Assembly (NCBI RefSeq): GCF_003390845.1
Contig: NZ_QMEK01000003.1
Location: forward strand, 1 to 64,000
Length of the DNA: 64,000 nt
Source: Tropicimonas sp. IMCC34043
GTDB taxonomy: Bacteria; Pseudomonadota; Alphaproteobacteria; Rhodobacterales; Rhodobacteraceae
Direction: 5' to 3'
A program made the translations under genes and the position numbers. Within the stretch, counting starts at the first letter, position 1, and every line of letters begins with the position of its first letter. Below, piece after piece: positions 1 through 64,000 of this stretch. The notes below the pieces were generated by a model. The model was not told where the DNA came from, did no database searches, and worked only from the letters and a program-made list of their open reading frames with translations.

Positions 1-218
1 TCTTCGCCAACTACCGTCCGCAGTTCTACTTCCGCACCACCGACGTGACCGGCACCGTGACGCTGGCCGAAGGCACCGAAATGGTGATGCCGGGCGACAA
101 CGTCAGCTTCACCGTCGAGCTGATCGCCCCGATCGCGATGGAAGAAAAACTGCGCTTCGCCATCCGTGAAGGCGGCCGTACCGTCGGCGCCGGCGTGGTC
201 AGCAAGATCATCGAATAA
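1..218 (+). CDS. tuf: Elongation factor Tu, C-terminal fragment
   Basis: The open frame enters from the left edge (codons begin at base 3) and stops at TAA 216-218, leaving the last 71 residues of EF-Tu. The visible part is the C-terminal beta-barrel domain 3, with the conserved stretches [13 protein letters not shown] and [15 protein letters not shown] that end all bacterial EF-Tu proteins. EF-Tu is the GTPase that brings aminoacyl-tRNA to the ribosome. Its position directly before rpsJ matches the usual str/S10 gene order, so rpsL, rpsG and fusA may lie just outside the window. The GTPase domain cannot be assessed. Confidence 0.97.
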
Positions 219-254
219 CGGGACGGCGGCTGCGCGCCGCCCCCGATCTACACC

Positions 255-280
255 GGGGTGGGCTCCGACGAGCCCGCCCC
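255..280 (+). other. Strong hairpin between tuf and rpsJ
   Basis: An 11-bp stem (255-265 with 270-280, one G-T pair) encloses a CGAC tetraloop. A second, 6-bp GC stem (225-230 with 236-241) lies just before it. Neither has a T-tract, so they look more like mRNA 3'-end stabilisers or partial attenuators than full terminators. The gap between tuf and rpsJ is 147 bp. Confidence 0.5.
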
Positions 281-365
281 GCGCTATTCCCAGAGTTCGA
301 CGTGGGATGCGGATGAGCCGCCTTCGACCTCTCAACTCCAATGCCGAAAACAAGGCTGACCAAAA

Positions 366-677
366 ATGCAGAGCCAGAATATTCGCATTCGGCTGAAGGC
401 GTTCGACTACCGTGTGCTGGACGCCAGCACCCAGGAAATCGTGAACACCGCCAAACGGACGGGCGCCACGGTGCGCGGCCCGATCCCGCTGCCGAACAAG
501 ATCGAGAAGTTCACGGTCCTCCGGGGCCCGCACATCGACAAGAAGTCGCGCGACCAGTGGGAAATCCGCACCCACAAGCGTCTGCTGGACATCGTGGACC
601 CGACACCCCAGACCGTGGACGCGCTGATGAAGCTCGACCTCGCGGCGGGCGTCGATGTCGAAATCAAGCTGAACTGA
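366..677 (+). CDS. rpsJ: 30S ribosomal protein S10
   Basis: A 103-residue protein of the usual S10 length. It contains the family features [14 protein letters not shown] near the start, GPIPLPN in the middle (the loop also used in NusG/NusB antitermination contacts) and the THKRLLDI segment. S10 is a small-subunit head protein and a component of the rRNA antitermination complex. It is the first gene of the S10 cluster here, followed by rplC after a 14-bp gap. The ATG at 366 is preceded by a purine-rich AAGG about 11 bases upstream. Confidence 0.98.
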
Positions 678-691
678 GGAGGGCACGAGAA

Positions 692-1438
692 ATGCGCTCT
701 GGAGTTATCGCAAAGAAGGTGGGCATGACCCGCCTGTTCATGGAGGACGGCCGCCAGGTTCCGGTGACCGTGCTTCAACTCGACAACCTGCAGGTCGTCG
801 ACCAGCGCACGGTCGAGCGCGACGGCTATACCGCCGTTCAGCTCGGTGCGGGCCTGGCCAAGGCCAAGCGGACCAGCCAGCCGATGCGCGGCCACTTCGC
901 CAAGGCGAGCGTGGCGCCCAAGCGCAAGCTGGCCGAATTCCGCGTCGATCCCGAGAACCTGATCGAGGTCGGTGCCGAGATCTCGGCCGAGCATTATGTC
1001 GCCGGCCAGAAGGTCGACGTCAGCGGAACCTCGATCGGCAAGGGCTTCCAGGGTGCCATGAAGCGGCACAACTTTGGCGGTCTGCGGGCCAGCCACGGTG
1101 TGTCGATCTCGCACCGTTCGCACGGTTCGACCGGTCAGTGTCAGGATCCGGGCCGGGTGTTCAAGGGCAAGAAGATGGCCGGTCACATGGGCGCTGCCCG
1201 CGTGACCACGCAGAACCTGGAAGTCGTCCGTATCGACGCGACCCGCGGCCTGATCATGGTCAAGGGTGCGGTCCCGGGCTCCAAGGGTGGCTGGGTTACG
1301 GTCAAGGACGCCGTGAAGAAGAAGCTGCCCGAGGGCGTTCCGTTCCCGGCCGCTATCAAGACGGCGCTTGCCGTCGCCGATGCGCCAGTTGCGGAAGCCC
1401 CCGTTGAAGCGCCTGCCGAAGGGGGTGCGGAAGAATGA
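692..1438 (+). CDS. rplC: 50S ribosomal protein L3
   Basis: A 248-residue L3. The ATG at 692 is chosen because it follows GAGGAGGG and gives the family N-terminus [14 protein letters not shown]; a longer in-frame extension upstream overlaps rpsJ and is not credible. The conserved [14 protein letters not shown] and MAGHMG motifs of the extended loop reaching the peptidyl-transferase centre are all present. The C-terminus carries a low-complexity Ala/Pro/Glu-rich tail of about 20 residues, common in alphaproteobacterial L3. The stop overlaps the rplD start (ATGA), implying translational coupling. Confidence 0.98.
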
Positions 1439-2055
1439 AACTCGACGTGATCAAACTCGACGGCGGCGTTGCCGGCGAAGTGGACCTGTCCGACGACATC
1501 TACGGGCTGGAACCGCGTGCCGACATCCTGCACCGTGTGGTCCGCTGGCAGCGCAACAAGGCGCAGGCCGGAACCCACAAGGTCAAGACCCGCTCGGAAA
1601 CCAGCTACTCGACCAAGAAGATCTATCGCCAGAAGGGAACCGGTGGCGCACGCCACGGCGACCGCAACGCGCCGATCTTCCGCAAGGGTGGCGTCTACAA
1701 GGGGCCGACCCCGCGCAGCCACGCCCATGACCTTCCCAAGAAGGTCCGGGCGCTTGGTCTGAAGCACGCGCTCAGCTCCAAGGCTGCGACCGGCAACCTG
1801 ATCGTGCTGGAATCCGCGTCGCTGGCCGAAGCCAAGACCAAGCTGCTGGCCCTGCAGATCAAGGAACTGGGCTGGAAGCGGGTGCTGATCATCGACGGCG
1901 CCGAGATCGACGAGAACTTCGCGCTTGCCGCGGCGAACATCGAAGGTCTCGACCTGCTGCCCTCGATCGGCGCCAACGTCATGGACATCCTCAAGCGTGA
2001 CACCCTGGTGATCACGCGGGCCGGTGTCGAAGCTCTGGAGGCCCGTCTGAAATGA
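1435..2055 (+). CDS. rplD: 50S ribosomal protein L4
   Basis: A 206-residue L4, full length. Conserved features include the basic extended loop with [26 protein letters not shown] and the motif [13 protein letters not shown], which line the polypeptide exit tunnel. In enterobacteria L4 also represses its own operon by attenuation in the S10 leader; no such leader is evident here. It overlaps rplC by 4 bp and rplW by 4 bp. Confidence 0.98.
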
Positions 2056-2348
2056 GCGTGAAGACCGAATATTACGACGTGATCCGCAAGCCGATCATCA
2101 CCGAGAAGGCGACCATGGCATCCGAAGCCAATGCTGTCGTGTTCGAAGTGGCGATCGGGTCCAACAAGCCGCAGATCAAGGAAGCGGTCGAGGGGCTGTT
2201 CGGCGTCAAGGTGAAGGCCGTCAACACGACCATCACCAAAGGCAAGGTCAAGCGGTTCCGCGGCCGTCCCGGCCGTCGCAAGGACGTCAAGAAAGCCTAT
2301 GTGACGCTCGAAGAGGGCAACACGATCGACGTCTCCACCGGCCTCTGA
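2052..2348 (+). CDS. rplW: 50S ribosomal protein L23
   Basis: A 98-residue L23, a subunit at the tunnel exit that docks trigger factor and SRP. Recognised by [13 protein letters not shown] at the N-terminus and the C-terminal block with [22 protein letters not shown]. It starts with an ATGA overlap on rplD and is followed, unusually, by 462 bp of non-coding DNA before rplB. Confidence 0.98.
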
Positions 2349-2373
2349 GGCCCGGGACAGATCGGAAGAATGA

Positions 2374-2403
2374 GGCCCCTGCCGAAAGGCGGGGGCCCTT
2401 TCT
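2374..2403 (+). terminator. Intrinsic terminator after rplW
   Basis: A stem of GGCCCC-t-GCC (2374-2383) and its complement (2388-2397) with a GAAA loop, followed by CTTTCTATT. The stem is very stable but the T-tract is short and interrupted, so partial termination or attenuation is as likely as full stop. Confidence 0.6.
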
Positions 2404-2627
2404 ATTGGAGTGCACACATAGGCTCTGGTGCCAAAACCGACAGAGACAGAGCTGAAAGAAGATTTCGCCGTGTCGAAAGGAACTTCCGAAGCCAAACGGA
2501 GAAGATTTGGACGACGGAGTACCACTTTCGGTCGATCTTTGCCTGATCGTGGATTGCTGCGACCCTGGGACGGCCGGTGTTGCGCTTGTTTTGTTGGGGT
2601 GTTGCCTCGCTTCTTGCCGGGAATCGC

Positions 2628-2656
2628 TTGACCCGCCCCCGTGGCTCCCATATCAG
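2628..2656 (+). promoter_or_regulatory. Sigma70-like promoter candidate for rplB
   Basis: TTGACC (2628-2633) and TATCAG (2651-2656) are separated by exactly 17 bp. If used, transcription would begin near 2663 and enter a hairpin at 2671-2690 within about ten bases. The candidate rests on consensus reading only. Confidence 0.35.
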
Positions 2657-2670
2657 AGCCCATCCGCCGA

Positions 2671-2693
2671 GCCCCGGAGCGATCCGGGGCTTT
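2671..2693 (+). terminator. GC hairpin with short T-run before rplB
   Basis: An 8-bp perfect stem GCCCCGGA/TCCGGGGC (2671-2678 with 2683-2690) closes a GCGA tetraloop and is followed by TTTGGCTTTG. It has the form of an intrinsic terminator but lies only 118 bp upstream of rplB, so it may act as an attenuator or as a 5' stabiliser. Confidence 0.45.
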
Positions 2694-2810
2694 GGCTTTG
2701 TTCGCAGGAACGGATAGCCGGGGACCTCGCAAAAGGGCCCTATACCCAGGCCTCAAGGCCCAAACATAGCGGGGCGCAAAGTCCCGCAAAGCTAACGGAA
2801 GACAGAAAGC

Positions 2811-3653
2811 ATGGCACTCAAGTCGTATAAGCCGACGACGCCGGGCCAGCGCGGGCTGGTGCTGATCGACCGTTCGGAGCTGTGGAAAGGACGTCCTGTC
2901 AAGTCCCTCACCGAGGGTTTGAGCAAGAAGGGCGGCCGGAACAATACCGGACGGATTACTGCACGACGCCGCGGCGGCGGAGCAAAGCGTCTGTATCGCA
3001 TCGTCGATTTCAAGCGCACCAAGCACGACATTACGGCGACCGTCGAGCGGATCGAATACGACCCGAACCGGACCGCCTTCATTGCGCTGATCAAGTACGA
3101 GGATGGCGAACAGTCCTATATCCTCGCGCCGCAGCGTCTGGCCATCGGCGACAGCGTCGTCTCGGGCACCAAGGTCGATGTGAAACCGGGCAACGCGATG
3201 CCGTTCTCGGGCATGCCGATCGGTACGATCGTCCACAATATCGAGATGAAGCCGGGCAAGGGCGGTCAGATCGCGCGCGCCGCGGGGACCTATGCCCAGT
3301 TCGTCGGTCGTGACGGCGGCTATGCCCAGATCCGTCTCAGCTCGGGCGAGCTGCGTCTGGTCCGGCAGGAATGCATGGCGACCATCGGTGCCGTGTCGAA
3401 CCCCGACAACAGCAACCAGAACTTCGGCAAGGCAGGGCGCACCCGCCACATGGGCAAGCGCCCGGCGGTTCGCGGTGTGGTCATGAACCCCATCGACCAC
3501 CCCCACGGCGGCGGCGAAGGCCGGACCTCGGGCGGCCGTCACCCGGTTACCCCCTGGGGCAAGCCGACCAAGGGCCACCGGACCCGCAATACCAACAAGG
3601 CGTCGCAGAAGCTCATCCTGCGCTCGCGTCACGCCAAGAAGAAGGGTCGCTAA
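2811..3653 (+). CDS. rplB: 50S ribosomal protein L2
   Basis: A 280-residue L2 of normal length, required for subunit association and for peptidyl-transferase centre assembly. Conserved blocks are [15 protein letters not shown] at the N-terminus, [16 protein letters not shown], and the C-terminal [13 protein letters not shown] motif that contains the universally conserved histidine, followed by the basic tail. The ATG at 2811 follows an AAGACAGAAAG stretch. rpsS begins 3 bp after the stop. Confidence 0.98.
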
Positions 3654-3656
3654 TCC

Positions 3657-3935
3657 ATGTCGCGTTCCGTTTGGAAGGGCCCCTTCGTCGACAGCTATGT
3701 CCTGAAGAAGGCCGAGAAATCCCGCGAGTCCGGCCGCAACGAGGTCATCAAGATCTGGTCGCGCCGCTCCACCATCCTGCCGCAATTCGTCGGCCTGACC
3801 TTTGGTGTCTACAACGGTCAGAAACACATCACCGTGGCGGTCTCTGAAGACATGATCGGCCAGAAGTTCGGCGAGTACGCTCCGACCCGGACCTACTATG
3901 GCCACGCGGCGGACAAGAAAGCCAAGAGGAAGTAA
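3657..3935 (+). CDS. rpsS: 30S ribosomal protein S19
   Basis: A 92-residue S19 of normal size, a small-subunit head protein that pairs with S13. Recognised by SVWKGPFVD at the N-terminus, [16 protein letters not shown] in the middle and the [14 protein letters not shown] segment near the C-terminus. It lies 3 bp after rplB and 6 bp before rplV within the continuous stretch rplB-rplP. Confidence 0.98.
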
Positions 3936-3941
3936 TCGGCC

Positions 3942-4322
3942 ATGGGCAAGGAAAAGAATCCCCGCCGCGTGGCGGATAACGAGGCGATGGCCAAGCTGCG
4001 CATGCTGCGGACCTCTCCTCAGAAACTGAACCTGGTGGCAGCGATGATCCGCGGCAAGAAGGTCGAAAAGGCCCTCGTGGACCTGACCTTCTCGAAGCGC
4101 CGGATCGCCGAGGACGTGAAGAAGTGTCTTCAGTCCGCGATCGCCAACGCCGAGAACAACCACAACCTGGACGTCGACGAACTGATCGTCGCCGAGGCCT
4201 ATGTCGGCAAGAACATGACGCTCAAGCGTGGCCGCCCGCGGGCGCGTGGCCGCTATGGCAAGATCATGAAGCCGTTCTCGGAGCTTACCATCACGGTCCG
4301 CCAGGTCGAGGAGCAAGCCTAA
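3942..4322 (+). CDS. rplV: 50S ribosomal protein L22
   Basis: A 126-residue L22 whose beta-hairpin lines the peptide exit tunnel. Family features: [12 protein letters not shown] near residue 22, [15 protein letters not shown] in the centre and the hairpin [14 protein letters not shown] near residue 95. No deletion of the hairpin tip of the type linked to macrolide resistance is apparent. Its stop overlaps the rpsC start by one base (TAATG). Confidence 0.98.
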
Positions 4323-5059
4323 TGGGTCATAAAGTCAATCCGATCGGCATGCGTCTTCAGGTGAACCGTACCTGGGACAGCCGCTGGTATGCCGACACCA
4401 AGGATTACGGAAACCTGCTGCTCGAAGACATCGCGATCCGCGATTTCATCGGCAAGGAATGCAAGCAGGCCGGTATCTCCAAGGTGATCATCGAGCGCCC
4501 GCACAAGAAGTGCCGGGTGACGATCCACACCGCCCGTCCGGGTGTCATCATCGGCAAGAAGGGCGCGGACATCGAGGTGCTTCGCAAGAAGCTGGCCAAG
4601 ATGACCCCGTCCGAACTGCATCTCAACATCGTCGAGATCCGCAAGCCGGAGCTTGACGCCCAACTGGTGGCCGAGTCGATCGCCCAGCAGCTGGAACGCA
4701 GGGTGTCGTTCCGCCGTGCCATGAAGCGGTCGGTTCAGAACGCCATGCGCATGGGTGCGCTCGGGATCCGGGTCAACGTCGGCGGCCGTCTTGGCGGCGC
4801 CGAGATCGCGCGGACCGAATGGTACCGCGAGGGCCGAGTGCCGCTGCACACGCTGCGCGCCGATATCGACTATGCCCAGGCCGAGGCGAAGACGCCCTAC
4901 GGCATCATTGGCATCAAGGTCTATATCTTCAAGGGCGAGATCATGGAGCACGACCCCGCAGCTCGTGATCGGCGTGCCCAAGAGCTTCAGGATGGGCCCG
5001 CGCCGCGTGGCGCCGGTGGTGGTCGTCGCGATCGCGGCGATCGCGACCGTGACCGGTAA
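4322..5059 (+). CDS. rpsC: 30S ribosomal protein S3
   Basis: A 245-residue S3. The ATG at 4322 gives the family start [12 protein letters not shown]; a longer in-frame upstream extension only reads through rplV in another frame. It has the KH domain with PGVIIGKKG around residue 80 and the S3 C-terminal domain with [17 protein letters not shown]. The C-terminus ends in an Arg/Gly/Asp repeat-like tail ([14 protein letters not shown]), longer than in E. coli but usual in alphaproteobacteria. S3 sits at the mRNA entry channel and helps unwind mRNA. Confidence 0.98.
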
Positions 5060-5072
5060 GGAGTAGAACGAG

Positions 5073-5486
5073 ATGCTGCAACCGAAGCGCACAAAATTCC
5101 GCAAGCTCCACAAGGGCCGGATCCATGGTGAAGCAAAGGGCGGCTTTTCGCTCGCCTTTGGCCACTATGGCTTGAAGGCGACAGAGCCCGAGCGCGTCAC
5201 CGCGCGCCAGATCGAAGCTGCCCGCCGGGCGCTGACCCGCCACATGAAGCGGCAGGGTCGGGTCTGGATCCGGATCTTCCCGGATGTCCCCGTGACCTCG
5301 AAGCCCACCGAAGTGCGGATGGGTAAGGGCAAGGGGTCGGTCGATTACTGGGCCGCCCGGGTCAAACCCGGCCGGATCATGTTCGAGATCGAAGGCGTGC
5401 CGGAAGTGGTCGCCAAGGAGGCCCTGCGCCTCGCGGCCATGAAGCTGCCGATCAAGACCCGTCTGGTGGTTCGCGAGGACTGGTAA
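5073..5486 (+). CDS. rplP: 50S ribosomal protein L16
   Basis: A 137-residue L16, which binds 23S rRNA near the tRNA A site. Recognised by [17 protein letters not shown]-like FGHYGLKA, the [16 protein letters not shown] segment containing the arginine that is hydroxylated in some bacteria, and [18 protein letters not shown]. It starts 13 bp after rpsC with a GGAG site. It is followed by a terminator-like hairpin and a 469-bp gap. Confidence 0.98.
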
Positions 5487-5955
5487 GTCCCGCGACTGTT
5501 CGAGAATTCGCAAGGGCCCTTCGGATTTCCGGGGGGCCTTTGCCGTTCGGGGTATGCGAACGCGCGTTTGGACGGATGGACGGCGACGACGCGACGTTGA
5601 TCCGCCCGGGGGCCGTCGCGACGGCAGCGCGACAGGACGACAAGGCCCGCGGCCGGTGCGGGGCCGGTTCGACCGTCTTTGGACAAATGAGTCCGGCGCG
5701 CACCCGGCAAGCTGCCCACCGGATCGGGTGTCGCCGGTGCGTGGCGGTCAGTCTGATCCCGGATCGATTTGCGCAATGACGCGGCGCGATCGGGCCGCTT
5801 GGGCGGCTGAAAGGGCCATTTCCCCCATGGTTTGCAAACAGTCCTTGCTTCGCGGGCCGTATGGAACTATGTGAGCCGCTCATCATGAACTCCACTGGAA
5901 TCAGGGTGACCCTCTCAAGGGGGCCTTCCGGTGATGTGGAAAAGGAAAAAAGGCG
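5487..5955 (+). other. 469-bp non-coding gap between rplP and rpmC
   Basis: I see no supported gene. A 79-residue plus-strand frame (5540-5779) has no family signature, and the long minus-strand frame crossing this region (5452-6198) continues antisense through rpmC, so it is not convincing. Contents: a terminator-like hairpin at the left end, then GC-rich DNA, then a moderately AT-rich stretch around 5830-5890 that may carry a promoter for the spc part. The canonical operon has almost no spacing here. Confidence 0.55.
5511..5541 (+). terminator. Terminator-like hairpin after rplP
   Basis: AAGGGCCC pairs imperfectly with GGGGGCCTT across a loop of about a dozen bases containing a small internal stem, followed by TTTG. 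It lies 25-55 bp downstream of the rplP stop and probably reduces read-through from the S10 part. Confidence 0.45.
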
Positions 5956-6168
5956 ATGAACGCCAAAGAACTGCGTGACAAGACGCCGGATCAGCTGCGC
6001 GATCAGCTGGCCAGCCTGAAAAAGGAAGCCTTCAACCTGCGCTTCCAGAAGGCCACCGGCGCAACCGAGAACACTGCCCGTGTGCGTCAGGTGCGCCGCG
6101 ATGTAGCCCGCGTCAAGACCGTCCTCAACGAAAAGGCGGCCGCGGCCGCTGCAAGCACGGAGGCCTGA
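5956..6168 (+). CDS. rpmC: 50S ribosomal protein L29
   Basis: A 70-residue L29 beside the tunnel exit. The pattern [26 protein letters not shown] followed by [17 protein letters not shown] is diagnostic, forming the two long antiparallel helices. The last residues are an Ala-rich tail. A GGAAAAGGAAAAAAGG stretch immediately upstream provides the ribosome-binding site. rpsQ follows after 4 bp. Confidence 0.97.
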
Positions 6169-6172
6169 GACT

Positions 6173-6406
6173 ATGCCCAAACGTATCCTGCAAGGCACCG
6201 TGACCAGCGATCAGAACGAACAGACCGTCACGGTTCTGGTCGAACGCCGCTACAAGCACCCGCTGCTGCACAAGACCGTCCGCTCGTCCAAGAAGTACCG
6301 GGCGCACGACGCGAAGAACGAATTCAAGATCGGCGATACCGTCCGCATCCAGGAATGTGCGCCGATTTCGAAAACCAAGCGCTGGGAGGTGGTCTCGGCC
6401 GTCTAG
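6173..6406 (+). CDS. rpsQ: 30S ribosomal protein S17
   Basis: A 77-residue S17, a primary 16S rRNA binding protein with an OB fold. Signatures are [30 protein letters not shown] and the [22 protein letters not shown] block. It sits 4 bp after rpmC. A 76-bp gap with a weak hairpin (TGGGGG/CCCCCA around 6436-6465) separates it from rplN. Confidence 0.98.
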
Positions 6407-6482
6407 GCCGAAGCCACATCCGGCATGATCGAAACCCTGGGGGGAAGAGCAAGAACAGCCCCCAAAGGTCGGGAGTAACCCT

Positions 6483-6851
6483 ATGATCCAGATGCAGACC
6501 AATCTGGATGTCGCTGACAACTCCGGTGCTCGCCGGGTGCAGTGCATCAAGGTTCTGGGCGGATCCAAGCGGAAATATGCCTCCGTGGGCGACATCATCG
6601 TGGTGTCGGTCAAGGAAGCGATCCCGCGTGGCCGCGTCAAGAAGGGCGACGTGCGTAAAGCCGTTGTCGTCCGTACCGCCAAGGAAGTGCGTCGCGAGGA
6701 TGGCACCGCCATTCGCTTCGACCGCAATGCCGCGGTGATCCTCAACAACTCGGGCGAGCCGATCGGCACCCGGATCTTTGGTCCGGTTGTGCGCGAACTG
6801 CGCGCCAAGAACTTCATGAAGATCATCTCGCTCGCTCCGGAGGTGCTGTAA
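6483..6851 (+). CDS. rplN: 50S ribosomal protein L14
   Basis: A 122-residue L14 of invariant length. It begins [27 protein letters not shown] and includes the [10 protein letters not shown] and [13 protein letters not shown] segments. L14 binds 23S rRNA at the inter-subunit interface and is a target of the silencing factor RsfS. GGGAGTAACC upstream serves as ribosome-binding site. Its stop overlaps the rplX start by one base. Confidence 0.98.
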
Positions 6852-7162
6852 TGGCTGCCAAACTCCGCAAGGGTGACAAGGTCATCGTGCTGGCCGGCAA
6901 GGACAAGGGCCGTACCGGCGAGATCCAGGCCGTCAGCCCCAAGACCGGCAAGGCCGTTGTCGAGGGCGTGAACATCGCCATCCGCCACCAGCGCCAGAGC
7001 CAGAATTCGCAGGGCGGCCGCATTGCCAAGGCAGTGCCGATCGATCTGTCCAACCTCGCCCTCGTTGACGCCAACGGCAAACCGACCCGCGTCGGCTTCC
7101 GCATTGACGGTGACAAGAAGGTGCGTTTCGCCAAGACCACGGGGGACGTGATCGATGCTTGA
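6851..7162 (+). CDS. rplX: 50S ribosomal protein L24
   Basis: A 103-residue L24, an assembly initiator protein with an N-terminal KOW motif ([22 protein letters not shown]). The middle segment [23 protein letters not shown] and the downstream [15 protein letters not shown] match bacterial L24. Its start overlaps rplN by one base, and its end overlaps rplE by 8 bp. Confidence 0.98.
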
Positions 7163-7718
7163 CACAGCGACCTACACCCCGCGCCTGAAGACGTTCTTTC
7201 GGGAAACGATCCGTCCGGCGCTGAAGGAAGAATTCTCGTACAAGAACGAGATGATGATCCCGAAGCTCGAGAAGATCGTGCTGAACATCGGTGCCGGCAC
7301 CGAGTCGGTGAAGGATTCGAAGAAGGCCAAGTCGGCCGCCGACGATCTGAGCACCATCGCCGGCCAGCGTGCCGTCGTCACTATGGCCAAGAAGTCGATC
7401 GCGACCTTCCGGGTCCGTGAAGGCATGCCTCTTGGCGCCAAGGTGACGCTGCGTGGCGACCGGATGTACGAATTCCTCGATCGCCTGATCACCGTCGCAC
7501 TGCCCCGCGTCCGCGACTTCCGCGGCCTCTCGGGCAAGTCGTTCGACGGCCGTGGCAACTATGCCATGGGGCTCAAGGAACATATCGTTTTCCCCGAGAT
7601 CGACTTCGACAAGGTCGATGAGTCCTGGGGGATGGATATCGTCATCTGCACCACCGCATCCACCGACGCGGAAGCCAAGGCGCTGTTGAAGCATTTCAAC
7701 ATGCCGTTCAACAGCTGA
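7155..7718 (+). CDS. rplE: 50S ribosomal protein L5
   Basis: A 187-residue L5, which binds 5S rRNA and forms an inter-subunit bridge with S13. Signatures: [13 protein letters not shown] near residue 37, [25 protein letters not shown], and the [20 protein letters not shown] loop. The length is slightly above that of E. coli (179). It overlaps rplX by 8 bp and is followed by rpsN after 13 bp. Confidence 0.98.
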
Positions 7719-7731
7719 GGGAATTCGACCG

Positions 7732-8037
7732 ATGGCTAAAAAATCGATGATTGAACGCGAGAAAAAGCGCCAGAAGCTGGTTGAGCAATACGCCACCAAG
7801 CGTGTCGCGCTGAAAGTTATCGCGAATGACGACTCGCTTCCGATGGAAGAGCGCTTCAAGGCCCGCCTGAAACTGGCGAAGCTGCCGCGCAACTCCTCGG
7901 CAACCCGTCTTCACAACCGCTGCCAGATTTCGGGGCGCCCCAAGGCGTACTACCGCAAGCTGAAGATGAGCCGGATCGCGCTCCGGGACCTCGCCTCGCA
8001 AGGGCAGATCCCCGGCATGGTCAAGTCGAGCTGGTAA
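7732..8037 (+). CDS. rpsN: 30S ribosomal protein S14, zinc-independent form
   Basis: A 101-residue S14. It is the long form without the CxxC zinc-binding pairs; only one cysteine (in [15 protein letters not shown]) remains in the core. The C-terminal [21 protein letters not shown] matches the family. Zn-independent S14 is normal for Proteobacteria and spares zinc. It lies 13 bp after rplE and 12 bp before rpsH. Confidence 0.98.
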
Positions 8038-8049
8038 GGGGGAAAGCAC

Positions 8050-8439
8050 ATGAACGATCCTCTTGGTGATATGTTGACCCGCATCCGCAATGCGCAGATG
8101 CGTGGCAAGTCCACGGTTCGCACCCCTGCTTCCAAGCTTCGCGCCTGGGTCCTCGACGTGCTGACGTCGGAAGGCTACATCCGCGGCTGGACGAACCTCG
8201 AAGGGACCCAGCATCCCGAAATCGAGATCAGCTTGAAGTATTTCGACGGCACCCCGGTGATCCGCGAAATCAAGCGCGTCTCCAAACCCGGTCGTCGCGT
8301 CTACATGGGTGTGAACGAGATTCCGCAGGTCCGTCAGGGCCTGGGTGTTTCGATCGTCTCCACCCCCAAGGGCGTGATGTCGGATACTGCAGCACGCACC
8401 GCCAATGTCGGCGGCGAAGTGCTCTGCACAGTCTTCTAA
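8050..8439 (+). CDS. rpsH: 30S ribosomal protein S8
   Basis: A 129-residue S8 that binds the central domain of 16S rRNA and, in E. coli, represses the spc operon. It starts [16 protein letters not shown] and ends with the family block [20 protein letters not shown] followed by [21 protein letters not shown] upstream is the ribosome-binding site. rplF follows after 12 bp with an AGGAGG site. Confidence 0.98.
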
Positions 8440-8451
8440 GGAGGTCTGACA

Positions 8452-8985
8452 ATGTCTCGAATTGGTAAGAAACCGGTCGAGCTGCCGTCGGGCGTCTCCG
8501 CGACCGTCGCTGGCCAGACCATATCCGTGAAGGGGCCGAAAGGCACCCTGAGCTTCACCGCGACCGACGACGTCACCCTGATTGTCGGCGACAACGAGGT
8601 GAAGGTGGAACCGCGTGGCACCTCGAAGCGTGCACGCCAGCAGTGGGGCATGTCCCGCAGCATGGTGGCGAACCTCGTCACCGGCGTCTCCACGGGCTTC
8701 AAGCGCGAGCTTGAGATCCAGGGCGTCGGCTACCGGGCGCAGATGCAGGGCAACACGCTCAGGCTGAACCTCGGCTATAGCCACGATGTTGAGTTCGCGG
8801 TTCCGGCCGGTGTGACCGTTGTCTGCCCGAAACTGACCGAGATCGTCGTCGAAGGCGTCGATGCCCAGGTCGTCGGGCAGGTTGCCGCAAACATCCGCGA
8901 GTGGCGTGCGCCCGAGCCCTACAAGGGCAAGGGCATCCGCTACAAGGGCGAGTTTATCTTCCGCAAGGAAGGCAAGAAGAAGTAA
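8452..8985 (+). CDS. rplF: 50S ribosomal protein L6
   Basis: A 177-residue L6 made of two repeated domains near the factor-binding site. Signatures are [34 protein letters not shown], and the C-terminal [18 protein letters not shown]. Length is exactly that of E. coli L6. It sits 12 bp after rpsH and 11 bp before rplR. Confidence 0.98.
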
Positions 8986-8996
8986 GGACGACAAAG

Positions 8997-9356
8997 ATGG
9001 CAAACAGCAAACGGGACCTGTTCCTCAAGCGCCGCCTGCGCGTCCGGAACAAACTTCGCAAGATGAACGCCGGGCGTCCGCGCCTCAGCGTGCATCGCTC
9101 GAACAAGAACATCAGCGTGCAGCTGATCGACGACGTGAATGGCGTAACCCTCGCCGCGGCCTCCTCGCTCGAGAAGGACCTCGGTATGGTCGGTCACAAC
9201 AACGTCGAGGCTGCGGCCAAAGTGGGCGCCGCAATTGCGGAGCGCGCCAAGGCGGCCGGGATCGAGGTGTGCTACTTCGATCGTGGTGGCTTCCTCTTCC
9301 ACGGCAAGGTGAAGGCTCTGGCCGAAGCCGCGCGTGAAGGCGGGCTGAAGTTCTGA
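8997..9356 (+). CDS. rplR: 50S ribosomal protein L18
   Basis: A 119-residue L18, one of the 5S rRNA binding proteins. The ATG at 8997 gives the normal basic N-terminus ([17 protein letters not shown]) and follows AAGGACG; an in-frame upstream extension overlapping rplF is rejected. [20 protein letters not shown] and the C-terminal [20 protein letters not shown] block are typical. A 113-bp gap with two small GC hairpins separates it from rpsE. Confidence 0.98.
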
Positions 9357-9469
9357 TCGTGCGGGCGGCCCTGTGCCGCCCCGATGATCCGGGGATGCCG
9401 TCCTTCCGGCGGCTCCACCAGGATCGAACCAACAAAGGGCGCCTCGCGCCGTGATAAAGGGAATGCCGT

Positions 9470-10051
9470 ATGGCAGAACGTGACAACCGCCGGGGCAACC
9501 GCCGCGACCGCGAGGAAACCCCGGAATTTGCAGATCGTCTCGTCGCGATCAACCGGGTCAGCAAGACCGTCAAGGGCGGCAAGCGGTTCGGCTTTGCCGC
9601 GCTCGTCGTCGTGGGCGACCAGAAGGGCCGCGTCGGCTTTGGCAAGGGCAAGGCCAAGGAGGTCCCCGAGGCCATCCGCAAGGCCACCGAGCAAGCCAAG
9701 CGTCAGATGATCCGCGTGCCGCTGCGCGAGGGTCGGACGCTGCACCATGACATCGAGGGCCGCCATGGCGCGGGCCGCGTCGTGATGCGCTCGGCTCCGC
9801 AAGGTACCGGCATCATCGCCGGTGGTCCGATGCGTGCCGTGTTCGAAATGCTGGGGCTCAGCGATGTCGTCGCCAAGTCGATCGGCACCCAGAACCCCTA
9901 CAACATGATTCGCGCCACGATCGACGGCCTGAAGCAGGAAACCAGCCCCCGTATGGTCGCGCAGCGTCGCGGCAAGAAAGTGGCCGACATCCTGCGTCGC
10001 GGCGATGAAGCCCCTGCTGCCGAGGCTCCGGCCGACGCGGTCGAAGCGTAA
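9470..10051 (+). CDS. rpsE: 30S ribosomal protein S5
   Basis: A 193-residue S5, involved in decoding accuracy and mRNA unwinding. It has a charged N-terminal extension, then the double-stranded-RNA-binding-like domain with [17 protein letters not shown] and [15 protein letters not shown], and the C-terminal [18 protein letters not shown] block. An acidic/Ala tail (about 20 residues) follows the core, longer than in E. coli (167 residues) but common in alphaproteobacteria. rpmD begins 12 bp downstream. Confidence 0.98.
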
Positions 10052-10063
10052 GGAGTAGGACAC

Positions 10064-10252
10064 ATGGCAAAAACCATCGTCGTCAAGCAGATCGGGTCTC
10101 CGATCCGCCGTCCGGCCAAACAGCGCCAGGTCCTCGTCGGTCTTGGTCTGAACAAGATGCACAAGACCCGCGAACTTGAGGACACCCCCTCGATCCGCGG
10201 CATGGTCAACAAGATCCCGCATCTCGTGACAATCATCGAAGAACGCGGCTGA
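10064..10252 (+). CDS. rpmD: 50S ribosomal protein L30
   Basis: A 62-residue L30 with [34 protein letters not shown] and the [11 protein letters not shown] end. It is the last ribosomal gene of this cluster: a strong terminator begins 25 bp after the stop, and rplO-secY, which usually follow, are absent from the window. Confidence 0.97.
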
Positions 10253-10277
10253 TCCAGTCGGTCAGGAAATTATGAAG

Positions 10278-10304
10278 CGCCCCGGTTCTCCGGGGCGTTT
10301 TTTT
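10278..10304 (+). terminator. Strong intrinsic terminator closing the S10/spc cluster
   Basis: A perfect 8-bp stem CGCCCCGG/CCGGGGCG (10278-10285 with 10290-10297), a TTCT loop and seven consecutive T residues. This is one of the two best intrinsic terminators in the window, with the one after rpoC. Confidence 0.92.
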
Positions 10305-10488
10305 GTGTCTCCCTGTCTCCCTGTCTCGTTGGCGAGGTGCCTCGCCCCACAGGGCCTTTGTCCGATAGGGCGGGCGGCGTTTCCGTGGTAATTTACGTTA
10401 CGGAATCCTTCGGCCGACCGAAGGGCCGTTGCCGTACCCGGACACGCCAATCCTAGGGCTGCGCGGGTGGCTACAGGGGGGGGACACC

Positions 10489-10935
10489 ATGAATTTCGTC
10501 AAGGCTGCAGCGGGCGCGATCTGCGTGGCGGCATTGCCGTTTGGGGCGGCATTGGCCGACAGCGCGGCCGAGGTCGAAGCCGCCATCGCAGGCTGGCAGG
10601 AAATGTTCAACGCCGGAGACGGACAGGCTGCGGCGAATGCCGTTTTCGCCGAGGATGCCCGGTTGTTGCCGCCGGGCGCCCCGATGGTCGAAGGGCGCGC
10701 GGCAATAGCCGACTTCTGGCAGACGGTGATGGATTCCCCGGCACACTCGCTCGAGCTGGGGTTGATCTCGGTCGATGTGCTTGGGGACACCGCAATCGAA
10801 ACCGGGACCTGGTCGATCATGGTTCCAACCGATGGCGGCGAAAGCCGGATCGGCGGCAAGACCCTGGTGGTCTGGAAAAAGCAATCGGATGGCGTCTGGC
10901 GCATGAGCCAGGACATGTGGAACGACACGCCCTGA
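10489..10935 (+). CDS. Secreted NTF2-like (DUF4440/SnoaL type) protein
   Basis: A 148-residue protein with a predicted signal peptide (about residues 1-23, ending ALA-D) and a single NTF2-like domain. The N-terminal helix AAIAGWQEMFNAGDGQAAANAVFAEDARLLPPGAPMVEG and the late TLVVWKKQSDGVWRMSQDMWN strand follow the SgcJ/EcaC/DUF4440 pattern. Such domains form small cone-shaped dimers with a ligand pocket, and function cannot be read from the sequence. The ATG at 10489 follows a GGGGGGGAC stretch and starts the signal peptide cleanly. It is convergent with the DMT gene and stands alone between two larger operons. Confidence 0.8.
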   Translation: MNFVKAAAGAICVAALPFGAALADSAAEVEAAIAGWQEMFNAGDGQAAANAVFAEDARLLPPGAPMVEGRAAIADFWQTVMDSPAHSLELGLISVDVLGDTAIETGTWSIMVPTDGGESRIGGKTLVVWKKQSDGVWRMSQDMWNDTP

Positions 10936-10964
10936 GGAGGGCGCTCGGTGCCCGCGGCGGCGTC

Positions 10965-11408
10965 TTAGCGGAAGGTCACCAGCCAGACGCCGCCGACCAC
11001 CATCGCGGCTCCCAGCAGTTTGGCAGCGGTCAGCTCCATCGCCGGGGCGCCGAACAGGCCGAGCTGGCTGAACACCATCGCGGCAAGGATCTGACCCGCC
11101 ACCATCAACACGAAAAAGCCACCGATGCCGATCCGCGGCACCAGAAAGGCCGAGCCGAGGATCATGACCGCGCTCATCGCCCCCGAGGTCAGAAGCCAGG
11201 GCGAAAGCCCCGGGATCTTCGCGAAATCGGGGGCACGGCTGCCGGTGGCGAGGGCAAGTGCGACCGAGGTCAGCAATCCGACCGCATAGAAGACTACGTT
11301 GGCGAGAGGTCCCGAGCCAAGGATCTGGGCGCTGCGCGAGATCATCGGCAGATAGACCGACATCATGGCGCCCATCGCCATGGCAAGGAAGATCAGCGGC
11401 AGGGACAT
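10965..11408 (-). CDS. DMT-superfamily small transporter (DUF606/YdcZ type)
   Basis: A very hydrophobic 147-residue protein with four to five predicted membrane helices and Gly/Ala-rich helix faces, matching half-size DMT proteins of the DUF606 (YdcZ) family, which probably work as dimers. The start at 11408 (MSLPLIF) is preferred because an earlier in-frame start would add a polar segment ahead of the first helix. It is the last gene of the long minus-strand pyrimidine block, 94 bp after the binding-protein gene, and may be independently expressed. The substrate is unknown; export of a catabolic end product is only a guess. Confidence 0.75.
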   Translation of the reverse strand: MSLPLIFLAMAMGAMMSVYLPMISRSAQILGSGPLANVVFYAVGLLTSVALALATGSRAPDFAKIPGLSPWLLTSGAMSAVMILGSAFLVPRIGIGGFFVLMVAGQILAAMVFSQLGLFGAPAMELTAAKLLGAAMVVGGVWLVTFR

Positions 11409-11502
11409 TGCGGACTCCGTTGGCCGCGCCGGCGAGGGCAGGGCGCAATGTCGGACGGCGCACATGGCGTGCGCCGTCCTTCGCGTGCGTGCAGGCCGCG
11501 GC

Positions 11503-12498
11503 TCAGTTCAGCGCCTTGTCGGTGATCTCGAGCGTATAGGCGCCCTCGGGCTCTTTGGTGATGACCGGGTCCGAGCCACCGCTCAGGAGCGTTTCGACGG
11601 TCCGCTGATAGTCGGCCGGGTCGAGCGCGCCGTTCGAGCCGGCAGTCAGCTTGGCAACCTCGCTCATCATCTGCTTCTGGTGATGCTCGGTCTGGGCGCC
11701 GGTCTCGTCATAATCGAGCACGATCATCGCGGCGTCGTCCGGGTTTGCCTCGGCCCATTTCCAGCCCTTCATCGAGGCGCGGACAAAGCGCACCATCTCG
11801 TCGACAAAGGCCGGGTCCTTCAGGTTGTCTTCCATCACGTACATGCCGTCTTCCAGCGTCGCGACGCCCATGTCCTCGTACTTGAAGGTGATCAGCTCGT
11901 CGGGGGAAACGCCCGCGTCGATCACCTGCCAGTATTCGTTATAGGTCATGGTGCTGATGCAGTCGGCCTGGCGCTGCAGCAGCGGGTCGACGTTGAAGCC
12001 CTGTTTCAGCACCGTCACGCCGCCATCGCTGCCGTCGGTCGGGATGCCAAGCTTGCTCATCCAGCTGAGGAACGGGTATTCGTTGCCGAAGAACCAGACG
12101 CCGATGGTCTTGCCGCGCAGATCCTCGGGCTTGGTGATCCCGGTGTCTTTCCAGCAGGTCAGCATCATCCCCGAGGACTTGTAGGGCTGTGCAATGTTGA
12201 CGATGGGCAGGCCCTTTTCGCGCGAGGCGAGCGCCGAGGGCAGCCAGTCCAGCACCACATCGGCGCCGCCGCCGGCGATGACCTGCGCGGGTGCAATGTC
12301 GGGACCGCCCGGTTTGATCGTGACATCGAGGCCTTCGTCCTCATAGAACCCCTTGTCGAGCGCCACATAATAGCCTGCGAACTGGGCCTGGGTCACCCAT
12401 TTGAGCTGCAGCGTGACCGCGTCGCCGGCACTGGCCGAGGTTGCGACCACGGTCGAAAGGGCAAGCGCCGAGGCGGCGCCGAACAGGAACGTCTTCAT
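11503..12498 (-). CDS. ABC transporter substrate-binding protein (NMT1/THI5-like)
   Basis: A 331-residue periplasmic binding protein. The start at 12498 follows a GGAGG site and gives a classic signal peptide (residues 1-24, cleavage after SASA). The mature part begins LQLKWVTQAQFAGYYVALDKGFYEDEGL, the hallmark of the NMT1/THI5 family that binds pyrimidine precursors, riboflavin or related heterocycles. GGGADVVLDWLPSALASREKG forms the first lobe-binding loop. It lies at the end of the permease-ATPase series and next to pyrimidine-degradation enzymes, so a pyrimidine or related heterocycle is the most likely ligand. That is inferred from context. Confidence 0.88.
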   Translation of the reverse strand: MKTFLFGAASALALSTVVATSASAGDAVTLQLKWVTQAQFAGYYVALDKGFYEDEGLDVTIKPGGPDIAPAQVIAGGGADVVLDWLPSALASREKGLPIVNIAQPYKSSGMMLTCWKDTGITKPEDLRGKTIGVWFFGNEYPFLSWMSKLGIPTDGSDGGVTVLKQGFNVDPLLQRQADCISTMTYNEYWQVIDAGVSPDELITFKYEDMGVATLEDGMYVMEDNLKDPAFVDEMVRFVRASMKGWKWAEANPDDAAMIVLDYDETGAQTEHHQKQMMSEVAKLTAGSNGALDPADYQRTVETLLSGGSDPVITKEPEGAYTLEITDKALN

Positions 12499-12546
12499 GG
12501 TAATACCTCCGTGGTGTGGATTTGAGTTTTTGTTTTCGCGCATGGA

Positions 12547-13401
12547 TCAGCGCCCCCGACGTTGCGAGGGGTGCCAGAAGGTGACGTGCCGCTCGATCAC
12601 AGCGACAAATCCGTAGAAGGCCGACCCGGCAATGGCGGCCACGAGGATCTCGGCCCAGACCATGTCGAGCGACAGCCGCCCGACCTCGGTCGAGATCCGA
12701 AATCCCATGCCGCGGATCGGCGAGCCGAAGAATTCGGCCACGATGGCGCCGATCAGCGCCAGCGTCGTTGCAACCTTGAGCCCGTTGAAGATGAAGGGCA
12801 TGGCGGCCGGCAGCCTCAGCTTCAGCAGCGACTGCCAATAGCTTGCGGCATAGGTGTGCATCAGGTCGCGCTGCATCCGGTCGGTGGCGCGCAGTCCCTC
12901 GACCGTGTTCACGAGGATCGGGAAGAACACCATCACGACCACGACGGCGGCTTTCGACTGCCAGTCAAAGCCGAACCACATCACAAGGATCGGGGCGACG
13001 CCGATGATCGGCAGGGCGGCCATGAAGTTGCCGACCGGCAGCAGCCCGCGGCGCAGGAAATCGCTGCGGTCGACCAGCAGCGCGACCACGAAGGCCGCAG
13101 CCGCCCCCATGACATAGCCGCTCAGCGCCCCCTTCACGAAGGTCTGGATGAAGTCCTGACGCAGGATCGACGTGCTGGCCAGAAACCGTTCCCAGATCGC
13201 CGTCGGTGCGGGCAGGATCACGCCCGGCACGTTCAGCCCGCGCACCAGCCCCTCCCAGAACACCAGAAGCGAGATCCCGAACAGCGTCGGCACCAGCAGC
13301 CGGGTGATCGCCTGATCGCGGCCCTCGCCATTGGCCATGGCAACGTTCAGCAGCGTGGCGAAGATCAGGAAGGCGATGGACCAGCCAAAGATATGATTCA
13401 T
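12547..13401 (-). CDS. ABC transporter permease (SsuC/ThiX type)
   Basis: A 284-residue inner-membrane permease of the binding-protein-dependent type, with about six membrane helices. The cytoplasmic coupling segment HTYAASYWQSLLKLRLPAAMPFIFNGLKVATTLALIGAIVAEFF corresponds to the EAA loop that docks the ATPase. Its start (ATG at 13401) overlaps the stop of the preceding permease gene by 4 bp. With its partner it would form a heterodimeric channel. A 48-bp gap with a fresh ribosome-binding site separates it from the binding-protein gene. Confidence 0.88.
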   Translation of the reverse strand: MNHIFGWSIAFLIFATLLNVAMANGEGRDQAITRLLVPTLFGISLLVFWEGLVRGLNVPGVILPAPTAIWERFLASTSILRQDFIQTFVKGALSGYVMGAAAAFVVALLVDRSDFLRRGLLPVGNFMAALPIIGVAPILVMWFGFDWQSKAAVVVVMVFFPILVNTVEGLRATDRMQRDLMHTYAASYWQSLLKLRLPAAMPFIFNGLKVATTLALIGAIVAEFFGSPIRGMGFRISTEVGRLSLDMVWAEILVAAIAGSAFYGFVAVIERHVTFWHPSQRRGR

Positions 13402-14402
13402 TGGCTCATTCCCATCCGCTTCAGCGTGACGGTCTGCAGCGCCCCGATGATCCCGACCAGCACCGCCGCCAGCAGGGCGGCCGCAAACAGCGCCGACCAG
13501 ATCTGCACGGTCTGGCCATAATAGCTGCCGGCGAGCAGCCGCGCGCCAAGGCCGCGGACCGCACCCGTCGGCATCTCGCCGACGATGGCACCAACCAGCG
13601 CCGCCGCCATGCCGATCTTCATCGAGGTGAAGAAATAGGGCATCGAGGAGGGCCAGCGCAGCTTCCAGAACGTCTGCGCGCGGCTGGCGCCATAGGTGTG
13701 CAACAGATCAAGCTGCATCGCGTCGGGGCTGCGCAGCCCCTTCACCATCCCGACCGTGACCGGGAAAAAGCACAGATAGGCCGAGATCAGCGCCTTGGGC
13801 AGCAGCCCTGTGACACCGATCGAATTCAGCACCACGATGATCATCGGCGCGATGGCGAGGATCGGAATGGTCTGGCTGGCAATCGCCCAGGGCATGATCG
13901 CCATGTTCATCACCCGGCTGTGCACGATCCCGACCGCCAGCGCGATGCCCCCGACGGTCCCGATGGCAAAGCCCAGGACCGTGGCGCTGAGCGTCACCCA
14001 GGCGTGATAGAGCAGGCTGCGCTTGGAAAGCCCCTTGCCCTCCAGCACCATCGCCCCGGTGGTCGCCCACAGCTCGCGCCACACCTGATCGGGTCCCGGC
14101 AGCCGCGGACGGTCCTGGCGCAGGGTATCGGCGATATAGGCGGGGTTCTTCAGTACCAGCCCGATGGCATTGGCATCGCGCCGCTCGATGGCATTTGGCG
14201 GATCGACGACCGCACCGGCGCGTTCCGCCTGCGTCAGCGACTCGCGGATGTTCATCGGCACGAGCGCCGTGTACCACAGCGCCGCAATCGCGGCGAGAAC
14301 CACAAAAACCGGCACCACGCTGCGCAGAATCGGCAGCATCCGCGAGCCGGCGGGCGTCGGGTGACGCGCAGGCGCCGCGTCCGGTCTGAGCTCACTCGTC
14401 AT
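13398..14402 (-). CDS. ABC transporter permease, larger subunit
   Basis: A 334-residue permease. ATG 14402 is chosen because AGGA lies seven bases upstream; an alternative ATG is at 14408. One N-terminal membrane helix (about residues 20-40) is followed by a periplasmic stretch of roughly 80 residues and then the usual six-helix permease core. The coupling loop reads HTYGASRAQTFWKLRWPSSMPYFFTSMKIGMAAALVGAIVGEM. It overlaps the ATPase gene by 11 bp and the second permease by 4 bp. The extra periplasmic segment distinguishes it from SsuC and may contact the binding protein. Confidence 0.87.
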   Translation of the reverse strand: MTSELRPDAAPARHPTPAGSRMLPILRSVVPVFVVLAAIAALWYTALVPMNIRESLTQAERAGAVVDPPNAIERRDANAIGLVLKNPAYIADTLRQDRPRLPGPDQVWRELWATTGAMVLEGKGLSKRSLLYHAWVTLSATVLGFAIGTVGGIALAVGIVHSRVMNMAIMPWAIASQTIPILAIAPMIIVVLNSIGVTGLLPKALISAYLCFFPVTVGMVKGLRSPDAMQLDLLHTYGASRAQTFWKLRWPSSMPYFFTSMKIGMAAALVGAIVGEMPTGAVRGLGARLLAGSYYGQTVQIWSALFAAALLAAVLVGIIGALQTVTLKRMGMSQ

Positions 14403-15228
14403 AAGCATGTCCTGCGCGCAGCCCTTCGCGCACCCTATGGGCAATGGCGAGGAACTCGGGCGTGTCGCGGATTTCGAGCGGGCGTTCGCGGGGCAGGGTG
14501 CTTTCGATCACGTCGGTGATCCGCCCCGGCCGCGGCGACATCACCACGATCCGGGTCGAAAGATAGACCGCTTCCGGGATCGAGTGGGTGACGAAACCGA
14601 TGGTCTTGCCGGTCCGCGCCCAAAGCGCAAGCAATTGCTCGTTCAGATGGTCGCGCACGATCTCGTCGAGCGCACCGAAGGGTTCGTCCATCAGCAGGAT
14701 ATCGGCGTCGAAGGCAAGCGCCCGCGCGATCGAGGCGCGCTGCTGCATGCCGCCCGACAACTGCCAGGGAAACTTGTTGCCGAACCCCTCCAGATCGACC
14801 AGCTTCAGCACCCGTTCGACCTGCCGTTCCTGATCGTCCTTCGAATAGCCCATGATCTCGAGCGGCAGCTTGATGTTCTTGGCAATCGTCCGCCAGGGAT
14901 AGAGCCCGGCGGCCTGAAACACATAGCCATAGGCCCGCGCACGGCGGGCCTCGTCCGGGGTCATGCCGTTGACGGTGATCTCGCCGCCCGTCGGATGCTC
15001 AAGCGCCCCGACGACCCGCAGGAACGTGGTCTTGCCGCAGCCCGAGGGGCCGATGAAGCTGACAAAATCGCCGCGGTTGACGGTGAGGTTCACGTCGCGC
15101 AGCGCAAGGACAGGGCCGTCGTTTGTCTGGAACGTCAGGTCGAGCTTGCGCGCCGCGATGACGATGGGAGAGGCGGTCTCTGCACGCGCTGCCGCCACGG
15201 GGCTATCCGTTTTCATTCTGGGGTCCAT
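14392..15228 (-). CDS. ABC transporter ATP-binding protein (SsuB/ThiZ/TauB type)
   Basis: A 278-residue nucleotide-binding subunit with a complete set of motifs: Walker A GPSGCGKTT (60-68), Q-loop in YVFQAAGLYPW, signature LSGGMQQR (157-164), Walker B ILLMDEP (177-183) and the switch histidine in VTHSIPEA. The Q-loop and D-loop sequences place it in the nitrate/sulfonate/taurine/pyrimidine importer class. It energises import through the two permeases encoded immediately downstream. The start at 15228 overlaps the VOC gene by 26 bp; an internal Met at 15216 is also possible. Confidence 0.92.
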   Translation of the reverse strand: MDPRMKTDSPVAAARAETASPIVIAARKLDLTFQTNDGPVLALRDVNLTVNRGDFVSFIGPSGCGKTTFLRVVGALEHPTGGEITVNGMTPDEARRARAYGYVFQAAGLYPWRTIAKNIKLPLEIMGYSKDDQERQVERVLKLVDLEGFGNKFPWQLSGGMQQRASIARALAFDADILLMDEPFGALDEIVRDHLNEQLLALWARTGKTIGFVTHSIPEAVYLSTRIVVMSPRPGRITDVIESTLPRERPLEIRDTPEFLAIAHRVREGLRAGHAYDE

Positions 15229-15712
15229 CGTTCAGATCCTGGCTGGTCGGAGCCCGTTCGGCAACGGAGGAGTGGCTCGCATTCGTGCCGCCCCACAGCC
15301 GGGGCTCCGCGAACTCGATGCTGTTGCCGGCCGGGTCGCGAACATAGACCGACCTTGCCCCGTTCGGCCAGGCGAAGTCCGCCTCGATCGGCACGGACGC
15401 GGCCTCGAGCCTGTCGCGCATGCGCGACAGGCCTTCGGCGTCCATCGCAAAACAGATATGCCCCGCGCCCGTTGCCCCGTGCGTCGGTACAGGAAGCGCG
15501 CCCTCCGCCGGCGGGACGCGCGTCGCTGCGGCCACGAAGACCAGGACGATGCCCGCCCCGCACCGGAAGAACACGTGTCGGCCATCGACCCGGACGATGC
15601 GCGCCAGCCCGAGCACACCGCCATAGAACGCTTCTGCCGCGTCCAGATCGTCGACATAGACGGCAGATTCGAGCACACCCGAGACGGCGGGGACCGCGCT
15701 CACCCCGCTCAC
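15203..15712 (-). CDS. VOC-superfamily (glyoxalase-like) protein
   Basis: A 169-residue protein with two beta-alpha-beta-beta-beta modules typical of the vicinal oxygen chelate fold. The first is ESAVYVDDLDAAEAFYGGVLGL with VFFRCGAGIVLVF, the second GAGHICFAMDAEG through to RSVYVRDPAGNSIEFAEPRLWG. The conserved DPAGNSIEFAEP end and the H in GHICF are the usual metal-site elements. Members include glyoxalases, dioxygenases and epimerases, so the reaction cannot be assigned. It overlaps dihydropyrimidinase by 4 bp (ATGA) and the ATPase gene by 26 bp, so it is firmly inside the operon. A role in handling a reactive aldehyde from pyrimidine breakdown is speculative. Confidence 0.85.
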   Translation of the reverse strand: MSGVSAVPAVSGVLESAVYVDDLDAAEAFYGGVLGLARIVRVDGRHVFFRCGAGIVLVFVAAATRVPPAEGALPVPTHGATGAGHICFAMDAEGLSRMRDRLEAASVPIEADFAWPNGARSVYVRDPAGNSIEFAEPRLWGGTNASHSSVAERAPTSQDLNDGPQNENG

Positions 15713-17160
15713 ACCCCGCTCGCCGGAATACCGGCGCGCATCACGGGCCGCGGCGCGCTCAGCGCCTTCCAGGTCGACAGCGCCTTGTTGACCGACCCGC
15801 TGGGCGCGCGGGCGACGAACTCGCCGTTGCCTTCCGTCGAGGTGATCTTGCCGTCGTTGAACGACACCCGGCCGCGGCTCAGCGTATAGCGCGGCAGGCC
15901 CTTCACCTCCTTGCCTTCGAAGACGTTGTAGTCGATCGCCGACTGCTGGTCGTTGGCCGAGATCGTCTTGGTCTTCTCCGGGTCCCAGACCACCAGGTCT
16001 GCGTCCGCGCCGACCAGCACCGCGCCCTTCTTCGGATAGCAGTTCAGGATCTTGGCGATATTGGTCGAGGTGACGGCGACGAATTCGTTCGGCGTCAGCC
16101 GCCCGGTATTGACGCCATAGGTCCAGAGCATCGGCATCCGGTCCTCGAGCCCGCCGGTTCCGTTCGGGATCTTGGTGAAATCGCCGACGCCATAACGTTT
16201 CTGCTCGGTGGTAAAGGCGCAGTGGTCGGTCGCGACGCAGGACAGCGAGCCCGACTGCAACCCGGCCCAGAGGCTGTCCTGATGCTTCTTGTTGCGGAAC
16301 GGCGGGCTCATCACCCGGCGCGCGGCATGGTCCCAGTCCTTGTCGAAGTACTCGCCTTCATCGAGCGTCAGGTGTTGGATCAGCGGCTCGCCCCAGACCC
16401 GCTTGCCCGCCATCCGCGCCCGCCGGATCGCCTCGTGGCTCTCCTCGCAGGAGGTATGCACGACATAGAGCGGCACGCCCGCCATGTCGGCGATCATGAT
16501 GGCACGATTGGTTGCCTCGCCCTCGACCTGCGGCGGGCGCGAATAGGCATGCGCCTCGGGCCCGGTGTTGCCCTCGGCCAGCAACCGCGCCGACAGTTCT
16601 GCCACCACGTCGCCGTTCTCGGCATGTACCAGCGGAATGGCGCCAAGCTCGGCACAGCGCTGGAAGCTCGCGAACATCTCGTCGTCGTTCACCATCAGGC
16701 TGCCCTTGTAGGCCATGAAATGCTTGAAGGTGGTGATGCCCTTGTCGACCACCTGCTGCATCTCGTCAAAGACCTGCTCGCTCCACCAGGTGATCGCCAT
16801 GTGATAGGAATAGTCGCAATGCGCCCGCGTCGACTTGTTGTGCCAGCGGTCGAGTGCCGACAGCAGCGATTGACCGGGATCGGGCAGGGCGAAATCGACA
16901 ACCATCGTGGTGCCGCCCGCAATCGCTGCCCGGGTGCCGGATTCGAAATCGTCGCTCGAATAGGTGCCCATGAAGGGCATCTCGAGGTGGGTATGCGGGT
17001 CGATCCCGCCCGGCATGACATAGCAGCCGGTGGCATCGAGCACCTCGTCTCCGACAAGCCCCGACCCGATGGACGCGATCTTGCCGCCCTCGATCAGCAC
17101 ATCCGCCTTGTAGGTCAGATCCGCGGTGACGATAGTGCCGTTCTTGATGAGCGTGGTCAT
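15709..17160 (-). CDS. hydA: Dihydropyrimidinase
   Basis: A 483-residue cyclic amidohydrolase that opens dihydrouracil or dihydrothymine to N-carbamoyl-beta-amino acids. All metal-site residues of the family are visible: His56 and His58 (HTHLEMP), the carboxylated lysine Lys152 (FMAYKG), His179 (VHAEN), His235 (VHTSC) and Asp312 (TDHC). Length and the NGTGGLEDRMPML motif match dihydropyrimidinases rather than dihydroorotases or allantoinases. Hydantoinase activity is an alternative within the same family. It follows the amidohydrolase gene after 112 bp containing a dispersed repeat, and overlaps the VOC gene by 4 bp. Confidence 0.95.
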   Translation of the reverse strand: MTTLIKNGTIVTADLTYKADVLIEGGKIASIGSGLVGDEVLDATGCYVMPGGIDPHTHLEMPFMGTYSSDDFESGTRAAIAGGTTMVVDFALPDPGQSLLSALDRWHNKSTRAHCDYSYHMAITWWSEQVFDEMQQVVDKGITTFKHFMAYKGSLMVNDDEMFASFQRCAELGAIPLVHAENGDVVAELSARLLAEGNTGPEAHAYSRPPQVEGEATNRAIMIADMAGVPLYVVHTSCEESHEAIRRARMAGKRVWGEPLIQHLTLDEGEYFDKDWDHAARRVMSPPFRNKKHQDSLWAGLQSGSLSCVATDHCAFTTEQKRYGVGDFTKIPNGTGGLEDRMPMLWTYGVNTGRLTPNEFVAVTSTNIAKILNCYPKKGAVLVGADADLVVWDPEKTKTISANDQQSAIDYNVFEGKEVKGLPRYTLSRGRVSFNDGKITSTEGNGEFVARAPSGSVNKALSTWKALSAPRPVMRAGIPASGV

Positions 17161-17202
17161 TCCTAGTCTCCCGTTCGGCCGGCCATCCCCTCACCCCGCT
17201 GC

Positions 17203-17254
17203 GGTTTCTTCTTGGCGAAAATACCTCGGGGGGAGCGGGGGGCAGCGCCCCCCG
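17203..17254 (-). repeat. Dispersed GC-rich intergenic repeat, copy A
   Basis: Read on the minus strand it starts GGGGGGCGCTGCCCCCC, then a C-run, then GAGGTATTTTCGCCAAGAAGAA. The same arrangement recurs at 35,246-35,310. It sits between hydA and the amidohydrolase gene. The 5' half can fold into a stable hairpin, so it may modulate expression within the operon. Confidence 0.7.
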
Positions 17255-17272
17255 TTGCCGGACCTTTGCGTT

Positions 17273-18523
17273 TCACGCGACGATTTCCGCCGTCTCCAGC
17301 ACCGCGTGGCACAGCACGTCGGCGCCGGCCGCGGCCCATTCCTTGCTGATGTCCTCGGCTTCGTTGTGGCTCAACCCGCCGACGCAGGGGCACATGATCA
17401 TCGTGGTCGGCGCCACCTTGGCGGCCCAGCAGGCATCGTGGCCGGCACCCGACACCAGGTTCATGTGGCTGTAGCCGAGCTTTTCGGCGGCGTTGCGCAC
17501 GTTTGCCACCAGCTCCGGCGTGAAGGTCACCGGATCGAAATGCCCGACCCGCTCGACCGCGCAGCCGACACCGAGCGCTGCGCAGATCCGCGCGGCGCGG
17601 TCCTCGATCTCGTCGCGCATGCGGTCAAGCTTTGCCTGATCGACGGTGCGGATATCGACGGTGAACACCACCTTGCCCGGCAGCACATTGCGCGAATTGG
17701 GGCTGAAGGTCACCTGGCCGACGCCGCCGACGGCATTCGGCTGGGCGGCCATCGCGACCTCCTGCACCATCTCGAAGATCCGCGCCATGGCAAGCCCGCC
17801 ATTCACCCGCATCTCCATCGGCGTCGATCCGGTGTGCGCCTCTTTCCCGGTCAGGGTGAACTCGAGCCACCACAGACCCTGGCAATGGGTGACGACGCCG
17901 ATGTCCTTGCCCTCGGCCTCGAGGATCGGCCCCTGCTCGATGTGCAACTCGAAATAGGCGTGCATCTTGCGCGCGCCGACGTCCTCGTCGCCAACCCAGC
18001 CGATCCGCTTCAACTCGTCGCCGAACCTCAACCCCTCAAGGTCGACCCGGTCATAGGCATAGTCGAGCGTGTGGACGCCCGCGAAAACGCCCGAGGCCAG
18101 CATCGCAGGCGCAAACCGCGCGCCTTCCTCGTTGGTCCAGTTGGTAACGACGATCGGGTGTTTGGTCTTGATCCCCAGATCGTTCATCGTGCGCACCGCT
18201 TCCAGCGCGCCGAGCACCCCCAGCACCCCGTCGTATTTCCCGCCCGTGGGCTGGGTGTCGAGGTGGCTGCCGACATAGACCGGCAGCGCGTCGGGGTCTT
18301 CGCCCGGACGGGTGGCAAACATCGTGCCCATCTTGTCGACGCCAAGGCTCAGCCCCGCCGCCTCGCACCAAGACTTGAACAGGTTGCGCCCTTCGGCATC
18401 GGCATCGGTCAGGGTCTGGCGGTTGTTGCCGCCCGCGATACCCGGTCCGATCTTTGCCATGTCCATGATCGAGTCCCAAAGACGGTCGGGGTTGATCCTG
18501 AGGTTTTCGCCGGGGGCGGTCAT
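17273..18523 (-). CDS. Zn-dependent amidohydrolase (N-carbamoyl-beta-alanine amidohydrolase likely)
   Basis: A 416-residue M20/HyuC-type hydrolase. Metal and catalytic motifs are present: GSHLDTQ (His87, Asp89), GGKYDG (Asp98) and NEEGARF (Glu132/133), and a C-terminal GAGHDA with a metal-binding histidine. The dimerisation or lid domain includes the substrate-binding TGKEAHTGSTPM block. The family includes N-carbamoyl-L-amino-acid hydrolases, beta-ureidopropionases and allantoate amidohydrolases. The neighbouring dihydropyrimidinase and beta-alanine-type aminotransferase favour N-carbamoyl-beta-alanine as substrate, giving beta-alanine, CO2 and ammonia. It starts 3 bp after the ACT gene stop. 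Confidence 0.9.
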   Translation of the reverse strand: MTAPGENLRINPDRLWDSIMDMAKIGPGIAGGNNRQTLTDADAEGRNLFKSWCEAAGLSLGVDKMGTMFATRPGEDPDALPVYVGSHLDTQPTGGKYDGVLGVLGALEAVRTMNDLGIKTKHPIVVTNWTNEEGARFAPAMLASGVFAGVHTLDYAYDRVDLEGLRFGDELKRIGWVGDEDVGARKMHAYFELHIEQGPILEAEGKDIGVVTHCQGLWWLEFTLTGKEAHTGSTPMEMRVNGGLAMARIFEMVQEVAMAAQPNAVGGVGQVTFSPNSRNVLPGKVVFTVDIRTVDQAKLDRMRDEIEDRAARICAALGVGCAVERVGHFDPVTFTPELVANVRNAAEKLGYSHMNLVSGAGHDACWAAKVAPTTMIMCPCVGGLSHNEAEDISKEWAAAGADVLCHAVLETAEIVA

Positions 18524-18526
18524 GAG

Positions 18527-18934
18527 CTACTCCAGTTCTGCTAGGGCGTCCTGCCCCAGGGAGAGGGCCAGCAGCACGGCAAGTGCGGCCTCTGCGCGGT
18601 CGTCCGGGACAAAGACATGGTCGTGATTGTTGGCCGCCACGACATTGCAGGGAATGTCATGGGCGGCGAGGGCCGCCGAAACCGCGGCTGTCAGGCCGAC
18701 GCCGTCGAGCGCCGACAGCACGTCGAGTGTGATCTGGCGAAAGGCGGGCACGCCTTCTGCCGCGGGCAGGATCAGCGACAGGCCCTCGTCCTCGCGGAAC
18801 GAGGCGAGCGCCTCGGGCAGCAGCCGGGCAGCGTCGGCCGGGTCGGTGACGCTCCGGAAGGCGAACCTTCCGGACAGCAGACGCGGCGCCATTGCCCGCA
18901 CCATCGCCCGGCCTTCTGTCACGCGCTCGGCCAT
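18527..18934 (-). CDS. ACT-domain protein (COG3602-like)
   Basis: A 135-residue protein with a duplicated ACT-like fold. The diagnostic stretch is LTAAVSAALAAHDIPCNVVAANNHDHVFVP, close to the CNVVAGxxHDHxFVP signature of this conserved family. ACT domains bind small ligands such as amino acids and often regulate enzymes. The family has no established reaction. It sits between the aminotransferase and the amidohydrolase with 28- and 3-bp spacers, so it is part of the catabolic operon and might sense beta-alanine or another intermediate (inference). The start is uncertain: Met at 18904 has a better-placed AAGG. Confidence 0.8.
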   Translation of the reverse strand: MAERVTEGRAMVRAMAPRLLSGRFAFRSVTDPADAARLLPEALASFREDEGLSLILPAAEGVPAFRQITLDVLSALDGVGLTAAVSAALAAHDIPCNVVAANNHDHVFVPDDRAEAALAVLLALSLGQDALAELE

Positions 18935-18962
18935 CGCTTTGCGTCCCGTACCGCCAGTTTCG

Positions 18963-20288
18963 TCAATCCAGTTCCGTCAGCACTTCGCGCAGCGTGCCGA
19001 TCAACTGATCGATATGGGCCTTTTCGATGATCAGCGGCGGCGACATGGCGATGATGTCGCCGGTGGTGCGGATCAGCACGCCCTTTTCGTAGGCCTTCAG
19101 GAAGGCGGTAAAGGCACGCTTCGTCGGTTCGCCCGGGATCGGCTCCAGCTCCACGGCGCCGATCAACCCCATGTTGCGGATGTCGATCACATGCCGCGCA
19201 TCCGCCAGCGAATGCATGGCCTCTTCCCAATAGGGCGCGAGTTCGGCCGCGCGTTCGAACAGGCCTTCCTCGCGATAGGTCGCAAGCGTCGCAAGGCCCG
19301 CGGCCGAGGCGAGCGGGTTGCCGGAATAGGTATAGCCGTGGAACAGCTCGATCATGTGCTCGGGGCCGGTCATGAAGGCGTCGTGGATCTTGCTCGTCGC
19401 CAGCACGGCGCCCATCGGAATGACCCCGTTGGTCAGGCCCTTGGCCGTCGTCATCAGGTCGGGCATCACGCCGAAATATTCGGCGGCAAAGCTTGCGCCC
19501 AAGCGGCCGAACCCGGTGATCACCTCGTCAAAGATCAGCAGGATCCCGTGCTTGTCGCAGATCTCCCGCAGTTTTTGCAGATAGCCCTTGGGCGGCAACA
19601 GAACCCCGGTCGAGCCTGCCATCGGTTCGACGATCACAGCCGCAATCGTCTCGGGGCCGTGCAGGTTGCAGATCTTTTCCAGTTCGTCGGCCAGATAGGC
19701 GCCGTGTTCGGGCTGGCCGCGGGTCATCCGGTTGTCGGGCAGGTGGGTCGCCGGCAGATGGTCGACCCCGGTCAGCAGCGAGCCGAAGAACTTGCGGTTG
19801 GTGCTGATGCCGCCGACCGAAATGCCGCCGAAGTTGACACCGTGATAGCCGCGTTCGCGGCCAATGAGCCGGGTGCGCTGGCCCTCGCCACGGACCCGAT
19901 GATAGGCGAGCGCGATCTTCAGCGCCGTCTCGACCGATTCAGAGCCGGAGTTGGTGAAGAACACATGCTCGAACGGCTCGGGCGCCATGTCGCGCACCGC
20001 ATTGGCCAGCTCGAAGGCCTTCGGATGGCCCATCTGAAAGGCGGGGGCATAGTCAAGCTCGCCGGCCTGCTGGCGGATCGCCTCGACGATCTTCGGCCGG
20101 TTGTGGCCAGCGTTGCAGCACCACAAGCCCGCGGTTCCGTCCAGCACCTGACGGCCGTCGTCGGTGGTATAAAACATGCCGTCGGCCGACACGAACATGC
20201 GCGGCGCCTTCTTGAACTGCCGGTTGGCGGTAAACGGCATCCAGAATGCAGAAAGATCGTTGGGGGCCGGCTTGTGGTCGAGCGCCAT
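18963..20288 (-). CDS. Omega-amino-acid:pyruvate aminotransferase (class III)
   Basis: A 441-residue PLP enzyme of the beta-alanine:pyruvate transaminase type. It starts with the family pattern DLSAFWMPFTANRQFKK, has SGSESVETALKIA for phosphate binding, IFDEVITGFGR with Asp254, and the PLP lysine Lys283 in TTAKGLTNG. It should transfer the amino group of beta-alanine to pyruvate, giving malonate semialdehyde and alanine, the step after the amidohydrolase. It is the first gene of the minus-strand operon and starts 76 bp from the RutR palindrome. AAGGA nine bases upstream of ATG 20288 is the ribosome-binding site. Confidence 0.93.
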   Translation of the reverse strand: MALDHKPAPNDLSAFWMPFTANRQFKKAPRMFVSADGMFYTTDDGRQVLDGTAGLWCCNAGHNRPKIVEAIRQQAGELDYAPAFQMGHPKAFELANAVRDMAPEPFEHVFFTNSGSESVETALKIALAYHRVRGEGQRTRLIGRERGYHGVNFGGISVGGISTNRKFFGSLLTGVDHLPATHLPDNRMTRGQPEHGAYLADELEKICNLHGPETIAAVIVEPMAGSTGVLLPPKGYLQKLREICDKHGILLIFDEVITGFGRLGASFAAEYFGVMPDLMTTAKGLTNGVIPMGAVLATSKIHDAFMTGPEHMIELFHGYTYSGNPLASAAGLATLATYREEGLFERAAELAPYWEEAMHSLADARHVIDIRNMGLIGAVELEPIPGEPTKRAFTAFLKAYEKGVLIRTTGDIIAMSPPLIIEKAHIDQLIGTLREVLTELD

Positions 20289-20363
20289 TCTGTTTGGTCC
20301 TTATATATACTGGCGTCCCGTGGGTCCTGGTCGGGTCCGGTCCGGGGCTGGCCGGGTGAAGGT

Positions 20364-20379
20364 TTGACCAAATGGTCAG
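20364..20379. promoter_or_regulatory. RutR operator palindrome
   Basis: The 16-mer TTGACCAAATGGTCAG matches the E. coli RutR consensus TTGACCAnnTGGTCAA at all but the last base. It lies between the divergent aminotransferase operon and rutR, 140 bp before the rutR start codon. Uracil or thymine binding to RutR is known to release it from such sites. A second, much weaker TTGGTC...GTCAA arrangement lies at 20,393-20,410. Confidence 0.85.
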
Positions 20380-20393
20380 GATCACGCTATCAC
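20364..20393 (+). promoter_or_regulatory. Candidate rutR promoter overlapping the operator
   Basis: TTGACC (20364-20369) and TATCAC (20388-20393) are 18 bp apart, or CTATCA with 17 bp. The -35 hexamer is part of the RutR palindrome, which would make rutR autoregulated. No equally clear promoter was found for the minus-strand operon. Confidence 0.4.
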
Positions 20394-20503
20394 TTGGTCG
20401 GGATCAGTCAATCCGCCCTCCTCGTGTTACTGCCCGGGGCTGCGACGGCACGTCTCGGGCCCGTGCCGGAAACAAGGCGGATTGATCGGAATTTGAGCGC
20501 CCC

Positions 20504-21139
20504 ATGAATTCTGCAAGACCCAAGGACAAGACTTCGCCCCATCGAACAAGAATCCAGCGCAAGAACCGCGAAGCGATTCTCGACGCCGCGCTCGACGTGT
20601 TTTCGACCGACGGTTTTCGCGGTGCGACGGTTGACAGGATCGCCCAGGCGGCCGGGCTGTCAAAGCCCAACCTGCTGTATTATTTCCCCTCGAAGGAGGC
20701 GATTCATCTGGCGCTTCTGTCCGGGCTTCTCGACCGCTGGCTGGCGCCGCTGCAGGCGCTCGACCCCACCGGCGACCCGGTCGAGGAGATCCTGCGCTAT
20801 GTCCGCCGCAAGCTGGAGATCAGCCGCGAGATGCCGCGCGAAAGCAGGCTTTTCGCCAACGAGATCCTGCAAGGCGCCCGGCACCTGCAGCCGACACTTG
20901 AAACGGTGCTGAAACCGCTGGTGGACGAACAGGCCGCGGTGATCGAAGGCTGGATGCGCGAGGGCCGGATCGCCACCTTGAATCCCTATCACCTTATTTT
21001 CTCGATCTGGTCGCTGACCCAGCACTATGCCGATTTCGACGTCCAGATCCGCACCGTTCTGGGCGAGGCCGAGGGCGACCCCTTCCCCGAGGCGCAGCGC
21101 TATCTGGTGACGCTGTTCACCCGGATGCTGAAGCCGTGA
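20504..21139 (+). CDS. rutR: TetR-family pyrimidine regulator RutR
   Basis: A 211-residue regulator. The N-terminal TetR helix-turn-helix (about residues 25-70) has AILDAALDVFSTDGFRGATVDRIAQAAGLSKPNLLYYFPSKEAI. The C-terminal domain follows E. coli RutR closely: LLDRWLAPLQAL, LEISREMPRESRLFANEIL, IEGWMREG and HLIFSIWSLTQHYADF. RutR binds uracil or thymine and controls pyrimidine use. In E. coli it also links to glutamate and arginine metabolism. It is divergent from the catabolic operon and separated by 215 bp holding a near-consensus RutR box. ATG 20504 is used; the ribosome-binding site is weak. Confidence 0.93.
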   Translation: MNSARPKDKTSPHRTRIQRKNREAILDAALDVFSTDGFRGATVDRIAQAAGLSKPNLLYYFPSKEAIHLALLSGLLDRWLAPLQALDPTGDPVEEILRYVRRKLEISREMPRESRLFANEILQGARHLQPTLETVLKPLVDEQAAVIEGWMREGRIATLNPYHLIFSIWSLTQHYADFDVQIRTVLGEAEGDPFPEAQRYLVTLFTRMLKP

Positions 21140-21221
21140 CGGAAGGTGGCCCGAGCCTGCTCAACCATCGCGCGAGGCCGGCGAAGCTGACGGCGCCGCG
21201 ATTGCGTTAACATCTTGCCTC

Positions 21222-21250
21222 TTGGCAATCGCCATGTTTGCGCCTAAGTA
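21222..21250 (+). promoter_or_regulatory. Promoter candidate for rplJL-rpoBC
   Basis: TTGGCA (21222-21227) and TAAGTA (21245-21250) are separated by 17 bp. It lies about 230 bp upstream of rplJ in a clearly more AT-rich stretch, and a transcript from here would include the whole L10 leader. Confidence 0.45.
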
Positions 21251-21344
21251 ACGCTCTCGCAGATCAGCGTGCGATTCGTCGTGCGCTGTTTTGCGTTTCG
21301 TCCAAGACGGTGGGTGGGGTCGTTTGACCTCTTAATTTCCTGCT

Positions 21345-21483
21345 CGAGACGGGAGACGACAAGATTGGCCAGAGGGTGACCTCGGGTGGATTGGCGCTGA
21401 CCCCGTATACGGACCCGAGTGCCGGAGCAATCCGGCAAGTGAGAGCCGGGGGGTCTCAAGCCCCTCATACTTGGAGTGAAACT
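21345..21483 (+). ncRNA. Ribosomal protein L10 leader
   Basis: The untranslated stretch before rplJ folds into ordered elements: a 7-bp stem (21381-21387 with 21413-21419), a 6-bp hairpin with a GCAA loop (21421-21436) and a third GGGG/CCCC stem around 21448-21464, just before the ribosome-binding site. In bacteria the L10-(L7/L12) complex binds such a leader to repress its own operon. Identification rests on position and foldability rather than a covariance match. Confidence 0.65.
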
Positions 21484-22002
21484 GTGGATAGAGCCCAGAA
21501 AGAGAAAGTGGTCGAGGAACTCGGCCAGATCTTCGAAAGCTCTGGCGTCGTGGTGGCTGCCCGCTACGAAGGACTCACGGTTGCAGAGATGCAGGATCTT
21601 CGCGCACGCGCCCGCGCTGCCGAAAGCTCCGTTCGCGTTGCCAAGAACAGGCTCGCCAAGATCGCCCTGACGGGAACGCCCTGCGAAGGTATGGCCGACC
21701 TCTTGATGGGTATGACGGTTCTGACCTATTCCGAGGATCCTGTAGCGGCCGCAAAGGTCGCCGAGGATTTTGCCAAGGCGAACGACAAGTTCGAAATCCT
21801 TGGCGGCGTGATGGGCGGAACCACCCTGGACCGTGCTGGGATCGCAGCCGTGTCGAAGATGCCGTCGCGCGAGGAGCTTATCGCTTCGATCGTGGCCTGC
21901 ATCGGCGCACCTGCCTCCAACATTGCCGGGGCCATTGGCGCACCTGCTTCGAACATCGCGAGCATTCTCAGCACCATCGAGGAGCGCGGCGAAGCCGCCT
22001 GA
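21484..22002 (+). CDS. rplJ: 50S ribosomal protein L10
   Basis: A 172-residue L10, base of the ribosomal stalk, which binds L7/L12 dimers at its C-terminal helix. Translation starts at GTG 21484, since GGAG lies upstream and the protein then begins [33 protein letters not shown] as in other L10 proteins; a longer in-frame upstream reading would translate the structured leader. [14 protein letters not shown] is the rRNA-binding region. The segment with [22 protein letters not shown] shows a tandem duplication of an eight-residue unit before the C-terminal helix. rplL follows after 67 bp. Confidence 0.96.
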
Positions 22003-22069
22003 TCGCGAGACCTTCGCGGGGGTGAAAACCCGCCGTTGGAACACATCTTAGAAAACGGAAACAGTGAAA

Positions 22070-22450
22070 ATGGCTGATCTGAAGAAACTTGCCGAAGAGA
22101 TCGTGAACCTCACGCTTCTCGAAGCCCAAGAACTGAAAACCATCCTCAAGGACGAATACGGCATCGAGCCCGCCGCTGGCGGCGCTGTGATGATGGCCGG
22201 TCCCGCTGCCGGCGAAGCCGCCGCTGCCGAGGAAGAAAAGACCGAATTTGACGTGATCCTGAAAGCCGCTGGCGACAAGAAGATCAACGTCATCAAGGAA
22301 GTCCGCGCGATCACGGGCCTCGGCCTGAAAGAAGCCAAGGATCTGGTCGAAGCCGGCGGCAAAGCCGTCAAGGAAGGCGTCGACAAGGCCGAAGCCGAAT
22401 CGATCAAGAAGAAGCTGGAAGAAGCTGGCGCCGAAGTCGAGCTCAAGTGA
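22070..22450 (+). CDS. rplL: 50S ribosomal protein L7/L12
   Basis: A 126-residue stalk protein. The N-terminal dimerisation domain ([31 protein letters not shown]) is followed by an Ala/Gly-rich hinge and the C-terminal factor-binding domain with [42 protein letters not shown] 22070 is preferred over the in-frame GTG at 22064 because it yields the standard N-terminus. It is transcribed with rplJ, and two hairpins separate it from rpoB. Confidence 0.97.
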
Positions 22451-22474
22451 TCGGGATCTGATTCCGATTTGCAA

Positions 22475-22504
22475 GGCTGGGTCCGGGTAAAACCGGTCCC
22501 AGCC
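22475..22504 (+). other. rplL-rpoB hairpin 1
   Basis: GGCTGGG-T-CCGG pairs with CCGG-T-CCCAGCC around a GTAAAA loop, interrupted only by a T-T mismatch. It lies 25 bp after rplL and has no T-tract, which suggests attenuation or processing rather than simple termination. Confidence 0.75.
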
Positions 22505-22512
22505 GAACCTGT

Positions 22513-22548
22513 CTTGGAAAGGGCTCTGGCTCGCGAGCCCTTTCCAAG
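22513..22548 (+). other. rplL-rpoB hairpin 2, perfect 14-bp stem
   Basis: CTTGGAAAGGGCTC (22513-22526) pairs perfectly with 22535-22548 around an eight-base loop. The long uninterrupted helix resembles RNase III substrates such as the known processing site between rplL and rpoB in E. coli. No T-run follows. Confidence 0.75.
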
Positions 22549-22683
22549 GCGCGGTTAAAATGGTTCGGGAGCCTCCGGTGGGACGGGGGCGGGAATTGAA
22601 CCTGACCCCCTTCTTCGTGAGCGGAACGCAGCCGGAGCCCGACGGCATGCGCGACCGCGAAAGACGAAAGGTTCAGAATTCAC

Positions 22684-26820
<4,137 letters not shown>

Positions 26821-26915
26821 GCCGACGGGCGGGCTAACCCCCGCCTGACGGTCAACGGGCCGCGCGGTGCGACAGCCGCCGGCCCCTCCCTTTGCGCTAC
26901 ATTCGAGGAACTCAA

Positions 26916-31181
<4,266 letters not shown>

Positions 31182-31206
31182 TCGCTGCCGTCACACTGAC
31201 AGAACG

Positions 31207-31236
31207 CGCCCCGCCGGGATCCGGCGGGGCGTTTTT
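31207..31236 (+). terminator. Intrinsic terminator after rpoC
   Basis: An 11-bp stem CGCCCCGCCGG/CCGGCGGGGCG (31207-31217 with 31221-31231), a GAT loop and five T residues followed by CGTTTTC. This ends the rplJL-rpoBC transcript. Confidence 0.93.
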
Positions 31237-31295
31237 CGTTTTCGGTAAGCGGGCAGGGGCAGCGCTGTCGGGGTTCCGGTATCTCGCCTGCCGCG

Positions 31296-32840
31296 TCAGT
31301 TCGGGCCGTCTGCCTTCCAGGCGACAAAGCCTCCGGCGGCGTCCAGAACCGCATAGCCTGCGAGCCTGCCCGAGATCTCGTCGAGCAGTTCCTGCGAGCA
31401 GACCCCGCGCATCGGTCCCTTCAGATCGCCGTTCTTCCAGAGGTCCTCGAGTTTGCTGAGGCGGTCGATGCGGACAAAGGGGCGCCCGTTCGCGGCATAA
31501 TAGGAGGCCAGCGCAGGGATCACCCGGCCGGTTGGCGTGCGCTTCGTGCAGACGACGAGGGTCTCATCGGGCTGCAGTTCGGCGCCGACCTTCGAGAGTT
31601 CGTCGATCTGACTCTGATAGTCTTCGTCCGCCGCGATGCGCAGGGTTTCGGCGGTCTTGATCGGCCCGAGGGCCGCGGCCGAGACGAGCGCGGCCGCAGC
31701 AAGCCCGATCCAGGGGGCGCGGGGCAAGGACAGCAGCACCGCTGCCAGCGCCGCCGTCAGCAGTGGCACCATGATCAGCGAATAGCGCGCGGTCACGTGG
31801 CCGCCGGCAAGAAGCATGCCCGCAACGAAGATCGCGAAGATCGCCGGAAGCGTCAGCAACTCCATCCGCTTCAAGCGCCAGGGCAGCCAGGCGAGCGCCG
31901 CGATGCCAAGCCAGCGCAGAACCGGCTCGTAGTCGATGATCAGTTCGTAGAGGTCGGCAAGGTTGCGCGGGTTTTCGACCGGCCCGGTGGGGGTGAAACG
32001 GCTGATCATCTGGTCGCCGAACAGCTCGCCGAGGGCACCGAGATCATAAAGCGCCATCTGAAACAGAGGCCAGGCAAGCGTACCAAGGACCGCAATCCAG
32101 ACCGAAACCTGGAACCGGCGGTCCGTGCGAAGCTGCCTCAGCGAGAAACCGTGCCGGCCCTTGGTGCGCGACAGCACGAGCAGGAACAGCGCGACCAGCA
32201 CCAGCCCGATCGGCGCCTTTTGCAGCGACCCGAGCACGATGACGACGGCGGTGGCGTACCACCAGCTTGGGCGTCGCAGCGCAAGGATGGTGGTCGCGAG
32301 CGCGAGGGTCGCAAAGAACGTCGCGCCGGAGTCGAGCATCGCGGAGAGCCCGTAGTCCCAGAACTTGGTCGAGCTTGACAGCAGCAGCACCGTGGCGGGG
32401 ATGGCCCAGGGCGACCAGGGGATCAGCGCCAGTACCAGCAAGCCTGCGGCCAGCAGGCTGCCGAGCGTGAACAGCATCGAGGGCAGGCGAAGCGCGATCT
32501 GCAGGTCCATGCCGGTCTCGAGCAGAAGCGCCGTCATCCAGTATTGCAGCGGCGGCTTGTGGAACGAGACCTCGTTCACCGAATAGACCGCAAGCCAGTC
32601 GTGCATCCGCGCGAAGGCGGTCGAGCGGTCGAGCGTGTGGAACTCGTCGTAGTAGCGGAAGCCCGCGCCGGGGAGCAGCTGAAGATGGGCGACCCAGACC
32701 ACGGCGATCAGAAGTGCCGTGACCAGAAGCGGCAGGTAATAGGCCGATCGCTGCGGCACCTGCATGGGCGCGAAGTCCCACGACCGCTTTGCCCCATCGG
32801 CCCCGCCCTCCGGGGTGTCTTCGCCAAGCCGAGATTTCAT
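31296..32840 (-). CDS. Membrane glycosyltransferase, family 39/83 type
   Basis: A 514-residue polytopic membrane protein with about 10-12 predicted helices. The start at 32840 is used because GGAG lies seven bases upstream. After the first helix (about residues 35-55) the periplasmic loop carries FRYYDEFHTLDRSTAFARMHDW, with the Asp-Glu pair characteristic of lipid-phosphate-sugar-dependent PMT/ArnT-like transferases. PPLQYWMTALLLE continues that loop. The C-terminal third is a soluble periplasmic domain. It probably adds a sugar to lipid A, a polysaccharide or a protein. Acceptor and donor cannot be determined. It stands alone between rpoC and glyA. Confidence 0.75.
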   Translation of the reverse strand: MKSRLGEDTPEGGADGAKRSWDFAPMQVPQRSAYYLPLLVTALLIAVVWVAHLQLLPGAGFRYYDEFHTLDRSTAFARMHDWLAVYSVNEVSFHKPPLQYWMTALLLETGMDLQIALRLPSMLFTLGSLLAAGLLVLALIPWSPWAIPATVLLLSSSTKFWDYGLSAMLDSGATFFATLALATTILALRRPSWWYATAVVIVLGSLQKAPIGLVLVALFLLVLSRTKGRHGFSLRQLRTDRRFQVSVWIAVLGTLAWPLFQMALYDLGALGELFGDQMISRFTPTGPVENPRNLADLYELIIDYEPVLRWLGIAALAWLPWRLKRMELLTLPAIFAIFVAGMLLAGGHVTARYSLIMVPLLTAALAAVLLSLPRAPWIGLAAAALVSAAALGPIKTAETLRIAADEDYQSQIDELSKVGAELQPDETLVVCTKRTPTGRVIPALASYYAANGRPFVRIDRLSKLEDLWKNGDLKGPMRGVCSQELLDEISGRLAGYAVLDAAGGFVAWKADGPN

Positions 32841-32993
32841 GCAACGTCTCCAATGTCTGGCAAGGCCAGCATAGGGGGGCATGGCCAGGAATGGCACCCG
32901 GAAACCGGGCCGGGGAGCCGCGTCCGAGCGCGACCCCAACGCGTACGGGCCGCACCTGACCGGCGCGGCCCGTTGACCCCCGTCAGGGCCGGT

Positions 32994-34289
32994 TCAGAGC
33001 CCGGGGTAGATCGGGAAGCGGGCGCAGAGCGCGGTCGCTTCCAGCTTCACCTTTTCTTCGACAGCACCGTTGTGATCCTCGCCATTGGCGGCGAGCCCGT
33101 CGACGACGGCGACGATCATGCGCGCAATCTCGCGGAACTCGGCCTCGCCGAAGCCGCGGGTGGTGCCCGCGGGCGTGCCAAGGCGGACGCCCGAAGTCAC
33201 GGTGGGCTTTTCGGGATCGAACGGGATGCCGTTCTTGTTGCAGGTGATATGGGCGCGTCCCAGTGCCTTTTCGGTGGCGTTGCCCTTGACCCCTTTGGGA
33301 CGCAGATCGACCAGCATCACATGGGTGTCGGTGCCCCCGGTGACGATGTCGAGCCCGCCCTTCATCAGCTCGTCGGCAAGGGCCACGGCATTGGCGCGGA
33401 CCTGCTTGGCATAGGTCTTGAACTCGGGACGCAGCGCCTCGCCGAAAGCCACGGCCTTGGCGGCGATCACGTGCATCAGCGGGCCGCCCTGGATGCCGGG
33501 GAAGATCGCCGAGTTGACCTTCTTCGCGATGGCCTCGTCATTGGTCAGGATCATGCCGCCACGCGGTCCGCGCAGGGTCTTGTGGGTCGTGGTCGTGGCG
33601 ATGTCGGCATAGGGGAAGGGCGAGGGGTGTTCGCCCGCCGCAACCAGCCCCGCGAAATGCGCCATGTCGACCATCAGATAGGCGCCGACGCTGTCGGCAA
33701 TCTCGCGGAACCTGGCAAAGTCGATCTGGCGCGGGATCGCCGAACCGCCGGCGATGATCAGCTTCGGCTGGTGTTGGGCCGCAAGGCTCGCGATCTCGTC
33801 ATAGTCGATCAGGCTGTCCTGCTGGCGCACGCCGTATTGCACCGCGTTGAACCACTTGCCCGACTGGTTCGGCGGTGCGCCGTGGGTCAGGTGGCCGCCC
33901 GAGGCGAGGTTCATGCCAAGGATGGTGTCACCGGGCTGGATCAGCGCCTGGAAGGCGCCCTGGTTCGCCTGGCTGCCCGAGTTCGGTTGCACATTGGCAA
34001 AGCCGCAGCCGAACAATTGCTTTGCCCGGTCGATGGCGAGGCTTTCGGCAATGTCGACGAACTGGCAACCGCCGTAATACCGCCGGCCCGGATAGCCTTC
34101 GGCGTATTTGTTCGTCATGACCGAGCCCTGGGCCTCCATCACGGCGCGGCTAACGATGTTCTCCGAGGCGATGAGTTCGATCTCGTCGCGCTGGCGGCCG
34201 AGTTCGAGGTCGATGGCGCGGGCGATCTCGGGGTCGCGGGTCGCGAGATTCTCGCTGAAGAATCCGGGGTCCTTGGCAGTGTCGGTCAT
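32994..34289 (-). CDS. glyA: Serine hydroxymethyltransferase
   Basis: A 431-residue PLP enzyme interconverting serine and glycine with transfer of a one-carbon unit to tetrahydrofolate. Family motifs: [20 protein letters not shown] at residue 38 on, [32 protein letters not shown] and the PLP lysine Lys237 in [17 protein letters not shown] 34289 is used; AAGGA lies eight bases upstream. It is divergent from nadK with a 174-bp gap. No riboswitch was recognised in its leader. Confidence 0.97.
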
Positions 34290-34463
34290 CGGCGTTCCTT
34301 TCGGGCAACATGTCTTGCCGGGGATGTAGCCCAAGCCGGGGCGGGAAAAAAGGCCTCGTCAGGGGCAGTCAGTGGCGGATGAGGTCCGGAATCGAGGCTT
34401 GCGTTTCCGATGGTGGCGGGGGATGACCGTTGCGGAACGGTCGCTCATTTCCCCGGGGGTTCG

Positions 34464-35225
34464 ATGACCAGGATCGCGTTCATGGCCAGCGAGACCGAGG
34501 TCGCGCAGGACGCCCGTGAGAAGCTGTCGCGCCGCTATGGCGAGGTCGCGCCTGAAAATGCGAATGTGATCGTGGCGTTGGGCGGCGACGGGTTCATGTT
34601 GCAGACCCTTCACGGAACCCAGCACCTCGATACCCCGGTCTATGGCATGAACTGCGGCACGGTCGGGTTCATGATGAACGAATTCTCGCTCGACGGGTTG
34701 ATCGACAGGCTTCAGGTCGCCGCCGAAGAGGTGATCGTGCCGCTGGCGATGCGCGCGATTACACCCGATGGCGATGTACACGATGCGCTGGCCCTGAACG
34801 AGGTCTCGTTGCTGCGCGCCGGACCCCAGGTTGCGAAGCTGCGGATTTCGGTCGACGGGCGGGTCAGGATGGAAGAACTGGTCGCGGATGGCGCGCTGGT
34901 GAGCACGCCTGCGGGATCGACCGCCTACAACTATTCCTCGCATGGGCCGATCATCCCGATCGGCTCGGACGTGCTGGCGCTGACCGCAATGTCGGCGTTC
35001 CGGCCGCGGCGCTGGCGCGGCGCGCTGCTGCCAAGCTCGGCCGAGGTCCGTTTCGATGTGCTGCAGCACGAGAAGCGCCCCGTGATGGCCGAGGCCGACA
35101 GCCGGTCGGCGGTGCGCAACGTGGTTGCCGTGATCATTCGCAGCGAGCCTGCGATCCGGCATCGGATCCTGTTCGACCCGGGCCATGGGCTGGAAGAGCG
35201 GCTGATCCGCGAGCAATTCGTCTGA
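34464..35225 (+). CDS. nadK: NAD kinase
   Basis: A 253-residue NAD+ kinase that phosphorylates NAD to NADP. The GGDGF motif (40-44, in ALGGDGFMLQTLH), ALNEVSLLR and TPAGSTAYNYSSHGPII are all in place. ATG 34464 is chosen over an in-frame ATG at 34410 because it starts the first beta strand (MTRIAFMAS) and has a G-rich upstream site. It stands alone downstream of the glyA divergent region and is followed by a dispersed repeat. Confidence 0.93.
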   Translation: MTRIAFMASETEVAQDAREKLSRRYGEVAPENANVIVALGGDGFMLQTLHGTQHLDTPVYGMNCGTVGFMMNEFSLDGLIDRLQVAAEEVIVPLAMRAITPDGDVHDALALNEVSLLRAGPQVAKLRISVDGRVRMEELVADGALVSTPAGSTAYNYSSHGPIIPIGSDVLALTAMSAFRPRRWRGALLPSSAEVRFDVLQHEKRPVMAEADSRSAVRNVVAVIIRSEPAIRHRILFDPGHGLEERLIREQFV

Positions 35226-35245
35226 GACAGCCGGCGGCGGCCGGG

Positions 35246-35310
35246 GAGGGGGCGCTGTCCCCCGCGCGCCGTCGGCGCGCGTCCCCCGGGATATTTTCAA
35301 ACAGAAGAAG
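35246..35310 (+). repeat. Dispersed GC-rich intergenic repeat, copy B
   Basis: GGGGGCGCTGTCCCCC, then an extra hairpin (GCGCGCCGTCGGCGCGC), then CCCCCGGGATATTTTC followed by AAACAGAAGAAG. It matches copy A (17,203-17,254, opposite strand) at both ends, with the hairpin as an insertion. It lies between the convergent nadK and acyl-CoA synthetase genes and may serve as a bidirectional terminator. Confidence 0.7.
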
Positions 35311-35382
35311 CGCCGGTGCCGGAGGCGGGAACCGCCCGGCCGGGACCGGGCGGTTGCGCTGTGTGACACAGACCGGGGCGGA

Positions 35383-37278
35383 TCAGACCTTCTTGGCGTA
35401 GCCGATGCGGCCGAGCGCGTCGGTGATCTCGTCGAGGATGGCCGGATCGTCGATCGTGGCGGGTGTCTTGAACTCTTCGCCATCGGCGATCTTCTGCATC
35501 GTGCCGCGCAGGATCTTGCCCGAGCGGGTCTTGGGCAGGCGGTCGACGACGCAGGCGAGCTTGAAGGCTGCCACCGGGCCGATCTGGTCGCGCACCAGAT
35601 AGACGCATTCCTTGATGACCTCTTCGGGCGAGCGTTCGTGACCCGCGTTGAGGCACAGAAAGCCCATCGGAAGCTGACCCTTGAGCGTATCGGCGACCCC
35701 GATCACCGCGCATTCGGCAACGTCGGGGTGGGAGGCCAGGACCTCCTCCATCGCGCCGGTCGAAAGCCTGTGGCCGGCGACGTTGATGACGTCGTCGGTG
35801 CGGGCCATGATGTAGAGGTAGCCGTCCTCGTCCTTGTAGCCGGCGTCGCCGGTTTCGTAATAGCCCGGGAAGTGGTTGAGATAGGATTTCAGGAAGCGGT
35901 CGTCGGCATTCCACAGCGTCGGCAGCGTGCCCGGCGGCAGCGGCAGCTTGATCGCGATGGCGCCCATCTGGCCGGCCGCAACCTCGTGCCCGCCCTCGTC
36001 GAGGATATGGACGTCATAGCCCGGCATCGGCACCGAGGGGCTGCCGAGCTTGACCGGCAATTCCTCGATCCCCAGCGGGTTGGCGGCGATGGCCCAGCCG
36101 GTCTCGGTCTGCCACCAGTGGTCGATTACCGGCACGCCGAGGTGTTCCTGCGCCCACTTGATGGTGTCGGGGTCGGCGCGCTCGCCGGCCAGGAACAGGG
36201 CCTGCAGGCCGCTGAGATCGTATTTCTTGATGAACGCGCCGGTCGGATCCTCGCGCCGGATCGCACGCAGCGCGGTCGGCGCGGTGAACAGGACCTTGAC
36301 CTTGTGTTCCTGGATCACCCGCCAGAAGGTGCCGGGATCGGGGGTGCCGACGGGCTTGCCCTCGAACACGATGGTGGTGTTGCCGTGGATCAAGGGCGCA
36401 TAGCAGATATAGCTGTGGCCGACGACCCAGCCCACGTCCGAGGCGGCCCAGAACACGTCGCCCGGGGCGATGTTATAGACGTTGTCCATGGTCCAGTTGA
36501 GTGCGACGAGCTGACCTGCGGTATGCCGGATCACGCCCTTGGGCTGTCCGGTGGTGCCCGACGTATAAAGGATATAAGCGGGGTGGTTGCCTTCCACGGG
36601 CAGGCAGTCGACCGGGTCGGTGCCGTACTGGAAGCCGTACCAGTTGAAGTCGCGGCCCTCCACGAGGTGCGCCACTTCCTGCTCGCGCTGGTAGATCACG
36701 CAGAAGTCGGGCTTGTGGGTCGACTGGTCGATGGCCCCGTCGAGCAGGGGCTTGTAGTGCACGACACGGCCGGGTTCGACGCCGCAGGAGGCGGCGATGA
36801 TGCATTTCGGTTTGGCGTCGTCGATCCGCACGGCGAGTTCGTGGGCGGCAAATCCGCCAAAGACCACCGAGTGGATGGCGCCGATGCGTGCGCAGGCGAG
36901 CATGGCCTCGACCGCCTCGGGGATCATGGGCATGTAGATGATGACGCGGTCGCCCTTGTTCACGCCCTTGGCCTTCAGCGCACCGGCGAGGCTTGCGACC
37001 CGGTTCCGAAGCTCGAAATAGGTGATCTCGCGCTTGGAATGGGTGACCGGGCTGTCGTGGATGATGGCGACCTGGTCGCCGCGGCCGGCTTCGACGTGGC
37101 GGTCCACGGCGTTGTAGCAGGTGTTGACCAGCGCATCCGAATACCATTCGTAAATCGGCGCCTTGTCGTCGAACAATGCCTTCGACGGCGGGGTGTACCA
37201 GTCGATCGCCTCGGCGGCCTGCATCCAGAACGCCTCGGGATCGGCCTTCCAGGCGTCATAGATGTCGGAATATCCCAT
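35383..37278 (-). CDS. prpE: Propionyl-CoA/acetyl-CoA synthetase (PrpE/ACSS3 type)
   Basis: A 631-residue AMP-forming acyl-CoA synthetase. Motifs: YTSGTTGQPKGVIR for phosphate binding, DHWWQTETGW in the acyl-binding region, YYETGDAGYKDEDGYL and the catalytic Lys588 in PKTRSGKILRG. The N-terminal YDAWKADPEAFWMQAAEAIDWY is characteristic of PrpE/ACSS3 rather than Acs, favouring propionate, though acetate is also possible. Lys588 is the usual site of inhibitory acetylation. ATG 37278 follows GGGAGAG. It lies 156 bp downstream of maeB on the same strand. Confidence 0.9.
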   Translation of the reverse strand: MGYSDIYDAWKADPEAFWMQAAEAIDWYTPPSKALFDDKAPIYEWYSDALVNTCYNAVDRHVEAGRGDQVAIIHDSPVTHSKREITYFELRNRVASLAGALKAKGVNKGDRVIIYMPMIPEAVEAMLACARIGAIHSVVFGGFAAHELAVRIDDAKPKCIIAASCGVEPGRVVHYKPLLDGAIDQSTHKPDFCVIYQREQEVAHLVEGRDFNWYGFQYGTDPVDCLPVEGNHPAYILYTSGTTGQPKGVIRHTAGQLVALNWTMDNVYNIAPGDVFWAASDVGWVVGHSYICYAPLIHGNTTIVFEGKPVGTPDPGTFWRVIQEHKVKVLFTAPTALRAIRREDPTGAFIKKYDLSGLQALFLAGERADPDTIKWAQEHLGVPVIDHWWQTETGWAIAANPLGIEELPVKLGSPSVPMPGYDVHILDEGGHEVAAGQMGAIAIKLPLPPGTLPTLWNADDRFLKSYLNHFPGYYETGDAGYKDEDGYLYIMARTDDVINVAGHRLSTGAMEEVLASHPDVAECAVIGVADTLKGQLPMGFLCLNAGHERSPEEVIKECVYLVRDQIGPVAAFKLACVVDRLPKTRSGKILRGTMQKIADGEEFKTPATIDDPAILDEITDALGRIGYAKKV

Positions 37279-37434
37279 GTCTTCTCTCCCTCGAACCATT
37301 GCCGGAGTTACGCAGCGCGTTCATAATCGCGCAAGTATATTGTCCGCTCTGCGCTGCACGGTCACGGTTGGCGCTAACATGGATGTTCCGGGCCTCCCGT
37401 GACCGCGTTTGACGGTCTCAGACGGAAAATTCGT

Positions 37435-39714
<2,280 letters not shown>

Positions 39715-39874
39715 CGGTGACTCTCATGCGACGGTTTGTTCAACGTTAAACCAGTCCTTTTCGGCAAAGAACCGGAGCCGGTGACGCAGGGGCGCATGAC
39801 AGCGATCTGTGCGGCCCTTGCATCCCGCACGGCGGCGGAACAAAGTGGTGCGACAAGCCAATGAGGGGATCGCC

Positions 39875-40276
39875 ATGACCGGAAAATCGCTGATGGATGC
39901 GGCGCGGGCGGTTCGCGAACGGGCCTATGTCCCCTATTCGAATTTCAAGGTCGGGGCGGCGTTGCGCGGCGCCTCGGGCGCCGTTCATGTGGGCTGCAAC
40001 GTCGAAAACGTGGCCTATCCCGAGGGGACCTGTGCCGAGGCGGGCGCGATTGCGGCGATGGCCGCCGCGGGCGAATACCAGATTGTCGAAGTCGCTGTGA
40101 TCGCCGACAGCCCGGCGCCGGTGCCGCCCTGCGGTGGCTGCCGTCAGAAGCTGAAGGAATTCGCAGGCGGCGACGTGAAGGTCACCATGGCGACTCTCGA
40201 CGGTGCCGAACTGACCATGACGGTGGACGAGTTGCTGCCCGGAGCCTTTGGCGCGGGCCATATGGACCGGGCCTGA
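39875..40276 (+). CDS. cdd: Cytidine deaminase
   Basis: A 133-residue homotetrameric-type cytidine deaminase. Zinc ligands and the catalytic acid are visible: TCAEAGA with Cys53 and Glu55, and PCGGCRQ with Cys86 and Cys89. YVPYSNFKVGAAL is the N-terminal signature. It converts cytidine and deoxycytidine to uridine and deoxyuridine. ATG 39875 follows GAGGGGATCG. It is the first gene of a five-gene salvage operon, with deoA 9 bp downstream. Confidence 0.95.
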   Translation: MTGKSLMDAARAVRERAYVPYSNFKVGAALRGASGAVHVGCNVENVAYPEGTCAEAGAIAAMAAAGEYQIVEVAVIADSPAPVPPCGGCRQKLKEFAGGDVKVTMATLDGAELTMTVDELLPGAFGAGHMDRA

Positions 40277-40285
40277 GGGGCCGGG

Positions 40286-41596
40286 GTGGACGCGCGACAG
40301 ATATTGTCAAAACTGCGGCGGGCCGAGCGGCCCGACCCGGATGAGTTGTCCTGGTTCGGTGGGGCATTGGCCTCGGGCGCTGTCAGCGACGCCCAGGCCG
40401 GGGCTTTTGCCATGGGGATCTGCCGCACGCCATTGTCCGAGGCCGGGCGCGTCGCGCTGACGCTTGCCATGCGCGACAGCGGCGATGTGCTTGACTGGGA
40501 CATGCCGGGGCCGGTCGTCGACAAGCATTCGACGGGGGGCGTGGGCGACAGCGTCTCGCTGACGCTTGCCCCGGCGCTGGCAGCCTGCGGCGCCTATGTG
40601 CCGATGATCTCGGGCCGCGGGCTCGGCCACACCGGCGGCACGCTCGACAAGCTCGAGGCGATCCCGGGGTATACCGCCGAGGTGTCGCAGGCGCGGCTGC
40701 GCGAAATCGTCGGTGACATCGGCTGCGCCATCGTTGGCGCCAGCCAGCGCATCGCCCCGGCCGACAAGCGGCTTTATGCGGTCCGCGACGTGACCGGCAC
40801 GGTCGAATCGATCGATCTGATCACAGCCTCGATCCTGTCGAAAAAACTTGCCGCGGGGCTCGACGCGCTGGTGCTTGACGTCAAGACCGGATCCGGCGCC
40901 TTCATGAAGACGGCCGAGGATTCGCGGGCGCTGGCACATTCGCTGGTCGCGACGGCCGAGGGCGCAGGGTGCCGGACGACGGCGCTCATCACCGACATGA
41001 GCCAGCCGCTGATCGGCACGGCGGGCAACGCGCTCGAGATCGCAGAAGGCATGCAGACGCTGACCTGCGAGGCGGTGTCGGAACGGCTTTGGGACCTGAC
41101 CGTGGCGCTCGGCGGCGAGTTGCTGGCGCTGAGCGGGCTTGCCGATACGGCCGAGGCCGGCGCCGACAAGATCGCCGGGGCCCTGCGCTCGGGCGCTGCG
41201 GCCGAACGGTTCGAACGGATGATCGCGGCCCTTGGCGGGCCCGCCGACTTCGTCGGCGCCTGGCGGCGGCACCTGCCCGAGGCGGCAGTGGTGCGCGATG
41301 TCTTTCCGGCCGAGGCGGGTGTCGTGGCGCGGATCGATGTCGAGGCGGTGGGGCTGGCGGTCGTCCATCTGGGCGGCGGGCGGCTGCGCGACGGCGATGT
41401 GATCGACCCGAGCGTCGGGTTCTCGACGCTGGCGGGGCTGGGCGAGATGGTCTCGGCCGGTCGCCCGCTGGGCCGGGTCCATGCGGCAAGCGATGCCGCC
41501 GCCGAGGCCGCAGCGGTGGCGTTGCGCGGCGCCTACCTGATCGGCGCGGCGGCGCCCGACCTGCCGCCCTTGATACACGAAAGGATCGCGCCATGA
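40286..41596 (+). CDS. deoA: Thymidine phosphorylase
   Basis: A 436-residue pyrimidine-nucleoside phosphorylase that cleaves thymidine and deoxyuridine to base plus deoxyribose-1-phosphate. It begins at GTG 40286, nine bases after cdd, with MDARQILSKLRRAERPDPDELSWF. The phosphate-binding region KHSTGGVGDSVSLTLAP and SGRGLGHTGGTLDKLEAIPG are diagnostic; DVKTGSGAFMK completes the active site. The C-terminal domain (HLGGGRLRDGDVID) is present. Its stop overlaps the deoB start (ATGA). Confidence 0.95.
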   Translation: MDARQILSKLRRAERPDPDELSWFGGALASGAVSDAQAGAFAMGICRTPLSEAGRVALTLAMRDSGDVLDWDMPGPVVDKHSTGGVGDSVSLTLAPALAACGAYVPMISGRGLGHTGGTLDKLEAIPGYTAEVSQARLREIVGDIGCAIVGASQRIAPADKRLYAVRDVTGTVESIDLITASILSKKLAAGLDALVLDVKTGSGAFMKTAEDSRALAHSLVATAEGAGCRTTALITDMSQPLIGTAGNALEIAEGMQTLTCEAVSERLWDLTVALGGELLALSGLADTAEAGADKIAGALRSGAAAERFERMIAALGGPADFVGAWRRHLPEAAVVRDVFPAEAGVVARIDVEAVGLAVVHLGGGRLRDGDVIDPSVGFSTLAGLGEMVSAGRPLGRVHAASDAAAEAAAVALRGAYLIGAAAPDLPPLIHERIAP

Positions 41597-42807
41597 CCCG
41601 TGCCTTTCTGGTGGTGATGGATTCCGTCGGCTGCGGCGGGGCGCCCGATGCGGGCGAATTCTTCAACGCCGGCAAACCCGACACCGGCGCCAACACCCTG
41701 CTGCACATTGCCCGCGCCTGTGCCGAGGGCCAGGCCGAGGCGGGACGGAGCGGGCCGCTCCGGCTCCCCAATCTTGCCCGCCTTGGGCTTGGCACCGCGA
41801 TTGCCACCGCTTGCGGCGAGGCGGCACCAGGGATCGAGGCAATGTCCGAAGGGCTTTGCGGGGCAGCCACCGAGGTATCGCGCGGCAAGGACACGCCCTC
41901 GGGGCATTGGGAGCTGGCGGGCGTGCCCGTGCCCTGGGAATGGCACTATTTCCCCAAGACCGTGCCCTCCTTCCCCGAGGAGGTGCGGCAGGCGGTGTGC
42001 CGGGCGGCGGGGACCGCGGACATTCTTGGCAATTGCCACGCCTCGGGCACGCTGATCATCGAGGAACTGGGGGCCGAGCACATGCGCACCGGCTGGCCGA
42101 TCTGCTATACCTCGGTCGACAGCGTGTTCCAGATTGCCGCCCACGAAGAGACCTTTGGCGAGGCGCGGCTGCAAAAGCTGTGCCAGGATCTGGCGCCGAT
42201 GCTGCATGGCATGCGGGTCGGGCGGGTGATCTCGCGTCCCTTTGTCGGCTCGCCCGAGGAGGGGTTTGTCCGCACGACGAACCGCCACGACTATGCCATC
42301 GCCCCGCCCGCGCCGACGCTGTGCGACTGGGTCCATGCCGCGGGCCGCAAGGTTCTGGCGGTGGGCAAGATCGGCGACATCTTCTCGATGCAGGGGATCG
42401 ACGAGGTGCGGCGCGGAACCGATGCGACGCTGATCGGACATCTGGGCGATTTCATCGACGCGGCCCCGGACGGCAGCCTGACCTTTGCCAACTTCGTCGA
42501 ATTCGACAGCGTCTATGGCCACCGGCGGGATGTCTCGGGCTATGCCCGCGCGCTCGAATGGTTCGATGCCGAACTGGGGCGGCTGATGACCCGTCTGCGG
42601 CCGGGCGACATGGTGCTGGTCACGGCCGATCACGGCAACGACCCGACATGGCGCGGCACCGATCACACGCGCGAGCGGGTGCCGGTGGTCTGTCACGGCG
42701 TCGGTGCGGGCGCGATCGGCAACGTTGCCTTCGTCGATGTGGCGGCCAGCATCGCCGCACATCTGGGCGTGCCCGCGCAGGGACCGGGTCGGAGTTTTCT
42801 GCCATGA
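41593..42807 (+). CDS. deoB: Phosphopentomutase
   Basis: A 404-residue phosphopentomutase of the alkaline phosphatase superfamily, converting (deoxy)ribose-1-phosphate to the 5-phosphate. Metal-site motifs are MDSVGCGGAPDA at the N-terminus, DTGANTL, KDTPSGHWELAG, and the C-terminal TADHGNDPTWRGTDHTRE. The start at 41593 overlaps deoA by 4 bp; the end overlaps add by 4 bp. Length and motif set match bacterial DeoB. Confidence 0.96.
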   Translation: MTRAFLVVMDSVGCGGAPDAGEFFNAGKPDTGANTLLHIARACAEGQAEAGRSGPLRLPNLARLGLGTAIATACGEAAPGIEAMSEGLCGAATEVSRGKDTPSGHWELAGVPVPWEWHYFPKTVPSFPEEVRQAVCRAAGTADILGNCHASGTLIIEELGAEHMRTGWPICYTSVDSVFQIAAHEETFGEARLQKLCQDLAPMLHGMRVGRVISRPFVGSPEEGFVRTTNRHDYAIAPPAPTLCDWVHAAGRKVLAVGKIGDIFSMQGIDEVRRGTDATLIGHLGDFIDAAPDGSLTFANFVEFDSVYGHRRDVSGYARALEWFDAELGRLMTRLRPGDMVLVTADHGNDPTWRGTDHTRERVPVVCHGVGAGAIGNVAFVDVAASIAAHLGVPAQGPGRSFLP

Positions 42808-43787
42808 CCTTTCCCAAGATCGAATTGCACCTGCATCTCGAGGGCGCGGCACCGCCCGCATTCATCCGCGGGATTGCGGCCGAAAAGGGCGTCGACCTGA
42901 GCCGTATCTTCAACGAGGCCGGTGCCTACGCCTATGGCGACTTCCTGGAGTTCCTGAAGGTCTACGAGGCTGCGACCGCGGTTCTGAGCACCCCCGAGGA
43001 CTATGCCCGGCTGATCGCCGTGGTGACCGAGGACCTGACCGAACAGGGCGCGATCTATGCCGAAACCTTCATCTCGCCCGATTTCTGCGGCGGCGGCGAT
43101 CTGGCCGCGTGGCGCGAATACCTGCAGGCGATGCAGGAGGCCGCGGCGCGGTCCGAGGCGCAGGGCGGCGTGATCCTGAAAGGGATCGTCACCCCGATCC
43201 GGCATTTCGGACCCGAGCGCGCAAAGGCGCCAGCGCTCTGCGCGGCCGAGACGGCGGGGGATTTCATTGTCGGGCTGGGCCTTGCCGGCGACGAAGGCGT
43301 GGGCCGGCCGCGCGACTATATCTGGGCCTTCGATTGCGCCCGCGAGGCGGGGCTGCGGTTGACCTGCCATGCCGGCGAATGGGGCGGACCGGCCAGCGTG
43401 CGCGCCGCGGTCGAGGATCTGGGGGTCGAGCGGATCGGCCACGGCGTGCGGGCCATCGAGGACCCCGCACTCGTCGACTGGCTGGCCGAGCGTGGCACCG
43501 TGCTCGAGGTCTGCCCGGGGTCGAACGTCGCGCTCGGGCTTTATCGCGACTACTCGCGCCACCCGATTGCCAGATTGCGCGACGCGGGCGTCAGGGTCAC
43601 GGTCTCGACCGACGATCCGCCGTTCTTCCACACCACGCTTTCACGCGAATACGAGCGGCTTGCCGATGCCTTCCATTGGGGAAGTGAGGATTTTGCCGCG
43701 CTCAACCGGGTTGCCGCCGAGGCCGCCTTCTGCGATGCAAAAACCCGCGATGACCTGTTGAAAAAACTCGGAGATGCCGATGTATGA
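42804..43787 (+). CDS. add: Adenosine deaminase
   Basis: A 327-residue adenosine deaminase family protein. The metal and catalytic residues are present: His9 and His11 (ELHLHLEG), His189 and Glu192 (TCHAGEWGG), His213 (RIGHGVRA), and Asp270/Asp271 (VSTDDPPFF). It deaminates adenosine and deoxyadenosine to inosine forms. Adenine deaminase is a sister family, but the operon of nucleoside enzymes supports adenosine. It overlaps deoB by 4 bp, and its end overlaps upp by 8 bp. Confidence 0.92.
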
Positions 43788-44412
43788 CCACCTGACCATC
43801 GTCGATCACCCGCTGGTGCAGCACAAGCTGACGCTGATGCGCGACAAGGAGGCTTCGACGGCCAAGTTCCGGCGGCTCCTGCGCGAGATCAGCCAGTTCC
43901 TGGCCTATGAGGTGACCTTTGACATGGAGATGGAAGAGGTCGAGATCGAAACGCCGCTGACCAAGATGATGGCGCCGACGCTGTCGGGAAAGAAACTGGC
44001 GCTGATCTCGATCCTGCGTGCCGGCAACGGATTGCTGGACGGGATCCTCGAACTGGTGCCGGGCGCGCGCGTCGGTTTTATCGGGCTCTATCGCGACCCC
44101 GAGACGCTGCAACCGGTGCAATATTACTTCAAGGTGCCCGAGGATCTGTCCGACCGGCTGGTGATCGTGGTCGATCCGATGCTGGCCACCGGCAATTCAT
44201 CGGTCGCGGCAATCGACTTGCTGAAGGCTGCCGGTGCCACCAATATCCGCTTTCTGTGCCTGCTGGCTGCCCCCGAAGGCGTCGCGCGCATGAAAGAGGC
44301 GCACCCGGATGTGCCCATTGTCACCGCCTCGCTCGACAGTCACCTGAACGATCACGGCTATATCGTGCCGGGACTTGGCGACGCCGGGGACCGCATGTTC
44401 GGGACGAAATAG
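43780..44412 (+). CDS. upp: Uracil phosphoribosyltransferase
   Basis: A 210-residue UPRTase that makes UMP from uracil and PRPP. ATG 43780 is chosen because GGAG sits six bases upstream; an in-frame ATG at 43774 touches that site. Signatures: [37 protein letters not shown], the PRPP loop [20 protein letters not shown] and the invariant C-terminus [19 protein letters not shown]. Last gene of the salvage operon; it captures uracil released by deoA-type phosphorolysis. Confidence 0.96.
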
Positions 44413-44438
44413 CGCCGGACACGGCAAGACCACGGCCG

Positions 44439-44464
44439 CGCCCCTGTCTCGCGAGGCAGGGGCG
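44439..44464 (+). terminator. Hairpin after upp
   Basis: An 8-bp stem CGCCCCTG/CAGGGGCG (44439-44446 with 44457-44464) whose loop contains a smaller CTCGCGAG stem. It lies 27 bp after the upp stop. The following TTCGG is not a real T-tract, so termination may be Rho-assisted. Confidence 0.5.
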
Positions 44465-44539
44465 TTCGGCGCTGCGCCACCCGTCCCTGTCGAAGCTGAC
44501 CTGTGACGTCCGACCGGACGATTTCGTCGCCGCACGGAG

Positions 44540-44700
44540 GGGCGCAACATCTTAATCGAAGAAATCGCGTCGTTAACATAAAATTGCTTTACTCGATTCA
44601 GGAGCTGCGGCATCCTGCTACACAAGATCTAGGCAGATCTTCTAATTGTCGGGGGCTGTAGCATCCTCGCAACAATAACAACAAGACGGCAAGACGAGAG
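44540..44700. other. AT-rich structured non-coding stretch
   Basis: The 375-bp gap between upp and the next gene holds no supported coding frame. Its centre is clearly poorer in GC than the rest of the window. It contains a perfect 7-bp inverted repeat (AAGATCT/AGATCTT at 44624-44630 and 44635-44641, AGGC loop), a GCTAC/GTAGC pair flanking it, and two copies of GCATCCT. A small RNA or a remnant of acquired DNA are both possible. Confidence 0.4.
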
Positions 44701-44725
44701 ACAGAGCAGGTTTCAACCAGGCTTA

Positions 44726-44757
44726 GCGTCCCGCTTTCACCCTCGGAAGCGGGGCGT
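44726..44757 (-). terminator. Hairpin after the M48-like gene
   Basis: GCGTCCCGCTT (44726-44736) pairs with AAGCGGGGCG (44747-44756) with one mismatch and a ten-base loop. It lies 31 bp beyond the stop of the minus-strand gene and probably ends that transcript, although there is no T-run. Confidence 0.4.
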
Positions 44758-44787
44758 CGCCGTTGTGGAACCCGGTGTGGCGCGAGG

Positions 44788-45804
44788 TCAGTTGCCACAG
44801 ATCCCCTGCAGCGCCACCCAGTCGCCGTCGTCGAGCACCGGCCTTGCGCCGCCGGCACGCATCGGGTCCGCCTCGATCAGCCCGATGGTGGCTTCGCCGG
44901 TCATGTCGAGCGCATAGGCATAGGGGGTCGAACTGACCGAGGCGGCGGCAAAGCGGTGTAGCAATGCTGCCTGGGGAACTGGCGCCGGCTCGGCCGAGAC
45001 GAGGGATTCCGCATAGGCCTGAAGCGCAGGTTCGGGCAGGTGCCCCGAGGTCAGAAGCCGCAGCGTGGCGATGCTGCCGGCGTGATCCAGAAGCTGCTTC
45101 AGCGGGTCGTGCTCGGCCCGGCGTTCGGCCTCGGCCAGGATATAGCCTGCCACCACATCCGGGGTCTCGTGATCCTCGATGAGCGAATGGTCGAGCAGGA
45201 TCAGCCCGCCGGGGATCGACGTGGTGCCATTCAGCCCGTTCTGCAGCACCAGCAGCGCGCCCTTGCCGCCCTCCAGCAGTCGGGCGTGCAATTGCGCCAG
45301 CGCCTTGTCGCCGCGCGGGCTGTGGCAGGGCGCGCCCGAGACCCTGCCGATTGCCGTGAAAAGCTCGGTGCCGATTTCGGCCCGGGTCGGTTCGGGCACG
45401 ACGCGGAGCGCATGGCTCAGAAGCGCACCCGGCAGCCAGACGAACACCAGCGCCAGCATCGCGACAATCCCGCCACCCACCAGCACACCGCGCAGCCGTC
45501 CCGCCCGCGGGCGGGATTTCAGGATCGCCGTGCGCACCTGCTCGATCGCCTCGACCATGGTCTCGTCTTCGATCTCGAGGGTTTCGGTGCCATCGGCCGA
45601 GGGGGTGTAAAGCGCCGGCATCTCGCCACGGTTGATCCGCACCACCGCGGCAAGCGACCAGTGGCTGAGCGCCTTCATCGTCTTGTTGGAGATCACAAGC
45701 GAGGCATCGCCGAACGAGACAACGACGTCCTGTCGCTGGGCCTCGGCATCCGGCCGCCAGACCCCGGAGGACTCCAGCCGGGCAAATTGCTTTAGCGCTG
45801 TCAT
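44788..45804 (-). CDS. Membrane protein with degenerate M48-peptidase-like domain
   Basis: A 338-residue protein of no certain family. Residues about 1-95 are soluble and contain SFGDASLVISNKTMKALSHWSLAAVVRIN, like a small beta-rich domain. A single membrane helix follows (about 105-130). The distal part reads GTTSIPGGLILLDHSLIEDHETPDVVAGYILAEAERRAEHDPLKQLL, which has the layout of M48 peptidases (PGG strand, then helix with HExxH), but YILAE replaces the zinc-binding HExxH. A non-catalytic peptidase-like protein is therefore likely. It has its own transcription unit, convergent with upp and divergent from mrp. Confidence 0.65.
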   Translation of the reverse strand: MTALKQFARLESSGVWRPDAEAQRQDVVVSFGDASLVISNKTMKALSHWSLAAVVRINRGEMPALYTPSADGTETLEIEDETMVEAIEQVRTAILKSRPRAGRLRGVLVGGGIVAMLALVFVWLPGALLSHALRVVPEPTRAEIGTELFTAIGRVSGAPCHSPRGDKALAQLHARLLEGGKGALLVLQNGLNGTTSIPGGLILLDHSLIEDHETPDVVAGYILAEAERRAEHDPLKQLLDHAGSIATLRLLTSGHLPEPALQAYAESLVSAEPAPVPQAALLHRFAAASVSSTPYAYALDMTGEATIGLIEADPMRAGGARPVLDDGDWVALQGICGN

Positions 45805-45982
45805 GGGCCTGCTCCGCCTCGTTCGGCGGAATCATACCTGAGCGTTCTGGCAGGAACAATCGGTGCGGCGGCACGCGGGGCCAGACAGCGCCCCGGGGTG
45901 GTCAATTCCACAAAGGTGCGCCAAAAGGATCTGACGCCGGGGCGCGGGATGCCGCCACGGCACGATCAGCAAGGAGAACGAC

Positions 45983-47050
45983 GTGACGCTGCGCGAGAAA
46001 GTTCTTGAGACGTTGAAATCTGTCCGCACACCCGGCGGCGAGGATGTCGTCGCGGCGGATATGGTGCGGGCGCTGACGGTCGAAGGCGGCGAGGTCCGCT
46101 TTGTGCTGGAGATCGACCCGGCCAAGGCGGAAGCGATGGAAAAGGTGCGCGAGGCGGCCGTTGCAGCGCTGCGCCAGCTCGACGGGGTCGAGAAGGTTTC
46201 GGCCGTGCTGACCGCCCATGCCGTCAAGGCCGCGCCGCCGCCGCCAGAGCTGAAGCCACGCCGCCCCGCGCAACCCGCGCCGGCACAGAAGGTGCCGGGG
46301 GTCGAGCGGATCCTCGCGATTGCCAGCGGCAAGGGCGGCGTCGGCAAATCGACGGTCGCCGCCAACCTTGCGGTGGCGCTGGCAGCCGAAGGGCGCCGCG
46401 TCGGTCTGCTCGACGCCGATGTCTATGGCCCGTCGCAGCCGCGGATGATGGGGGTGTCTGGCAAGCCCGGTTCGCCCGACGGCAAGACCATCATTCCGCT
46501 GCAGGGCCACGGGGTGACGATGATGTCGCTGGGGTTCCTGCTGCCCGAGGGCGAGGCGGCGGCCTGGCGTGGACCGATGCTGATCGGGGCGTTGCAGCAG
46601 ATGCTGCTTCAGGTCCAGTGGGGCGATCTTGACGTTCTGATCGTCGATCTGCCGCCGGGGACCGGCGATGTGCAGATGACGCTGGCGCAGAAGGCCGAAG
46701 TGACGGGCGCCATCATCGTCTCGACCCCGCAGGACATCGCGCTGATCGACGCCCGCAAGGGGATCGACATGTTCCACAAGCTGAACGTGCCGATCGTCGG
46801 CATGATCGAGAACATGTCGACCCACGTCTGTTCGAACTGCGGCCACGAGGAGCATATCTTCGGCCATGGCGGCGTGAAGGCCGAGGCCGAGAAACTGGGC
46901 GTGCCGCTGCTGGCCGAGATCCCGCTGGCGCTGGCGATCCGTACTGCGGCTGACAGCGGCACACCGATCGTGGCGCGCGATCCCGCCGCGCCGCAGTCCG
47001 CGGCATTCATCGATGTTGCCCGCCGCCTGATTGCGGACGGCATGGCCTGA
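45983..47050 (+). CDS. mrp: Mrp/ApbC-family Fe-S cluster carrier ATPase
   Basis: A 355-residue P-loop protein. An N-terminal MIP18/DUF59 domain (1-80) precedes a Pro-rich linker and the NTPase: deviant Walker A SGKGGVGKST (115-124), DADVYGPSQPRM, DLPPGTGD and the CSNC pair Cys283/Cys286 that holds a shared [4Fe-4S] cluster at the dimer interface. It delivers Fe-S clusters to apoproteins. Translation begins at GTG 45983, seven bases after AAGGAG. It is monocistronic. Confidence 0.95.
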   Translation: MTLREKVLETLKSVRTPGGEDVVAADMVRALTVEGGEVRFVLEIDPAKAEAMEKVREAAVAALRQLDGVEKVSAVLTAHAVKAAPPPPELKPRRPAQPAPAQKVPGVERILAIASGKGGVGKSTVAANLAVALAAEGRRVGLLDADVYGPSQPRMMGVSGKPGSPDGKTIIPLQGHGVTMMSLGFLLPEGEAAAWRGPMLIGALQQMLLQVQWGDLDVLIVDLPPGTGDVQMTLAQKAEVTGAIIVSTPQDIALIDARKGIDMFHKLNVPIVGMIENMSTHVCSNCGHEEHIFGHGGVKAEAEKLGVPLLAEIPLALAIRTAADSGTPIVARDPAAPQSAAFIDVARRLIADGMA

Positions 47051-47063
47051 ACAGGGGCTCGGT

Positions 47064-47096
47064 CGGTCCCGCGGGGGGGGCGCCTCCCGGGGACCG
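47064..47096 (+). terminator. Hairpin after mrp
   Basis: CGGTCCC (47064-47070) pairs with GGGACCG (47090-47096) around a G-rich then C-rich loop that can itself pair. It lies in the 69-bp gap between the convergent mrp and GAF-domain genes and could end transcripts from both sides. No T-tract is present. Confidence 0.45.
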
Positions 47097-47119
47097 CACA
47101 GATCCGGTTGCGGCAAGGG

Positions 47120-48451
47120 TCAGTTGCGTTCGTCGATCTGGATATCGGCGGGCGCGTCCAGCCGGATCTTGCCACGGCCGGTTCGCGTCAGTCGCACCGG
47201 CATCCCGCGTTCATCCAGGCGGCGGCGCAGCATCAACAACCGGGTTTCGAGGTTGTCCTTGAAATCCGGCAACTTCAGGTCCCGCATCCGGCGCAGTTGC
47301 ATGTTGGTGAACTCGGTGCGCCCGGTCTGCTGAAACTCGAGCATCATCAGGCGCAGCAACCGCCCTGCCACCCCTCGGGTGACGTAGTCGCCATTCAGGA
47401 ACACGCTGTCGTCATGGCTGTGGTGCGTCAGGACCACCCGGGTGCCGGTCGTGCGATGCGCCGCGGCACCGGTGGAGGCAGGCACCCCGGGCGGCTCGCC
47501 CTCGTCGCCCCGATCGGCCATCGACAGCGCGGCGCCGGCCTGCAGCGCAATGATCGTCGCGGCCCTGACGGCAACATCGTCAAAGGCAAGGCGCGCGCGG
47601 CTTTCGGCAAACAGAACCCCCTGCAGGACCCCGTGCCAGAGCAGTGGCACCGCAAGCTGGCTTTGCGCGTCCGGCAGGCTTGGCAGCGCGATCGCGTGCT
47701 CGGATTCCGGGGTAGCCGTTGCGCGAACCGCCCCCGCCATGCGTTTGCTGCGGCTCAGATCGTTGAGGCGGAGCGCGAGCCCGGTTGCGGCGGCGATGCG
47801 GATCAGTCCGGGCTGCAAGCCGACCTCGGCGCCGACGCCGGAGCTGTCGTATCCGCGGCTGCCGACAGTGGCGAGGGCGCCGTCCCCGGCATCGGCGGCA
47901 AACACCATCGCCGCGTCGCAGCCAAGCGCCCCGCAGACCCCGTCGAGGGTCGCATCGAGGATCTGCTCGGTCTCGGTTTCCAACGCGATCCGCTCCGCCA
48001 CCTGCGCAATGGCCGCGATCGTCGGCGGACGGCGCGGATCGACACTGAGCGGCGGATTTCCCGGGACGGCATTGACGCCGTTCACCCGAAACAGATCGAC
48101 CGCGCGCAGGCGCATGACCTCATCAAGGCCGAAGGCCGCGAATTCGGCGTCGAGTTGCGCCTTGAAGCGGTCAAACATCGACCCGCTGTTCCGTGTCTCG
48201 GTGAACACTGCGGCCAGTTCAAACTGCTCTCCGGTCAGGCCATCGACCAGCAGAAGTGCCGCACGCGGGTTCGCCTGAAGGTTCGTCGCGGTCTTGCCGA
48301 AGAACTGGTTCGAGATCCCGACCAGACCGTCGTCGATCCGTATGACCTGAGAAAGATAGGCGATATTGGGCAGCCCGTCAGCACCGACCGTTGCGACGAG
48401 CGAGGGAATGACGCCTTCGAAGCAGGCCTCGGACAATTGGGCCAGCATCAT
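47120..48451 (-). CDS. PNPOx-GAF-winged-helix fusion protein
   Basis: A 443-residue three-domain protein. Residues 1-130 form a flavin-type split barrel (PNPOx-like: LVATVGADGLPNIAYLSQV, NPRAALLLVDGLTG). Residues about 165-320 form a GAF domain (IAQVAERIALETETEQILDATLDGVCGALGCDAAMVF, LAVPLLWHGVLQGVLFAES). The C-terminal 90 residues (DDSVFLNGDYVTRGVAGRLLRLM through LRRRLDERGMPVRLTRTGRGKIRLD) look like a winged-helix output module. ATG 48451 overlaps the preceding PNPOx gene stop; an upstream in-frame reading antisense-free but within that gene is rejected. A redox- or flavin-responsive regulator is inferred. Confidence 0.75.
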   Translation of the reverse strand: MMLAQLSEACFEGVIPSLVATVGADGLPNIAYLSQVIRIDDGLVGISNQFFGKTATNLQANPRAALLLVDGLTGEQFELAAVFTETRNSGSMFDRFKAQLDAEFAAFGLDEVMRLRAVDLFRVNGVNAVPGNPPLSVDPRRPPTIAAIAQVAERIALETETEQILDATLDGVCGALGCDAAMVFAADAGDGALATVGSRGYDSSGVGAEVGLQPGLIRIAAATGLALRLNDLSRSKRMAGAVRATATPESEHAIALPSLPDAQSQLAVPLLWHGVLQGVLFAESRARLAFDDVAVRAATIIALQAGAALSMADRGDEGEPPGVPASTGAAAHRTTGTRVVLTHHSHDDSVFLNGDYVTRGVAGRLLRLMMLEFQQTGRTEFTNMQLRRMRDLKLPDFKDNLETRLLMLRRRLDERGMPVRLTRTGRGKIRLDAPADIQIDERN

Positions 48452-48912
48452 GTCGCCAGCACCTCTCCGGCACGTGGTCCGGGCGTCTGGACGAAGGCCA
48501 ACTCGATCCCGAGCCGGGCGCAGCGCAGATCCTCGTCGCTGAACCATTGGGCCGCGACATTTTCCGGCACGCCAAGGTCGGCGAGACGCGCACGCATTCC
48601 CGCAATGTAGCTGCGCGCCAGAACGAGGTCGGCGGGCCCGGCGGCGGCAAGCTCTGCATGGCCCTTGAACTGATAGGTGATGTAGTCGGTCGGCGAGGAG
48701 AATGTGCTTGCCAGCGCGCCGTTCGCGGCGAGGTTTTCGACCGACCGCCGCCACTGCCGCCCCGAGATCAGGATATCAAGGCCGGCGCCGTTGTCGGTGA
48801 CACGCACCCCCACGCCACGGGCGATGCTGGCCTGTCCGGCCCAGTCCCGCGTCGCGAGGCCGATCATCACATGCCCGGAAACGAAGGTGGACATAGCCTC
48901 GTCAATCTTCAT
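48448..48912 (-). CDS. Pyridoxamine-5'-phosphate-oxidase-like (FMN split barrel) protein
   Basis: A 154-residue protein of the flavin split-barrel superfamily. VSGHVMIGLATRDWAGQASIARGVGVRV and LDILISGRQWRRSVENLAANGALASTFSSPTDYITYQFKGHAEL follow the strand order of this fold. Members bind FMN, F420 or heme and act as oxidases, reductases or sensors; the activity is unknown here. It is translationally coupled (ATGA) to the larger PNPOx-GAF protein, so the two split barrels probably work together. It is divergent from the monooxygenase gene with a 131-bp shared promoter region. Confidence 0.78.
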   Translation of the reverse strand: MKIDEAMSTFVSGHVMIGLATRDWAGQASIARGVGVRVTDNGAGLDILISGRQWRRSVENLAANGALASTFSSPTDYITYQFKGHAELAAAGPADLVLARSYIAGMRARLADLGVPENVAAQWFSDEDLRCARLGIELAFVQTPGPRAGEVLAT

Positions 48913-49043
48913 GCGCTGCCTTGCATCCCCGATGAATAGGAAAGTCTTAACACCATTCGCGGCCGTTATAGCAACTACTTAGGAAGCCATCGGGCGCGGC
49001 GGGTTCTAGAGCGGAGCAGGCTCTGGAACAGAGAGGATATTCC

Positions 49044-50612
49044 ATGACGCATTTCAACACGACAACGGACGATGCCGACCGCCGGGTGGCCGTGATCGGG
49101 GCAGGTCCCGGCGGGCTGGTCGCTGCGCGCTGGTTGAAACAGGCGGGTTTCATCCCAGTCATCTTCGAGGCCGCGCCAGCGCTTGGCGGGCAGTGGAACC
49201 CCGACGCCGCGGGCAGCGGAACCTGGGCCGGCATGCGCACCAACACCAGCCGGGTCCTGACCGCCTTTTCCGATCTCGACCACGCGCCCGAGGTTGCCAC
49301 CTATCCGCGTCAGGACCAGGTGCTTGGCTATCTTGAAGACTATGCCCGGCAGTTCGGCCTGCATGCGCATCTGCGGTTGAACTGCCCTGTCAGGCGGTTG
49401 GCGCGCCGTGCCGCGGGCGGCTGGACCCTGCAGGTTGACGCGCCGCAACCGCAGGAACACGTCTTTGCCAACGTCGTCGTCGCGACCGGCCGGCATCGGT
49501 CCCCTGTGATGCCGGATGTGCCGGGGCTTCAGGGTTTTGCGGGCAGGCTCGGCCTGCATCACACGACCGGTTACGCCGGCGCGCAGGCCTATCGCGGCGC
49601 CCGTGTTCTGGTGGCTGGCTGTTCGATCAGCGCCCTCGAAATCGCGGCGGATCTGGCAACGGGCGGTGCCGCCGGGGTTGTCGCAAGCTACCGTCGCCAG
49701 CGCTATATCCTGCCGAAGCTGATTTCGGGCGTACCGACCGACCACATCATGTTCACCCGCGCGGCCGCATTGGCGGCCGAGGCGATGCCCTTCCTCGTGC
49801 AGATGGAGGGGCTGAAGGCGAAGGTGCTGAGCGTTGCCGGCAGCCCCGAGCAGTTCGGTGCCCGCCGCCCCGACCCCGACATCGCGGTCGCCGGGATCGC
49901 CCAATCGCAGGGGTTTCTGCCGGCCGTGGCCGAGGGCCGGATCGATGTGCGGCCCTGGATCCGGGCCGTTGCGGGCCGGGATGTGATCTTTGCCGATGGG
50001 TCGAAGGTTGCGGTCGATGCGATCCTGTTCGGGACCGGCTACGACATAGCCCTGCCGTTTCTCGACCCCGATGTCGCCTGTGTGCTCGGTCTTTCACCGG
50101 ACGGGCGGGGCGGGGCATTGCGGCTGCATGCGCAGACCTTCCACCCGGATCTGGACGGGCTGTCTTTCCTCGGGATGTTCGATCTCGTCGGGCCTTATTT
50201 CCCGGTGCTGGAGCTTCAGGGGCGCTGGATCGCCCGATGCCTTGCCGACCGGGGGTTGCGGCCCTCGCCTGCGGAAATGACCGGGGCCCTGTCGCACTGG
50301 AGCCCCGAGGCCGCAGGCATTGCCCAACCGATGCAGGCGGCCGCGATCGCCTTTGCCCGACGGCTGGGCGTGGACCCCGAATTGTCGGCCTGCCCCGACC
50401 TGCAACGCGCCCTGTGCTTTGGACCGCTGTCGCCGGTGTCGTTCCGGCTTTGCGGCCCGGACGCCCTGCCGGACGCTGCGGACCGGACGCTGAAGGCGGC
50501 CGCCTGTTTCGGCGCGATCCAAGGCCCGGAGTGCACGCCGGAGGAAACCGCCTTTCTTCGGAGGGTGCTCGGCGAACCTGCCCCTGCCGCTCCGAGGCTT
50601 GTCGAGGCGTGA
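49044..50612 (+). CDS. FAD-dependent monooxygenase, FMO-like
   Basis: A 522-residue flavoprotein monooxygenase. The FAD Rossmann motif VIGAGPGGLVAARWLKQAGF (17-36) and the segment GGQWNPDAAGSGTWAGMRTNTS are typical of FMO-type enzymes. VVATGRHRSPVMPDVPG is the second conserved block, and DAILFGTGYDIALPFLD is the ATG/GTGYD signature. The NADPH-binding site reads VAGCSISALEIA rather than the usual GxGxSG, so cofactor use may differ. Substrates of this class are amines, sulfides or ketones. GAGGATATTCC upstream is the ribosome-binding site. It is divergent from the flavin-type regulator pair. Confidence 0.85.
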   Translation: MTHFNTTTDDADRRVAVIGAGPGGLVAARWLKQAGFIPVIFEAAPALGGQWNPDAAGSGTWAGMRTNTSRVLTAFSDLDHAPEVATYPRQDQVLGYLEDYARQFGLHAHLRLNCPVRRLARRAAGGWTLQVDAPQPQEHVFANVVVATGRHRSPVMPDVPGLQGFAGRLGLHHTTGYAGAQAYRGARVLVAGCSISALEIAADLATGGAAGVVASYRRQRYILPKLISGVPTDHIMFTRAAALAAEAMPFLVQMEGLKAKVLSVAGSPEQFGARRPDPDIAVAGIAQSQGFLPAVAEGRIDVRPWIRAVAGRDVIFADGSKVAVDAILFGTGYDIALPFLDPDVACVLGLSPDGRGGALRLHAQTFHPDLDGLSFLGMFDLVGPYFPVLELQGRWIARCLADRGLRPSPAEMTGALSHWSPEAAGIAQPMQAAAIAFARRLGVDPELSACPDLQRALCFGPLSPVSFRLCGPDALPDAADRTLKAAACFGAIQGPECTPEETAFLRRVLGEPAPAAPRLVEA

Positions 50613-50620
50613 TTGCGCGC

Positions 50621-50684
50621 GCGAGGTTCGGGGCAGATCCCGGACCTTCGCCGCGGCGGGCGGGTTCGCGAGGCCGAACCTCGC
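50621..50684. terminator. Inverted repeat between convergent genes
   Basis: GCGAGGTTCGG (50621-50631) and CCGAACCTCGC (50674-50684) are a perfect 11-bp inverted repeat with a 42-base GC-rich loop. It starts 9 bp after the monooxygenase stop and may act as a bidirectional terminator with the convergent fliL operon, although no T-tract flanks it. Confidence 0.4.
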
Positions 50685-50851
50685 CCCCTCGGCGGGCATC
50701 TGCATTTGCCGTGGTGCGGCGACAGGCCAGGCGGCGCCTGCCGGTTTGGGCGCCCCGAACCTTGATGCGAGACGGCTGCATCGCCCCGCGCAGTGAAAGC
50801 GCCACGACGCGGCCTGTCGGCACGTGCCGGCCCGGGTCGACCGCCCGGCGC

Positions 50852-51385
50852 TCAGATATCCTGGCGGGCGATATCCGTGACGAGGACGTCGACGACCGCT
50901 TCACCAAGCAGACGCGTTGCCGTTTCGCGCAGGGCGACGCGAAGATCGTCGAGATTGCTGACCTGGGTGAAAGTCCCGTCGAAGCCGCCGGCATTGGCAT
51001 GGGCGAACATGACCTGCAGGAAGGTGTCGCGGATCCGCGGCTCGATCTCGTAGATCGCTTCACGCGACCCGGGTTCGGTTTCAAGCGTCAGCGACAGAAC
51101 GACCATTGCCGTCACCTGCCCGTTCTTTAGGACAGGCACGACGAACTGGTTGTTCAGCTTGACGAATTCGGTCGCGTCGCTGGCGTGCGCATCGCTTTCG
51201 GGCGAGGGTTCCCGTCCACCGGCCCCATGCGCTGTCGCCGTCTGCGCGTGGGGATCGGCGGCAGCGCTGTGCGGGTCGGCAGGAACCCCCGTGCCGCCAT
51301 CGGGGGGGCGGAGCGCCATGCCGGCGCCGACACCGGCACCGGCGCCGATCAGGGCGAGCAGGACGGGAAGGATCAGTCGTTTCAT
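50852..51385 (-). CDS. fliL: FliL-like flagellar basal-body-associated protein
   Basis: A 177-residue protein with one N-terminal membrane helix (about 5-25), a His/Ala/Asp-rich linker (about 35-70) and a C-terminal periplasmic domain with FVKLNNQFVVPVLKNGQVTAMVVLSLTLE and EIEPRIRDTFLQVMFAHA, as in FliL proteins. FliL surrounds the stators and supports torque. ATG 51385 is used because the in-frame sequence upstream overlaps flgH. It is the last gene of the operon starting at flgB, 7 bp after flgH. Confidence 0.82.
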   Translation of the reverse strand: MKRLILPVLLALIGAGAGVGAGMALRPPDGGTGVPADPHSAAADPHAQTATAHGAGGREPSPESDAHASDATEFVKLNNQFVVPVLKNGQVTAMVVLSLTLETEPGSREAIYEIEPRIRDTFLQVMFAHANAGGFDGTFTQVSNLDDLRVALRETATRLLGEAVVDVLVTDIARQDI

Positions 51386-51392
51386 CGCAACC

Positions 51393-52124
51393 TCAGAACG
51401 GCAGCAGGATATCGGCGATCTGTTGGCCATAGCGCGGCTGCTGGACGTCCGAGATCTGGCCGCGACCGCCGTACGAGATCCGGGCCGACGCGATCTTGTC
51501 GTAGGTGATAACATTTTGTCGGGTGATATCCTCGGGGCGGACATAGCCCGACACCAGAAGTTCGCGGATCTCGTTGTTGACCCGAACCTCCTGGCTGCCC
51601 TCGATCCGCAAGACGCCATTCTGCAGGACCTCGACTATGGTCGCCGCGATCCGCAGCTGCAGCTTTTCGCGGCGCTTCACGGCGCCGTCGCCTTCCGTGG
51701 AACTTTTCGACTTCACCTTGACTGCCGGATCCATGCTGGCGCCCGCCGGCATGTTCTTCAACATGTTCTGCGGCACCCCGAAGAATTGAGGGATCGCCAT
51801 GTTCTCCCCCGCCGCCCGCGAGCGTTCGGTCTTGTTCGAGATTTCGGCCTTGTCGTCGATCTCGATCAGGACGGTGAGGATATCGCCCCGCCCGTCTGCC
51901 CGCTGATCGCCGAGCAGCGACTGATCGTCCGAACTCCACAACGAGGCCATGTCGCTGGAACGTTCGGGAATCAAAGTCTCGGGCAGCGGTACGACAGACA
52001 TGGCCCGGTGTTCGTAGTTTCCCACATTTGTCGAGAACTCGGGACGTTTGCCCACCTCTGCCAGCCGTCCGCAGGAGGCCAGAGCAAGCAGGCCGAAGAG
52101 AGGGATCACTACCTTTCGCATCAC
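51393..52124 (-). CDS. flgH: Flagellar L-ring protein FlgH
   Basis: A 243-residue lipoprotein that forms the outer-membrane L ring. The signal peptide ends in a lipobox LASC with Cys18. Characteristic segments: SLWSSDDQSLLGDQRADGRGDILTVLIEIDDKAEISNKT, the middle KLQLRIAATIVEVLQNGVLRIEGSQEVRVNNE and the C-terminal LVSGYVRPEDITRQNVI. It directly abuts flgA (no intervening base), as is usual in this operon. Confidence 0.95.
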   Translation of the reverse strand: MMRKVVIPLFGLLALASCGRLAEVGKRPEFSTNVGNYEHRAMSVVPLPETLIPERSSDMASLWSSDDQSLLGDQRADGRGDILTVLIEIDDKAEISNKTERSRAAGENMAIPQFFGVPQNMLKNMPAGASMDPAVKVKSKSSTEGDGAVKRREKLQLRIAATIVEVLQNGVLRIEGSQEVRVNNEIRELLVSGYVRPEDITRQNVITYDKIASARISYGGRGQISDVQQPRYGQQIADILLPF

Positions 52125-52586
52125 TCACCACTCCATGTTCGAGGCGAAGGCGCCGCTTAAACCAACGATAACCTGGCCGTCGGGATCGACGGTTCCGGTC
52201 ACGGTCGTGTGCGAGGCGAGGTTGATCACCCGCACCGTTTCGCCGATGGCGGCCCGGTCGAGCGACCGCCCGTCGGTCAGAATCGACAGCCCGCCTCTGA
52301 GGTAGACCAGCGAGACGATCTGGTTTCGTTCGATCAAGGCGGGCTGCTGAAGATCTTCGGCACGGATCGGCCGGCCGGCATAGATCACCACGCGCGCTTC
52401 CATGCCGATCGCCTCGGCAGGGTCGGTCAACGCGCCGGGCGAGGCCTCGGCCGAAAATGCCACGTCTTCGGGGCCAAGGATGGCGCGGCTGCGGATCGTG
52501 GCCCGCGCGACCAGCGTATCCGCCGCGGCAGCCCCTGAAACGGTCGCCATCAGGGCAGCGACAAGGACAGAGCGACGCGCGGTCAT
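52125..52586 (-). CDS. flgA: Flagellar P-ring assembly chaperone FlgA
   Basis: A 153-residue protein with a signal peptide (about 1-22) and a SAF-type domain. TLVARATIRSRAILGPEDVAFS and RVVIYAGRPIRAEDLQQPALIERNQIVSLVYLRGGLSI are recognisable, and GETVRVINLASHTTVTGTVDPDGQVIVGL ends the protein. FlgA guides FlgI polymerisation in the periplasm. It overlaps flgG by 4 bp. The protein is shorter than E. coli FlgA, as in other Rhodobacteraceae. Confidence 0.9.
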   Translation of the reverse strand: MTARRSVLVAALMATVSGAAAADTLVARATIRSRAILGPEDVAFSAEASPGALTDPAEAIGMEARVVIYAGRPIRAEDLQQPALIERNQIVSLVYLRGGLSILTDGRSLDRAAIGETVRVINLASHTTVTGTVDPDGQVIVGLSGAFASNMEW

Positions 52587-53368
52587 CGGATCTGCGTCGT
52601 TGCGCCAAGCATCTGGTCGGCGGCGGTGATGACCTTGGCATTCAATTCATACCCGCGCTGCGCCTGGATCAGTTCGGTGATCTCGCGCACCGGGTCGACC
52701 GAGCTGTCTTCGAGATAGCCCTGGCGGACGGTTCCCAGACCCTCTTCGCCGGGCGTCGCGACCAGCGGTTGGCCGGACGCGGCGCTTTCCAGAAACAGGT
52801 TCGATCCGATCGCCTCGAGCCCCTTTTCGTTCGAGAAGCCGGCGAGCGTCAGCTGGCCCAGAAGCTCGGCCTCGACCTCGCCGTCGAAATAGCCATAGAC
52901 CTCGCCGTCGGGACTGATCGAGATCTCGCGCGTATCGCTCGGTACGGTGATTTCGGGCGCCACCGGATAGCCATCAGAGGTGACTATCAGACCGTCTGCG
53001 GAAAGCTTCAGGCCGCCGTCCCGGGTATAGGCCGAACTGCCGGAGGGCAGGGTGACCTCGAGATATCCGTCGCCGTCGATCGCGATGTCGAGATTGCCGC
53101 CAGTTGCCGACAGGGTGCCCTGTTGGGGATTGACCGTCACCGAGGTTGCGCGCACGCCAAGGCCGACCTGGACGCCGGTCGGCAGAACGGTTCCGTCCGC
53201 GGCATTGATGGTGCCGGGGCGCGTCAGTTGCTGATAGTGCAGGTCCGCGAACTCGGCGCGCCGGGCGTTGTAGCCGGTGGTGCTCATGTTCGCGAGGTTG
53301 TTCGAGATGACATCGACCCGCATCTGCTGGGCGGCCATGCCCGTTGCCGCGATCTTCAGGGATTGCAT
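52583..53368 (-). CDS. flgG: Flagellar distal rod protein FlgG
   Basis: A 261-residue distal rod subunit. It starts MQSLKIAATGMAAQQMRVDVISNNLANMSTTGYNARRAEFADL and ends ITELIQAQRGYELNAKVITAADQML, the classic N- and C-terminal coiled-coil motifs of rod/hook proteins. The central DGYLEVTLPSGSSAYTRDGGLKLSADG is the conserved D1 fold. flgF lies upstream with a 14-bp spacer. Confidence 0.97.
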   Translation of the reverse strand: MQSLKIAATGMAAQQMRVDVISNNLANMSTTGYNARRAEFADLHYQQLTRPGTINAADGTVLPTGVQVGLGVRATSVTVNPQQGTLSATGGNLDIAIDGDGYLEVTLPSGSSAYTRDGGLKLSADGLIVTSDGYPVAPEITVPSDTREISISPDGEVYGYFDGEVEAELLGQLTLAGFSNEKGLEAIGSNLFLESAASGQPLVATPGEEGLGTVRQGYLEDSSVDPVREITELIQAQRGYELNAKVITAADQMLGATTQIR

Positions 53369-53382
53369 GAAAAGGCTCCGGA

Positions 53383-54096
53383 TTATCTGGTGAGGGTTTC
53401 GATGACTTTCGACAGCCTGTCGCCTTCGCGATCTCCGAAGGCCTGACCGAGTTCATAGGCGCGCTGCACCTCGATCATCCGCGCGACCTCGAGCACCGGG
53501 TTGACGTTCGATCCTTCGACGAAACCTTGAAGCACCTTGGCTTCCTCGACCGGTTCGACATCGCCGTCGACGGCGAAAAGAGCGCCTGACTCATGGGCGA
53601 GGCTTGCCGACCCGTCCGGCCGCACGACGCCGATGCGCGCCACCGGCTGACCATCGGCACTGAGCGTCCCGTCGGAGGCCACGGCGATGTCGCGCGCGTC
53701 GGGCGGCACGAAGATCGGGGCGCCGCCGTCGTCCAGAACCGGATAGCCGTCGGGCGTGACCAGATCCCCGGCCTCGTTCGGCTGAAAGCTGCCGGCCCGG
53801 GTCAGCCGCTGGCCGCCTGGCGTATCGACCCAGAAGAATCCCTCGCCCTCGATGGCAAGATCGAACTCGCCCCCGGTGGGATCGAGCGGGCCCTGCGAGA
53901 GGTCCAGATGCCTGCCGCGCGCGGATGCCATCGAAATCGAACCGGCGGCACCGGGCGATGCTTTCACGAATTCGGAAAACACCACGCCTTCGCGGCGAAA
54001 ACCGCTGGTGGACAGGTTCGATATATTATTGGCAATCGTCCGCATTTCGCCCCAGAGCCCGGACTGGCGGGAAATCGTCACATAGGCTGTCCCCAT
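53383..54096 (-). CDS. flgF: Flagellar proximal rod protein FlgF
   Basis: A 237-residue rod protein. It has the rod N-terminus SRQSGLWGEMRTIANNISNLSTSGFRREGVVFSEFV, the central IEGEGFFWVDTPGGQRLTRAGSFQPNEAGDLVTPDGYPV and the C-terminal NPVLEVARMIEVQRAYELGQAFGDREGDRL. Length and motifs separate it from FlgG. It abuts fliQ with one base between, within the flgB-to-fliL operon. Confidence 0.95.
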   Translation of the reverse strand: MGTAYVTISRQSGLWGEMRTIANNISNLSTSGFRREGVVFSEFVKASPGAAGSISMASARGRHLDLSQGPLDPTGGEFDLAIEGEGFFWVDTPGGQRLTRAGSFQPNEAGDLVTPDGYPVLDDGGAPIFVPPDARDIAVASDGTLSADGQPVARIGVVRPDGSASLAHESGALFAVDGDVEPVEEAKVLQGFVEGSNVNPVLEVARMIEVQRAYELGQAFGDREGDRLSKVIETLTR

Positions 54097-54097
54097 C

Positions 54098-54364
54098 TCA
54101 ACCTCCGGCGATCAGCGGCACGATCCGCGCCGCGAAGAAATCTGTGACGGAGTGCGACATGAAATCCATCGACATCCAGAACACCACGACGATTGCGAGG
54201 AGTTTCGGGACGAAGGTCAGCGTCATTTCCTGAATCGACGTCAGCGCCTGGAACAGGCCGACGACGATCCCGGTGACAAGTGCCACCGACAGGATGGGAA
54301 GCGATACGACGACCGCGACCCAGAGCCCCTCGCGAAGTGTGTCGAAAAAGACGGCCTCTTCCAT
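54098..54364 (-). CDS. fliQ: Flagellar export apparatus protein FliQ
   Basis: An 88-residue membrane protein with two helices, part of the FliPQR export gate. FFDTLREGLWVAVVVSLPILSVALVTGIVVGLFQALTSIQEMTLTFVPKLLAIVVVF matches the FliQ/SctS pattern, including the polar TSIQEMTLTFVPK link. It is placed between fliE and flgF, without fliP or fliR, which must lie elsewhere. Confidence 0.94.
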   Translation of the reverse strand: MEEAVFFDTLREGLWVAVVVSLPILSVALVTGIVVGLFQALTSIQEMTLTFVPKLLAIVVVFWMSMDFMSHSVTDFFAARIVPLIAGG

Positions 54365-54367
54365 CGG

Positions 54368-54658
54368 TCAGACCGGCATCCTTAGGATTTCCTGATATGC
54401 CTCGACCACCTTGTCGCGGAGCGTGGACGCCGTCTCGACCGCCAGTTCGGTCTGGGACAGGGCGGTGACGAGCACGAGCGGATCGGCATCGCCGACCATG
54501 GCGGCCTTTGCCGTCGCCTCGCTGTTGCGCAGGACCGCGGCGAAATCGTCTGCGGCCGCGCCAAGCGCCTCGCCCGGGCCGCTCGGTTTTGCCGAGGGCG
54601 CAAGCGCCGGTTTTGCGGCCAGATAGGCCCGTTCTGCCTGTAGTGCCTGGATCGCCAT
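54368..54658 (-). CDS. fliE: Flagellar hook-basal body protein FliE
   Basis: A 96-residue protein linking the MS ring to the rod. An Ala-rich N-terminus precedes the conserved DDFAAVLRNSEATAKAAMVGDADPLVLVTALSQTELAVETASTLRDKVVEAYQEILRMPV, the typical FliE C-terminal pattern. It lies 11 bp after flgC and 3 bp before fliQ. Confidence 0.92.
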   Translation of the reverse strand: MAIQALQAERAYLAAKPALAPSAKPSGPGEALGAAADDFAAVLRNSEATAKAAMVGDADPLVLVTALSQTELAVETASTLRDKVVEAYQEILRMPV

Positions 54659-54669
54659 TCTGGGTCTCC

Positions 54670-55059
54670 CTATTTTCTCAGGAGTTCGAACAGGCTTGCG
54701 GTCATCTGCCGGGCCTGATCGAACATTTTCAGGTTCGCTTCGTAGCTCCGTTGCGCCTCGCGGGCGTCCGCGACCTCGACCAGGAGGTTGACGTTCGATC
54801 CGTCATAATGGCCGGAGCCGTCTGCCAGCGGGTGGGCAGGGTCGTAAATCCGTTCAAGCTTGCTCTGGTCGAGCTGCACGGCAGAATTGCGGACCAGCGC
54901 GATGCCGTCCGGGTCCCGCGCCTCTTCGAAGCTTGTAAGCTTGCGCCGGAACCCCGGCGTGTCGGCATTGGCGATGTTCTCCGAGACGTGGCGCAGGCGG
55001 GTCGATTGTGCCTGCATGCCGCTTGCCGAAACCTTCATGGTATCGAGAAGATCTGCCAT
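54670..55059 (-). CDS. flgC: Flagellar proximal rod protein FlgC
   Basis: A 129-residue rod protein. It contains MKVSASGMQAQSTRLRHVSENIANADTPGFRRKLTSFEEA and the C-terminal NVNLLVEVADAREAQRSYEANLKMFDQARQMTASLFELL. ATG 55059 is chosen because GAGG lies six bases upstream. A GTG at 55071 overlaps the flgB stop and is less likely. It is 8 bp after flgB. Confidence 0.95.
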   Translation of the reverse strand: MADLLDTMKVSASGMQAQSTRLRHVSENIANADTPGFRRKLTSFEEARDPDGIALVRNSAVQLDQSKLERIYDPAHPLADGSGHYDGSNVNLLVEVADAREAQRSYEANLKMFDQARQMTASLFELLRK

Positions 55060-55067
55060 GGTTTGCC

Positions 55068-55457
55068 TCACGTCCGTCCGAGGCTGGCGCGCAAGACGCT
55101 CAACCCGTTCTTGTAGATCGACAGCGCCATTTCATGCTGCTGGCGAATGACGGCGGTTTTCATGATTTCGGTTTCGAGCGAAACGGAATTTCCATTCGCG
55201 TCGGTTTCGGCGTTTTCCACGACCGACGATTTCGGAAGCGTTGCTGACGGTGGTTCCGCGAAATGGCCGGCGCGCGTGGCGCGCAGCGGCATTTGGTCGA
55301 AATTCGAATCGTATGTTTCTGAAAAGCTGGCGAGGTCCTGCTGGCGATAGCCCGGCGTATCGGCATTGGCGATGTTTCGGGCGACAACGGATTGGCGGTT
55401 CGATGCATATTGGGCAAGGCCCTGCGCCATCCGGAATATCTCGAAATTTTCGAACAT
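55068..55457 (-). CDS. flgB: Flagellar basal-body rod protein FlgB
   Basis: A 129-residue rod protein and first gene of the minus-strand operon. The N-terminal MAQGLAQYASNRQSVVARNIANADTPGYRQQDLASFSE and the C-terminal helix with TAVIRQQHEMALSIYKNGLSVLRASLGR are diagnostic. ATG 55457 follows GGGAGAAAC; an in-frame start at 55481 is not used. It is divergent from fliI with an 80-bp gap. Confidence 0.95.
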   Translation of the reverse strand: MFENFEIFRMAQGLAQYASNRQSVVARNIANADTPGYRQQDLASFSETYDSNFDQMPLRATRAGHFAEPPSATLPKSSVVENAETDANGNSVSLETEIMKTAVIRQQHEMALSIYKNGLSVLRASLGRT

Positions 55458-55537
55458 CGGGGTTTCTCCCTCGGCTTTCAATCATGGCTTAACTGCGATT
55501 CCTTTAGAAACGGTGTGCGCATGTATTGGAGCCTGAA

Positions 55538-56902
55538 ATGACCGGCAGAAGCCTTACCCCCCTGACCAATGAAATCCTGTCGCTCAGGGCGGTGCGCCCG
55601 GTCGGGCGGGTCAGGCGGATCGGCCACGGCACAATGACCGTCGGCGGGTTGGCGACCGAGGCGGCGCTCGGCGATCACGTGCGGATCGACTTGCGCGACG
55701 GCGCATTGCGCGGCGAGATCGTCGATCTGTCCTTCGAGGGCGCTGTGGTTCTGCCGGATGGCGCGGGGGAGGGGATACGCATTGGCGATCCGGTGATCCT
55801 CGACGGCCCTCCGACGATCGCGCCGTCCGACCATTGGATCGGACGGGTCATCGACCCCTACGGGCAGCCGCTTGACGGGCGCGGACTGGGACGTGGCATC
55901 GTCGAACGGCCGCTTCGGGCATCCGCACCCCGGGCGATCGAGCGGCGGTCGCTCGGCGGTCGTCTGGCGACCGGGCTGGCCGTTTTCGACACGCTGTTGC
56001 CGATCGTGCGGGGGCAGCGGGTCGGGGTCTTCTCCGGTTCCGGGGTGGGCAAATCCACCCTGCTCGGGAACCTTGCCAAGGGAGTCGATGCCGACGTCGC
56101 GGTGATTGCGCTTGTCGGCGAACGGGGCCGCGAAGTGCGCGAGTTCGTCGACAAGACCCTGGGTCCCGACGGCATGAAAAAGGCAGTCGTGGTCGCCGCG
56201 ACATCCGATCAGCCGCCACTGACGCGTCGCCATGCGTTGTGGACGGCGATGGCAGTGGCCGAACATTTTCGGGATCACGGCCGGCACGTGCTGTTTCTGG
56301 CCGATTCCGTGACCCGCTTTGCCGAGGCGCATCGCGAGATCGTCCTGGCCGCCGGAGAGGTGCCGTCGCTGCGTGGCTTCCCTCCGTCGGTGGCGCATAT
56401 GATCACGGCGCTTGCAGAACGTTCGGGTCCGGGACCGAAGCGAAGTGGTGGCGACATCACCGCGGTGTTCACGGTTCTCGTCGCCGGTTCCGACATGGAG
56501 GAGCCGATCGCCGACATCCTGCGCGGTGTGCTTGACGGCCATATCGTGCTGGACCGGCAGATCGCGGAGCGGGGGCGCTATCCGGCGATCGATCTGCTGC
56601 GCTCGGTGTCGCGCAGCCTGCCCGAGGCGGCCAGCGGGCAGGAGAATGCGCTGATCCAGCTCGCGCGCCAGCGCCTCGGGGCCTATGACCGGGCCGAACT
56701 GATGATCCAGTCAGGGCTCTATGCCGGAGGGAGCGATCCGAACATCGATGCAGCGATCCGGGTCTGGCCGGCGCTCGATGCCTTTCTGACCGAGCCTTCG
56801 CCGGACGGTCCGTCTGCGGCGTTCGCGCGGCTTTCCAGGATCCTTTTCGTCCCGGGGACAGCGTCTGCGCCGAAGCCGCCGCGAACGCCCTCAGATCGAT
56901 GA
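55538..56902 (+). CDS. fliI: Flagellum-specific ATPase FliI
   Basis: A 454-residue F1-beta-like ATPase driving flagellar protein export. Walker A is SGSGVGKS (166-173), with VGERGREVREFVDKTLG and VLFLADSVTRFAEAHREI (Walker B and arginine-finger region) downstream. ATG 55538 is chosen because GGAG lies seven bases upstream; an in-frame TTG at 55526 is disregarded. It is transcribed away from flgB, and its 3' end overlaps the convergent DUF1217 gene by 12 bp. Confidence 0.96.
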   Translation: MTGRSLTPLTNEILSLRAVRPVGRVRRIGHGTMTVGGLATEAALGDHVRIDLRDGALRGEIVDLSFEGAVVLPDGAGEGIRIGDPVILDGPPTIAPSDHWIGRVIDPYGQPLDGRGLGRGIVERPLRASAPRAIERRSLGGRLATGLAVFDTLLPIVRGQRVGVFSGSGVGKSTLLGNLAKGVDADVAVIALVGERGREVREFVDKTLGPDGMKKAVVVAATSDQPPLTRRHALWTAMAVAEHFRDHGRHVLFLADSVTRFAEAHREIVLAAGEVPSLRGFPPSVAHMITALAERSGPGPKRSGGDITAVFTVLVAGSDMEEPIADILRGVLDGHIVLDRQIAERGRYPAIDLLRSVSRSLPEAASGQENALIQLARQRLGAYDRAELMIQSGLYAGGSDPNIDAAIRVWPALDAFLTEPSPDGPSAAFARLSRILFVPGTASAPKPPRTPSDR

Positions 56903-57685
56903 GAGCAGGCTCAACGCGATATTGGCCGAGGACATGCCGCTGGCACTGTTCTTCAACTCGGATCGCACAAGGTAGGTGCGCACGAGCTCGTTCATGACAT
57001 CGGGATCGCTGAACCCCGTGACCTCGGAAAAGCCGAACGCACGCTGCGTCTTGTCGCGAAATATTTCCATCTGTCTGTCGACGTCGAGGTTTCCGAAGGA
57101 GTCCGGCAGTCCGAAGGCTGTCTCGAATACGGACCGCAGCGGTTCGGAGCCCATGACCGTATACCACTTGGCATTGTCGCTCATGTCGTCACCGGCAATT
57201 TCGGCCAGTTCCCGCTGCGCGTTGAGCGCCAGACGGTAGTCCGTGTTCTGATCGCCCACGTCGATCTCGAACTGCCGGTCTCGATAGGCCGAGACGATCT
57301 CGTCCGCAAAGCCGCTCAACTGGGTGCGGGCGGGAATTCCCTGACCGAATCCGAACGCCTCGCAGAGCTTGAGATAGCTCTTGTCAGACAGCTTGTTGGC
57401 GAGCGCGGTCTTGTCGGCGGTCCCCTCCTCGAGGACCTTCCGGATGAAGAACGTGTTGTTGATGTCGGCGTCGAGCCCGAAGGCGCCGAGGGCGACCGCC
57501 AGAAGCCTGCGATCGCCGACCAGGTCCTCTGCAGTCTTCGCCTTACCGATATTCTCGGCGAAGTAATCGGTGTCGCGTTTGACCGGCCCTGAGGTCGCAT
57601 GGGTTTCCTGCTGCACCGCAAGCGTGCGTTGCAGAAAACCCCAGCCGGCATACCCGCTGAGCGGCAGAATCGGTTGAAACGTCAC
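56891..57685 (-). CDS. DUF1217 flagellar-associated protein
   Basis: A 264-residue protein of the DUF1217 type, found beside flagellar genes in Rhodobacterales and Rhizobiales. Recognisable stretches are SGYAGWGFLQRTLAVQQETHATSGPVKRDTDYFAENIG and the middle LVGDRRLLAVALGAFGLDADINNTFFIRKVLEEG, plus the C-terminal VRTYLVRSELKNSASGMSSANIALSLL. The family has no proven function, and the flagellar context is the main clue. It overlaps flbT by 4 bp and the fliI 3' end by 12 bp. Confidence 0.82.
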   Translation of the reverse strand: MTFQPILPLSGYAGWGFLQRTLAVQQETHATSGPVKRDTDYFAENIGKAKTAEDLVGDRRLLAVALGAFGLDADINNTFFIRKVLEEGTADKTALANKLSDKSYLKLCEAFGFGQGIPARTQLSGFADEIVSAYRDRQFEIDVGDQNTDYRLALNAQRELAEIAGDDMSDNAKWYTVMGSEPLRSVFETAFGLPDSFGNLDVDRQMEIFRDKTQRAFGFSEVTGFSDPDVMNELVRTYLVRSELKNSASGMSSANIALSLLSSI

Positions 57686-58086
57686 CTTTCACCCGCCCCG
57701 AACAGCCGTTCTTCCCTTGGCAGCAATCCGCGCAGCGCCTTGAGCGCCTTGTAGTACTGCGTTTCAATCACGGCAGCGGTTGCGAGGTCGAGCCGCTGGC
57801 GACTGTCCGGATCTGTCAGGACCTGGCTCAACTGCTCGATCCCGCGCAGCAACTGCCGTCGCGCTTCTTCGGGATCGGCGTCGCCGGAAAGCACCAGCTG
57901 TGCGACGTAGCAGACCCGCCGGACCGGCGTGTTGACCTCTTCGGGGTGGATCGCATCCTTAAGGCGCAGGATATTGGCGTTCGGAGTGACGATCGACAGC
58001 CGGCTACGACGCTCGCCGTTCTCGATCACCGCCCCGTTGATCAGAACGCGCTCCTTTGGCCCGAGTTTGAGGACAAGGCCGCTCAT
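57682..58086 (-). CDS. flbT: Flagellin post-transcriptional regulator FlbT
   Basis: A 134-residue FlbT. SGLVLKLGPKERVLINGAVIENGERRSRLSIVTPNANILRLKDAI and VRRVCYVAQLVLSGDADPEEARRQLLRGIEQL match the family. In Caulobacter and relatives FlbT binds the flagellin mRNA 5' region and controls its stability. It overlaps flaF and the DUF1217 gene by 4 bp each, forming a coupled cassette with flagellin just upstream. Confidence 0.95.
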   Translation of the reverse strand: MSGLVLKLGPKERVLINGAVIENGERRSRLSIVTPNANILRLKDAIHPEEVNTPVRRVCYVAQLVLSGDADPEEARRQLLRGIEQLSQVLTDPDSRQRLDLATAAVIETQYYKALKALRGLLPREERLFGAGER

Positions 58087-58460
58087 GCTGCGCAGCCTTC
58101 CACCCCAAGACCGCGCATGATGGCGACATTGATGTCGATCAGCACGTCAGTCGTTGCCTCTCCGCGCAGGACACGGCGGCTGTGGGCATCGACGAACTCG
58201 TGAAGATAGAAGATCCGGGCACGCAAGGACCGCGGCAGGGGGTTGCCTGCGTCGGCGACATCCATGGCAAGCGCAGTCCAGAGGCGCCGGTTGTCGTGGA
58301 TTGCCTGGGCAAGCGCAGAAATGTTTCCCGGCACGCCGGAATCGGCAGATTTCAGGCGCCGTGTCGCCTCGGCGAACACGTCGTATTCGTTGCCGCGGGA
58401 AGTGCGCAGGGGCGCGGTTGATGACCCGTAGGCCATTTGGGCCATGTCGACAGCGTTCAC
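58083..58460 (-). CDS. flaF: Flagellin assembly regulator FlaF
   Basis: A 125-residue FlaF. GTG 58460 is preferred because GGAAGGA lies upstream and it yields VNAVDMAQMAYGSSTAP, the family N-terminus; ATG 58445 has no ribosome-binding site. The centre AEATRRLKSADSGVPGNISALAQAIHDNRRLWTALAMDVAD and the C-terminal FYLHEFVDAHSRRVLRGEATTDVLIDINVAIMRGL are typical. FlaF promotes flagellin translation or secretion and antagonises FlbT in Caulobacter. A 95-bp gap separates it from the flagellin gene. Confidence 0.93.
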   Translation of the reverse strand: MNAVDMAQMAYGSSTAPLRTSRGNEYDVFAEATRRLKSADSGVPGNISALAQAIHDNRRLWTALAMDVADAGNPLPRSLRARIFYLHEFVDAHSRRVLRGEATTDVLIDINVAIMRGLGVEGCAA

Positions 58461-58555
58461 GGGGGGAGTCCTTCCGGAAAGGATCTGCCTATTGGCAGAT
58501 AACTGAAGCCGAAGAGAGGAGCGCGGATTGACCCGCGCCCCAGATTTGCCCGACC

Positions 58556-59401
58556 TTAGCGGAAGAGCTGCATGATGGTTTGCGGCGCCTGGTTGGCGAT
58601 GGAAAGCGCCTGCACACCAAGCTGCTGCTGGGTTTGCAGTGCCTGGAGCCGTGCCGAGGCTTCCTCCATATCGGCATCGACGAGCGTACCGATCCCGACC
58701 TTCATCGAGTCCGTGAGCTTGCCCACAAACTCGTTCTGATCGGACAGGCGCGCCGCCGAGGCGCCGAGCGCGGCAGCCCCGTCGATCGCCGTTTGCAGGA
58801 AGGTCTCGATTTCGCCCAGTGCGGTTGCCGCAGTCGCCGTATCGGTGATCGCGGTAAGGTTGGTGGCCAGATCCATGCTGGTTTCGAAATCGACCGAGTC
58901 GACCGTGATCATCCCGGGGGTCACCGAGGTTGCACCGACGCGGTCGAGCGAGGAAAGAACCGACAGACTGGTCGCGCCGTTGCCGTCCACATCGGTGGCC
59001 AACAGGTTCGCGCCGTTGAACTGCGCCGCCGAAATGATCGACGCCACCTGCGCCGCGCGCTCGGAAATGTCCTTCTGGATCTTGCCGAAGTCCACGTTTT
59101 CGCTGTTGGCGGAAACCGCGAGTTCCTTGATCTCTCCCAGCACGTTGACGATCTGTTCTGCAGCGGCAGAGGCGACCGCGACAGTCGATTCGCCCATCGA
59201 CAGGCTGTCCGAGATCGATTTGAAGCCGGCGACATCGGCCTCCATCACTTTCGAAATCGCCCAGACGGCGGCGTTGTCCTTGGCCGAGCCAACAGACTTG
59301 CCGGTCGAGATTTCGCTTTGGACCTTGTTGAGATCGCCATTGACCGCCTTCAGGGTCTGAAGGGCAACCATCGCGCTGGTATTCGTGAGAATGCTGGTCA
59401 T
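58556..59401 (-). CDS. Flagellin
   Basis: A 281-residue flagellin with no large variable central domain. The N-terminal D0/D1 part (TSILTNTSAMVALQTLKAVNGDLNKVQSEISTGKSVGSAKDNAAVWAISKVMEADV) and the C-terminal part (ASARLQALQTQQQLGVQALSIANQAPQTIMQLFR) are complete. The start at 59401 is used. A 7-bp hairpin lies 48-67 bp upstream in the untranslated leader. It is the only flagellin gene in this window and heads the flaF-flbT cassette. Confidence 0.96.
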   Translation of the reverse strand: MTSILTNTSAMVALQTLKAVNGDLNKVQSEISTGKSVGSAKDNAAVWAISKVMEADVAGFKSISDSLSMGESTVAVASAAAEQIVNVLGEIKELAVSANSENVDFGKIQKDISERAAQVASIISAAQFNGANLLATDVDGNGATSLSVLSSLDRVGATSVTPGMITVDSVDFETSMDLATNLTAITDTATAATALGEIETFLQTAIDGAAALGASAARLSDQNEFVGKLTDSMKVGIGTLVDADMEEASARLQALQTQQQLGVQALSIANQAPQTIMQLFR

Positions 59402-59448
59402 GTTCTCGATGTCCTTGCAAATCGGCACTTTTTGCCGGAGGTCACGAC

Positions 59449-59468
59449 CGCCGGAAGATCCCGGCGGA
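59449..59468 (-). promoter_or_regulatory. Flagellin 5'-leader hairpin
   Basis: CCGCCGG (59449-59455) and CCGGCGG (59462-59468) form a perfect 7-bp stem around a six-base loop, 48-67 bases upstream of the flagellin start. FlbT is known to act on the 5' leader of flagellin mRNA in Caulobacter, so this could be part of its target. That link is inferred. Confidence 0.45.
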
Positions 59469-59616
59469 TCATTTGGCCTTCTTTGCCTTACGAATGGCTG
59501 GTTCGCCGATCGTGCCATTCCATCATGGAGTGCGGCATCAGATTTGGACCCAAGACCCTAAGAGAGTCCTAAACCCGCCAGGCGCCATTCAGAGCATTTG
59601 ACGACAATATGCATCG

Positions 59617-59955
59617 TCACGCCCGCCGCTCGGTTCTGGAACCGCCGGAATGCACCCTGCGGATCTCGCCTTCGGAGGTGTAGGTATCGAATTGCCGGAC
59701 GGCCTGCCGGATCTCGGTCAGCCGGAGCCTTGCCGCAGACACCCCGCGAAGCGCCGCCTCGAGCAGCAGCTGGTTTCGGTGTGCCAGACGGCGAATGCCA
59801 TGCAGCCCTGCGCTGTCCGCGTAAGGGGCGAGCCGCGCGATGATCTCCTGCTTTTCCGCAACAAGACCGCCCAGATCGTCCAGCCGACCACCGATCAGCG
59901 CCGTCCGCTCCCGCTCCAGAAGGGCCGCGAGGTCCTTTACCATGTCACCGTTCAT
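59617..59955 (-). CDS. FlgN-like flagellar export chaperone
   Basis: A 112-residue, helix-rich protein. VKDLAALLERERTALIGGRLDDLGGLVAEKQEIIARL has the FlgN pattern of a long coiled coil with a K-rich turn, followed by RNQLLLEAALRGVSAARLRL. FlgN-type chaperones bind hook-associated proteins before export. The assignment is by length, predicted helices and context; similarity is weak. It overlaps the FlgJ-like gene by 11 bp and precedes the flagellin gene by 215 bp. Confidence 0.6.
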   Translation of the reverse strand: MNGDMVKDLAALLERERTALIGGRLDDLGGLVAEKQEIIARLAPYADSAGLHGIRRLAHRNQLLLEAALRGVSAARLRLTEIRQAVRQFDTYTSEGEIRRVHSGGSRTERRA

Positions 59956-60244
59956 CCTGCCGCTCCTTCAATGCGTGGAAAATGGACTCGGCCAAGCCGA
60001 CTCCGCCACCCTCGGCGAGGGTTCGGGCCTGGGCGTCGCGCAACAGACTTGCGAACTGGTCTTCTCCGGTGCCGCCGTCAAAGCTGTCGCGCGCCTTGCC
60101 GAAGCCGGCGTGTTTCAGCATTTCCGACAGGAAACTCGCCTCGAGCTGGCTGGCAACCCTGTGCAACCTGGCATCGCCATCGGCTGCAGGAGACGGTTTG
60201 GAACGGAGTGAGAACTCAGGAACGGCTGTGGCGGGGGTCAGCAT
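59945..60244 (-). CDS. flgJ: Rod-binding protein, FlgJ N-terminal-type
   Basis: A 99-residue protein consisting only of the rod-binding domain: RVASQLEASFLSEMLKHAGFGKARDSFDGGTGEDQFASLLRDAQARTLAEGGGVGLAESIFHAL. The muramidase domain of enterobacterial FlgJ is missing, as is usual in alphaproteobacteria, where a separate lytic enzyme is used. It overlaps the FlgN-like gene by 11 bp and is divergent from fliK. Confidence 0.85.
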   Translation of the reverse strand: MLTPATAVPEFSLRSKPSPAADGDARLHRVASQLEASFLSEMLKHAGFGKARDSFDGGTGEDQFASLLRDAQARTLAEGGGVGLAESIFHALKERQDER

Positions 60245-60359
60245 GGGGATCCTCTGAAAATTCTTCGCACTTGGGCAAGGTTAGGCCGAATGGCGTAAAG
60301 GATCGGTAACCCATGACCGGCAATGTCGGCCTATCGAGAGGCAGAAGTCTGGAATCACG

Positions 60360-61979
60360 ATGCCCGTCATCCAGGAACTATCGACCGGCCATGCGACCCG
60401 AGCGCGGGGGGCGAGCAGTGCTGTCAACGCCACCGGTTGCGATCCAGCCGGCGGCTCGGCATTCTCGAAGCTTCTGTCGGATTGCCCGGACGACGGGTCG
60501 GAAGGGTCTGCCCAACGTGCCGACGATTTCCGCCGTGACCCTGCGGGCCAGGTTCGGTCTTCCCGAGAGGCGGAGCATCCGAATCGCGAGGGGCCTGACA
60601 GGCGACGTGAGCCCTCCGGGGGGGATCCAGCGGCTGATGTTCCGGTTGCCGTGGCGGCCGTCCAGACCGCAGATTGCGAGCCCCGGACAGATGTCGAAAT
60701 CGACCTCGGCGGAGATGCAACGAGGCCTCAAGGCGACATCGAGGCAGAGGGGCTGGAGGGTGAAATTGCGGACCCTGCCTTGTGCCTTGCCGGAGTTGGT
60801 CTGGCCGCGTCGACTGCGCCGCGGACCATTGTTGCCGAAGGGGCTGCCGGGCAATCCGGGATAAGGGAGGAAAGGTGGCCCGAAACGGTGAACCCGGCCC
60901 CGGCTTCCACTAATGGAACGGGCAAAGGGGCTTCTTCGGAGCGCGCTGTGGGTCAGGCTGCCGCAAATGGCGCCACCGCCGCCGCACATATCGGGCATGA
61001 GGCGTCGATCGCGGCCTCAAGCGCAGATCCCGGCGACGAAATGGTGCCTCAGGAGACGTATCGGGCTGCGGCAGCGGGTCGGGCCGATCGGTCGGTCGGC
61101 ACCCCGCTTGTGACCGCGCCGGTGTCTGCGCCGGCGGGGATTGGCCCGTCGGGCGATCCGCCTGCCGCGGCGACGCGGGCGGACGCCGCCCAGACATTCG
61201 CCAAGCCGGGGACCGAACTTGCCGCGACAGAGCGCGTGCCGACCGCGACAGGCCTCGGTGAGCAGCGGCAGATCGCGGCATCCTCGCAGGTGCCGAGCCC
61301 GACAGCGAGGAGGCACGACGAGGTGCGCTCTCTGCCCCCGGTGCGCGCCGCTCAGTCCACCGCTCTCGCCCCGCGTGGAGCCGGCGTGGACCCCGGCGAT
61401 CCGACTCGGGTGCAATTCCCGGGCGTTGAACAGGGGGCGGATATCGATGACGAGGCCGGGGGCGAAATGACGCCGGAGGTGTCTCTGGACGAGGGCGCCG
61501 ATCCGGGCCGGTTCGTTTCCGCATCGGCCCGGGGCGAGGCGCCGACTTTTGCGGGCACGTCGGAGCGCGCGCAAGCTGCCTCGATCCATGCAACCCTGCG
61601 CGGCCTTCCGGAAACAATCGCCCAGGCGCTCCGCGTTTCGCCCAATGGTTCGATCGACCTGCAGCTGACACCGGAAGACCTCGGCCGGCTCAGGATCTCG
61701 TTCACGCCGACGGAAACCGGGCTTCAGGTTCATGTGCATGCCGACCGTCCGGAAACCAGCCAACTGATCCGCCAGAATCTGGATATGCTGGCACAGGACC
61801 TGCGTGCCATTGGCTATGCCGAGGTCAGCCTGAACATGGACACCGGGCATGCCGGCAATGCCTGGGCCGGATCCGCGGGCGGTCGCTTTGAGGCATCCAC
61901 AGCAAACGACGATGGCGCCGCCATTCCCCCGTCTTCTGCCCGGCCGGCACCGGATGGCGGACTCGATCTGAGGTTTTGA
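60360..61979 (+). CDS. fliK: Flagellar hook-length control protein FliK
   Basis: A 539-residue protein. The first ~400 residues are low-complexity and rich in Ala, Gly, Pro and Glu, without repeats of clear period. The C-terminal 140 residues form the FliK globular domain: LRVSPNGSIDLQLTPEDLGRLRISFTPTETGLQVHVHADRPETSQLIRQNLDMLAQDLRAIGYAEVSLNMD. FliK measures hook length and switches export specificity. A start at 60360 is used; the ribosome-binding site is weak, so a start somewhat downstream is possible. flgD follows after 7 bp. Confidence 0.85.
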   Translation: MPVIQELSTGHATRARGASSAVNATGCDPAGGSAFSKLLSDCPDDGSEGSAQRADDFRRDPAGQVRSSREAEHPNREGPDRRREPSGGDPAADVPVAVAAVQTADCEPRTDVEIDLGGDATRPQGDIEAEGLEGEIADPALCLAGVGLAASTAPRTIVAEGAAGQSGIREERWPETVNPAPASTNGTGKGASSERAVGQAAANGATAAAHIGHEASIAASSADPGDEMVPQETYRAAAAGRADRSVGTPLVTAPVSAPAGIGPSGDPPAAATRADAAQTFAKPGTELAATERVPTATGLGEQRQIAASSQVPSPTARRHDEVRSLPPVRAAQSTALAPRGAGVDPGDPTRVQFPGVEQGADIDDEAGGEMTPEVSLDEGADPGRFVSASARGEAPTFAGTSERAQAASIHATLRGLPETIAQALRVSPNGSIDLQLTPEDLGRLRISFTPTETGLQVHVHADRPETSQLIRQNLDMLAQDLRAIGYAEVSLNMDTGHAGNAWAGSAGGRFEASTANDDGAAIPPSSARPAPDGGLDLRF

Positions 61980-61986
61980 GGCTCAC

Positions 61987-62670
61987 ATGACGACCATTGA
62001 CAGCACCTCCTCCGCGGCCGCAACGGCCGCATCGGCGCAGACCTCGGCCTCTGCCGACGCCACGTCGAGCACCACGCTTTCGTCCGATTTCGCCACCTTT
62101 CTGAAGATGCTGACAACGCAGCTTCAGAACCAGGATCCGCTGAACCCGATGGACTCGACGGAGTTCGCCGTGCAACTCGCGACGTTCTCGAACGTCGAGC
62201 AGCAGGTGAAGACGAACGATCTTCTGAGCCAGATGATCCAGACCAGCAGCACCTCGCAAATGGCCGAGCTTGCGAACTGGATCGGGAGTGAAGTGCGGGT
62301 GGAGGCGCCAGCGACCTTCCAGGGGGATCCGATCACCATCTCGCCCGCGCCGGCCGACGCGGCAAGCTGGGCCGAATTGGTCGTGACCGACCGCAACGGA
62401 GTAGAAAAGAACCGTTTCGAGATCCCGGTCTCGGACGATCCGATCGAATGGGCCGGGGTCGATTCCCAGGAGAACACGGTGGCCTGGGGCGAATATACCC
62501 TGTCCGTCGTCAGCTATGACAGCGATGGTAACTTGATCGATAGCCGGACGCCCGAGATCTACTCTCGGGTAACCGAGGCGCGCCTGGCGGGAAACGCGGC
62601 CGAACTGGTCCTCTCGGGCGGCACGGTGGTGTCCGCAGACAGCGTCACCGCAATCCGCAAGGCGGACTGA
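61987..62670 (+). CDS. flgD: Flagellar hook assembly protein FlgD
   Basis: A 227-residue hook-cap protein. The N-terminal Ser/Thr/Ala-rich region precedes the family signature DFATFLKMLTTQLQNQDPLNPMDSTEFAVQLATFSNVEQQVKTNDLL (about 33-80), followed by the Ig-like domain (WAELVVTDRNGVEKNRFEIPV). FlgD allows hook subunits to polymerise and is removed afterwards. It is the second gene of the fliK-flgD pair and convergent with ubiB. Confidence 0.95.
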   Translation: MTTIDSTSSAAATAASAQTSASADATSSTTLSSDFATFLKMLTTQLQNQDPLNPMDSTEFAVQLATFSNVEQQVKTNDLLSQMIQTSSTSQMAELANWIGSEVRVEAPATFQGDPITISPAPADAASWAELVVTDRNGVEKNRFEIPVSDDPIEWAGVDSQENTVAWGEYTLSVVSYDSDGNLIDSRTPEIYSRVTEARLAGNAAELVLSGGTVVSADSVTAIRKAD

Positions 62671-62755
62671 CGCCGGGGCGCCTTCGCTCTGCCGTCGCGC
62701 CGATAGCCGGTTCGACGGCACGGGTGGCGGGAAAGGCAGCCGGAGAGCGGCCGCC

Positions 62756-64000
62756 TCAAACCTGCAGAACGAACGCGATGTAGCCCCATATCACCAGTGC
62801 CGAGGAGGTCGCACCTCCCACGAACCACATCCAGGGACGGGTTTTCGGCGGTTCGGGCTCGGCCTCGGTCATCCTGGCCGACTGGCGCGTCAACGCGGCC
62901 TCGGCCATGCCCGGCAGATGCGGACCGAACCGTGTCAGGATCCGCATGGTCTTGGCCAGATCCCGCGCCAAGGCCTTGGGGCCAATGTTCGTCTTGATAT
63001 AATCCTCGACGACCGGGCGGGCGACTTCCCACATGTTGATTTCGGGATAGATCGACCGCGAGACCCCCTCGACCACCACCATCGTGCGCTGCAGATGGAT
63101 CAACTCGGTTCGGGTCCGCATGCCAAAGCGCTCTGTCACCTCGAACAGATAGGTCAGCACCCGCCCCATCGAGATGTCGCCGGCCGACATGCCGAGGATC
63201 GGCTCGCCCACCACGCGAAGCGCGCTGGCGAAGGAATCCATGTCGCGGTCGGCGGGCACGTATCCGGCCTCGAAATGCACCTCGGCGACGCGGTGATAGT
63301 CCTTCTTGATGAAGCCGTAGATGATCTCGGCATAGACGCGGCGGGTATATTCGTCGAGCCGGCCCATGATACCGAAATCGAGCGCGACCACGTCGCCGTT
63401 CGGCGCGATCTTCAGGTTGCCCTGATGCATGTCGGCGTGAAACAGCCCGTCGCGCAATGCGTGGCGCAAAAACAGCCCGAGGACCCTTTCGCCGATCTGC
63501 TTGCGGTCGAGTCCGGCCGCGACAATGCCATCGATGTCGCTTGCCGTCAGGCCCTGCACCCAGTCCATGGTCATCACACGGCGGCCCGACAGGTCCCAGT
63601 GCATGGATGGCACCTGAAAACCGGCATCCTGGGCGGTGTTGGCCTGAAACTCCGATGCCGCCGCCGATTCGAGCCGGAGGTCGAGTTCGCCGCGAACCGA
63701 ACCCTCGAAATGGGCGATCACGTCGTGTGGACGCAGCCTGCGCGAGGACGGTGACAGCGTCTCGATCACCGCAGCAGCAAGGTAGAAGGCGTCGAAATCG
63801 CGCCGGAAGGCGCGCTCGACGCCCGGCCGCAGAACTTTCACCGCCACTTCCTGCCCGGTCGAGGTCAAGCGGGCGCGGTGAACCTGGGCAATCGACGCGG
63901 CGGCTACGGGTTCGGAGAAATCGGAAAAGACATCGGCGACCTTGATCCCAAGATCCTCCTCGACCGCAGCGATGGCAGCCGCGCGCGGGAACGGCGGCAT
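62756..64000 (-). CDS. ubiB: Ubiquinone biosynthesis kinase-like protein UbiB, partial
   Basis: The gene runs off the right edge, so about 414 C-terminal residues are visible. Motifs of the ABC1/ADCK/UbiB family present are VAVKVLRPGV (nucleotide-binding lysine region), GLFHADMHQGNLKI (catalytic loop) and VALDFGIMGRLDE (metal-binding DFG). The family KxGQ motif would lie outside. The C-terminus has a membrane helix (WFVGGATSSALVIWGYIAFVLQ). It supports ubiquinone synthesis, probably by ATP-driven lipid handling. It is convergent with flgD (85-bp gap). Confidence 0.95.
   Translation of the reverse strand: MPPFPRAAAIAAVEEDLGIKVADVFSDFSEPVAAASIAQVHRARLTSTGQEVAVKVLRPGVERAFRRDFDAFYLAAAVIETLSPSSRRLRPHDVIAHFEGSVRGELDLRLESAAASEFQANTAQDAGFQVPSMHWDLSGRRVMTMDWVQGLTASDIDGIVAAGLDRKQIGERVLGLFLRHALRDGLFHADMHQGNLKIAPNGDVVALDFGIMGRLDEYTRRVYAEIIYGFIKKDYHRVAEVHFEAGYVPADRDMDSFASALRVVGEPILGMSAGDISMGRVLTYLFEVTERFGMRTRTELIHLQRTMVVVEGVSRSIYPEINMWEVARPVVEDYIKTNIGPKALARDLAKTMRILTRFGPHLPGMAEAALTRQSARMTEAEPEPPKTRPWMWFVGGATSSALVIWGYIAFVLQV

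Follow-up and report, generated by a model that had tools for sequence, protein, structure and literature searches.

A candidate RutR-type operator between rutR and a reductive pyrimidine operon in Tropicimonas and its relatives

In the 64-kb stretch of the Tropicimonas sp. IMCC34043 genome analysed here (hereafter the window), a short palindrome lies between a gene for a RutR-type TetR regulator (20504-21139, + strand) and a divergent operon (20288-11503, - strand) carrying genes of the reductive route of uracil breakdown along with a candidate ABC transporter. This arrangement raises the question of whether the palindrome is the operator of the adjacent regulator and, if so, which of the flanking genes it serves.

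The palindrome and its neighbours

The site reads TTGACCAAATGGTCAG (20364-20379, no strand assigned) and was located by pattern scanning and conservation; the T preceding it (20363) is also kept among relatives. Compared with the E. coli RutR consensus, which we take to be TTGACCANNTGGTCAA or, written as a palindrome, TTGACCAnnTGGTCAA, it has a single mismatch at 14 fixed positions and thus carries the motif of a RutR operator. The initial annotation had described a 16-bp palindrome one base off the E. coli consensus, flanked by rutR on one side and by reductive pyrimidine genes on the other; its sequence and coordinates are exact, and profile matches agree with both flanks. Within the window, this is the sole place with no more than two mismatches to TTGACCANNTGGTCAA, the other two matches having three, and at up to three mismatches 1.27 matches are expected by chance, 12 of 100 shuffles reaching the three that are present. 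The 4.6 Mb genome contains two places with at most one mismatch to the RutR consensus, one being the site at 20364-20379; the other (C13:113700) was dropped because it falls within a gene for elongation factor G. At up to two mismatches, the 38 places in the whole genome compare with 34 for the reversed-pattern control. This is the background level, and the genome-wide two-mismatch scan was therefore not used as evidence. Similarity by itself is thus not decisive for the site, and it is conservation that decides.

The regulator (211 aa) is assigned to the RutR type by its matches to TIGR03613, PDB structures, and PF08362 and by alignment to E. coli RutR. Both curated RutR cutoffs are missed, with 221 bits for TIGR03613 (cutoff 368) and 199.6 bits for NF011584 (cutoff 230); in a phylum sample of 397 genomes, the TIGR03613 cutoff is reached in one genome, and 154 show a match with an E value no higher than 1e-38. 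The closest solved relatives are the E. coli RutR structures 6z1b and 3loc (E about 3e-54), the domain composition is that of RutR (TetR_N, PF00440, 55 bits; TetR_C_3, YcdC-like, PF08362, 161.6 bits), and 93 of 208 aligned residues (45%) are identical to E. coli RutR. Passages of the study PMC10891134 name W77, Y97, W167, Q171, and Q179 as the uracil contacts of E. coli RutR and place K52 in its DNA-binding helix. All five contacts are kept in the regulator (W79, Y99, W169, Q173, and Q181) and are invariant across 110 Rhodobacteraceae loci, the window included; K52 is also kept, and the recognition helix is similar to that of E. coli RutR. In a single scan of the whole genome of the window, no further strong RutR was detected, the next match scoring 34 bits. 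A RutA search of the whole genome gave no rutA match, and the regulator thus lacks linkage to a rut operon. The neighbouring RutR-type uracil sensor very probably binds at the palindrome.

The divergent operon, all on the - strand, starts with an omega-aminotransferase of the AptA type (18963-20288; NF052567, 768.5 bits, exceeding the cutoff of 500), which presumably catalyses the beta-alanine step, and a small ACT-domain protein (18527-18934; PF13840, PF10000). These are followed by a PydC-type amidohydrolase, a probable beta-ureidopropionase (17273-18523) with scores above cutoff for NF006769 (683.8 bits) and TIGR01879 (394.3 bits), two models that name the amidohydrolase family and not the PydC substrate, by the dihydropyrimidinase PydB (15709-17160; TIGR02033, 606.3 bits, cutoff 393.25), and by a glyoxalase-fold protein that overlaps its neighbours (15203-15712; PF00903). 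The remaining genes encode an ABC transporter ATPase (14392-15228) matching taurine/nitrate-type ATPase models, all below their cutoffs among the matches listed (25 of 183), two permeases (13398-14444, with an uncertain start codon, and 12547-13401; both PF00528), and an NMT1/THI5-like substrate-binding protein (11503-12543; PF09084, 131.3 bits). From its position in the operon, this transporter is a candidate for pyrimidine uptake. No gap between the genes exceeds 112 bp, and several of them overlap, which makes a single operon likely. A protein similar to the ACT-domain protein between aptA and pydC was found in two of 110 loci (L063 and L095), many of which are too short to show it. The pyd operon and rutR together sit between two ribosomal/RNA-polymerase-type gene runs (window 10064-21376): on one side a ribosomal-protein run closed by what we take to be an rpmD-like ORF (10064-10252), and on the other, from 21376, genes that are presumably rplJ-rplL-rpoB-rpoC-like. 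No rplO-secY-like continuation was noticed after the rpmD-like ORF in the window's ORF lists.

Conservation of the box and a second site upstream of pydX

Conservation was assessed in two overlapping samples of Rhodobacteraceae. The first comprises 110 loci, including the window itself, three genomes represented twice, and numerous Ruegeria. Upstream of rutR, 31 of these loci have a perfect box, 56 a box within one mismatch, and 70 a box within two, compared to an average of 0.055 and a maximum of 5 for 200 permuted palindromes; without the window and the repeats (106 distinct loci), the corresponding counts are 31, 54, and 68. For the second sample, 149 Rhodobacteraceae genomes were searched for rutR, which yielded a match in 126 and none in 23. 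Ninety of the 126 genomes were analysed (the 30 best matches and 60 picked by list position), covering 89 genera with little repetition and again including the window. Here, 71 of 90 genomes have the box with at most two mismatches upstream of rutR (average 0.09 and maximum 3 for 300 permuted palindromes). A pyd gene or aptA is present within the examined stretch in 86 of the 90 genomes and a pyd gene proper in 77. The initial annotation had proposed that the motif was kept and the pathway exchanged, which is a valid contrast with E. coli but not specific to this locus, as none of the 90 genomes has RutA close to rutR (30 of which were examined with only about 1.5 kb of flanking DNA).

The box is associated more closely with the divergent operon than with rutR. 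A scan for the motif at reductive-pathway operons in related genomes, which had been suggested as a check, found it with at most two mismatches at 70 of the 75 loci in which rutR is oriented divergently from pydC or aptA (window included) vs. one of the 15 others. The 110-locus set has the same pattern, with 65 of 74 divergent loci, six more at three mismatches, and five of 36 loci elsewhere. Furthermore, a 55-bp profile was built from 68 relatives outside the window's genus, in rows selected for having the box. Its operator columns are consequently not independent, while the promoter columns are. It scores 49.7 at 20361, compared to 1.9 at the runner-up position in the 64 kb.

The genome contains one dihydropyrimidine dehydrogenase gene (pydA) above cutoff, located on the window's contig about 128 kb away. 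We call the GltD-like gene directly upstream pydX from its position; its best models score below cutoff, and none of them names pydX. A perfect 8+8 palindrome, TTTGACCGGGCGGTCAAA, lies 70 bp before the pydX start codon (L014:5059-5076, corresponding to G000:C10:148558-148575). The pattern TTGACCRNNYGGTCAR, devised once both sites were already known, occurs at three places in the genome and at none with the reversed control, namely at 20364-20379, upstream of pydX, and at C10:124749-124764 (L259). The third match was set aside as probably due to chance: it is next to what we take to be transposase-like fragments, and no pyrimidine gene was recognised there.

Among the 90 relatives' loci, 32 contained pydX together with upstream DNA. 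The distance to the best upstream box, measured from a point 10 nt within the match, is 71-106 nt, and this box has one mismatch in one locus, two in four, three in 19, and four in eight. Thus, 24 of 32 relatives have a box with at most three mismatches, a count reached by none of 300 permuted palindromes (mean 0.3, highest 19). In 25 of the 32 relatives the pydX box has a different form, TTTACCRnTTGATAAA, and the window's genome has the stronger form. A first pydX set (23 loci, the window's own included) had its best match at 2-4 mismatches in 17 loci and at 7-10 in six, some of the latter having cut-off upstream DNA. The regulator is thus linked to pydX, pydA, pydB, and pydC, with operator-like sites at their promoters, as is characteristic of a PydR-type regulator.

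Promoter frame, proposed regulation, and alternatives

In an alignment of nine relatives, invariant blocks are found next to the box, in the order TTTGACCAnnTGGTCA-N5-ACGCTAnCA-N12-CAGTCAAG when read toward rutR. On the opposite strand, these blocks read as a -35 element TTGACTG, a 16-bp spacer, and an extended -10 element TGnTAGCGT, all aimed at the catabolic operon. The window accordingly contains a predicted extended -10 element, TGATAGCGT (20384-20392, - strand), that is conserved at a fixed distance from the operator, and a predicted -35 element TTGACT (20406-20411, - strand) with a 16-bp spacer, which would place the start of the catabolic operon near 20377, inside the operator. The two promoter-like blocks contain 9.1 and 9.5 bits of information vs. 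1.2 and 2.6 bits in the spacers. The exact frame ACGCTAnCA-N12-CAGTCAA is present in 56 of the 110 loci, i.e. in 55 of 79 loci with a box (up to three mismatches) and one of 31 without, and it does not occur when the sequences are reversed; in the 90-genome set, the frame is exact in 45 and relaxed (two changes permitted per block) in 63 of 75 divergent loci and is found in none of the 15 others. On the + strand, TTGACC in the left arm of the box (20364-20369) is a possible -35 element of a rutR promoter (20364-20393), followed 17-18 bp downstream by a weak -10 element (CTATCA/TATCAC, 20387-20393). A generic sigma-70 scan of the site region found no promoter for either candidate, and promoter function is therefore inferred from conservation and geometry.

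Considering the observed site, its conservation and geometry, the gene content, and the conserved pocket, it is highly probable that the palindrome is the operator of a uracil/thymine-sensing RutR-type repressor encoded alongside it, which would control both flanks as well as pydXA. Without pyrimidine, a RutR dimer bound to the box would cover the predicted start of the aptA-pydC-pydB-ABC operon and the -35 element of rutR and could thereby repress both the catabolic operon and rutR, the latter because the two share the operator. The second operator, 70 bp upstream of pydX-pydA, would bring the first enzyme of the pathway into the RutR regulon. Uracil entering the conserved pocket would release RutR and so induce the reductive route, in which uracil would be converted via dihydrouracil, ureidopropionate, and beta-alanine to malonate semialdehyde. 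As the box tracks divergent loci and the fixed frame is aimed at the operon, repression of the operon is likely the conserved function.

Alternatively, the box might mainly serve autoregulation of rutR, the catabolic operon being controlled elsewhere or constitutive. The TTGACC motif would fit this role if it were the -35 element of rutR, and the overlap of box and rutR promoter had been part of the initial annotation. The overlap is plausible, but the conserved promoter-like elements point to the operon, the box accompanies divergent loci in both samples (70/75 vs. 1/15 and 65/74 vs. 5/36), and pydX, which is distant from rutR, carries its own site. We consider this explanation improbable and rejected it as the leading reading because of the skew toward divergent loci; autoregulation through the shared site is plausible as a secondary effect.

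Even less probable is that the conserved block consists of nothing but two overlapping promoters and that the palindrome is no protein-binding operator. The left arm does resemble a -35 element, and the block holds a conserved extended -10 and -35. However, the right arm, GGTCA, is strongly conserved despite having no promoter role (in rows selected by the box, for which 70 of 75 loci qualify), and outside the Rhodobacteraceae the box and the frame part company. From the listed matches outside the Rhodobacteraceae, 100 were taken in list order, each with surrounding DNA (14.6 kb or less in total); the 101 regulators found there were scored, with gene labels assigned by tblastn score thresholds. 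Among these, a box with at most two mismatches precedes 23 of 31 pyd-labelled, five of 20 rut-labelled, and eight of 50 other genes, whereas the frame is exact in none and relaxed in eight of 103 RutR-family genes. As only five of the 20 rut-linked relatives have such a box and the best match upstream of E. coli rutR itself is three mismatches from the consensus, compared to one for the operator here, match quality alone proves little. Finally, a chance match, for which the background-level genome count at two mismatches might speak, is practically negligible given a box in 71 of 90 Rhodobacteraceae genomes vs. at most three for permuted palindromes, with which the 110-locus set agrees.

The RutR family and comparison with known systems

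The 110-locus set contains 22 second RutR paralogues (21 distinct; loci L024, L041, L043, L049, L053, L058-L060, L063, L065-L067, L072, L078, L088, L103, L104, L108, L113, L116, and L119, of which L041 and L065 are the same genome) that are about 42% identical to the window's regulator and keep the uracil contacts in all 22 cases. The second paralogue adjoins pydC, upstream of rutR (the L066 stretch does not cover pydC). Upstream of the 20 paralogues with enough DNA (two were dropped), CTGACCNNNNGGTCAA sites with at most one mismatch occur at least once in all 20 and twice, 30-34 bp apart, in 17, these being counts without a permuted control. At these 20 loci, the closest match preceding the older rutR has at least four mismatches in 15, three in three, and at most two in two. 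The presence of second paralogues, with the older operator mostly lost, suggests a regulator takeover. Control of the pyd operon may have passed to the second RutR paralogue in part of the Rhodobacteraceae, with the older operator mostly lost, a tentative reading that we regard as possible but somewhat doubtful. If true, one gene cluster would be shared by two uracil sensors whose DNA words are almost identical, and a takeover would have been caught in progress.

In a tree of 136 RutR-family proteins, rooted at the midpoint and with the root and some joining forks unsure, the window protein belongs to a 42-row clade (100/98) in which all rows except one are pyd- or aptA-linked. All 21 rut-linked rows, including E. 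coli, fall into one 32-row subclade (100/98), which also contains eight rows without recognised partners and three weak pyd labels that rest on a PydX-like match (L186-L188). Across the midpoint root there are a further 17 pyd-linked rows, of which 14 belong to the second-paralogue type, and the forks within the half containing the pyd- and rut-linked clades are weak (96/66 and 92/49). Since rows lacking recognised rut genes are interspersed, the tree requires eight changes of the rut label, and any direction or number of pathway changes read from it is tentative. With the rut rows in one subclade and pyd rows on both sides of the unsure midpoint root, it is at least as likely that the E. coli side changed pathway. 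Thus, within the RutR family as sampled here, the rut link of E. coli is not general, which helps annotation given that the regulator of the window scores below the curated RutR cutoffs. Six other proteobacterial RutR-family genes (L217, L219, L221, L231, L235, and L237) have good upstream palindromes (0-1 mismatch), and neither rut nor pyd genes were recognised near them.

Taken together, regulation of the reductive uracil pathway in Rhodobacteraceae can be assigned with good support to a uracil-sensor operator that keeps a fixed frame with conserved promoter-like elements aimed at the operon, along with another operator upstream of pydXA. The same arrangement recurs in related bacteria and is real, but largely of an already known type, and the general view of gene regulation is unchanged. 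A literature search on RutR with dihydropyrimidinase and regulon gave no match. The link between a RutR-type operator and the reductive pathway, as put forward in the initial annotation, is supported by the lack of a rutA match, the pydX-pydA site, the uracil contacts, and the similar recognition helix, but the idea is already in print. The E. coli system (rutA-G/rutR) is alike in its TetR-family RutR, its uracil contacts, the palindrome core, and a regulator divergent from the catabolic operon. It differs in that E. coli RutR, according to passages of PMC10891134, governs the Rut oxygenase pathway and carAB, whereas the genes here belong to the reductive pathway. This contrast is not novel: the title of Hidese et al. 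2012 (in the reference list of PMC7332683) describes PydR of Pseudomonas putida as a RutR-like repressor of a reductive-pathway gene, and Leyn et al. 2016 (PMC5343134) predicted RutR regulons of pyrimidine catabolism in 68 proteobacterial genomes from 13 taxa with taxon-specific motif changes, in passages that give no target genes per taxon.
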